This document shows, piece by piece, positions 1-36,500 of a stretch of 36,500 nucleotides of DNA. Numbering within the stretch: position 1 is the first letter of the stretch; each line of letters starts with the position of its first letter. Source of the stretch: Candidatus Omnitrophota bacterium. Its GTDB lineage: Bacteria; Omnitrophota; Gorgyraeia; 2-01-FULL-45-10. The notes beneath the pieces were generated by a model that made no database searches, had not been told where the DNA came from, and saw nothing but the letters and a program-made list of their open reading frames with translations. A program made the position numbers and the translations under genes. The stretch spans positions 1-36,500 of the forward strand of contig JAUYOL010000027.1 in NCBI GenBank assembly GCA_030695905.1, read 5' to 3'.

Positions 1-19
1 GTGTGGGGGTAGATATATA

Positions 20-241
20 AACCTAAGCCTACGGTTATGGGAAGCACAATAAAAATGTTAGGTCTTTTGTGAAGAAGAAAAACGGTTAAAAAGGGCCGAG
101 TTCCGCAGGCCCCCGTTTTTCGACAGAACAAAAGACCGACCTGGAACGAAGTGAAGGGTAACATTTTTCCTGCCACCTATACATGGCTATCTTACATACT
201 TATTTAGGTGGCTTGTGCTGACCGTAACTGTAGGCTTAGGT
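20..241 (+). ncRNA. Candidate structured RNA, rod-like with a side hairpin; class unknown (6S-like shape)
   Basis: This stretch has no supportable protein gene but folds into a nested structure. Bases 21-40 pair with 222-241 (20 positions, two of them G-U on the plus strand). Bases 44-49 pair with 213-218, 51-60 with 159-168 (perfect), 61-70 with 128-137 (perfect), 77-85 with 113-121 and 93-97 with 108-112. A separate hairpin, 172-178 with 206-212, sits on the 3' side. The small internal loops 41-43/219-221 and 71-73/125-127 can form tandem G.A pairs only if the plus strand is the RNA, and the wobble pairs agree, so I favour plus. A long rod with paired ends and a hairpin on the 3' side of the middle recalls 6S RNA, but here the 5' strand has almost no open bubble. 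I see no SRP, RNase P or tmRNA signature. A palindromic DNA element is the main alternative. The promoter would lie at or before the window edge. Confidence 0.5.
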
Positions 242-274
242 ATGGATAAGACAGGGGGAAAATTTACAAACGAA

Positions 275-1078
275 TTATACTACGACTATTGAGATGTTGT
301 TGGAGTCTGCGAGGGAGATGACTTCTGACTTATTCATGAGGAATGTCTTCTTTTCCTCAAGAGCGAGGACACTGCCTCTATTATCTATTATGGCTTTCAC
401 TGTATCCGGCCCTATTAAAGGGATGTCGAATCTCGCATCCTGGTCGGGCCGCGCCATCTTTACGACGGTAAAGGAGCCGTCTACGAGTTTTCCGGCTCTT
501 TTAATGGTGTCGTCCGTACCCTCCGCGGCCTCAAGCGCGATGACCGTCTTGTCCCTTATGACCACGGTCTGGCCGATATCGAATCCCGCGAGCTTCGAGG
601 CGACTTCGCGGCCGTATTCGATATCCTCTTTTTCGGATCTGGTCGGCGCGCGTTTTGTAAGCACGCCTTTCGACGGAACCAACTCTTCGAGATAAGGCGT
701 CGGGTCTATGACCTCTATACCTACCGTCCTTATCAGATTTGCTATACCCTTCAAGATGGCATAGTCTTTTTTACCGCCGGCCTTCTTTACAACCTCTTTC
801 GATTCCTCGTCAAATTTATCGCTATTCTTAAAGAGTATCTCTTTTTTTATCTTGCCCAAAAGCGTAACCTTATTAAGCCTTTCGGTGACAGCCAGAAGCA
901 TTGCTTTCTTCAGGTCGCCCCACTCAAACCAGTGGATCTTATCGGCATATTTTGATAACTCGTCGCTGGTCACGCCTTTTAGGCCTATGGCAATTACTGT
1001 ATCGCCTTTTTTCTTGGCCGACTTTGCGAATACTATCGGAAGTTCTCCAGCGCCGGCAACTAAACCTATCCTTGCCAT
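275..1078 (-). CDS. lpxI: UDP-2,3-diacylglucosamine pyrophosphatase LpxI
   Basis: LpxI hydrolyses UDP-2,3-diacylglucosamine to lipid X and UMP in the lipid A pathway, at the cytoplasmic side of the inner membrane. The protein opens with a glycine-rich segment (ARIGLVAGAGELPI) and a following AxxxG-type fold typical of the LpxI (DUF1009) family. It also carries the family's C-terminal part with KMARPDQDARFDIPLIG and the conserved G-P-D-T. The frame is open further upstream to 1141, but that extension lies inside fabZ; the ATG at 1078 begins the conserved MARIGL segment one base after the fabZ stop at 1080, so I chose it (267 residues, normal for the family). It is the last gene of the envelope cluster here. 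LpxI is the alternative to LpxH, and no lpxB follows within the window. Confidence 0.93.
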   Translation of the reverse strand: MARIGLVAGAGELPIVFAKSAKKKGDTVIAIGLKGVTSDELSKYADKIHWFEWGDLKKAMLLAVTERLNKVTLLGKIKKEILFKNSDKFDEESKEVVKKAGGKKDYAILKGIANLIRTVGIEVIDPTPYLEELVPSKGVLTKRAPTRSEKEDIEYGREVASKLAGFDIGQTVVIRDKTVIALEAAEGTDDTIKRAGKLVDGSFTVVKMARPDQDARFDIPLIGPDTVKAIIDNRGSVLALEEKKTFLMNKSEVISLADSNNISIVVV

Positions 1079-1079
1079 A

Positions 1080-1544
1080 TTATTCGTTTGGAGTGACAAA
1101 GGCGAACATAAATTCCGCTTCCGCCACAACTTCTCCATCAACTTTTGCCACGCCGCGTGCCTTCATCATGCTCAATTTTGTCTTCAGTATATCTATCTCC
1201 ATCACCAACTGATCGCCCGGCACTACGGGCTTGCGAAACTTGGCCTCGCTTATACTCATAAAGAACGCAAGCTTTCCAAGGTTATCCTTTATGTTCAAAG
1301 CGCCCACTCCACCGGTCTGCGCCATCGCTTCTATTATGAGGACTCCCGGCATAATAGGCTTGCCCGGGAAATGCCCCTGGAAGAACGGCTCATTTATCGT
1401 AACATTCTTTATGCCCACGACCTTTTGGTCGGTGCATTCGATTATCCTATCCACCAATAAAAATGGATATCTATGAGGTATTATCTTCTGTATCATGCTT
1501 ACATCCAACACCTTACCTTTTATATCCAGTTCTTCGATTCCCAT
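1080..1544 (-). CDS. fabZ: (3R)-hydroxyacyl-ACP dehydratase FabZ
   Basis: FabZ dehydrates (3R)-hydroxyacyl-ACP to trans-2-enoyl-ACP in the fatty-acid elongation cycle and competes with LpxA/LpxD for the same hydroxyacyl-ACP pool. The hot-dog fold signature is clear: [12 protein letters not shown] near residues 22-33, the catalytic histidine in [11 protein letters not shown] (His58) and the catalytic glutamate in IIEAMAQ (Glu72). The length of 154 residues is normal. The start lies 13 bases after the lpxC stop and its stop touches lpxI, so all three are surely cotranscribed. In many bacteria (for example Bacteroidota) fabZ is fused to lpxC. Here they are separate but adjacent in the same order. 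The usual downstream partner lpxA is absent. Confidence 0.97.
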
Positions 1545-1557
1545 TTTAGTCTCCTTG

Positions 1558-2394
1558 TTATAACTTCTTTAATTTTTTTACAAGATCCATATTTAGCCTA
1601 TGGCCGCTCTTCACCGCGACTATGTGCGTCTTTAAGTTCATACCGACAAGGCTTAAATCCCCGATTAAATCCAGTATCTTATGCCGCACGCACTCGTCGG
1701 GAAACCGTAGTCTATTCTTCATTGGGCCGGATTTGCCCATTATAAGCGTATTGTTAGAATTCGCGCCCTTCCCAAAACCCAGCATCCTTAATAGGATGGC
1801 CTCTTTTTTCATACAAAAAGTGCGGGCAGGCGCTATCTGATTTTTAAAACTATCTGCATCTATCTCGATACTAAGAAACTGCTTACCGATGCTTTTCACA
1901 GGATATGAGAGATGATATGATATCTTAAATCCATCATACGGAACTGCCTCCAATGAGGACCCGTCTCTTCCGATGCACTTTACCGCATCTTTAATAACAA
2001 GTTCTTTCGCCGGAGCGTCCTGTTCAATTATACCGGCACGCTCCAAAGCATCCACATATCCTAAAGCGCTTCCGTCCAAACCCGGCAATTCGCTTCCGTC
2101 TACTTCTATATTTATATTATTTATTCCAAGCGCAAAAACCGCCGATAAAAGGTGTTCGGTGGTCTGTATCTGGGCTAAGCCTGCCTTTAATGTCGTCCTG
2201 CGTTTCTTAAAGCTACTGTCATCCAAAGAGAGCGTATTTATGTTTATATTGGGCTTGCCCGGCAGATCTATCCTTATAAAATTTATCCCGCTATCAGCGG
2301 GAGCGCTATTAAACTTAAGGTTTGTTTTCGAGCCCGTCTGGAGCCCGATACCTTCGATCGAGACGGAAGATCGAATCGTCTTTTGCTTTGTCAT
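1558..2394 (-). CDS. lpxC: UDP-3-O-acyl-N-acetylglucosamine deacetylase LpxC
   Basis: LpxC is the zinc-dependent, committed step of lipid A synthesis. It removes the acetyl group from UDP-3-O-acyl-GlcNAc in the cytoplasm. The visible active-site residues fall at the E. coli spacing: QTTEHLLSA with Glu80/His81, the zinc ligands in VRHKILD (His238, Asp242), and the general acid histidine in KSGHRLN (His265). The N-terminal half has the family's RTTL motif and [10 protein letters not shown]. At 278 residues it is somewhat shorter than the E. coli enzyme, the difference lying mostly at the C-terminus after the last conserved motif. It follows lpxD after a 64-base gap filled by an imperfect palindrome, unlike the near-zero spacings elsewhere in this cluster. 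Confidence 0.97.
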
Positions 2395-2414
2395 GGTTCG
2401 GCTGGCTCACCATA

Positions 2415-2459
2415 ACCCCGAGCAAAGCTGTCTATAATAAACCGGCTGCGTCGAGGGGT
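2415..2459. repeat. Imperfect palindrome filling the lpxD-lpxC gap
   Basis: Bases 2415-2428 (ACCCCGAGCAAAGC) and 2445-2459 (GCTGCGTCGAGGGGT) are imperfect inverted copies around a 16-base centre. The element begins right at the lpxD stop codon and occupies most of the gap before lpxC. Its CCCC-GAGC / GTCGAGGGG arms look like those of the element inside ispE at 13884-13944, so it may be a decayed member of the same short palindrome class. As RNA it would form a hairpin between two cistrons. Confidence 0.4.
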
Positions 2460-3493
2460 CACTTCTTCTCTAACTCTTTTATTTTTGCTTCCAGCTTTCT
2501 TACGCGTTCGAATAACTTCGGAAGCAAGCCCGTGCACGCTATCATGTCTCTGGCCTTATCAACTTGTCTGGCCGGATAGCCAAATAATATTGTCTTTGGC
2601 ACCGGAAAAGATTTTGATATGCCTGTTTTTGCGCCGGCCATTACAAAGTCGCCTATCTTCACATGGTCCGCGACACCTACCTGGCCGCCGAATACTACAT
2701 TCCTGCCCAGCGTAGAGCTTCCGGATATGCCTGACTGTGCCGCTATCAGACAGTATGGGCCTATGATAACATTGTGAGCTATCTGACAAAGGTTATCTAT
2801 CTTGGAGCCTTTGCCTATTATAGTCTTATTGAACCGTGCCCTGTCTATGGTAACACAGGAACCTATCTCCACATCGTCTTCGACAACTACTATCCCAAGC
2901 TGGGGAACTTTGAAGTGCGTTCCATTCCCTTGCGTATCAAATCCAAAACCATCGCTTCCCACGACAGTGGAGGGGTGTATTATAACCCTATTGCCTATTA
3001 TTATCGACTCTCTGATGGTAACATGAGGGTATAGAATACAATCCTGCCCTATCTTTGAGTTCTTACCTATATAGCAGAATGAATATATGATAGTATTGTC
3101 ACCTATCGTGGCTTTGTCGGCTATAACAGCATAGGGCCCTATAGATACATTCTTGCCTAAAGAGGCGCTTTCAGATATTACAGCGGTCTTGTGGATGCCT
3201 TTGGGATGCGGGATCGATTCCGGAAGGACGAATTCTATTATCTTTGACAGGGCCACTGAAGGGTAATCGACCTTTATCATCGGCTTATTGAAGGACTTGC
3301 TCGTATTTTTCGGAACGATGACGCAGGAAGCCTTGGTTAGATCGACTAATTCCTCATCCTTGGGACCCGCTATAAAAGCAAGATCGCCTTCCTGCGCGTT
3401 CTGTATACCGTTTATGCCCTTTATCGCGATTTCGCCGTCGCCTACAAGTTCGCCGTTTACGAATTTAGCTATCTCTTTTAATGTCTTTGACAT
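2459..3493 (-). CDS. lpxD: UDP-3-O-acylglucosamine N-acyltransferase LpxD
   Basis: LpxD adds the N-linked hydroxyacyl chain from acyl-ACP to UDP-3-O-acyl-glucosamine. The N-terminal uridine-binding domain is seen at residues 1-95 ([17 protein letters not shown], then [16 protein letters not shown]). It is followed by a left-handed beta-helix of hexapeptide repeats from about residue 100 to 310 (for example the run at 121-150 and 226-262). The catalytic histidine sits in [12 protein letters not shown] (His240, matching E. coli His239). A short helical tail rich in K/E ends the 344-residue protein, as in the family. It lies between the ompH-like gene (11-base gap) and lpxC. Confidence 0.97.
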
Positions 3494-3504
3494 AAATAAA
3501 ATAT

Positions 3505-4017
3505 CTATTTCTTGGGTGTTCCCGCATTCAGCCTCTTAATAACTTCGGCTGTAAGGTCGAGTTCCGCCTGGCCATATAGAACAGTCTGCTTTATCAAAAC
3601 GATATCATAGCCGGATTCTTTCGAATAAACGGATATAACGCCGTCTATATCTTTCTGTATTTCACCGAGCATCGTATTTCTCTGCTTTATAAGTTCGTCG
3701 CGGACTTTTCTGTCAAATTCCTGAAGGTTCTTTATTTTGTCGTCGATGACGGTCTGCTTCTCCGCTTTTGCCTTGTCCGAAAGAAGCGTCTGCTCATCTT
3801 TTAATTTGCGTATTTCATCGACAAATTTCTGCCTCTCGGCGTCTTTACCCTTTACCTGGCCTTCAAAACTCTTTTCATAATCTTTTGTCTTTGCATACTC
3901 ATCCGATACCTTAGCCAGATCTACAAATCCAATCTTATACTCTTTTGCGGCCGCATTGGAACATGCGAGCCCGATAACTAAGAATGCTGTGACCGCTAAA
4001 ACAACTATTTTTTTCAT
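3505..4017 (-). CDS. OmpH/Skp-family periplasmic chaperone
   Basis: The 170-residue protein has a signal peptide ([24 protein letters not shown], residues 1-24, with likely cleavage after ANAAAK-type small residues). The OmpH/Skp start [18 protein letters not shown] follows, then a long charged coiled-coil from about 45 to 125 and a C-terminal return strand ([20 protein letters not shown]). This is the tentacled holdase that escorts outer-membrane proteins across the periplasm to BamA. A cysteine at position 19 inside the hydrophobic stretch could be taken for a lipobox but lacks the usual small residues and Gly/Ala just before it. Position directly after bamA and before lpxD is the standard order. 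A good ribosome binding site (GGGAGGAAG) precedes the ATG. Confidence 0.93.
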
Positions 4018-4046
4018 ACAACTTCCTCCCTTTCTATATTTTTCGG

Positions 4047-6374
4047 TTAAAATCCCCTGCTTATACTAAAATAAAACTCGCCTGACTCCGAATCATCATT
4101 TGTATTATTCTTTACCAGCGGGTAACCCCAATCAAGCCTGAAAGGACCGACCGGAGTATTGACTCTTATACCAATACCGGCGCCGGACTTATAGCCGCCG
4201 CCCACCAGAAAATCTTTTGTATCCGCCCAAACGTTACCAAAGTCATAAAAGATAGCCCCTTTAAGTATTTTTTCATATATTGGGAACGTTATTTCGGCGT
4301 TTCCTATCAAGAGCGCGTCGCCGCCGATAGGTTCATCGGAGCCGGTATCTCTGGGGCCGACTTTTCTTTCCTTATATCCGCGTATAGTATTAGCGCCGCC
4401 GGCATAGAATCTTTCATATATAGGCACTTCGTCTGAGCTTCCATATGAGGTCGCCCAACCGGCACGGCCTTTGAATTCCAGAACAAACTTCTCAAAGAAT
4501 GTATGGTAGAATGCCGCCGTAGCCGTTCCTTTTACGTAATTTTTGTCTCCGCCGAAAATACCGCCGGCGTCTTCAAGACCACCGTTTAATATATATCCGT
4601 GCCCGGGATTGTATACATTGTCCCTTGTGTCCTGCGTCAACTGCCCGGAAATAGCCGAAACATAATTAGAGCCTTCTTCATTCCTAAAAGAGCTCGACGC
4701 ATAATTTGGTATACTGCCTATGTCGACATTCTCCAATCTATACATGGCGTCCGCCCTTAAATGCTCGGTGAGCTCTTTGCCGGCCTTCAGGTCAAAACCC
4801 GTCCTCGTTTCATCGTAGGCCCAACCGACCTCCAACTGTCTGGTATGGCTTGTGCGGTACATATCAAAACCAAACATATACGGCCAGCCAAATATCCATG
4901 GATCCACCCAGCCTATATTGTAGTTCTGTCTCACCATACCGATTTCGGCTCTTATCACAAGATTCTGCCCGCCGCCCGTAAAGGTAGGGAAGTTTAGTAT
5001 ATCGAAGTTTCTCTGGCCAACCTCTACAAAGCCCAAGAACTGGTCGACAGAGCTGTATCCGCCGCCAAAGGAGAACTCCCCCGTCTTCGTCTCTTTGACA
5101 TTGACTATCATATTGTGCACCTGCGGCACATTCGTAGGCTCTGTATCAAAGCTTATATCTTCGAATAAACCGAGATTATAGAGACGCTCTTTTGATCTTT
5201 TTATCTTTGCGCCGTTAAATTTATCACCCGGGTAGACCCTGAGCTCTCTTCTTATGATGACTTCCCTGGTCTTGACATTCCCGCGTATGTATATCTTACC
5301 TACGTATACAACTTCTTTGGGATCGATTGTATATGTAAGATCCATATTTCCTGTGGATTGGTTAACATTCTGATCTATATCGACAACCGCGTCCATATAT
5401 CCATATTGAAAGTAGAGGTCGCGCACCCCGAGCATGTCATCCCTTAGCGAGCCTCTTGAAAAAGGCTTGCCCGGCTTCATCTTTATCCTGGACCGGACTT
5501 CCTTTTCCTTAAGAACAATGTTTCCCGCCACATCTATGTTGCCGACCAGATATTGCTTACCTTCTTTCACTTCGAAGGTAACATACATCTCGCTGCCGTC
5601 AGGGCTATAGTCAAGTTTTGGGGAGACCTCCACATCGAGATACCCCATGTTATCATAAAGCGCTTTTATCTTTTCCAAATCCTCGTCCAGCACATCCTCT
5701 TTGAATACTCCCGGATTGAATAACCAGGCCGGTTTTGTCCCAAGCACTTTTATTATCTTCGGAGTCTTAAGATGTTCGTTGCCGGCTACATTTACCTTCG
5801 TTACCCTGATACGCGTTTTTTCTTCTACCGCGATTATTATCTTTGTTTTATTGAGCTCCTTATCCACATCAAGCTCATACTTTATATCTACTGTCGGGTA
5901 ACCCTTCTTTATATACATAGACCTCATCTCGGCGATATCCTGCGCGAGTAATGACATATTTAGCATTTCATCCGGTTTTGATTTCATGGATTGCTTAAGC
6001 TTCTGGGTGGTAAATGCTTTATTGCCTTTGAATGTTATGTCGCCTATCACGGATTTCTCTTCCACGAAGATGGTTATGTTTATGCCGTCTTCATACGGCT
6101 CGCCGTCTATAGAAACATCGGTAAAATAATCCGTGGCATAAAGTCTTTTTAGATCCTCATTGACAACGACCTGGCTGAACGCTTCACCAGCCTTTGTCTT
6201 CATCTTTGATAGAATAGTCTCTGTGCTTATCGCCCTGTTGTTTTTAACAGCTATTGACTTGATTATCTTCCCGTCGTTGCCCTCGGGTTGTGAATATGAA
6301 GCCGCCGCAAAATAGAATTGTATGAGGCCTATACAAATTACAGACGCTAAAATCGATTTAAACAACTTGGTCAT
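4047..6374 (-). CDS. bamA: Outer membrane protein assembly factor BamA
   Basis: BamA is the essential beta-barrel insertase of the outer membrane. The 775-residue product begins with a signal peptide (hydrophobic stretch at about residues 8-28), then five POTRA domains to about residue 420 (units opening with IKSIAVKNNRAIS, IGDITFKGNKAF, VTKVNVAGNEHL, VGNIDVAGNIVL and VGKIYIRGNVKT). The C-terminal half is a Bac_surface_Ag barrel, with the conserved loop motif GGANTIRGYKERKVGPRD (IRGY in place of VRGF) and a terminal beta-signal ending in FSISRGF with the final phenylalanine. It starts two bases before the dnaB stop region and leads the envelope cluster. Confidence 0.97.
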   Translation of the reverse strand: MTKLFKSILASVICIGLIQFYFAAASYSQPEGNDGKIIKSIAVKNNRAISTETILSKMKTKAGEAFSQVVVNEDLKRLYATDYFTDVSIDGEPYEDGINITIFVEEKSVIGDITFKGNKAFTTQKLKQSMKSKPDEMLNMSLLAQDIAEMRSMYIKKGYPTVDIKYELDVDKELNKTKIIIAVEEKTRIRVTKVNVAGNEHLKTPKIIKVLGTKPAWLFNPGVFKEDVLDEDLEKIKALYDNMGYLDVEVSPKLDYSPDGSEMYVTFEVKEGKQYLVGNIDVAGNIVLKEKEVRSRIKMKPGKPFSRGSLRDDMLGVRDLYFQYGYMDAVVDIDQNVNQSTGNMDLTYTIDPKEVVYVGKIYIRGNVKTREVIIRRELRVYPGDKFNGAKIKRSKERLYNLGLFEDISFDTEPTNVPQVHNMIVNVKETKTGEFSFGGGYSSVDQFLGFVEVGQRNFDILNFPTFTGGGQNLVIRAEIGMVRQNYNIGWVDPWIFGWPYMFGFDMYRTSHTRQLEVGWAYDETRTGFDLKAGKELTEHLRADAMYRLENVDIGSIPNYASSSFRNEEGSNYVSAISGQLTQDTRDNVYNPGHGYILNGGLEDAGGIFGGDKNYVKGTATAAFYHTFFEKFVLEFKGRAGWATSYGSSDEVPIYERFYAGGANTIRGYKERKVGPRDTGSDEPIGGDALLIGNAEITFPIYEKILKGAIFYDFGNVWADTKDFLVGGGYKSGAGIGIRVNTPVGPFRLDWGYPLVKNNTNDDSESGEFYFSISRGF

Positions 6375-6375
6375 C

Positions 6376-7764
6376 TTAAACCCTTTCCATATCAGCGTTA
6401 GCGGTATCTTCCGCTCCGATAAAATCTTCCTGCCCGCGCACCAGATTTTCGAATCTCATATATTCGCCTATAAATGTAAGATTAAAACTCCCTACCGGGC
6501 CGTTCCTCTGTTTCGCTATAATGACTTCGGCTATCCCCTTATTCTCATCGGTAGGATTATAATATTCTTCCCTTAACAAAAGCACTACGAGGTCCGCGTC
6601 CTGCTCTATGGCGCCTGATTCTCTCAAGTCGGAAAGCTGCGGCCTGTGATCGGACCTCTGCTCTACGGCGCGCGACAACTGGCTTATGGCTATCAGCGGC
6701 ACGTTCAGTTCCCTGGCAAGCGCCTTTAATGACCTGGATATTTCGGATATCTCCTGCTGCCTGTTGTCCGATTTATAATTACCCTGCATCAGCTGCAGAT
6801 AGTCCAAGACTATCATCTGTATATCGTGCTGCGCTTTAAGACGGCGCGCCTTTGCGCGTAATTCCATAACTGAAATGCCGGGCGTATCATCTATGAATAT
6901 AGGGGCTTCGGATAATTTTCCGGCGGCTGTGACCAGTCTTGGCCAATCCGCCTGTGAAAGGAAGCCGGTCCTCACTTTATGCGCGTCAACCCTGGCGTGC
7001 GAACAGAGCATCCTCTGCACCAATTGCTCTTTAGACATTTCAAGGCTGAAGAAAGCGACAGGTTTCTTCTCAACAACGCCGACATGTTCGACTATGCACG
7101 CGGCCAGGGCGCTCTTACCCATTGAAGGCCGGCCCGCCATTACTATCAGGTCAGATCGTTGTAAGCCGGCCGTCTTTATATCCATATCCCTGAAACCCGT
7201 GGCAAGGCCCGTAATATTCTCTTTGCGCTGATAAAGGCTGTCTATAGTCTCTATAGAACTTTTTATAACATCTCTTAGCGGGACGGATCTGGATTCCACT
7301 TTCTTTGCGGCGATATCGAATATTATCTGTTCGGCCTTGTCCACAAGGCTGTCCGCCTCGTGTGATGTGTTATAGCATTCCGACGCTATTTGAGTCGCGG
7401 CATTTATGAGATTTCTTAGGATGCATTTCTCTTTGACGATCTTCGCGTAATAAGTTATATTTGCGGATGTTGGAACACTTGACGCTATATTCGCCAGATA
7501 CGCGGGGCCTCCCACATCGTCAAGCGCGTTAGTCTTTTTGAGCTCTTCTACTACGGTTACCAGGTCTACCGCTTTATTTTCATCGAATAGTTTTGTTATC
7601 GCGGAGTATATACTTTTGTGGGCATTTTTATAAAAACTTGACGCGCTCAGAAGTTCTATCGCGAGTGATGTGGCTTCGCGGTCCAACAACATCGAGCCCA
7701 ACACGGCCATTTCGGCTTCGAGGCTTTGAGGAGGCAGCTTCTCGATTATTTCCTGTCCCGCCAT
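6376..7764 (-). CDS. dnaB: Replicative DNA helicase DnaB
   Basis: DnaB is the hexameric helicase that unwinds the chromosome at the fork. The N-terminal DnaB domain starts at LPPQSLEAEMAVLGSML (about 9-25) and covers 100 residues. The RecA-like ATPase domain follows, with Walker A in AGRPSMGKSALA (about 205), the Walker B strand IQMIVLDYLQLM, the ISQLSRAVEQR arginine-rich segment and DLRESGAIEQDADLV. The length of 462 residues is standard and I see no intein. It sits at the end of rpsF-ssb-rpsR-rplI, the common bacterial arrangement, and is followed after one base by bamA, so the two operons are physically joined. Confidence 0.98.
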   Translation of the reverse strand: MAGQEIIEKLPPQSLEAEMAVLGSMLLDREATSLAIELLSASSFYKNAHKSIYSAITKLFDENKAVDLVTVVEELKKTNALDDVGGPAYLANIASSVPTSANITYYAKIVKEKCILRNLINAATQIASECYNTSHEADSLVDKAEQIIFDIAAKKVESRSVPLRDVIKSSIETIDSLYQRKENITGLATGFRDMDIKTAGLQRSDLIVMAGRPSMGKSALAACIVEHVGVVEKKPVAFFSLEMSKEQLVQRMLCSHARVDAHKVRTGFLSQADWPRLVTAAGKLSEAPIFIDDTPGISVMELRAKARRLKAQHDIQMIVLDYLQLMQGNYKSDNRQQEISEISRSLKALARELNVPLIAISQLSRAVEQRSDHRPQLSDLRESGAIEQDADLVVLLLREEYYNPTDENKGIAEVIIAKQRNGPVGSFNLTFIGEYMRFENLVRGQEDFIGAEDTANADMERV

Positions 7765-7771
7765 AAAAACT

Positions 7772-8215
7772 TTACTCTTTGACGATCCAAACTCTTAAGG
7801 TCGCCTTTACTTCCGGATGTAGTTTTGCGCCTATCTGATAAGTCCCTAACTTCTTGATAGGCTCATCGATCACAATATCTTTTTTGTCTATTAATATGCC
7901 CTGGGCCTCGAGCGCTTTTGAAACCATCTCGGCGGTTACGGTGCCGAATAATTTTTCTTCCTCGCCCGCTTTGGCATTTATCGTTATCGATAGGCCGGCT
8001 ATTTTTTCGGCCAGCACCTTCGCTTCGTTTAGCTTGCCCTGGTCTTCGGCAGCCTGTTTCTTCTTTAACGATTCCAGCGTCTTAATATTTCCCGGCGTGG
8101 CTTCTTTCGCTAAGTTTTTTGGAAGAAGGTAATTCCTCGCGTATCCGTCTTTAACGTTGATGCAATCTCCTGCTCTTCCGAGCCTGTCTATTGTCTGCGT
8201 CAGTATAACTTTCAT
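7772..8215 (-). CDS. rplI: 50S ribosomal protein L9 (bL9)
   Basis: The 147-residue protein shows the L9 N-terminal RNA-binding domain (MKVILTQTIDRLGRAGDCINVKDGYARNYL region, with the GYARNYLLPK signature at about 25-34), a long connecting helix of lysine/alanine-rich sequence at about 41-75, and the C-terminal domain with GKLFGTVT-type EEKLFGTVTAEMV. L9 binds 23S rRNA near the L1 stalk. It lies between rpsR and dnaB with gaps of 12 and 7 bases. Confidence 0.98.
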   Translation of the reverse strand: MKVILTQTIDRLGRAGDCINVKDGYARNYLLPKNLAKEATPGNIKTLESLKKKQAAEDQGKLNEAKVLAEKIAGLSITINAKAGEEEKLFGTVTAEMVSKALEAQGILIDKKDIVIDEPIKKLGTYQIGAKLHPEVKATLRVWIVKE

Positions 8216-8227
8216 CGATAAACCTTT

Positions 8228-8494
8228 CTAATCCGCGACAAAAGGCAGAAGCGACAACACTCTTGCTTTACGTATGGCACGCGCCAACTGTCTTTGATGT
8301 CTTGCGCAGTTTCCGGTTATCCTTGAAGGCATTATCTTACCGCGCTCGGTAATTAGCTTCTGGAATTTCTGATAGTCAAGATAATCTATATTCTCAACTT
8401 TATCCATGCAGAATCTGCATGGTTTTTTCTTAAATATCTTCTTTTTTTTGTCACCGTCTCGTTTTGGTTTTCTCTTCTCTCCGAATCTTGGCAT
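8228..8494 (-). CDS. rpsR: 30S ribosomal protein S18 (bS18), cysteine-bearing form
   Basis: S18 pairs with S6 on the platform of the 30S subunit. The 88-residue product has a very basic N-terminal tail rich in K/R, the core [21 protein letters not shown], and the family ending [18 protein letters not shown]. Cysteines in CRFC near residue 27-30 and a later one in GNCARHQR fit a zinc-binding (C+) version of the protein. The position between ssb and rplI is the usual one. Confidence 0.97.
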
Positions 8495-8517
8495 CGCATC
8501 TCCTCAATTTTACTTCA

Positions 8518-9006
8518 CTAAAATGGCGCCTCTTCCGAATCCGCGCCTGACTTACTTGCTTTATTGTTCCCGCCCTGGTCCGGTATGGGCCCAAGCTCTT
8601 CGTTTAAATTTATCGTAGCTACATCGCCTGAAGCCGTGTCCGCTTTTGGCGAAGAAGCACCCGCTTTTTCGCCGGAGCCGCCTCTTAAAAACTGCACATT
8701 GTCGGCTATTACCTCTATCGTGCTTCTTTTCTGTCCGTCCTGGCTTTCCCAGCTTCTCGACTGAAGCCTTCCTTCAACAAATACCGGGCTGCCCTTCGAA
8801 AGATATTCGCCGCAAACCTCCGCTCTTCGGCCCCATACAACAACCCTTACGAACGACACCTCTTCTTTCTTTTCGCCCGCCTGGCTGGTATATACTCTGT
8901 TAATGGCAATAGTAAAACTCGCTACCGCGGTACCGCTCGGTACGTATCTGAGCTCCGGATCGCGCGTCAGGTTTCCCATTATAAATACTTTATTCAGGCT
9001 TGCCAT
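8518..9006 (-). CDS. ssb: Single-stranded DNA-binding protein
   Basis: The OB-fold covers about residues 1-108, opening MASLNKVFIMGNLTRDPELRYVPSG and containing FVRVVVWGRRAEVCGEYLSKGSPVFVEGRLQ. A flexible glycine/serine/asparagine-rich linker follows. The C-terminal tip reads SEEAPF, a recognisable variant of the DDDIPF tail that docks partner proteins. SSB coats single-stranded DNA in replication and repair. At 162 residues the length is typical. It lies between rpsF and rpsR, as in most bacteria. Confidence 0.97.
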   Translation of the reverse strand: MASLNKVFIMGNLTRDPELRYVPSGTAVASFTIAINRVYTSQAGEKKEEVSFVRVVVWGRRAEVCGEYLSKGSPVFVEGRLQSRSWESQDGQKRSTIEVIADNVQFLRGGSGEKAGASSPKADTASGDVATINLNEELGPIPDQGGNNKASKSGADSEEAPF

Positions 9007-9016
9007 CTTATATGTC

Positions 9017-9298
9017 CTATCTTCTCGTTATCATTGTCCGCAGAATATCTAAATTTAATCTGTATGCCTCTTCAAGTTTGGCTATCGCGCTGGTCGGCGC
9101 GGTAAAATCTAACTTGTAGTAGAAACCTTCTTTGAATTTTTTAACCGGATAGGCGAGCTGCCTCTTGCCCCAGATGTCCTCTTTGACTACATTGCCGGCG
9201 TTTTTTGTGACATGGTCAGAAATAACCTTGTAGATACCTTTTATATCTTCTTCCTTGATGTCGGGCTTTATTATGAATATACCCTCGTAGTTCTCCAC
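9017..9298 (-). CDS. rpsF: 30S ribosomal protein S6 (bS6)
   Basis: The 93-residue product matches S6 in length and pattern (ENYEGIFIIKPDIKEE, then WGKRQLAYPVKKFKEGFYYKLDF, ending NLDILRTMI). S6 binds S18 and 16S rRNA. The start codon is GTG at 9298: an in-frame stop lies directly upstream and the sequence AACAGGAGG gives a strong though close ribosome binding site. It is the first gene of the rpsF-ssb-rpsR-rplI-dnaB transcript from the promoter at 9334-9362. Confidence 0.96.
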   Translation of the reverse strand: MENYEGIFIIKPDIKEEDIKGIYKVISDHVTKNAGNVVKEDIWGKRQLAYPVKKFKEGFYYKLDFTAPTSAIAKLEEAYRLNLDILRTMITRR

Positions 9299-9333
9299 TT
9301 AACCTCCTGTTATTTTCCCTTAATTAGTAGACA

Positions 9334-9362
9334 ATGTTACCATACATTAAATGTTTACTCAA
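9334..9362 (-). promoter_or_regulatory. Sigma70-type promoter of the rpsF-ssb-rpsR-rplI-dnaB operon
   Basis: On the minus strand a -35 box TTGAGT (9357-9362) and a -10 box TAACAT (9334-9339) are separated by exactly 17 bases. The predicted start of transcription at about 9327 leaves a leader near 29 bases with a strong ribosome binding site before the GTG of rpsF. It falls in the 70-base gap after pth, one of the larger gaps in this run of genes. Confidence 0.7.
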
Positions 9363-9368
9363 GCAGAA

Positions 9369-9947
9369 TCAGGATGTTGCGACTTTCTTTATGTTAAACT
9401 TGTTCATCGCTTCATCCATACCTTCTTCTATCCAGCATATAAGAGAGTCCACTGCCAGCGATATCACATGCGAGACGTTTTTATGCTGATTTCTCTTGAA
9501 AGGCGTTAATACGTATTTTGTTATATCGCCCTTATGCACATCCGTGGCTATGCCCACTCGTAAGCGCGCGAAATCATCTCTGCCAAGTACGGATATTATC
9601 GATTCCAGCCCTTTATGGCCTCCGGCCGAGCCCTTCTTCTTCAACCTGACCCTGCCGAGCTTTAAATATATATCGTCGCATACTACTATAAGGTCCTCGA
9701 TCGATTTGACTTCATTTCTTACCAGATCTCCTACGGTATCTCCGGAGCGGTTCATATATGTCTGCGGCAGGACGAGCATGGTCTCTTCACCGGCAATTTT
9801 GCCTTTGCCGATAAGAGCCGCGTAGCGCTTCTCTTTCAGCTTTATTTTGTTCTCTTTGGCAAGCTGACTTAATACCATGAAGCCTATGTTATGCTTCGTT
9901 GTTTTATATTCAAGGCCCGGATTACCAAGGCCGACGATAACTCTCAC
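9369..9947 (-). CDS. pth: Peptidyl-tRNA hydrolase
   Basis: Pth releases peptides from prematurely dropped peptidyl-tRNA. The core motif VIVGLGNPGLEYKTTKHNIGF carries the conserved Asn and the catalytic histidine of KHNIGF. Further family marks are LPQTYMNRSGDTV and LIVVCDDIYLKLGRVRLKKKGSAGGHKGL. The open frame extends back to 10010, but that part overlaps rplY and codes only a basic run. I place the start at the GTG at 9947, where the conserved protein begins, two bases after the rplY stop and preceded by AGAGGAGA. That gives 192 residues, normal for Pth. The rplY-pth pairing is conserved widely. Confidence 0.93.
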   Translation of the reverse strand: MRVIVGLGNPGLEYKTTKHNIGFMVLSQLAKENKIKLKEKRYAALIGKGKIAGEETMLVLPQTYMNRSGDTVGDLVRNEVKSIEDLIVVCDDIYLKLGRVRLKKKGSAGGHKGLESIISVLGRDDFARLRVGIATDVHKGDITKYVLTPFKRNQHKNVSHVISLAVDSLICWIEEGMDEAMNKFNIKKVATS

Positions 9948-9948
9948 C

Positions 9949-10665
9949 TTATTTCTTCTCCTCTTTCTTGACTTCTGCCTTAGGAGCCTCTTCTTTCTTC
10001 TCGCCTTCACCGGCTTCCTCGGCCTCTTTCTTCTTCCTTATAAGTTCGGGTTCCGTAGGCGCGGCTTGGGCAGCCTCTTCCTTCGGAACTTCTACCTTAG
10101 GCGGCTTCACTATCAACGCTATCAGCTCTGCGTCGTTGAGGATCTTCACGCCTTCGGGCGCTTTAATATCCTTTACGTAGATAGCGTCTCCTATTTTTAA
10201 ACCGGAGACCTCTACTTCGATCTTTTCAGGGATACTTGTGGGCAAGCATTCTACCTGTAATTCCCACATGACGTGTTCCAACGTACCGCCATCGGCCTTT
10301 ACACCGACAGCCTCTCCGTGCACTGACAGCGGAACATTGACCTTCAATGTTTCCGTCAGTGATATTTCATTAAAATCCACGTGCAGGATAAGGCTCCTTA
10401 TGGGTTCGCGCTGTATCTCTTTTATCAATACTGTCCTATCCTTTGTCTTGCCTTCACCGGCAGCGATCTTCAATGTAACGATTACGTTTTCGCCGGCCTT
10501 TGTGTGCAGAACCTCATTAAGATCTCTTACAGATAGCTGTAATTTAAGCGCGTCCTTGCCGCCCTTGTATACCACGGCCGGTATAATATCTTTTCTCCTC
10601 AGGCTCTTGGCAGTTGCCTTGCCGCTACCTTCTCTGACTTCAGCTTTTAATATTACTTTTTCCAT
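9949..10665 (-). CDS. rplY: 50S ribosomal protein L25/general stress protein Ctc (bL25)
   Basis: The 238-residue product is the long, two-domain CTC form of L25. The N-terminal 5S rRNA-binding domain (about 1-95) contains RRKDIIPAVVYKGGKDALKLQ. The C-terminal beta domain (about 96-185) contains VNVPLSVHGEAVGVKADGG and GDAIYVKDIKAPEGVKIL. A lysine/glutamate-rich low-complexity tail occupies roughly the last 45 residues. It lies between prs and pth, exactly as in Bacillus subtilis (prs-ctc-spoVC). Confidence 0.96.
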   Translation of the reverse strand: MEKVILKAEVREGSGKATAKSLRRKDIIPAVVYKGGKDALKLQLSVRDLNEVLHTKAGENVIVTLKIAAGEGKTKDRTVLIKEIQREPIRSLILHVDFNEISLTETLKVNVPLSVHGEAVGVKADGGTLEHVMWELQVECLPTSIPEKIEVEVSGLKIGDAIYVKDIKAPEGVKILNDAELIALIVKPPKVEVPKEEAAQAAPTEPELIRKKKEAEEAGEGEKKEEAPKAEVKKEEKK

Positions 10666-10695
10666 GATTGTAACCTTGCTCCCTTCAATTTTACT

Positions 10696-11637
10696 TTATT
10701 TGAACAACACGCTGAGCGACTCCTCGCCATGTATCCTCTTTATTGCCTCCGCGAGTAACGGAGCTACCGACAACACTTTTATTTTGCTAATCATCTTATC
10801 TTTACCAACCGGAATGGTATCGGTAACGATAAGTTCTTTTAATTTTGAATTCCTAATTCTTTCTATAGCAGGTCCGCACAGTACCGCATGGGTAACAGCC
10901 GCGTAGACTTCGAGCGCGCCTTTTTTCTTTATAGCGTCAACCGCTTCAACCAAAGAGCCGGCTGTCGCTACCATATCGTCCACTATCATAACGGTCTTTC
11001 CTTTTACGTCGCCCATTATATGCATGACCTCGGCTTTTTTGTCGTCGATGCGCCTCTTATCGACTATGGCCAAACCGCAATTAAACCTCTTGGCGTAAGC
11101 GCGCGCGGTCTTTATGCCTCCGACGTCCGGGCTTACTATGACAAGGTCTCCTTTTACTTTGGTCCTCTTTCTGTAGTCCATAAATATCTTAACCGCGAAA
11201 AGATGGTCGAGAGGTATGTCAAAAAATCCCTGTATCTGCCCTGCGTGCAGATCTATAGTCAATACTCTATTGGCTCCCGCTGTAGTCAGAAGATTCGCCA
11301 CTAATTTTGCCGTTATCGGGACTCTGGGCTGGTCCTTTCTGTCCTGGCGCGCGTAACCAAAATACGGCAACACCGCGGTAATCCTCTGGGCTGAAGAGCG
11401 CCTTAACGCGTCTATCATTATCAAAAGTTCCATAAGATTTTCGTTGGCCGGATTAGAAGTAGACTGTATAACGAACACGTCATGGCCGCGGACATTAGAG
11501 TTTATCTTTACGCGCACCTCTCCGTCTGAAAAACGGTCTATAGACGCATCGCCAAGTTTTATTTTTAAACTTTTACAGATGTCTTGCGCCAGTTTCTTAT
11601 TGGAATTTCCGCTGAAGACCAGAATATTATTTTTCAT
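10696..11637 (-). CDS. prs: Ribose-phosphate pyrophosphokinase (PRPP synthase)
   Basis: Prs makes PRPP from ribose 5-phosphate and ATP, feeding purine, pyrimidine and histidine synthesis. The 313-residue protein shows FSGNSNKKLAQDI at the start, the ATP/Mg site DLHAGQIQGFFDIPLDHLFA (about 130-149), SPDVGG, and the PRPP-binding loop VMIVDDMVATAGSLVEA (about 217-233). The flexible-loop segment near KRRIDDKKAEVMHIMGDVKGK is intact. PRPP from this gene is the substrate of HisG (20727-21611) and of the purine route served by the pur genes at 29843-34641. Confidence 0.97.
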   Translation of the reverse strand: MKNNILVFSGNSNKKLAQDICKSLKIKLGDASIDRFSDGEVRVKINSNVRGHDVFVIQSTSNPANENLMELLIMIDALRRSSAQRITAVLPYFGYARQDRKDQPRVPITAKLVANLLTTAGANRVLTIDLHAGQIQGFFDIPLDHLFAVKIFMDYRKRTKVKGDLVIVSPDVGGIKTARAYAKRFNCGLAIVDKRRIDDKKAEVMHIMGDVKGKTVMIVDDMVATAGSLVEAVDAIKKKGALEVYAAVTHAVLCGPAIERIRNSKLKELIVTDTIPVGKDKMISKIKVLSVAPLLAEAIKRIHGEESLSVLFK

Positions 11638-11649
11638 AAAGCCTTCTTT

Positions 11650-12930
11650 CTAAGATTTCCTTCTTTCACTTATTCTTTTTTCTAAAATTCGTGCGGGTAC
11701 GCCTACCGCGATCGCCCCGTCTTTTACATTTCTCCCCTTTAATATAACAGTGCCCGCTCCCGTGAGCGCTTTCTTGCCTATCTTGACAGGCGCTATCAAT
11801 ATCGTTCCCACTCCTATAAACGCGCCGTCGCCTATTATAGTCTTACTCTTATTCTTCCCGTCGTAGTTGGCTGTAATAGTTCCCGCTCCTATATTAACAT
11901 TCTTACCGACTGTCGCGTCGCCAAGATATGTATGATGTTTTACTTTTGTATTCTCTCCCACTTTAGTCCTTACCAACTCTACAAAGTTTCCTACCTCTGC
12001 CTTGTCTTTGACTTCGGTGCCGGGCCTTAAGCGCGCGAACGGCCCTATGTGGCAATTCTCGCCTATCTTCACGCCTGACTCGATTATGGTGTTAGGGTAT
12101 ATAACGGAATCTTTGCCTATCTTCACATCCGGATATATTGTAGTCGTTGAAGGGTCCTGTATGGTAACTCCGGACATCATAAGCTCGTCCAAGATCCTTG
12201 TCTTTACGCAGGCAACGGCCTTAGCAAGCTCAACTCTTGAATTTACACCTATCATCTCATCCAGGTCCTCTATCGTAATTGATTCTATTTTTTTGCCGCT
12301 ATCGGAAAATATCTTTACCGCGTCGGTAAGATAGTATTCTTTCTTCGTGTTTTCCGGTTTTATTTTACCGAGTGCCTCGAGAAGATCCTCGCACCTGAAT
12401 ATACAGGTCCCGACATTTATCTCCTTGATCTCTTTTTTGTATGTTTTAGCCTCGTCTTCTTCGGCTATCTTCACTATCCTGCCTTCGGGAGTCCTTATTA
12501 TCCTGCCGTAACCGGTGGGATTCTTCAATACCGCCGTAAGCAATGTAAGACTCGATGAAGAAGCAGCGTGCTTCTCTATGAGCCTCTTTATGGTCTGGCT
12601 TTTTATTAACGGAGTATCGCCATACACAACAAGACAGTCGCCTTTGGCGAATTTTGATATCTGCCCTCTGGCGGTATTTACCGCGTCGCCGCTTCCCAAA
12701 AGTTTCTTCTGTAAAACGGCTTTCACGTCGGTGCCCTTAAAAAACTCCTGCACTTTATCACTGCCGAAACCCGTAACGAGAATTATCGACTTCACTCCCG
12801 CGCCCCCGACAGAGTCCACCACATGCGAGATCATCGGTTTGGCAAGGATCTCGTGCATTACCTTAGGCGTATCGGATTTCATCCGGGTGCCGCGTCCGGC
12901 CGCAAGTATAACCGCTATTATATTTTTCAT
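11650..12930 (-). CDS. glmU: Bifunctional GlmU: N-acetylglucosamine-1-phosphate uridyltransferase / glucosamine-1-phosphate acetyltransferase
   Basis: GlmU makes UDP-GlcNAc, the shared precursor of peptidoglycan and lipid A. The N-terminal pyrophosphorylase domain has LAAGRGTRMKSDTPKVMH (about 10-27) and VVYGDTPLI. The C-terminal left-handed beta-helix runs from about residue 245 to 410 and carries the acetyltransferase histidine in KVKHHTYLGDATVG plus NIGAGTITANYDGKNK. Both halves look complete; at 426 residues it is about 30 shorter than the E. coli enzyme, mostly at the C-terminus. It lies between tRNA-Gln/spoVG and prs, as gcaD does in Bacillus. Its product feeds the lpx genes in the same window. 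Confidence 0.97.
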   Translation of the reverse strand: MKNIIAVILAAGRGTRMKSDTPKVMHEILAKPMISHVVDSVGGAGVKSIILVTGFGSDKVQEFFKGTDVKAVLQKKLLGSGDAVNTARGQISKFAKGDCLVVYGDTPLIKSQTIKRLIEKHAASSSSLTLLTAVLKNPTGYGRIIRTPEGRIVKIAEEDEAKTYKKEIKEINVGTCIFRCEDLLEALGKIKPENTKKEYYLTDAVKIFSDSGKKIESITIEDLDEMIGVNSRVELAKAVACVKTRILDELMMSGVTIQDPSTTTIYPDVKIGKDSVIYPNTIIESGVKIGENCHIGPFARLRPGTEVKDKAEVGNFVELVRTKVGENTKVKHHTYLGDATVGKNVNIGAGTITANYDGKNKSKTIIGDGAFIGVGTILIAPVKIGKKALTGAGTVILKGRNVKDGAIAVGVPARILEKRISERRKS

Positions 12931-12948
12931 ACTCGTTCTCGCTATAAT

Positions 12949-12994
12949 TTCTGCGAAGCCCTACCTCTATTACTATGTAAAGGGCAAAGCAGAA
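12949..12994. repeat. Palindromic segment between tRNA-Gln and glmU
   Basis: Bases 12949-12961 (TTCTGCGAAGCCC) and 12982-12994 (GGGCAAAGCAGAA) form an inverted repeat with a 3x3 internal loop. On the minus-strand transcript this makes a hairpin directly after the CCA end of tRNA-Gln and before the glmU start. It may help separate tRNA processing from the mRNA. A similar element at 18257-18304 shares the TTCTGC...GCCCT arm, so the two could be copies of a short dispersed palindrome. Confidence 0.4.
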
Positions 12995-13068
12995 TGGTTG
13001 GGAGGTCTGGATTCGAACCAGAATACCGAGACCCAAATTCTCGTGTCCTACCGTTGAACGACCTCCCA
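12995..13068 (-). tRNA. tRNA-Gln (anticodon UUG)
   Basis: The minus strand folds into a complete cloverleaf. The 7-bp acceptor stem pairs TGGGAGG (13068-13062) with CCTCCCA (13005-12999), followed by discriminator A and an encoded CCA (12997-12995). The anticodon stem CGAGA/TCTCG closes the loop ATTTGGG, giving anticodon TTG, glutamine. The T arm TCTGG-TTCGAAT-CCAGA is canonical. A tRNA-Gln in the ispE-to-prs interval is a recurring bacterial arrangement. Here it lies between spoVG and glmU, probably cut from a joint transcript. Confidence 0.95.
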
Positions 13069-13088
13069 GTTTTCTAGACACAAGAAGC

Positions 13089-13553
13089 TTATAACTCTAT
13101 ATCGTCATCCTCATCCATCATATTCACGTGACTGGTTGATACGCGGGTCATCGATGGTTGAGCCGGCCCTTTCTTAATATCTTCCTCGTACGCGGTGAGG
13201 ACTTTTTTCTGTATATACTCTCTGAAGTCTGATGTTATAGGATGCGCTATGTCCCTGTGCTCTGACTGTCTCTCACGGCTGTCGCCGGAAGTCACCGGCT
13301 TGGGTTCAACGTGGGGCGGCAATGGGGCTGCGCACTGGTTGCAATATTTACTCCTTACCACATTCTTAAAATGGCACTTTGGGCACGAATCTTTTAAGCG
13401 CCTGGAAGGCATTGCAACAAAAAGACCCTTGGTCCCCTCTATAACTTTGACATTACGCACAACGAATGATTTGTCAAAAGTGAGCGTTGCGTATGCCTTT
13501 AATTTCCTATCCTGCCCTTCCTTTAAGAAAATTCTGACTTCGGTGATTTCCAT
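13089..13553 (-). CDS. spoVG: SpoVG-family protein with an inserted zinc ribbon
   Basis: SpoVG is a small nucleic-acid-binding regulator named for its sporulation role in Bacillus. Ordinary SpoVG is about 85-100 residues. Here residues 1-52 match the family's first half (EVRIFLKEGQDRKLKAYATL, then VKVIEGTKGLFVAMPSRR) and residues 98-125 match the second half (SEHRDIAHPITSDFREYIQKK). Between them, about residues 55-97, lies an extra segment with CPKC (57-60) and CNQC (71-74), a four-cysteine zinc ribbon, then a proline/serine linker. The C-terminus is an acidic tail (DEDDDIEL). The order ispE-spoVG-glmU-prs-rplY-pth supports orthology. The ribbon suggests altered nucleic-acid or protein binding, which is inference. 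No sporulation is implied. Confidence 0.88.
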   Translation of the reverse strand: MEITEVRIFLKEGQDRKLKAYATLTFDKSFVVRNVKVIEGTKGLFVAMPSRRLKDSCPKCHFKNVVRSKYCNQCAAPLPPHVEPKPVTSGDSRERQSEHRDIAHPITSDFREYIQKKVLTAYEEDIKKGPAQPSMTRVSTSHVNMMDEDDDIEL

Positions 13554-13584
13554 TCTAATTAACTCCTTTGGATTTTAATTTAGC

Positions 13585-14523
13585 CTATGATGTTTGAACT
13601 ACAAAAATCTGCCAGCCGCGTCTTTTTCCGGCCGGCACACTTCTTAAAACAGCCTGCTTCGCTATCTTCGCCTCCTTTCCGGTGCTATACAAACAAAATA
13701 AGCTCGGTCCGCTTCCGGAAACAATGAACTTCCTACCCAACAGTTGTGCCAAGCTTTCTAAAATGCAGCCTATAATCTCTTTTCTCAACACAGTAGCGCG
13801 TTCCAGGTCGTTGTAGAGCATCTGCTCCATATCTCTATAGCCCGTCAAAGGGGAGACCATTTTAACATCACTCCCCCGGGCTGTCAAGTACTTCGGCAAA
13901 AGCTCAGCACTTGACCCTGAGCACCGTCGAAGGGTCAAGCACTTAGATTCCCGGTGTTTAATGCCGTCAAATGCCCTATAAACGTCCTTTGTATTTACCT
14001 TAAACCCGGGATAAATAAGAAGATGCCATAGCTTTTTGCTAGTTTTTACTACATCGAGGTCGCATCCTGTGCCTTTACCTGCAGCAAAGGGTGTGCCCAA
14101 AATAAAAAATGGCACATCCGCGCCTATTTTACTGCCTATCTGCATCAATACCCTGGAGTTTAACTTAATATTGAATAATTTATTGACCCCGATAAGCGTT
14201 GAAGCCGCGTCTGAACTGCCCCCGCCCAGGCCCGCGGCAACAGGTATACGCTTTTTTATCTCTATCCTTACTCCGGATTTCACTTTGCCGTGCTTTAAAA
14301 TAGCTTCGGCAGCCTTATAGACAAGATTGTCTTTAGGGTTTTTGGTAAGAAACTTGTCGGATTTAACGATTATACCTTTTGGTATCCTGGAGATTTTGAT
14401 TGTATCGGCAAGGGATATCCGTTCGAAGAGGGTATGAATATTGTGATAGGAGTCTTTTCTCTTGGATAGGATCTTTAAAAATAGATTAACCTTCGCGGGA
14501 GCCTTAACCGTGATGCTGGTCAT
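13585..14523 (-). CDS. ispE: 4-diphosphocytidyl-2-C-methyl-D-erythritol kinase IspE, with an in-frame palindromic insert
   Basis: IspE phosphorylates CDP-methylerythritol in the MEP isoprenoid pathway. The GHMP-kinase marks are clear: APAKVNLFLKILSKRKDSYH at the N-terminus and the ATP loop PVAAGLGGGSSDAA (about 92-105). The C-terminal IVSGSGPSLFCLY motif is also present. At 312 residues it is roughly 25-30 longer than usual. The extra length matches about residues 193-218, which are encoded by a palindromic repeat (13884-13944) and sit in the variable region before the MEQMLYNDLE segment, so the enzyme is probably still functional. It starts 15 bases after the transketolase C-half stop. Confidence 0.93.
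   Translation of the reverse strand: MTSITVKAPAKVNLFLKILSKRKDSYHNIHTLFERISLADTIKISRIPKGIIVKSDKFLTKNPKDNLVYKAAEAILKHGKVKSGVRIEIKKRIPVAAGLGGGSSDAASTLIGVNKLFNIKLNSRVLMQIGSKIGADVPFFILGTPFAAGKGTGCDLDVVKTSKKLWHLLIYPGFKVNTKDVYRAFDGIKHRESKCLTLRRCSGSSAELLPKYLTARGSDVKMVSPLTGYRDMEQMLYNDLERATVLRKEIIGCILESLAQLLGRKFIVSGSGPSLFCLYSTGKEAKIAKQAVLRSVPAGKRRGWQIFVVQTS
13884..13944. repeat. Short palindromic element inside ispE
   Basis: Bases 13910-13918 (CTTGACCCT) and 13931-13939 (AGGGTCAAG) are perfect inverted arms around a 12-base loop. A neighbouring pair, TCAAGT at 13884-13889 and ACTTGA at 13909-13914, gives a second hairpin. The unit contains AGCTCAGCAC and CTGAGCACCGTCGAAGGG, which resemble a palindrome type I recall as widespread in bacterial genomes. 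The insertion keeps the reading frame open and is translated within IspE. Confidence 0.7.
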
Positions 14524-14538
14524 AAAGAGTGCTGTTTC

Positions 14539-15492
14539 CTACCGCTTCATTGCGATTGCGTCTTTCGCGGCCTTCACTATATATTTCGCTTTGAGCCCAA
14601 AATGCTCAAATAGCTCCTCGGGCTCGCCGGACTGGCCGAATTTATCCCTTATCCCGACAAATTTTATCGGCACCGGACAATTCTCTATCACGACTTCCGA
14701 AATGGCGCTGCCGAAACCGCCTGCTATTGTGTGTTCCTCGACCGCAACTATAGCGCCGGTCTCTTTCGCGCACTTTAGAATGCAATCCTTGTCTATCGGT
14801 TTAGGTGTGTGCATATTTATAAGGCGGGCATCGATACCGTCTTTTTTTAATTCATCACACGCCAGCATAGATTCATAAACCATTTGACCGCAGGCAAATA
14901 TCGAAATATCCTTGCCGTCTCTCAATATATTGGCTTTGCCTATTTTGAATGTATCGGTTTCTTTGGTTATCACAGGCGCGCCTGATCGCCCTAATCTGAT
15001 ATAGACCGGGCCCTTATAGCTTGCCGCATCCATTGTGGCCCTTTTAGCTTCGAGAGCGTCGCAGGGGACGATTATCGTCATATTGGGTATTATCCTCATA
15101 AGCGATATTTCTTCCAGCGCCTGGTGAGTCGCGCCATCCGGCCCGACGGAAATTCCTCCATGCGTGCCTATTATCTTCACATTAAGGTTCATGTAGGCTA
15201 CCGATACCCTGATCTGGTCCCACGCTCTGCCTGAAGCAAATACGCCGAATGTACACGCGAATGGGATCTTGCCCATAAGCGCGAAACCGGCGGCAGTGCC
15301 GAACATATCCTGCTCCGCCACACCCAGCCCGAAGAATCTATCGGGAAATTCTTTTTTAAACCAGTTTGCCCTGGTAGAGTCGGTGAGGTCCGCGGAAAGC
15401 ACGACCACATCTTTATTTTTACGGCCCAGCTCTACAACGCCTTCGCCAAAACCGTCTCTCGTCGGAACCATCTTATATTTCAATTCTGCCAT
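14539..15492 (-). CDS. Transketolase, C-terminal subunit
   Basis: This 317-residue product is the pyrimidine-binding plus C-terminal part of a split transketolase. Conserved segments are RDGFGEGVVELGRKNKDVVVLSADL, the cofactor-contacting FFGLGVAEQDMFGTAAGFAL (with the family glutamate of GVAEQ, about 78), THGGISVGPDGATHQALEEISLMR, and the domain-3 start ISIFACGQMVYESMLA. With the N-half (18309-19145) it would form the thiamine-diphosphate enzyme moving two-carbon units in the pentose phosphate route. The two halves are usually adjacent; here an FtsH-like gene and a lipoprotein gene lie between. A DXS-like role is less likely from the motifs. Confidence 0.92.
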   Translation of the reverse strand: MAELKYKMVPTRDGFGEGVVELGRKNKDVVVLSADLTDSTRANWFKKEFPDRFFGLGVAEQDMFGTAAGFALMGKIPFACTFGVFASGRAWDQIRVSVAYMNLNVKIIGTHGGISVGPDGATHQALEEISLMRIIPNMTIIVPCDALEAKRATMDAASYKGPVYIRLGRSGAPVITKETDTFKIGKANILRDGKDISIFACGQMVYESMLACDELKKDGIDARLINMHTPKPIDKDCILKCAKETGAIVAVEEHTIAGGFGSAISEVVIENCPVPIKFVGIRDKFGQSGEPEELFEHFGLKAKYIVKAAKDAIAMKR

Positions 15493-15503
15493 TTTTCTCC
15501 TCG

Positions 15504-16514
15504 TTACTTTCCTATCTCACTCAACTTCAATTTATTCGTCCTGAAGCCTTCCAGCTCTTCTGGAACTACTTCGATAGACCTGCCGGCCCGCTGATCCAGT
15601 ATCTCCAGGGCGTCATAGTCATTAAAACTATACCCATGTATAACCTGACCAGCTACCGAGAGGACGGTCTCAAAAATTTTGTCCGAGTCCTCAATGGTGC
15701 TGCCCGCCTGCGCGGCTGTGTGTTCGGCCAACACCTCAAATATAAAGAAACGCTTATCTTTCTTTATAACATACGCGGCCTTTGCCGCCTTCAAAATAAA
15801 ATTATCTTTTAGGGCCTTGTCTTCCCTGAAAGCTATCCTTATTCTATTGGCCATCTGCTCGGCCAAAAATTCGGCAAGTGTTATATCTTTAATATAGAAT
15901 TGGTCGTTCCAGTAGCCTATATCGCCTATGCCTGCCGGCTGGCTTCTAAAAAAGTCTGACATAACCTGGTCCTGCCATTTCGCGTCCAGGTTCATCTTGG
16001 AAAAGATCTCTTTTATAACCTGCTCTTTTTTAGCCTGCGGGCTCCACCGAAGGTCTATCAGCATGCGCTTCATATATTCGCCGCGCGAGATATCATTGGC
16101 GAAGAGCCGTTTGATGTCTTCGACGCCTTTTATGATGATTACCTGAAGCTCCGGCATCTTGACATCATGAGCTATGACACAGTAAAAATCTATGTCCGCG
16201 TCCGTAGATAAAGCCACCCTGGCCGCGGTAAATATTACATCGTTTATCTTGTCGCTGGCGGATTTACTCAGGTTGAAAGAGTAGTCCATAAGGTCCGCGA
16301 GAGGAAGATAAATAGCCATCGTCTTACCTTCGATCTCGACCTTAACATCGACCTTGTATTCCTGCTTACAGATCCTTACTACGGATTCCTCTATCTTATC
16401 TTTCGGATAAGTAGCGCTGCAACCTGCCAGGGTAACCAGTAAACAATAGCTGATTACCAGCAAAAGATTGAATCGGAACCCGAACCCCCAACTCCGAATC
16501 CTGGATCTTACCAT
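15504..16514 (-). CDS. Predicted lipoprotein of unknown function
   Basis: The 336-residue protein has an arginine-rich start, a hydrophobic segment from about residue 17, and a lipobox TLAGC with the modified cysteine at 32, so it should be lipid-anchored and periplasm-facing. I do not recognise the rest. It is soluble, mixed alpha/beta in look, with no repeats or catalytic motif that I can name. The start overlaps the FtsH-like stop by 7 bases, implying translational coupling. Residues 3-16 are encoded by a purine-rich quasi-repetitive stretch (16474-16506) that looks like a late addition at the gene boundary. The tight link to the protease suggests a shared envelope process, which is inference. 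Confidence 0.7.
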   Translation of the reverse strand: MVRSRIRSWGFGFRFNLLLVISYCLLVTLAGCSATYPKDKIEESVVRICKQEYKVDVKVEIEGKTMAIYLPLADLMDYSFNLSKSASDKINDVIFTAARVALSTDADIDFYCVIAHDVKMPELQVIIIKGVEDIKRLFANDISRGEYMKRMLIDLRWSPQAKKEQVIKEIFSKMNLDAKWQDQVMSDFFRSQPAGIGDIGYWNDQFYIKDITLAEFLAEQMANRIRIAFREDKALKDNFILKAAKAAYVIKKDKRFFIFEVLAEHTAAQAGSTIEDSDKIFETVLSVAGQVIHGYSFNDYDALEILDQRAGRSIEVVPEELEGFRTNKLKLSEIGK

Positions 16515-18244
16515 GCGCTCTTTGTGCGCAGCTTGCCATATTCCTGAAATATCGTTTCGATCTCGTCGTATTCCAGCTCTTCTTTGGCCAGCAGTTCTTT
16601 TACAAGCCTTTCAAGAATCGATTTCTCTTTTATCAATAGATCGTCCACTTCTTTCAGGCACTTCTGGAATATCTTCTGTGTTTCCTGGTTTAATTTTTCT
16701 TTCGTGCCGTCGGACAGCTGATTTTCGGGTATGGCCGTATAATCCCCAAGATACCCGGCATCGCTCATACCAAGCGTCCATACCATAAAGTGGGCTATCC
16801 TCATCGCGTTCTTAAAGTCGCCCGCCACCCCCGTAGATGTCACGCCAAACTTCATCTTCTCCGCCGCGTAACCTGCGAGGTCAACTTTGATATCGGCAAA
16901 TAATTTATCTCTTGTGTAACTATATAGCTCTTCTTTTGGCTGTGTATATGTTACGCCCAGCGTGTCCTTACGCGGTATTATGGATATCTTAAAGACATCG
17001 TTGGTCGGATGCAGTATATATGTAACGACCGCATGGCCGGCCTCATGATATGCCGTAGTCTCCCTTTCGTGGGCAGTCATGGTAATCTTGCGCTTTAACC
17101 CGATATCTATCCTCTCCATCGCCTCGCTTATATCCTCGAGTTTTATCGTATCGCGGCCGTTTCTCGTCGCTACAAGCGCAGCTTCTTTCACTATGTTTTC
17201 TATATCGGCAGGTGATTTATATACGGCTTTCCTGGCAAGACGCCCTATGTCCATAGCCTTGTCGAACGAGACTTTATTGAGATAATAAGCGAAGAGCTTT
17301 TCCCTGTCTTCAAGGCCCGGCCTTTCAATATTGATTATCCTGTCGAACCTTCCCGGACGACGCAGCGCCCTATCCAGGGTGTCTTCGGGGGCGTTAGTCG
17401 CGCCTATAACTATTATATTTTGCTCGGGCCGCGGCTCTCCATGCTTATCTTTTAGTTCCTGCAGTCCATCCATCTCGGCCAGCATCTGGTTCTGGGTTGA
17501 GTTTGTCTCTTCGGTGCCTCCGAAAGCGGAGAAGACTCTTTTTCTCGCTATAGCGTCGAGCTCGTCTATAAAAATGATGCAGCCGCCGTAACCATACGCG
17601 AGCTCTCTTGCTTTTTTAAACAACGCTCTTACGCGCGCGGCGCCGACTCCCACGAATATCTCTACAAACTCGCTGCCAGACATCGACACAAAGGGCAGCC
17701 CCGACTCAGTGGCTATCGCCTTTGCCAGATACGTCTTGCCGCATCCCGGTGGGCCTAACATCAATATCCCGCGCAGGATCTTTCCGCCTATCTTCTTCAC
17801 CCGCGCCCTGTCTCTGATGAGCTGGACGACTTCCATCGCCTCTTCTTTAACGTTCTCCATGCCTATGACGTCGGACCATTTGACATTCACAAATTCGCCG
17901 TGCACTTTTAGCTTGTTACTGAGTTTCGAAAATCCGCCGCGCATAAATATCATATACATATAGACAAAGATTATCGCGTTTAACGAAACCATTAAAAGCT
18001 GCACCGGCATCGTCGCCAAAGTTATATTCCTGTAATATGATTCGAGGGAAGCCATGCCCTGTATGGCAAGAACGACGACAAAAAGTATAACATCGATGAT
18101 AACTATTTTCAGCCAGTACATCTTAAAATACATCATAGCTTTTTTACTTTTCAGGGCGATAAGGTACCATATGGCGGGAAGTATTATAAGCACGATATCT
18201 ATTATTATCATGATCCACTTGATTGATTCTATTGCCGAGTCCAT
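16508..18244 (-). CDS. FtsH-like membrane AAA+ metalloprotease lacking the usual periplasmic domain
   Basis: The 578-residue protein has an ATPase core with Walker A GPPGCGKT (164-171), Walker [10 protein letters not shown] (222-230) and the second region of homology [22 protein letters not shown]. The M41 protease domain has HEAGH at 400-404 and a plausible third zinc ligand Asp476 in GVAGDFKNA. All catalytic residues look intact. The N-terminus differs from classical FtsH: hydrophobic segments at about 11-31, 44-62 and 82-101 are joined by short loops, with no room for the roughly 70-residue periplasmic domain. It therefore looks like a divergent FtsH paralogue that degrades membrane or cytosolic substrates. 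It is coupled to the downstream lipoprotein gene. Ribosome binding site AAGGAG precedes the ATG. Confidence 0.92.
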
Positions 18245-18256
18245 AAGATCTCCTTA

Positions 18257-18304
18257 TTCTGCTTCGCCCTGCAACTATCAATAGCCGGTAGAGCTACGCA
18301 GGAA
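18257..18304. repeat. Palindrome-like segment between transketolase N-half and the FtsH-like gene
   Basis: The gap contains TTCTGCTTCGCCCTGCAAC at its left and ...GTAGAGCTACGCAGGAA at its right, an imperfect palindrome. It shares its left arm with the element at 12949-12994 between tRNA-Gln and glmU. It may be a second copy of a short dispersed repeat. It ends a few bases before the ribosome binding site of the FtsH-like gene. Confidence 0.35.
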
Positions 18305-18308
18305 TTTG

Positions 18309-19145
18309 TTATATTTTTTTCAGCGCTTCGTCTAATTCTTTTATCGCGCGTTCGTACTCTTCTTTTTTAGGCGATATGCCGTGCCACTCGGCCTTATTCT
18401 CTACGAAAGATACGCCCTTTCCCTTTATAGTATGCGCAATTATAACCACGGGCGCCATCTTAACGCTCTTTGCCTTGTCAAAGGCCTCAATAAGTTTTTG
18501 TATATCGTGCCCGTCGGTTTCAATGGTGTACCATCCGAAATCTTTCCACTTATCCACATAAGCGCCCATATCTTTTACGTCGCAGCAAAACCCGTCTATC
18601 TGCAGTTTATTATAGTCCACTATGGCGCATACGTTATCTAACTTGTAATGCGACGCGGTCATCGCCGCTTCCCATACCTGGCCCTCGTTGGTCTCGCCGT
18701 CGCCCATCAGGCAGTAAAACCTGTTGGGAAGTTTATCGAGCCTTGCCGCAAGCGCCATTCCGTTAGCTATCGACAGCCCTTGCCCTAACGAACCGCTTGA
18801 AATCTCTATACCGGGAAGCCCTATCTGCGGATGGCCCTGTAATTTACTGCCCATCTTCCTTAGGCCCCATAAGTCTTCTTTTGGGAAATATCCTTTTTCG
18901 GCAAGTATGGCGTAAAGAGCGGGACAGGCGTGGCCTTTTGACAGTAAGAACAGGTCGCGATCCTTCCATTTCGGATTTTTGGGATCGCCCTTTAGCACAT
19001 AGTAATACAACACGACCAGTATATCCACTATGGAAAGACTGCCTCCGGTATGCCCTGACCCCGCCAGGGTAAGCATCTTTAATATGTCTTTGCGGATCTC
19101 TACGGCTTTTCTTTGCAGATCTTTAACATCGGGTTTATTCGTCAT
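18309..19145 (-). CDS. Transketolase, N-terminal subunit
   Basis: This 278-residue product is the thiamine-diphosphate (PP) domain of a split transketolase. Key marks are SGHTGGSLSIVDILVVLYY (about 30-48), LLSKGHACPALYAILAEKG, GHPQIGLPGIEISSGSLGQGLSIANGMALA, and the Mg/ThDP motif GDGETNEGQVWEAAMTASHYKLDNVCAIVDYN. It needs the C-half at 14539-15492 for activity. Both are in the same operon but two genes apart. It begins four bases after the TPR gene stop. Confidence 0.93.
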   Translation of the reverse strand: MTNKPDVKDLQRKAVEIRKDILKMLTLAGSGHTGGSLSIVDILVVLYYYVLKGDPKNPKWKDRDLFLLSKGHACPALYAILAEKGYFPKEDLWGLRKMGSKLQGHPQIGLPGIEISSGSLGQGLSIANGMALAARLDKLPNRFYCLMGDGETNEGQVWEAAMTASHYKLDNVCAIVDYNKLQIDGFCCDVKDMGAYVDKWKDFGWYTIETDGHDIQKLIEAFDKAKSVKMAPVVIIAHTIKGKGVSFVENKAEWHGISPKKEEYERAIKELDEALKKI

Positions 19146-19148
19146 TTT

Positions 19149-20600
19149 TTATCTTTTCTTCTTTAATTTTTCTTTAACTTTTTTAATATGGTCTTTTATC
19201 GTTGGGTCATTCGGCTCTAATTTAATTGCCTTTTCCAGCTGGGCCAGCGCCTCATGCGCCATGCCCTTTTGGAAATATGCCCACCCCAGCGAATCTATAT
19301 ACGCGCCGTTATCCGGCTCCATCTCTATGGCTTTTTTTATCAACGCCACCGCTTCGTCGAGATTCAGCCCCTGCTCCGCGTACATATATCCCAGATAATT
19401 GTATGCGTCGGCAAATTTTGGGTCGAGCCTTATCGACTCTTTAAGCGAACTGGCGGCCATTTCGCGCTGGTTCATCTTATCATACTGAACAGCCAGATGA
19501 AAGTGCACTCTGGCATCATCCGGACTCATCTCATGAGCGAGATTATAGTACTTGATCGCTTCGTCATGCTTTAAACCTTCGCCGCAAGCATAACCCAGCG
19601 CGAGATAAATTTCTGTATCCTTTATGCCTTGCGAAAGAGCATTGTTTAAAACAGCTATCGCGTCCTTGGGACGCTTTTCTCTTACATATATTCCCGACAA
19701 TTGAACATAACTTTCGGGATCCTTCGGATTCAGCTTAACAAGTAATTCATACTGATGAATAGCTTCATTCACTCTTTTGGCCCTGTAATACAGCTGGCCC
19801 AAAGAGTAATATATCTTTACATTCAGCGGATCTACTTTCAATGCCCGCTCAAAGCTCGATATCGAGCCCGGCAGGTCGTCTTTCATCTCGTATAGTACGC
19901 CCAGGCCTATCAGCGCCTCAAGATAATCAGGCTCTATCTTTACGGCTTCCTTCAATGACTCTACCGCCTGGTCCATTTTACCCAGCCTGGAATATATTAC
20001 CCCGAGGTTAAAATATAACAGGCTTGAATTCTTCTCTTTTTCTACCAGCTTCTCATAGATGGACAACGCATCGCCCATCTTTTCCTGTATAACAAGCAGG
20101 TCCGCCAGAGAGCCAAGCGCGGCTATGTCATTTGGGTTTATTCTTACTATACCCTCATACTCTTCCTGGGCCAGATCGAATTTATTCTGCACTGTGTAAG
20201 CCAGTGCCAGAAGAAATCGCGGCTTGGTATCGAGCGGGTCCAGCGTCTTAGCTGTATTAAATTCTTCTACGGCCGCGTCAAGCTTCTTAGTAAGAAAATA
20301 ATCTACCCCGATTCTTGTGTGAAGATAGCTTATTTTGGGGTCTATGCCGGAGGCTATCTTGTATTCGCGAAGCGCGTTCTCCAGGCTGCCTTCATTGTCA
20401 TAAATAATGCCCATTGTGTAATGGGCAAGCGCCTGAGAAAAGGGATCCGAAGACCTCTTCTTCTCGATCCTTACATCCCAAAGCGACCGGTTCGATCTTG
20501 ACAGGACGTCGCGGGCCGCTTCCAGCTCTGACGGCGGACATACCGCAAGTATCAGAAAAGCCGCTATATAGATAAATAGCTTCTTCAATGGAAATGTCAA
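19149..20600 (-). CDS. Exported tetratricopeptide-repeat protein
   Basis: The 483-residue protein starts with a signal peptide or N-terminal anchor (hydrophobic from about residue 8 to 24). From about residue 57 to 475 it is filled with roughly a dozen 34-residue TPR units, many ending in the D-P / N-P / P-D-D turn (for example AVESLKEAVKIEPDYLEAL and AVALIKKAIEMEPDNGAYI). Such superhelical scaffolds mediate protein contacts. No enzymatic domain is attached. It ends in a lysine-rich tail. It lies between the small basic protein gene and the transketolase N-half with spacings of 10 and 3 bases, so it is part of the same operon. Its partner is unknown. Confidence 0.85.
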   Translation of the reverse strand: MTFPLKKLFIYIAAFLILAVCPPSELEAARDVLSRSNRSLWDVRIEKKRSSDPFSQALAHYTMGIIYDNEGSLENALREYKIASGIDPKISYLHTRIGVDYFLTKKLDAAVEEFNTAKTLDPLDTKPRFLLALAYTVQNKFDLAQEEYEGIVRINPNDIAALGSLADLLVIQEKMGDALSIYEKLVEKEKNSSLLYFNLGVIYSRLGKMDQAVESLKEAVKIEPDYLEALIGLGVLYEMKDDLPGSISSFERALKVDPLNVKIYYSLGQLYYRAKRVNEAIHQYELLVKLNPKDPESYVQLSGIYVREKRPKDAIAVLNNALSQGIKDTEIYLALGYACGEGLKHDEAIKYYNLAHEMSPDDARVHFHLAVQYDKMNQREMAASSLKESIRLDPKFADAYNYLGYMYAEQGLNLDEAVALIKKAIEMEPDNGAYIDSLGWAYFQKGMAHEALAQLEKAIKLEPNDPTIKDHIKKVKEKLKKKR

Positions 20601-20610
20601 AGGCCGCGAG

Positions 20611-20712
20611 CTACTTATACATCAATCTTTTTTTGTGGCGATTTAATCTCATTCTCTTTTTTCTCTTATGCTTCGCCATCTTCGCTCTTTTTCTTTTTCT
20701 GCCGCAAGGCAT
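20611..20712 (-). CDS. 33-residue very basic protein, AURKAIP1/COX24 (mS38, bS22-like) type
   Basis: A short frame encodes MPCGRKRKRAKMAKHKRKKR followed by MRLNRHKKRLMYK, 33 residues with about 18 Lys/Arg. The K-M-x-K-H-K-R-K-K-R-x-R-x-N-R-H-K-K pattern is that of the AURKAIP1/COX24 domain found in mitochondrial mS38 and in tiny bacterial 30S-associated proteins. It probably binds rRNA in the small subunit. A strong ribosome binding site (AGGAGGTGA) overlaps the hisG stop, with a 10-base spacing, and supports real translation. It is too short for most automatic gene calls. Confidence 0.82.
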   Translation of the reverse strand: MPCGRKRKRAKMAKHKRKKRMRLNRHKKRLMYK

Positions 20713-20726
20713 GAACGACTCACCTC

Positions 20727-21611
20727 CTAATATATTACTTTATTCAGCGGATACTCGATAATACCTTGAGCTCCGGCTCTTTTTAATTCCGGAATTATCC
20801 TTTTCGCGGTCTTTTCGTCTATTATGGTATCTACATCGAACCAATTGGAGTCCGAGAGGGCCGATACCGTAGGATTCTTCATCGCGGGAAGTATACTCAA
20901 TATGGCCTTCAGGTCATTTTTAGCGACGTTCATCTTTAGTCCGACTTTCTCTTCGGCAAGTATCGCGCCTTTTAACAGTAACGCGAGATTTTCTATCTTG
21001 GCGCGTTTCCAGGGGTTCATCCAGCTTTTGCGGTTCGCTATAAGCTGGGTTGTGGACTCACACACCGTGGCCACTTCTCTTAAATTATTAGCGCGTAAAG
21101 ACGACCCTGTCTCGGTAACTTCCACTATCGCGTCTATTCCTATGGCCGCTTTCACTTCTGTAGCGCCCCAGGAAAACTCCACTTCGGCTTTCACCTTGTT
21201 CTTTTTAAGATATTCCTTTGTGACGCTTACCAGTTCCGTCGCCACACGCTTACCGTTAAGGTCTTTGACGGTCTTCACTTTTGAGCCCTGCGGAACCGCC
21301 AGTACCCATCTTACCGGCCTTAAGCTTTGTTTGGCATAAATAAGCTCCGCCACCCTTACCACATTAGATGAATTTTCAAGTATCCAGTCATTGCCGGTAA
21401 TTCCGCAGTCAAGGATGCCGTCCTCGACATAGCGGGACATCTCCTGCGCCCTGAAAAGTATCGCCTCTATTTCGTCATCGTCTATCGACGGAAAATATGA
21501 CCTTTCGCTTATGCCGACAAAGAACCCCGCCTTCTTGAACATCCTTACAGTGGCTTCCTGCAGGCTTCCCTTTGGCATACCAAGTTTTAGCTTCTTTATA
21601 GCTGCTTTCAT
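20727..21611 (-). CDS. hisG: ATP phosphoribosyltransferase, long form (HisG)
   Basis: HisG joins ATP and PRPP in the first step of histidine synthesis. The N-terminal periplasmic-binding-like catalytic domain has [37 protein letters not shown], the [19 protein letters not shown] segment and the PRPP loop [22 protein letters not shown] (about 155-176). At 294 residues it has the extra C-terminal regulatory domain (about 215-294; [21 protein letters not shown]) of the long, histidine-feedback form, so no HisZ partner is needed. No other his gene is nearby. A ribosome binding site AAAGGAAGG precedes the start. Confidence 0.95.
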
Positions 21612-21668
21612 TGTAACGCCTTCCTTTGTTAATTATTGAACAATAGTATCATATTAAGATATACGATG

Positions 21669-22259
21669 TCAATACTGCCCGATCAAAGACACTTTGCCGG
21701 CTAATTTCGACAATACATATATCTTGCATGAGCGCTCGAGTACAACAGATCTTTGATACGCCTCCTCAAGATCTTTACCCACAACTATCGCGCCGTGGTT
21801 CTTCAGCAAAACCGCGTTATGCTTTTTTATAGCGCCTGCGACCGCATTTGCCAGCTCCCGGCTGCCGGATTTCTTATAACTTATCACGGGGACTTCCGTC
21901 GAAAGCGCGCACGCGAATTCATAAGATACAAACCCTAGTTTTTTTATCAGCATGGCAAGGATAGTTCCGTATACGGGATGCGTGTGGATAACGGCCCCGA
22001 TATCAGCGCGCGCTTTGTAGCACGCTATATGCATAGGTAATTCCACCGAACACGGACCCTTACGGCAGAAGACTTTACCGGTTTTAAGATCCGCTTCATT
22101 ATAATCGGCCGCGGTGGAGTTTTCTAAAGATACGCCGCTTGCTTTTATATATACCCTGCTGCCAACACGTACGCTTATATTGCCGCCACAGCCCGTTACC
22201 AGATTCTGCGCGTATATAAGCTTGCCGTATTTTATAAGTTCGCCCCTAAAATCCTTCAT
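21669..22259 (-). CDS. Class II aldolase/adducin family protein (fuculose-phosphate aldolase or MtnB type)
   Basis: The 196-residue protein has the fold's start (YAQNLVTGCGGNISVRVGSRVYIKASG) and metal ligands in HTHP (about 92-95) and the third histidine in KNHGAIVVGKDLEEAYQRS. The catalytic acid is in SVELPMH. This family splits sugar phosphates such as L-fuculose 1-phosphate or dehydrates methylthioribulose 1-phosphate (MtnB). The exact substrate cannot be settled from sequence, and the neighbours (hisG, transketolase) do not decide it. The ATG is only a few bases from the predicted transcription start, so its mRNA may be leaderless. Confidence 0.85.
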   Translation of the reverse strand: MKDFRGELIKYGKLIYAQNLVTGCGGNISVRVGSRVYIKASGVSLENSTAADYNEADLKTGKVFCRKGPCSVELPMHIACYKARADIGAVIHTHPVYGTILAMLIKKLGFVSYEFACALSTEVPVISYKKSGSRELANAVAGAIKKHNAVLLKNHGAIVVGKDLEEAYQRSVVLERSCKIYVLSKLAGKVSLIGQY

Positions 22260-22268
22260 AGTTTGTTA

Positions 22269-22297
22269 CTTTAACACATTAGGCTCGACTTTGTCAA
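22269..22297 (-). promoter_or_regulatory. Sigma70-type promoter of the aldolase-hisG operon
   Basis: On the minus strand a consensus -35 TTGACA (22292-22297) and a -10 TTAAAG (22269-22274) are separated by 17 bases. The predicted start at about 22262 leaves some three bases before the ATG at 22259, and no Shine-Dalgarno motif is present. It would drive the long operon down through ispE and beyond. A small hairpin (22297-22303 with 22319-22325) lies just upstream. Confidence 0.65.
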
Positions 22298-22334
22298 ATT
22301 CCCCTTCGCTTACAAGCAGGGAATTCCGCGCAAG

Positions 22335-22342
22335 TCCGAAAA
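22335..22342. repeat. Left target-site duplication of the IS element
   Basis: TCCGAAAA here is repeated exactly at 23786-23793, on the other side of the element. Its 8-base length fits IS256-family transposition. Confidence 0.85.
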
Positions 22343-22435
22343 GATAGTGTAAAATATTGTGGACGCTTTTGAAACGTCATTCCCGAATGTTTTTATCGGG
22401 AATCCATAAAAGTTCTTTGAAATGTAAATAAAAAA

Positions 22436-22497
22436 GGTATATCCTCACGGTTATTGTGAATGATAACCGGGTCGTGAAGACCCAAGGAGGATATACC
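22436..22497 (+). promoter_or_regulatory. Folded leader embedding the transposase ribosome binding site
   Basis: GGTATATCCTC (22436-22446) pairs perfectly with GAGGATATACC (22487-22497), which ends at the base before the ATG and contains most of the Shine-Dalgarno AAGGAGG. The enclosed region forms two more hairpins, CGGTTAT/ATAACCG (22448-22454 with 22463-22469) and GGTC/GACC (22470-22473 with 22479-22482). The multi-branched fold should hide the ribosome binding site and restrain transposase translation, a known IS strategy. Function is inferred. Confidence 0.7.
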
Positions 22498-23778
22498 ATG
22501 AGAAGCGTTAACTTCTCACAGAGTAGTGTAGCAATTCAGTATCAATATTTAAAGAGGAATTTGCGAGAGCTTGGAATGTTGGGGGTATTCGATAATTTTG
22601 AATCTAGTGCCCATCGAGTGGTACAAGAGTATATTCAAAAAGGTATATATGAAGAATTTAAGCTGCAGATCGGCGCGGGTAGATATGAACATGCGGGCTC
22701 GAGGAGACTCGATGAGCGCAAGGGAGAGTATGGGCGCTTTTTCACCACAACATTCGGCACCAGCCGGATCGATATACCCAGAACTCGTGACGGACTAAAG
22801 ATAACATATTCGCTCTTTAGCAAGTACCAGAGAAGACAGCAGAAGTTTGACGATACGGTAGTGCTATCGATGATATTAGGCTTATCTACCCGCAAGCAGC
22901 GCAAGTTCTTCAAGGCCTTCATAGGCGACTCCGTAAGCCACGGCACAGCATCAAAGTTGTTAAGGAATCTTGAAGGTGACCTTGCTGAATACAGAACTCG
23001 TACTATTGAGGATAAGTATAAATATCTTCTCATAGACGGCCTCTGGGTAAGCGTAATATCGAATGGCCGCCTTCGGAAGATGGTGATATTGTTCGTCCTG
23101 GGAATCACCATGGATAACAAGAAAGAGATCATAGCTTTTAAGCTGGCTAAGGGCGAGACCGAACGCGAAGTATCCGGCTTACTCAATGATATCTATAGAC
23201 GTGGCTTAGAGGGTAAGCACTTAAAGGTAGTAGCAAGTGATGGGGCGCAAGGTATAAGGCAGGGCATATCGCTCGTGTATCCGTACGCAAAATGGCAGCT
23301 ATGTCATACGCATAAGCTACGGAATTTATCGAGCAACGTTAGACACAAGGTATCGCACAGAAGGAAGATGATGGCCCAGGCTTCCCGGATATGCCGGTCC
23401 GGGTCAAGACGACAGGCCATTAAACGCTTCATGCGATTCTGTGACAAGTGGCACAGTGTTGAACCAAAGGCTATCAGGTGCCTTGAGAAGGACTTTTACG
23501 ATACCATTGTCTATTATGACTTCTTCGAAGATAAGAACTTTATAAGCACCACCAATCATATAGAGAGAGATCTTGAAGAAGTGCGTAGACGTATCAAGAT
23601 ACAAGGTTACTTCAAATCAGAACAAAGCTTAAACCTGTGGATCTATGGCATAATAAGCCAGTTTAGAGAAGAGCAACGTGAGGACGCGCCTAAATACATA
23701 TTTACATTAGTCGAGGAGTCATTTATAGATTCCCGCTTTCGCGGGAATGACAAACACGAAAGCGTCCAATTATCTTGA
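22498..23778 (+). CDS. IS256-family (mutator-type) transposase
   Basis: The DDE transposase cuts and rejoins the IS ends. I take the ATG at 22498 (426 residues), which follows AAGGAGG; an upstream GTG at 22456 lies inside the leader hairpins and has no ribosome binding site. Family marks are an N-terminal DNA-binding region, the first aspartate in LLIDGLWVSV, the second in VVASDGAQGI, the C-x2-H segment in WQLCHTHKLRNL, and the glutamate in TNHIERDLEEVRRRIKIQGYF. The frame appears intact with no shift. The last 20 or so residues are encoded by the right-end hairpin and inverted repeat (SRFRGND), and the TGA lies within the terminal repeat. Confidence 0.95.
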   Translation: MRSVNFSQSSVAIQYQYLKRNLRELGMLGVFDNFESSAHRVVQEYIQKGIYEEFKLQIGAGRYEHAGSRRLDERKGEYGRFFTTTFGTSRIDIPRTRDGLKITYSLFSKYQRRQQKFDDTVVLSMILGLSTRKQRKFFKAFIGDSVSHGTASKLLRNLEGDLAEYRTRTIEDKYKYLLIDGLWVSVISNGRLRKMVILFVLGITMDNKKEIIAFKLAKGETEREVSGLLNDIYRRGLEGKHLKVVASDGAQGIRQGISLVYPYAKWQLCHTHKLRNLSSNVRHKVSHRRKMMAQASRICRSGSRRQAIKRFMRFCDKWHSVEPKAIRCLEKDFYDTIVYYDFFEDKNFISTTNHIERDLEEVRRRIKIQGYFKSEQSLNLWIYGIISQFREEQREDAPKYIFTLVEESFIDSRFRGNDKHESVQLS

Positions 23779-23785
23779 CACTACT

Positions 23786-23793
23786 TCCGAAAA
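23786..23793. repeat. Right target-site duplication of the IS element
   Basis: TCCGAAAA matches 22335-22342 exactly and abuts the right inverted repeat. Confidence 0.85.
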
Positions 23794-23800
23794 TTTCTTG

Positions 23801-23828
23801 TAGACGAAGCGAAATTTTGCTGTATAAT
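23801..23828 (+). promoter_or_regulatory. Promoter of the PpiD/SurA-like gene
   Basis: A consensus -10 TATAAT (23823-23828) lies 16 bases after TAGACG (23801-23806), a 4 of 6 match to the -35 box. The predicted start is near 23835, about 15 bases before the ATG, with AAGGAG between. It begins 8 bases to the right of the IS target duplication. The IS end also brings an outward TTGACA (23775-23780), but no good -10 box sits at the right distance from it. Confidence 0.6.
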
Positions 23829-23849
23829 ATCGAAAAAGGAGCGCTATTA

Positions 23850-25049
23850 ATGCTTAAACTATTCAGGAAAAAATTTGTAAGCAGGCTTATATTGTGGAGC
23901 CTTCTGATATTGATCCTGCCCGCTTTTGTAATGTGGGGCAGTGCCAGCATGTCCCGATCCAAAGACAAGGGCCCTACCTATGTGGGCATGGCCAGCGGGA
24001 AAAAGGTATCGTTTGACGATCTATATATAGCCATGTCCGGGGTAAGGAGCCAGATCATACTGAACTATTTCAACCAGCCTCAAGTGCTTGAAGCGCTTTT
24101 AACCAACAGGCCCATGCTCGCGAAGATAGCCTGGGACAGGGTTCTTCTGCTGGACGAAGCGAAGAAATTACGGATAAAATCATCGGATAAAGAAGTTGTA
24201 GAATTTATAAGAAGCCATCCCCTATTCTTAAGAAATGGCGTATTTGATGAAAATTTTTACTCATATATGCTGCGCAATAATATAGGGTTGGAGCCAAGAG
24301 CATTCGAAGAGATCGTAAGAGACAACATTATAATACAAAAATTATCGGCACAGCTCACCAAGGATATAAAGACAACTGATGATGACGTGCTTTCGGAATA
24401 CAAAAAAGAATTCGCGAAAATAAAAATAGCGTACATACTTATGGAACCAAAGGATTTTCTTGACCAGGCCAAGGTAGATGAAAACGCGGCAAAAGAATTC
24501 TATGAAAAGCATAAAAGCGAGCTCATGCTAAAATCGAATTTAAAAGGCGCTCTTCCGGACCGCAGCGCCACATTCGAGGAGTCCAAAGACACGATAGAGA
24601 AATTCATAAAAGAGGTCGAGGCAAGAAAGATACTTAAGATAAAGAGCGAAGAGCTGTACGGCAAACTCCTGGAACGCATGAGGGAAAAGAATGAGACATT
24701 TGAGAAGGCGGCCTCGCAGTTAAAGTTGACCGTGAAAAACACCGATTTCTTCTCAAGGGCCGATAAGATCGACGATATCGGGGATATCCCTGTGGTAGCC
24801 GGAATAGGCTCGGAATTGAAACTTTTCGAAGTATCTAAGCCTGTCGAAATAACCAAGGGCATAATAATATTTGAAGTGGCCCAGAGAAAAGATCCTGACG
24901 AAGAAGCGTTCAAGAAAGAGAAAGACGAATATGCGAAAAAGGTGCAGGAGCAAAAGTCCAATACCTTTATGGAAGACCACTTAAGAAAACTTGAGGGCGC
25001 GGCTTCGCTTGCTATAAAGCTGGAAGAGATAGATAAGTATTACAGATAA
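23850..25049 (+). CDS. PpiD/SurA-N-like membrane-anchored periplasmic chaperone
   Basis: The 399-residue protein has a basic start and one transmembrane anchor (about 10-31, LILWSLLILILPAFVMWG), then a SurA_N-type chaperone region: ASGKKVSFDDLYIAMSGVRSQ and the long helical part with GVFDENFYSYMLRNNIGLEPRAFEEIVRDNIIIQKL (about 130-165). This is the pattern of PpiD, which helps proteins leaving the Sec channel to fold. I cannot identify a parvulin proline-isomerase domain in the middle, only charged helices and a small C-terminal beta segment, so it may be a holdase without isomerase activity. The frame is open to 23775, but ATG 23850 has the ribosome binding site and the promoter. It is convergent with the radical SAM gene. 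Confidence 0.82.
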   Translation: MLKLFRKKFVSRLILWSLLILILPAFVMWGSASMSRSKDKGPTYVGMASGKKVSFDDLYIAMSGVRSQIILNYFNQPQVLEALLTNRPMLAKIAWDRVLLLDEAKKLRIKSSDKEVVEFIRSHPLFLRNGVFDENFYSYMLRNNIGLEPRAFEEIVRDNIIIQKLSAQLTKDIKTTDDDVLSEYKKEFAKIKIAYILMEPKDFLDQAKVDENAAKEFYEKHKSELMLKSNLKGALPDRSATFEESKDTIEKFIKEVEARKILKIKSEELYGKLLERMREKNETFEKAASQLKLTVKNTDFFSRADKIDDIGDIPVVAGIGSELKLFEVSKPVEITKGIIIFEVAQRKDPDEEAFKKEKDEYAKKVQEQKSNTFMEDHLRKLEGAASLAIKLEEIDKYYR

Positions 25050-25058
25050 ATTTGTGAT

Positions 25059-25910
25059 TTATATATTACCTACGTATACGTACTTCAGTTTTTCTTTCGC
25101 TATTTGTTCCGCCATTTTTAAAGTTTCTATAGGCGTAGGGGGCAGGGTAGCTTTATAACAGGGAAAATACCGCGAAAAGTGCAGCGGCACCCCGGCGCCC
25201 AGATTCTTATATATCCAATCAACCATACCTCTTATCATAACTTCAGAATCGTTTAATGTCGGTATTATAAGATTGGTAAGCTCTATGTGGCATTTCTTGG
25301 CGGCTGTCTTTATAACCTCGAGCACGGGGCCGAGAGAGCCCTTGCAAGCCTTTACATAAAAATCTTCATCGAACGCCTTTAAATCTATATTCATCGCGTC
25401 TACCAACGGCAGCATCTCTTTAAGCGGCTCTATATTCACAAAACCGTTGGTGATAAGCACATTCTTTAAATTATTCGCTTTCGCGAGCTTTGCGGTATCG
25501 AGGACAAATTCATACCATATGAAAGGCTCGTTGTAAGTGTAGGCTATGCCGAACGAGCCAAGTTCTTTCGCGCGGGCAACTACTTCTTCGGAAGTGATAT
25601 CTTCCGTAGGGCCGTCTACTTCCTGCGAGATATGCCAGTTCTGGCAAAACATACAGTGAAGATTACAGCCTCTGGTGCCTAAGGATAATATGTATTCGCC
25701 GGGATGATAATGATATAGTGGTTTCTTTTCTATCGGATCGAGGGCCATTCCCGTGGTCTTGCCGTAAACTAACGTGTAGAGCGTACCGTCCTTATTTAAT
25801 CTGACGCCGCAGGCGCCCCTGCCGCCGGAAGCTATGCTGCATTCATACGGACATAAGTGGCAGCGCACTCTTTTTGAATCTAGCTTCTCGTAATATAACG
25901 CTTCTTTCAT
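25059..25910 (-). CDS. Radical SAM protein of the AmrS (AmmeMemoRadiSam) type
   Basis: The radical SAM cluster motif CxxxCxxC is at Cys82, Cys86 and Cys89 (GCNLHCMFCQNWHIS). Before it lies a second four-cysteine set, CHLCPYEC and the Cys of GACGVR (about 17-34), and the segment PLYHYHPGEYILSLGTRGC is characteristic of the AmmeMemoRadiSam system radical SAM enzyme. Pyruvate formate-lyase activating enzymes are related but lack this N-terminal set. The usual AMMECR1 and MEMO1 partners are not in this window. The reaction is not known to me. The start overlaps the nrdR stop as ATGA. Confidence 0.88.
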   Translation of the reverse strand: MKEALYYEKLDSKRVRCHLCPYECSIASGGRGACGVRLNKDGTLYTLVYGKTTGMALDPIEKKPLYHYHPGEYILSLGTRGCNLHCMFCQNWHISQEVDGPTEDITSEEVVARAKELGSFGIAYTYNEPFIWYEFVLDTAKLAKANNLKNVLITNGFVNIEPLKEMLPLVDAMNIDLKAFDEDFYVKACKGSLGPVLEVIKTAAKKCHIELTNLIIPTLNDSEVMIRGMVDWIYKNLGAGVPLHFSRYFPCYKATLPPTPIETLKMAEQIAKEKLKYVYVGNI

Positions 25911-26356
25911 TTTAGGAAGGTTTTGAGTTCCTTCATGAACTGGCCGACATCCCTGAACTGCCTATAGACGGACGCAAACCTGACATACGCTATCTCATCT
26001 ATGGTGTGAAGGCCCTTCATGACGAGTTCGCCTATCTCTTTTGACGCCACTTCTCTTTCATACTGTTTTTGTATCTGTATCTCTATATCATCTACTAATC
26101 GCTCTATGCGTTTTAAGCTTACGGGTCTCTTTTCACACGCGACAAGGACTCCGTTCATCAGCTTTTCCCTGTCGAAAGGTTCATGCCGCCCGTCCTTTTT
26201 TATTACCATCAGCGAAATGCGTTCGACATACTCGTATGTGGTAAATCTATGCTTGCATTTCAGGCATTCCCTGCGGCGGCGGACACTCGCGGCGTTCTTC
26301 GACATCCTCGAGTCTATTACACTGTCTTTTTTATTTCCGCAATATGGGCAACGCAT
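25907..26356 (-). CDS. nrdR: Transcriptional repressor NrdR
   Basis: NrdR represses ribonucleotide reductase genes in response to ATP/dATP. The zinc ribbon uses CPYC (3-6) and CLKC (31-34), and SVRRRRECLKCKHRFTTYE is the family signature. The ATP-cone domain follows from about residue 48 (MVIKKDGRHEPFDREKLMNGV). The 149-residue length is normal. Its start directly follows the TAA of the small lipoprotein gene (TAA then ATG), and its ribosome binding site (GAGGAG) lies inside that gene. The rpiB-glyA-deaminase-nrdR neighbourhood fits deoxynucleotide supply. Confidence 0.97.
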   Translation of the reverse strand: MRCPYCGNKKDSVIDSRMSKNAASVRRRRECLKCKHRFTTYEYVERISLMVIKKDGRHEPFDREKLMNGVLVACEKRPVSLKRIERLVDDIEIQIQKQYEREVASKEIGELVMKGLHTIDEIAYVRFASVYRQFRDVGQFMKELKTFLK

Positions 26357-26503
26357 TTAAAACTGGCTCCTCACTTTGGCCACTCCCAGATCATCCATGC
26401 CAACAGATGTGCTTTGGCTGACATAAAGCCCGCCTTCTTTAAGCTGCGTTCCACCGCATCCGGATAAGATCAAACAAACAGCTGCCACTATAAATATTTT
26501 CAT
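26357..26503 (-). CDS. 48-residue predicted lipoprotein upstream of nrdR
   Basis: A short frame encodes a signal sequence with a clear lipobox: MKIFIVAAVCLILSGC, cysteine at 16. A 32-residue mature peptide follows (GGTQLKEGGLYVSQSTSVGM then DDLGVAKVRSQF). The mature peptide would be lipid-anchored to the inner or outer membrane. Its stop is immediately followed by the nrdR ATG and it carries the nrdR ribosome binding site, so the two are coupled. The start lacks an obvious Shine-Dalgarno motif, which lowers confidence. I do not recognise the family. Confidence 0.65.
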   Translation of the reverse strand: MKIFIVAAVCLILSGCGGTQLKEGGLYVSQSTSVGMDDLGVAKVRSQF

Positions 26504-26543
26504 ATTCTGGAGACGCTTTCCAAGCGCATCGGGAAACTGCCCC

Positions 26544-27032
26544 CTATTTGACCACTCTAACTTTTACCTTAGCTTCGTCCAAGAACTTGCGCGCCATCTT
26601 GTCTGGATAATCACCCTTTATTATTACTTCTCTTATGCCGGCATTGATGATCATCTTAGCGCAAATTATGCAGGGCTGCGTCGTGCAGTATAAAGTCGCC
26701 CCTTTCAGGCTCGTCCCATGCAGCGCTGCCTGAAGAAATGAATTTTGTTCCCCATGAAGGCCGCGGCAAAGTTCGTGCCTCTCTCCTGACGGTATCTTTA
26801 ATTTTTCGCGGATGCAGCCCGTCTCGCTGCAATGCGCTATCTCCCTGGGCGCGCCGTTATAACCTGTGGCAAGTATCCTTTTATCCTTTACAAGCACGGC
26901 TCCGACTTTGCGGCGTAAACATGTGGAACGTTTTGAAACGAGATCCGCTATGCCGAGAAAATATTCATCCCAGGTCGGACGGTCATCTTTCGGGGTTTGA
27001 GGTTTGAGGTTTGAGGTTCGCTTGTTTTTCAT
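26544..27032 (-). CDS. dCMP deaminase (ComEB/T4 Cd family)
   Basis: The enzyme deaminates dCMP to dUMP, the substrate for thymidylate synthase. The zinc-site motifs are HGEQN (His93, Glu95; the usual second residue is Ala) and PCIIC (Cys121, Cys124). [32 protein letters not shown] is the typical family start, so residues 1-16 are an extra N-terminal piece. That piece is encoded by a GGTTTGA tandem repeat (26994-27018). The ATG shares its first base with the glyA stop (TAATG). It converges functionally with glyA, which makes the methylene-THF that thymidylate synthase needs. Confidence 0.92.
26994..27018. repeat. Heptamer tandem repeat in the start of the dCMP deaminase gene
   Basis: The unit GGTTTGA is repeated three times exactly (26994-27014) with a partial fourth copy (27015-27018). 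It lies within the first codons of the gene (residues about 5-13). Because 7 is not a multiple of 3, gain or loss of one unit would shift the reading frame. Confidence 0.75.
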
Positions 27033-28318
27033 TATTTTTCTAATCTCCTAATCAATCCTTTGTATAACGGGAACTCTCTTACAAGCGATGTAACTTTTTT
27101 TCGAACTTCCTGAATATTCTTCTGGCTATCCGGATCGCTTAACACTTTATCGATAAGGCGCGCTATCTTTTTCATTTGCGGCTCTTCCATCCCGCGCGTC
27201 GTTATTGCCGGTGTGCCTATGCGTATGCCGGAAGCGACAAAAGGAGACTGCGTATCATATGGTATAAGGTTTTTGTTTACGGTGATGCCGGTCTTATCCA
27301 GGGCCGTTGCGGCGGCCTTGCCCGTTATATTCTTTTTCGTTAGATCCACTAAGAACAAATGCGTGTCTGTGCCGCCGGCGACTATCCTATAGCCCAAGAT
27401 TGCCATCTCTTGTGATAATGCCTTGCAGTTCTTCAAAATTTGAGCCTGATATTTTTTAAACTCCGGCTTGAGCGCCTCTTTGAAACATACAGCCTTCGCC
27501 GCTATTACATGCATCAGGGGCCCGCCCTGAAGTCCGGGGAATACCTCCATGTCTATCTTCTTCGCGAATTCCTTGCGGCACATTATAAATCCGCCGCGCG
27601 GGCCTCTTAAAGTCTTATGTGTCGTGGAAGTGACAAATTCGGCGTACTCGATCGGATTTTGGTGCAACCCGGCGGCAATAAGCCCGGCGATATGCGCTAT
27701 GTCAACAAAAAGGAACGCGCCGACAGAATCGGCTATGGCCCTGAATTTTTTAAAATCTATGGCACGCGGATAAGCGGACGCGCCGGCCAGTATCATCTTC
27801 GGTTTATGTTTTTTTGCAAGCTCTCCTATCTGGTCATAATCGAGCGTTTCTGTGGTATGGCTAACTCCGTACGGCACAATATCATAAAATCTTCCGGAGA
27901 AGTTGTGCGGGTTGCCGTGTGATAAGTGGCCTCCGCAGGCCAAGTCCATGGCCAAAACCGTATATCGCCCGGAAGAATACCCTCTTTCTTTAAGCAGGTC
28001 CGCTACCGCAAGATACACCGCGAAGTTGGCGGGAGTGCCGGCGTGCGGCTGAACATTTACATGTTCGGCGCCAAAAAGTTTTTTCGCTCTCTCTATGGCT
28101 ATGGCTTCGACATCATCCACGTATTCACATCCGTTATACCAGCGTGCTTTCGGGTAACCCTCGGCGTATTTATTGGTAAGGACCGACCCTTGAGCCTCAA
28201 GCACGGCCTCGCTGACAAAGTTCTCGCTCGCGATTAACTCGATATTATTATTCTCGCGCTTAGTTTCGTTTAGAATAGCTTTATATATTTGGTTATCCTC
28301 TTTTTTCAGAAGGCTCAT
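27032..28318 (-). CDS. glyA: Serine hydroxymethyltransferase
   Basis: GlyA interconverts serine and glycine and loads tetrahydrofolate with the one-carbon unit used by purine and thymidylate synthesis. The 428-residue protein has [22 protein letters not shown], the [17 protein letters not shown] segment, [14 protein letters not shown], and the PLP lysine in [14 protein letters not shown] (about residue 230). It overlaps rpiB by 4 bases and the deaminase start by 1 base. A place in the same operon as the pur genes is metabolically sensible since PurN/PurH steps use folate one-carbon units. Confidence 0.98.
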
Positions 28319-28773
28319 CTGATCTTTCCTTTCAGCCTTGATTCGATCTGTCTTATCTGTTTAACGCGCCTGGCGTGCCGCTGGCCAATATGTTTTGTTG
28401 AAAGCCATATCTTCACTAATTCTTTCGCTTCTCTAAATTTTGTATAATCCGCGGCCAGGACGAGTATGTTGCAATCGTTATGCTCTCTGGAAGATCTTGC
28501 CATCGCCCTGTCATAACAGGCGGCCGCCCTTATGCCATGCAGCTTATTCGCGATTATCGCCATTCCGACGCCGCTTCTGCATATAAGAATACCTTTGTCG
28601 GCCTTTCCTTTGCTTACCGCTTGCGCGACGTCAAATCCTATCAAAGGATAGTCGCAGGATTCTTTCGAATGCGTGCCGAAATCTTCTACCGCGTATTTCT
28701 CGCTCTTCAGAAATTTTATTATCTTATTCTTCAATTCATATCCGCCATGATCACTACCTATAACTATTCTCAC
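28315..28773 (-). CDS. rpiB: Ribose-5-phosphate isomerase B
   Basis: RpiB interconverts ribulose and ribose 5-phosphate, giving the precursor of PRPP. The opening [21 protein letters not shown], the catalytic cysteine in [15 protein letters not shown], and the segment [23 protein letters not shown] mark the family. The frame is open to a GTG at 28791, but GTG at 28773 has a Shine-Dalgarno GGGAG about 7 bases upstream and begins where the family begins, so I prefer it (152 residues). In Bacillus the same neighbours occur (ywlC, ywlE, rpiB/ywlF, glyA). Confidence 0.95.
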
Positions 28774-28795
28774 TTTTATACTCCCTTTCACTATA

Positions 28796-29269
28796 TTAAA
28801 GGATCTTAGCGACCCTACTCATCTCTTCTTTTATTGTTAAAAGCACTTCTTCGTAAAATCCCCGATCTCTCCCTATGGGATCGGCTATATCGATATCTTC
28901 GCAAGCCTTCTGATCATGCTTTAAACCAAACTGTTTCAAAATGTGCACCTTCGAAGCGGCATGCGGCACTCTGGTAATGATATCATCCATATGGTGGCCC
29001 GCCATTACGAGTATAAGGTCCGCTTTCTTTATATGATCTTCCGTAAGGCTCCTTGACCGGAATCCGGAAACGTCAATACCTTCTTTTTTCATGACCTCTA
29101 TGGTCTCTTTAGTCGGCGCCATACCGTCAATGGCATGAACTCCGGCAGATATAACTTCGATATCGCTCTTACCGAGTTCTTTAAGATATTTTTTCAGCAA
29201 CCCGTCCGCCATTATGGAGCGGCAACTGTTGCCGGTGCAAACCAAAAGAACCGATTTAATATTCTTCAT
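28796..29269 (-). CDS. Low-molecular-weight phosphatase, YwlE-like (protein-arginine or tyrosine phosphatase)
   Basis: The P-loop CTGNSCRS (about residues 10-17) and the DPIGR aspartate loop near residue 130 are those of the LMW-PTP fold. The context tsaC-this-rpiB-glyA mirrors Bacillus ywlC-ywlE-ywlF-glyA, where YwlE is the protein-arginine phosphatase. In YwlE the residue after GN is threonine, which sets arginine specificity; tyrosine enzymes have Ile or Leu, and here it is serine. Arsenate reductases share CTGNSCRS, but the paired redox cysteines expected near residue 82-89 are not seen. Substrate therefore remains open. Confidence 0.85.
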   Translation of the reverse strand: MKNIKSVLLVCTGNSCRSIMADGLLKKYLKELGKSDIEVISAGVHAIDGMAPTKETIEVMKKEGIDVSGFRSRSLTEDHIKKADLILVMAGHHMDDIITRVPHAASKVHILKQFGLKHDQKACEDIDIADPIGRDRGFYEEVLLTIKEEMSRVAKIL

Positions 29270-29274
29270 ATAAA

Positions 29275-29883
29275 TTAATTAAAAAATTTCACAAGCTCTT
29301 CTTTTTTAACGGCGCCTTCTCTTAAAATTTTGGGGGGACTTACCGTTAAGTCCACTACCGTAGACTCTATCCCTACATCCGTAGCGCCGCTATCAAGAAG
29401 CATGTCTATCTTTCCATCCAGGTCCTTCAGTACTTCACCGGCGGACTTCGGAGGCTTATTGCCGCTTAAATTAGCGCTGGGCGCTACTATAGGGACACCC
29501 GCGGCTTTTATCAGCTCCAGAGCCACTAAGTTTGCCGGCGCCCTAAAACCCAGCGTATTGCCGCCGTCCGATTTAAGAATTATCGTAAGCGGTCCGGGCC
29601 AGAACTTGCTTATAAGTATGAGCGCCTCTTTCGTCACGGTACAGCCCAAAGACTCTATCATTTTAATATCGGCTATATGGACCGTGAAAGGCTTATTTTT
29701 AGGACGCCCTTTTATGCTGTACAGGCTCTCTATGGCTTTTTCGTCGAGAAAGTTGGCGGCGATCCCATAAACTGTCTCGGTGGGAAAAGCTACGAGCTTG
29801 CCCTCTCTCACCGCTTTCGCGGCAGACTCTATAAGGTCTTTCTCAGGACTTTTTGGGTTTATTTTTACTACGTACGTTTTCAA
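29275..29883 (-). CDS. tsaC: L-threonylcarbamoyladenylate synthase (Sua5/YrdC/YwlC)
   Basis: The enzyme makes threonylcarbamoyl-AMP for the t6A37 modification of ANN-decoding tRNAs. The 202-residue product shows [22 protein letters not shown], the [13 protein letters not shown] motif, PGPLTIIL, and [18 protein letters not shown], all diagnostic. The C-terminal Sua5 domain is absent, so it is the short TsaC/YrdC type. The start is TTG at 29883: an in-frame stop (TAA) lies five codons upstream and no ATG or GTG is available near. It overlaps the purE end by 41 bases, an unusually long overlap here. Confidence 0.93.
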
Positions 29884-30340
29884 CGAGCAATCTCTTTAGG
29901 CCATCGAGTTTTTTCTCTATCGCCTTATCCGAAACACCGAGTATCTGCAGTGCCAATATCCCGGCATTCTTAGCGCCCGCTTTGCCGATAGCGACCGTTG
30001 CGACAGGAACTCCCGACGGCATTTGTACCGTGGACAGAAGAGAGTCTATGCCTTTTAACTCCGCTGATTCCATAGGAACGCCTATTACAGGCAGCGTCGT
30101 ATGGCTTGCGACTACCCCCGCAAGATGCGCGGCGCCTCCGGCGCCGGCGATAATAACCGAAAAGCCATTTTTGCGCGCAGCCTTGGAAAATTTTGCCGTA
30201 TCATCGGGAGAGCGGTGGGCCGATAGTATCTTGACTTCGCATTCTATGCCATACTCTTTGAGCACCTTCCGGGCTTCGCCCATCGTCGGAAGATCCGAAT
30301 CGCTTCCCATTATAATAGCAACTTTATGTTTTTTCGGCAT
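29843..30340 (-). CDS. purE: N5-carboxyaminoimidazole ribonucleotide mutase PurE
   Basis: PurE moves the carboxylate of N5-CAIR to give CAIR in purine synthesis. The 165-residue protein starts with [21 protein letters not shown], followed by [12 protein letters not shown] and [25 protein letters not shown], the classical active-site segments. The GSDSD and AHR pattern suggests the class I enzyme, which would need PurK; purK is not in the window. It lies between purD and the tsaC gene. Confidence 0.96.
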
Positions 30341-30357
30341 GTAATCCCTCCAAAGTG

Positions 30358-31650
30358 TTAATTATTCGCTGTGGCCCTATATCCTATATCCCTGCGATAA
30401 TGCATCCTGTCAAAATTTATCTTCCCGACAGCATTATAGCAGTTATCGATTGCGGTCTTTATATCGCTGCCTAAGGCGGTAACGTTTAGGACCCTGCCGC
30501 CATTGGTTATAAAAGTAGAGTTGCCGTCCGCGAGCCTGCGACCTTTTTTTGTACCGGCGTGAAATATAACCACATCTTTAAGCGCTTTCGCGAATTCCAG
30601 ATCTTTTATCTCTATGCCTTTTTGATAATCGCCCGGATACCCGCCTGACGCCACCACCACCGAAACACATGGCCGCGCGTCCCACTGAAGGCTGTATCCC
30701 GCAAGCTTTCCATCAATGGCTTTTTCAATAACTTCAACAAGATCGCTCTTTAACCTCGGCAATATAGCCTGGGTCTCCGGATCACCGAATCTTGTATTAA
30801 ACTCTAAGACTTTGGGGCCGTCTTTCGTTACCATTATACCGGCATATAGAACGCCTTTATAAGGCTTACCGAGCTTGGCCAATGTCTTTATCACAGGCCA
30901 GACTACTCTATCCATTATATCTTCAAAAAGCGCTTCGGTAACTACAGGGGCCGGCGAATAAGCACCCATGCCGCCCGTATTGAGCCCTTTGTCGCCGTCG
31001 AATATCCTTTTGTGGTCCTGGCTTGAGGCAAGACTTACTACATTTTTGCCGTCGGAGATAACTATTATGGACGCTTCCTCGCCTATAAGGCAGTCCTCTA
31101 TGATTACGTTATTCGCCGCGTCGCCAAATGCTCTTTTTACCATCATATCTTTTACGGCGTCGGTGGCTTCTGTAATGGTCTTGCAGACTACCACACCTTT
31201 GCCGGCACATAAACCATCGGCCTTTATCACTACCGGCGGGGCTTTACCCTCCAGATATTTTAACGCTTTATCATACGAGTCGAATACTTTGAAATCCGCG
31301 GTTGGGACGCCGGCGCTCTTCATCAGTTCTTTGGCGAATACTTTGCTGCCTTCGAGCAACGCGCAGTCTTTGCTCGGGCCGAATATCCTTAAACCTTTTT
31401 TTTCAAATTTATCTACAATGCCCGCCACAAGCGGGCCTTCGGGCCCTACAATCGTTAAATCTATACTCTTTTCTTTGGCAAATTTTATGAGCCCTTCGAT
31501 ATCATCCGCTTTTATATCGACGAGTTCTGCTACCTCCGATATGCCACCGTTACCCGGGGCGCAATATAACTTGCCGCATTTCGGGCTCTGCGCTACCTTC
31601 CAACAGATGGCATGTTCACGCCCGCCCGAACCAATTACTAATATTTTCAC
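30358..31650 (-). CDS. purD: Phosphoribosylamine-glycine ligase PurD
   Basis: PurD (GAR synthetase) joins glycine to phosphoribosylamine using ATP. The N-terminal domain opens with [19 protein letters not shown]. The ATP-grasp core has [18 protein letters not shown] (about 135-152), [16 protein letters not shown] and [10 protein letters not shown], and [20 protein letters not shown] gives the metal ligands. A C-terminal domain follows; the 430-residue length is normal. It overlaps the purM stop by four bases. Glycine from GlyA is its substrate. Confidence 0.97.
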
Positions 31651-32645
31651 AGGATCACGACCTCTTTGTTGCCCCTGACGACTCTGCCTATCGCGTGCGC
31701 CTTAACACCATTCTGCCCAAGGATCTTTATCGATCTTGCTACATCGCGCTTGGACACCACGATGACCATCCCTATGCCCATGTTGAACGTCCTGTACATC
31801 TCCCTGTCTTCGATGCCGCCTTTCTTCTGTATCAGCAAAAATATAGACGGCACCTTCCAGGAATATTTATCTATTTCTATCGCCATGCCTTTCGGGATTA
31901 TACGCGGTATCTTATCGTAAAAAGCGCCGCCCGTTATATTGGCAATGCCCTTTATATCGACTTTTGCTTTAAGCGCGAGTATCGACTTCGCGTAGAGCTT
32001 TGTAGGCCTTAATAACTCTTTCGCGTGCTTTTTCAATTCCTTTGAATTAAGGACTTTGCGCACCAGCGAAAATCCGTTTGAGTGAAGCCCGCTCGACTCT
32101 AACCCTATGACTATATCGCCTCTTTTGGTAGTCCTGCCGTCTATAACTTTATTTTTGTCGGTTATTCCCACTCCGAATCCGGCAAGGTCATACTCTCCCT
32201 CTTTGTACATCCCCGGCATTTCGGCGGTCTCGCCGCCTATAAGGGCGTAGCCGGCTTCTTTACAGCCCTGGGCTATACCTTTGACGATGTCCCTTAAAAC
32301 AGAGGATTTTATCTTTCCGGTGGAGACATAATCGAGAAAGAATAGGCCCTGGGCTCCGGAGCAAAGTATGTCATTCGCGCTCATCGCGACCAAGTCTATC
32401 CCGACCGTATCATGTTTATCGGCAAGAAACGCTATCTTTAATTTTGTCCCGACTCCGTCAGTGGAGGATACGAGGACCGGATCCTTGAATTTTTTTACAT
32501 CCGGCTCAAAGAGCCCGCCAAAACTTCCTATACCGCTGACTACGCCTTTTATCTTTGTGGAAGCTGAAAAACGCTTATAATCTTTTACAAGCGCGTTCGC
32601 CTTATCTATGTCAACGCCCGCTGTTTTGTACGTAACGGTCTTCAT
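31647..32645 (-). CDS. purM: Phosphoribosylformylglycinamidine cyclo-ligase PurM
   Basis: PurM (AIR synthetase) closes the imidazole ring. Its 332 residues show the glycine-rich VSSTDGVGTKLKIA (about 60-73), MSANDILCSGAQGLFFLDY, GGETAEMPGMYKEGEYDLAGFGVGI, and HSNGFSLVRKVL, all diagnostic. Its start and the purC stop share a base (ATGs spaced at 32645). No FGAM synthetase (purL/purQ/purS) is in the window. Confidence 0.97.
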   Translation of the reverse strand: MKTVTYKTAGVDIDKANALVKDYKRFSASTKIKGVVSGIGSFGGLFEPDVKKFKDPVLVSSTDGVGTKLKIAFLADKHDTVGIDLVAMSANDILCSGAQGLFFLDYVSTGKIKSSVLRDIVKGIAQGCKEAGYALIGGETAEMPGMYKEGEYDLAGFGVGITDKNKVIDGRTTKRGDIVIGLESSGLHSNGFSLVRKVLNSKELKKHAKELLRPTKLYAKSILALKAKVDIKGIANITGGAFYDKIPRIIPKGMAIEIDKYSWKVPSIFLLIQKKGGIEDREMYRTFNMGIGMVIVVSKRDVARSIKILGQNGVKAHAIGRVVRGNKEVVIL

Positions 32646-33349
32646 TATTCCATCACCCGGCGCAGGACTTCCTGATACGCGCCCTCGACATTGCCCAGGT
32701 CCCTGCGGAATCTATCTTTGTCCAATTTCTCTTTTGTCGTCTTGTCCCAAAGCCTGCAGGTATCCGGCGATATTTCGTCGGCCAGGATGACTTTACCCTT
32801 ATACCGGCCGAACTCAAGTTTAAAATCCACCAATATAAGGTTTTTTGAGTCAAAAAATTTCTTCATGATCTCGTTTATCTTGTAGGAATATTTCTTTATC
32901 GTCGCCAACTCTTTTTCTGTCGCTATCCCCAACGCCTTTACGTGGTCGTCATTTATCAAAGGATCGTGCAGCGCGTCTTCTTTATAGTGCCACTCCAATA
33001 CGGGCTCTTTTAATATTATGCCTTCGTCCAGGCCCAATAATTTCGACATGCCGCCCGCGACGATATTTCTCATCGTCACTTCTATCGGAACTATCTTGAC
33101 GCGCTTGACAAGCATATCGCGGTCGGAAAGGCGTTCTACAAAATGCGTCGGTATACCTTTTTTAGAAAGGAGCTTAAATATCTTTTCTGATAACTTATTA
33201 TTTATGATCCCTTTATTGGTTATGGTGCCGCGCTTTGTAGCGTCGAACGCGGTAGCGTCGTCCTTAAATTCCTGTATGACAAGGTCCTTATCTTCTGTCT
33301 CGTATAATTTCTTTGCCTTACCTTCGTATATCTGTTTCAATTTCTCCAT
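32645..33349 (-). CDS. purC: Phosphoribosylaminoimidazole-succinocarboxamide synthase PurC
   Basis: PurC couples aspartate to CAIR. The 234-residue protein opens with [28 protein letters not shown] and has [27 protein letters not shown] and [14 protein letters not shown], which carry the ATP and metal sites. Its product is the substrate of PurB, encoded immediately upstream with the stop and start touching at 33349. This places consecutive pathway steps in consecutive cistrons. Confidence 0.98.
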
Positions 33350-34641
33350 TAAATCCCAACCCTCCTGAATATCCTGTCCACATTCTTAATATAGTTTCTT
33401 ATATCGAACATCTCTTCTATTTCTTTCACGCCCACCAGGGAGCGCACAGCGTCATCCCTAAGAAGCGCGTCTTGAAAATCTATGCCTTCTTTTTTCGCGG
33501 TGAATGCGAGCCGCTGCATTACGTCATACGCCTCATTGCGCGTCAAACCTTTGTCGATAAGCACCAACAGTATCTTGCCGGAGAATACAACGCCCTTCGA
33601 CTTGTTGAGATTTTCGAGCATCCTGTCGGCATTCACGACGAGCTTGGCTACTATATCCGTAAATTTATTAAGCATATAGTCCAGTAGTATGGTGGAATCC
33701 GGTAGGATTATTCTCTCGACTGATGAATGTGAAATATCGCGCTCATGCCATAACACCATATCATCCATTGCCGCGTGCGCGTTGGCCCTCAATATCCTGG
33801 CAAGGCCCGACACCCTCTCGCAAAGTATCGGATTTCTTTTATGTGGCATCGCGCTGGAACCTTTTTGGGTAGGAGAAAAATATTCTTCCACCTCGCCTAT
33901 CTCTGTGTGTTGAAGCAATCTAAATTCCGTCGCGAATTTCTCCAAAGATGTGCCCGTAATGGCAATGACGGTCAAAAACTCCGCGTGATGATCACGCTGG
34001 ATTATCTGTGTGGATATGTGAGCGGCCTTCAGCCCTAATTTTTTGCATGTATACTCTTCGACAAATGGATCTATATTCGCGTATGTTCCTACAGCGCCGG
34101 AGATCTTGCCGACACTTACCATCTGCCGGGCTTTCTTCAGCCTCTCAAGATTTCGGTTCATCTCGTCGTAATACAGCGCTATCTTAAGCCCGAATGTCAT
34201 GGGCTCGGCGTGGACAGAATGGGTTCTGCCCATCATAAGAGTCCTTCTGTGTTTGCGCGCTTTCGATTTCAGTATCCTAAGAAGCTTCTTCACGTCCTCT
34301 ATCAGTATGTCGCAAGCCTCCTGCATCTGCACCGCAAGCGCGGTATCGAGGACATCGCTTGAAGTAAGGCCCTTGTGTATATACTTCGCGTCATCGCCCA
34401 CATATTCAGAGACATTCTTTATGAAGGCTATGACATCGTGGTTGGTCTCCTTTTCTATTTCTTTGATCCTGTCGACATTAAAGCGGGCCCTTTTTTGGAT
34501 CTGGGATAGCGCGCCTTTGGGGATCTTGCCGAGTTTAGTAAGCGCTTCGCAGGCGTATAGCTCAACGTCGAGCATCTTGGCAAAACGATTCTCTTCGCTC
34601 CATACACCGGCCATTCTTGGAAGTGAATATCTGGTAATCAT
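33349..34641 (-). CDS. purB: Adenylosuccinate lyase PurB
   Basis: PurB removes fumarate from SAICAR and from adenylosuccinate. The 430-residue protein has the superfamily signature loop [15 protein letters not shown] (about 262-276), plus [28 protein letters not shown] and [16 protein letters not shown] around the active-site histidines. It is the first gene of the purine operon; the promoter at 34652-34680 puts the transcription start within about four bases of its ATG, so translation may be leaderless. Confidence 0.98.
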
Positions 34642-34651
34642 AAGCTAAAAT

Positions 34652-34680
34652 ATTTTATATTATATAGGCGGGACTGTCAA
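34652..34680 (-). promoter_or_regulatory. Sigma70-type promoter of the purine operon
   Basis: A consensus -35 TTGACA (34675-34680) and -10 TAAAAT (34652-34657) are 17 bases apart on the minus strand. The predicted start near 34645 is about four bases from the purB ATG at 34641, and there is no Shine-Dalgarno motif. I see no purine riboswitch or PUR box in the space. Confidence 0.65.
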
Positions 34681-34685
34681 GAGCT

Positions 34686-34731
34686 TACACCGGGGGTTGG
34701 TGTAGCCATATAATTACACCGGGGCGGTGTA
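34686..34731. repeat. Two tandem TACACC...GGTGTA hairpins after the secreted-protein gene
   Basis: 34686-34704 and 34715-34731 are each inverted repeats with TACACC and GGTGTA arms (the second with 7-base arms around CCC). The second overlaps the last codons and stop of the secreted protein; the first lies just upstream of the purB -35 box. They could act together as a transcript end or as an operator. There is no strong U tract. Function unassigned. Confidence 0.55.
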
Positions 34732-35295
34732 TTCCGCCGCCTTTATTTCGCGAGAGGCTATTACAGGATATCCTTTCATGTAAAGTGTGGGCCCGAGAAA
34801 CCATGCCTTTTGCAGAATCTGGAAAACCTCTTCTTTAGGCATACCAGAGTAGTCTAATTTTATGTAGTACCTCAAAAGCATGTCGGCATAAAGAATGGAG
34901 AATTTTTCATACAGCGATCTTTTTGAAATAACATCCTCGAACTTATACCGTCTTAAGCCGGGATAATGCGCCTGCACATCTTTGACCGCTATGGGAGTCA
35001 ACGCTAAAGGGCCGTACGCCTTATCCCCGGGATGCAGAAACCGAAGCGGGACTTCTTCGCCCGAAGCTTCAAGATAGTTAATGCCTTTTCTAAGATAGCG
35101 CCAAAGCTTCGTCCTTGTATACATACCGGCATTGCGCTCATTCAAATCTTTACCTATTGTAATCGCCGCTGGATCTATTAATTGAAGCGGTGCGGTGGCT
35201 TTCGGAGGAACTGACCCGGGCATAGCAATGCTTACCGCGCAGAATAGCGCTAAAGCATCTTTATAAAGCGTCGTGATTAGATGATGACTGACCAT
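34714..35295 (-). CDS. Secreted protein under a riboswitch; possible degenerate lysozyme-like/lytic transglycosylase fold
   Basis: The 193-residue product has a hydrophobic N-terminal stretch at about 7-25 (a weak signal peptide, ending near SVPPKA). I cannot assign the family firmly. The order GDKAYGPLALTPIAVKDVQAHYP (about 88-110), then LYEKFSILYADMLLRYYIK, then ILQKAWFLGPTLYMKGYPVIASREI resembles in layout the GLMQI..., AAYL... and AYNAGP...SREx segments of GH23 lytic transglycosylases. If so, the catalytic glutamate would be near YLEASGEE; this is a weak inference. It starts at an ATG with AAAGGGG upstream. Its transcript begins with a c-di-GMP-I-like riboswitch and a terminator, so expression probably depends on that ligand. 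Confidence 0.7.
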   Translation of the reverse strand: MVSHHLITTLYKDALALFCAVSIAMPGSVPPKATAPLQLIDPAAITIGKDLNERNAGMYTRTKLWRYLRKGINYLEASGEEVPLRFLHPGDKAYGPLALTPIAVKDVQAHYPGLRRYKFEDVISKRSLYEKFSILYADMLLRYYIKLDYSGMPKEEVFQILQKAWFLGPTLYMKGYPVIASREIKAAEYTAPV

Positions 35296-35340
35296 CGGTC
35301 AAGCCCCTTTCTTTACAGAGCCCGCCGAAGAGCAATAAAT

Positions 35341-35374
35341 TAAAAAAGACCCAAGGCAAATTAACCGGGTCTTT
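35341..35374 (-). terminator. Rho-independent terminator, probable riboswitch expression platform
   Basis: On the minus strand AAAGACCC (35374-35367) pairs with GGGTCTTT (35352-35345) around a 14-base loop, followed by more T and an AT-rich run. It lies between the riboswitch aptamer and the secreted-protein gene, so it can attenuate that transcript. On the plus strand it also has a weak T tail. Confidence 0.75.
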
Positions 35375-35391
35375 CTTAATTCTACCCTTTT

Positions 35392-35477
35392 GGCAACGCA
35401 GCCCCCCGCCGATAAATTTGTTTTTAAAAATCTGGCGGGGCTGTCGCTTTGCGCCCTCACGTTACCGTGAGTTTGCC
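35392..35477 (-). promoter_or_regulatory. Cyclic di-GMP-I (GEMM-I)-like riboswitch aptamer
   Basis: Read on the minus strand, GGCAAAC (35477-35471) begins a closing helix with GTTGCC (35397-35392). The next hairpin CTCACG-GTAA-CGTGAG has a GNRA tetraloop, then the GCGCAAAGC strand (family consensus GACGCAAAGC). A long second helix (GACAGCCCCGCC with GGCGGGGGGCTGC) has an AT-rich loop. The order, the tetraloop, GCAAAGC and the GTTGCC end are hallmarks of GEMM-I. A terminator and the secreted-protein gene follow. A promoter lies directly upstream. Ligand could be c-di-GMP or, in some variants, 3',3'-cGAMP. I could not run a covariance model. Confidence 0.72.
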
Positions 35478-35509
35478 TTTTTCAATAGGAAATCCAAACT
35501 GTCACTACA

Positions 35510-35538
35510 AGTATATCATGAAACCGTACGAAATCCAA
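35510..35538 (-). promoter_or_regulatory. Promoter of the riboswitch transcript
   Basis: TTGGAT (35533-35538) and TATACT (35510-35515) are 17 bases apart on the minus strand, a good sigma70-type pair. The start near 35503 is about 26 bases before the aptamer. The -35 box abuts the stop codon of the 52-residue gene. Confidence 0.65.
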
Positions 35539-35697
35539 TTAATCGGTCGTATTTTCCGCTACGAACTTCTCTATCTCTTTTATATTTTCCAGGATCAGTC
35601 TCGCTTTAGCAATTCCGAAGGAAAACGGAAATTTGTCCTCTTCGCTGCGCCTTAAGACCAATATCGGCTTGCCGTTATATTCACTTCTCTCAACCAT
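35539..35697 (-). CDS. 52-residue conserved-looking hypothetical protein
   Basis: A short frame encodes MVERSEYNGKPILVLRRSEE, a middle DKFPFSFGIAKARLILENIK, and a tail ending FVAENTTD. The amphipathic mix and the YNGKPxLVL ... FPFxFGxxKAxLILENxxxIxxFV pattern look like a real folded mini-protein; I recall similar short hypothetical proteins but cannot name a function. A strong Shine-Dalgarno AGGAGG lies 9 bases before the ATG, which strongly supports translation. It follows the Hsp20-like gene after 16 bases, so the two are probably cotranscribed. Confidence 0.75.
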   Translation of the reverse strand: MVERSEYNGKPILVLRRSEEDKFPFSFGIAKARLILENIKEIEKFVAENTTD

Positions 35698-35713
35698 TTT
35701 ATCGCTCCTCCTT

Positions 35714-36253
35714 TTATTTTACGTTTATCTTTACAGGTTCTTCCTTCGGGCTCTTAGCCTTCTTGGGAATAGTTATCTCCAACACTCCGTCCTTATATGT
35801 CGCGTTAATCCCCGCCGGCGTCACTTCGCACGGCAGTTCTATCACTTTAGAAAAATTTCCAAAAAATCTTTCCTGTCTGACTACGCCCGGCGATTTTTCG
35901 CTTTTTAATATTTCGCGTGAACCGGATATCTTAAGGAACCTGTTATTATCCAGCACGACGTTTATTTTGTCCTTTTCCATGCCGGGCAGGTCCGCTTTTA
36001 CAATTACGCTTTTATCATTCTGGAGGATATCGACGTAGACATCGCCCCCGAATGTATTCACGGATGTGTCGCCGGTTGCGGGGACAGTGGATACGACTTC
36101 TCTTACCAGAAGGTCCATCTCGCGTTTCATCTGGCCGAGCTTTTTACGCAGGATAGCCATGTCCCGGGAGGTATTGTCATCGTCCGTATTTTGAGCATAC
36201 GCTATAGTAGAAAAAATCACCGCGGCCAACAACAGTATCAATACTCTCTTCAT
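35714..36253 (-). CDS. Small heat-shock protein (Hsp20/alpha-crystallin) with a signal peptide
   Basis: The 179-residue protein begins with a clear Sec signal (MKRVLILLLAAVIFSTIAYA, cleavage after AYA at 20). A short coiled-coil region at about 30-52 precedes the alpha-crystallin domain from about 70 to 165: VIVKADLPGMEKDKINVVLDN, then LKISGSREI, RQERFFGNFSKVIELP and the signature AxxxxGVLEI as ATYKDGVLEITIPK. Hsp20 proteins are normally cytosolic ATP-independent holdases. Export would place this one in the periplasm or beyond. The promoter at 36287-36315 and an AGGAG ribosome binding site are good. No CIRCE-type operator is seen. Confidence 0.9.
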   Translation of the reverse strand: MKRVLILLLAAVIFSTIAYAQNTDDDNTSRDMAILRKKLGQMKREMDLLVREVVSTVPATGDTSVNTFGGDVYVDILQNDKSVIVKADLPGMEKDKINVVLDNNRFLKISGSREILKSEKSPGVVRQERFFGNFSKVIELPCEVTPAGINATYKDGVLEITIPKKAKSPKEEPVKINVK

Positions 36254-36286
36254 GATTCATCTCCTGAAAATTCTTATCGTCGTCAT

Positions 36287-36315
36287 ATGTTACACTATAA
36301 AAAAGGCATTGTCAA
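36287..36315 (-). promoter_or_regulatory. Promoter of the exported Hsp20 gene
   Basis: Consensus -35 TTGACA (36310-36315) and -10 TAACAT (36287-36292) are 17 bases apart on the minus strand. The predicted start near 36280 gives a leader of about 27 bases with AGGAG before the ATG. It looks like a housekeeping rather than a heat-shock-sigma promoter. Confidence 0.72.
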
Positions 36316-36385
36316 ATAATTATGAGGGATAAAAAATTTCCTCCACCTACAAAAGCCCCCGAGGGATGGGGTACCTCGCGGGAAC

Positions 36386-36416
36386 GCTTACTTTTCCCCT
36401 GCGAGGAAAAGTAAGC
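36386..36416. repeat. Perfect 12-bp inverted repeat near the window end
   Basis: GCTTACTTTTCC (36386-36397) and GGAAAAGTAAGC (36405-36416) are perfect inverted arms around a 7-base loop. The surrounding 36340-36440 is non-coding, GC-rich and contains a further partial palindrome (CCCCCGAGGGATGGGG). On the plus strand no T run follows, so a terminator is not obvious. It may be a dispersed repeat. The remainder to 36500 holds nothing I can assign. Confidence 0.65.
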
Positions 36417-36500
36417 TCGGACTCATTGCTCGCTCTCCCGCCAAATAATGTAGAATAGCCCTATATGTTATGCGGTAGCCTTGTTTTTAAAGGTATTTGG

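Follow-up and report, generated by a model that had tools for sequence, protein, structure and literature searches.

The window, that is the whole stretch of 36,500 nucleotides that was analysed, opens with 19 bases of flanking sequence, followed by a long base-paired structure on the plus strand and then by lpxI on the minus strand (Table 1). The neighbouring gene had already been named in a sequence-only reading of this DNA, and the assignment was borne out by matches of its product to two Pfam domains (LpxI_N, 9.9e-29 and LpxI_C, 5.4e-45). Elsewhere in the window, a c-di-GMP-I-GGC riboswitch (35388–35486, minus strand, 63.9 bits against a cut-off of 59) and a tRNA gene (12998–13068, minus strand) were detected.

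Positions 15–246 of the plus strand folded in RNAfold at −101.7 kcal/mol, compared with −56.3 ± 4.4 for dinucleotide shuffles (z = −10.3, with none of 200 shuffles equal), and the minus strand gave −87.7 (z = −9.9). The plus-strand fold comprises 79 pairs, four of which are G.U, arranged in the helices listed in Table 1. The sequence-only reading had described a long ordered fold of more than 60 base pairs at 20–241; its helices were recovered to within one base, and RNAfold added P8, which was absent from its list. Tandem G.A loops were also part of that description and recur among relatives of this copy, where one separates P1 from P2 and another, between P5 and P6, reads GAAGGA/GACUGA or GCUUGA/GAAAGA.

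Table 1. Features of the element copy and its neighbour gene, in window coordinates. Helices are as given by RNAfold.
Feature	Position	Strand	Basis
Whole element copy, worn	20–242	+ (folding strand)	Fold, copy comparison
P1 left arm, terminal inverted repeat; partner 222–241 (20 bp)	21–40	+	Fold; covariation between genera
P2 left arm, AGCACAA; partner 213–219	43–49	+	Fold
P3 left arm; partner 160–168	51–59	+	Covariation
P5 left arm, GGTCTTTTGT; partner 128–137	61–70	+	Covariation
Internal loop facing 122–127; tandem G.A pairs in relatives	71–76	+	Sequences of relatives
P6 left arm; partner 113–121	77–85	+	Fold, covariation
P8 left arm, GGGCC; partner 108–112 (5 bp)	93–97	+	Covariation
Conserved-core remnant (GAG/TTCCGCA)	98–107	+	Comparison with L003 and L004
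P6 right arm	113–121	+	Fold, covariation
P5 right arm, ACAAAAGACC	128–137	+	Covariation
Site of hypervariable side hairpin, within P3 junction (weak helix 139–142/156–159)	138–159	+	Copy comparison
P3 right arm	160–168	+	Fold, covariation
P4 side hairpin, GCCACC..GGTGGC (arms 172–179/205–212)	172–212	+	Fold, copy comparison
P2 right arm	213–219	+	Fold
P1 right arm	222–241	+	Fold, covariation
lpxI, neighbour gene, convergent with and outside the element	275–1141	−	Pfam

The structure is repeated in its source genome (1.82 Mb, 43 contigs), where it was found, full or partial, at about 16 places with 73–99% identity. Most of these copies sit at contig ends, which also accounts for where the window begins. 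About 44 copies were sorted into blocks and one layout is shared throughout: the P1 and P2 arms come first, then P3 and a junction that bears a hypervariable hairpin, then P5, the tandem G.A loop and P6; next are an optional hairpin rich in A/T, P8 and the core GAGGATG..hairpin..GAGTTCCGCAG, after which the return strands follow. The total length is about 220–340 bases. The side hairpin P4 is swapped (to GTAAGC..GCATAC in some relatives) or missing, and full copies within the source genome differ in their optional hairpins. The inner core is almost invariant (CGAGGAUGU..UGAG-hairpin-GAGUUCCGCAG) and its motifs are unchanged across families. In two copies from a single family (L124 and L125), outer arms of about 30 bp are near-perfectly paired with no sequence common to both.

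Compared with two of these relatives (L003 and L004), the window copy is missing 29 nt between positions 100 and 101, a point flanked by two GGGCCGAG repeats. The lost segment, GATGT..hairpin..GAG, is the innermost conserved hairpin of both relatives, hence the window holds a worn copy, and with its core hairpin lost this is probably a non-functional relic. A sister copy on contig C1 is 95% identical and has the same 29-base loss, and a covariance model built from a divergent branch (R2, see below) gave no match to the window copy.

No Rfam match was found in window positions 1–1200 even at E ≤ 10, intact copies gave no match to 6S RNA at E ≤ 1, and searches of the window and intact copies against Rfam 15 at curated cut-offs returned only unrelated riboswitch and tRNA matches. 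The element is an unlisted RNA-like family with no Rfam counterpart, in keeping with the initial description, which left its class unknown. The same description had suggested a divergent 6S RNA; this identity was excluded by the absent 6S match and by the multi-copy state, about 16 places in the source genome where one or two chromosomal genes are expected of 6S RNA.

Compensatory substitutions, proposed in the sequence-only reading as the test of its fold, proved to be numerous. An alignment of 24 sequences (A1), from which optional inserts were excised before model building, had 97% of cells paired and double changes in 14 of 43 pairs, compared with 7.7 pairs in shuffled and no more than 5 in slid versions; in one such replacement, GAAAAACGG/CCGTTTTTC becomes GAAAAAGGG/CCCCTTTTTC. 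The covariance model built from this alignment (R1) gave full-length matches in ten further families, in which the letters of P5 and P6 are wholly different yet pair, and the core is unchanged. Across 108 distinct sequences, 95.5% of cells were paired and both-sided changes occurred in 40 of the 43 modelled pairs, with a covariation score of 0.418 (0.110 shuffled, at most 0.092 slid) and 691 double-change cells (145 in shuffles), in an alignment that was fitted to the model, and so leans towards structure, and that includes a few weak opposite-strand matches. A MAFFT alignment of the divergent branch (A3) had double changes in 31 of 53 pairs, with a similar gap to slid controls. Under a tree-based null in the manner of R-scape, each of the seven significant pairs belonged to the structure, as did the entire top 20 and the three significant pairs obtained from a first, smaller set.

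The changes can be followed helix by helix. P1 covaries between genera (for example, AAGCC/GGCTT to AAAAC/GTTTT), the N of AAAATNTT in the left arm of P3 covaries as G-C, A-U or U-A, and P8 occurs as GGGCC/GGCCC, GAACC/GGTTC and GAAGC/GCTTC. P5 is near-invariant within the window's family; in other families all of its letters are replaced and pairing is retained. Furthermore, R2, which was built solely from the divergent branch, recovers members of the window's family, so that two models from separate branches retrieve each other's members. This cross-recovery, together with the covariation, establishes that the two branches are homologous and that the fold is under selection.

By DNA similarity, the element is present in 21 of 26 genomes of the window's family (20 besides the source genome) and in 0 of 32 genomes of other families. 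R1 and R2 together marked 89 of 384 Omnitrophota genomes (manual count, with the best matches, up to seven per genome, scored), and all of these belong to one class, a restriction that applies within the phylum. When all matches were counted in the window's family, carriers had between 1 and 15. A search for a 21-base core motif in 84,980 named species gave matches in Candidatus Omnitrophota records; two matches outside the phylum (L055, L078) had the second half missing and were taken as chance. An exact 29-base pattern was found in no named genome, viral, phage and plasmid sets gave no match, and the open-licence literature held no earlier description. The element is a previously unnamed family that is resident, within the phylum, in one Omnitrophota class. 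Close to one copy (L132), an FMN riboswitch lies about 770 nt from the element (591–731, minus strand).

None of 94 copies overlaps a predicted gene, and both orientations relative to neighbouring genes occur, mixed. In two Omnitrophota families the same two gene families flank the element in opposite orientations (L077 and L198), which points to separate insertions. These two and three further genomes (L083, L145 and L169) carry the element beside the same gene family, again in both orientations, and in two genera it occupies an identical place with identical orientation (L071 and L146). Empty sites were recovered within one genus (19 genomes, three copies compared): the L229 site is empty in G157 (L251), the L231 site in G093 (L262), and the L245 site in both G398 and G093 (L271, L272). 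Candidate 4-bp duplications (TTAA, ATGG and CGTA) at three sites, seen against comparators that are roughly 75–87% identical, are no more than suggestive of target duplication.

The family spreads into intergenic sites, increases in copy number within genomes and retains a single multi-helix fold. The sequence-only reading had named many near-identical copies with target duplications, a DNA element, as one of the cases that would refute it. Dispersal, empty sites and the candidate duplications agree in part with that case, but the fold is also held by compensation, hence the element is both structured and mobile and the two are not exclusive. The RNA-like fold, plus-strand preference and unknown class of that reading stand, its 6S guess does not, and it was incomplete as regards mobility.

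One alternative, a regulatory RNA gene of the cell (6S-like or of another kind) that is merely duplicated and does not move, would have an RNA-like architecture and be absent from plasmid, phage and viral sets, as found, but we consider it very improbable given up to 15 matches per genome, species-specific sites, a locus with opposite orientations and no Rfam match. Another alternative is a conventional miniature inverted-repeat transposon that moves as double-stranded DNA through a DDE transposase; the fold would then be a by-product of terminal and internal palindromes. The element does look like a MITE: it is small, has inverted repeats, contains no open reading frame, is dispersed in multiple intergenic copies, and has occupied and empty sites as well as the candidate 4-bp duplications. 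Against this, internal helices distant from the ends show covariation across families, the unpaired core that they surround is invariant, and the strands are asymmetric (see below). The P1 arms are also unlike a fixed transposase binding site, as they vary between copies and change jointly within one genome (L240–L243, L229); in G115 (L240–L243), the outer arms differ within the genome and remain complementary. A double-stranded DNA transposon is on these grounds improbable. No autonomous version with an internal gene was found among the copies, in which the two core motifs are separated by no more than 252 nt, and no autonomous relative with the same ends was seen, a decayed Y1 gene beside one copy being what was found.

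Orthologous intergenic sites without the element (L255, L259, L266–L268) hold other palindromes, such as GGGGTCAGAGCTAATTTT..AAAATTAGCTCTGACCCC or GGGGACGGTTCTATTTTT, hence these gaps look like insertion hot spots. Other modules also lie near occupied sites. A second palindromic module (AGCGGGTCCTGCC..GTCACCCGCT, about 65–230 nt) was observed 20–60 nt to the left of the element in L226–L237 and L196–L198; the two keep one order in 14 of 15 copies, drawn from three genera, and the empty site corresponding to L231 is without both element and module. In the window's family, the upstream flanks of L018, L054, L066, L068, L076 and L077 contain another nested palindromic module (AGGCGG..GGATTAGGCATCC..ATGCGAT..ATCGCAT..CAGTCGCTCC..CCGCCT) in constant order to the left of the element. 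In L028, L038, L074, L075 and L085, the upstream flank carries a third module (CTGCAGGAATTCCTTCGG..CAGTCAGTTCCTGCATTCGCTC..) ahead of the element.

The plus strand is the more stable in 66 of 68 copies, and in 59 of 68 after shuffle-based composition correction, so that the strand preference proposed from the window copy extends to its relatives. Paired sites contain 31 G.T compared with 7 A.C, nearly half of the G.T coming from one position. These strand data favour a plus strand that acts single-stranded, RNA or DNA alike. RNA tetraloops were not enriched among terminal loops, and loop types were uninformative for RNA versus single-stranded DNA. Reading transcription from gene orientation was abandoned: an early co-directional excess (19 vs 7) faded to 36 ++ and 25 −− in the 94-copy set, with no clear bias, hence the context does not imply transcription of one strand.

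Folded single-stranded DNA would leave nearly identical marks. Such an element would be a giant hairpin, exposed in replication and moved in trans by an HUH (Y1, IS200/REP-type) transposase, which likens it to an oversized REP/REPIN, and both the fold and the one-strand preference would be equally expected. Y1 transposases are common, with five in the source genome and a presence in 285 of 384 genomes, and are slightly more frequent in carriers (about 75 of 89, compared with 210 of 295 others, manual count), which makes movement of a folded single DNA strand the main rival. Furthermore, the core of one copy (L242, G115:C1) is followed, about 100 nt downstream, by a decayed transposase gene of the Y1 (IS200) type in the same orientation, and in many copies a GTAA-like tetramer before the left arm, not GTAG itself, recalls the GTAG ahead of REPs (PMC8266576). 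However, at the threshold applied Y1 genes are missing from about 14 carriers, REP recognition involves a 20–50 nt hairpin and not a core deep within a 200-nt fold, and the candidate duplications differ by site and are of a kind that Y1 elements are not known to make. We regard this explanation as possible rather than probable. A retroelement mobilised by reverse transcriptase is not supported. The source genome has no reverse transcriptase, and an RVT_1 match is missing from about 68 of 89 carriers (manual count), leaving only about a quarter with the enzyme, hence a standard retro-mechanism is unlikely.

RNA is ranked first on two grounds: invariance is greatest in a looped core that lies far inside the fold, and the peripheral hairpins surrounding this core are exchanged as whole units. 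We infer that a core in this position would be needed by neither end recognition nor target choice. On balance, we lean cautiously towards a gene-less, non-autonomous mobile element of one Omnitrophota class that requires its plus strand to fold, with RNA as the most likely form. The plus-strand fold would act in a transcript, and its core would be bound by a protein supplied in trans; this complex may drive copying of the element, or it may represent a cellular RNA that the element has spread. The outer P1 arms would mark the ends, P3–P9 would form the recognised body, and the unit would be copied into intergenic sites. A further-reaching version is tentative and on the whole unlikely, namely a bacterial mobile element of a new kind, which would move in the form of a folded RNA, or by way of one, whose conserved core binds protein or is catalytic. 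Such an element would be spread class-wide, and its order relative to other structured intergenic modules would be fixed.

In small bacterial mobile repeats, which as a rule are simple palindromes, structure is regarded as a by-product. As such jumping repeats normally conserve only simple hairpins, the element is unusual: it is a rare case of an elaborate 220–340 nt structure selected in a gene-less mobile element while its copies move between sites. It supplies an RNA-like family not yet listed, and two covariance models, a defined core and species with recent insertions provide a handle on whether bacterial mobile elements can depend on structured RNA in trans.

Among known systems, 6S RNA shares the long, mostly paired rod with internal loops, but the element differs in having no Rfam match and in being multi-copy and mobile. 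HEARO or OMEGA RNA, the guide RNA of IscB/IsrB (PMC9581776), is likewise a complex structured RNA of a mobile element, whereas our element has no match to Rfam HEARO and no gene inside any copy. REPs are 20–50 nt hairpins preceded by GTAG (PMC8266576) and associated with RAYT (TnpA-REP) transposases (PMC3116915). REPs and REPINs are, like the element, extragenic palindromes spread in trans, and in both it could be a folded single strand that is recognised; however, the element is far larger than a 20–50 nt palindrome after GTAG, has an inner core and a GTAA-like left flank, and its link to a transposase is only putative. Among stem-loop repeat families surveyed in 40 genomes, the structure held in common was often one stem-loop (PMC2267715). 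Bacterial MITEs such as ERIC, NEMIS/Correia, RUP and YPAL are about 100–200 bp and mostly simple stem-loops, and share with the element a small size, non-coding and intergenic character, inverted repeats, mobility and a long base-paired structure if transcribed (PMC2229807). The element works most like a MITE, which it resembles in size class, in having inverted ends but no genes, and in its empty sites, but it is one of 220–340 nt with several ordered helices and an invariant internal core compensated across many families.
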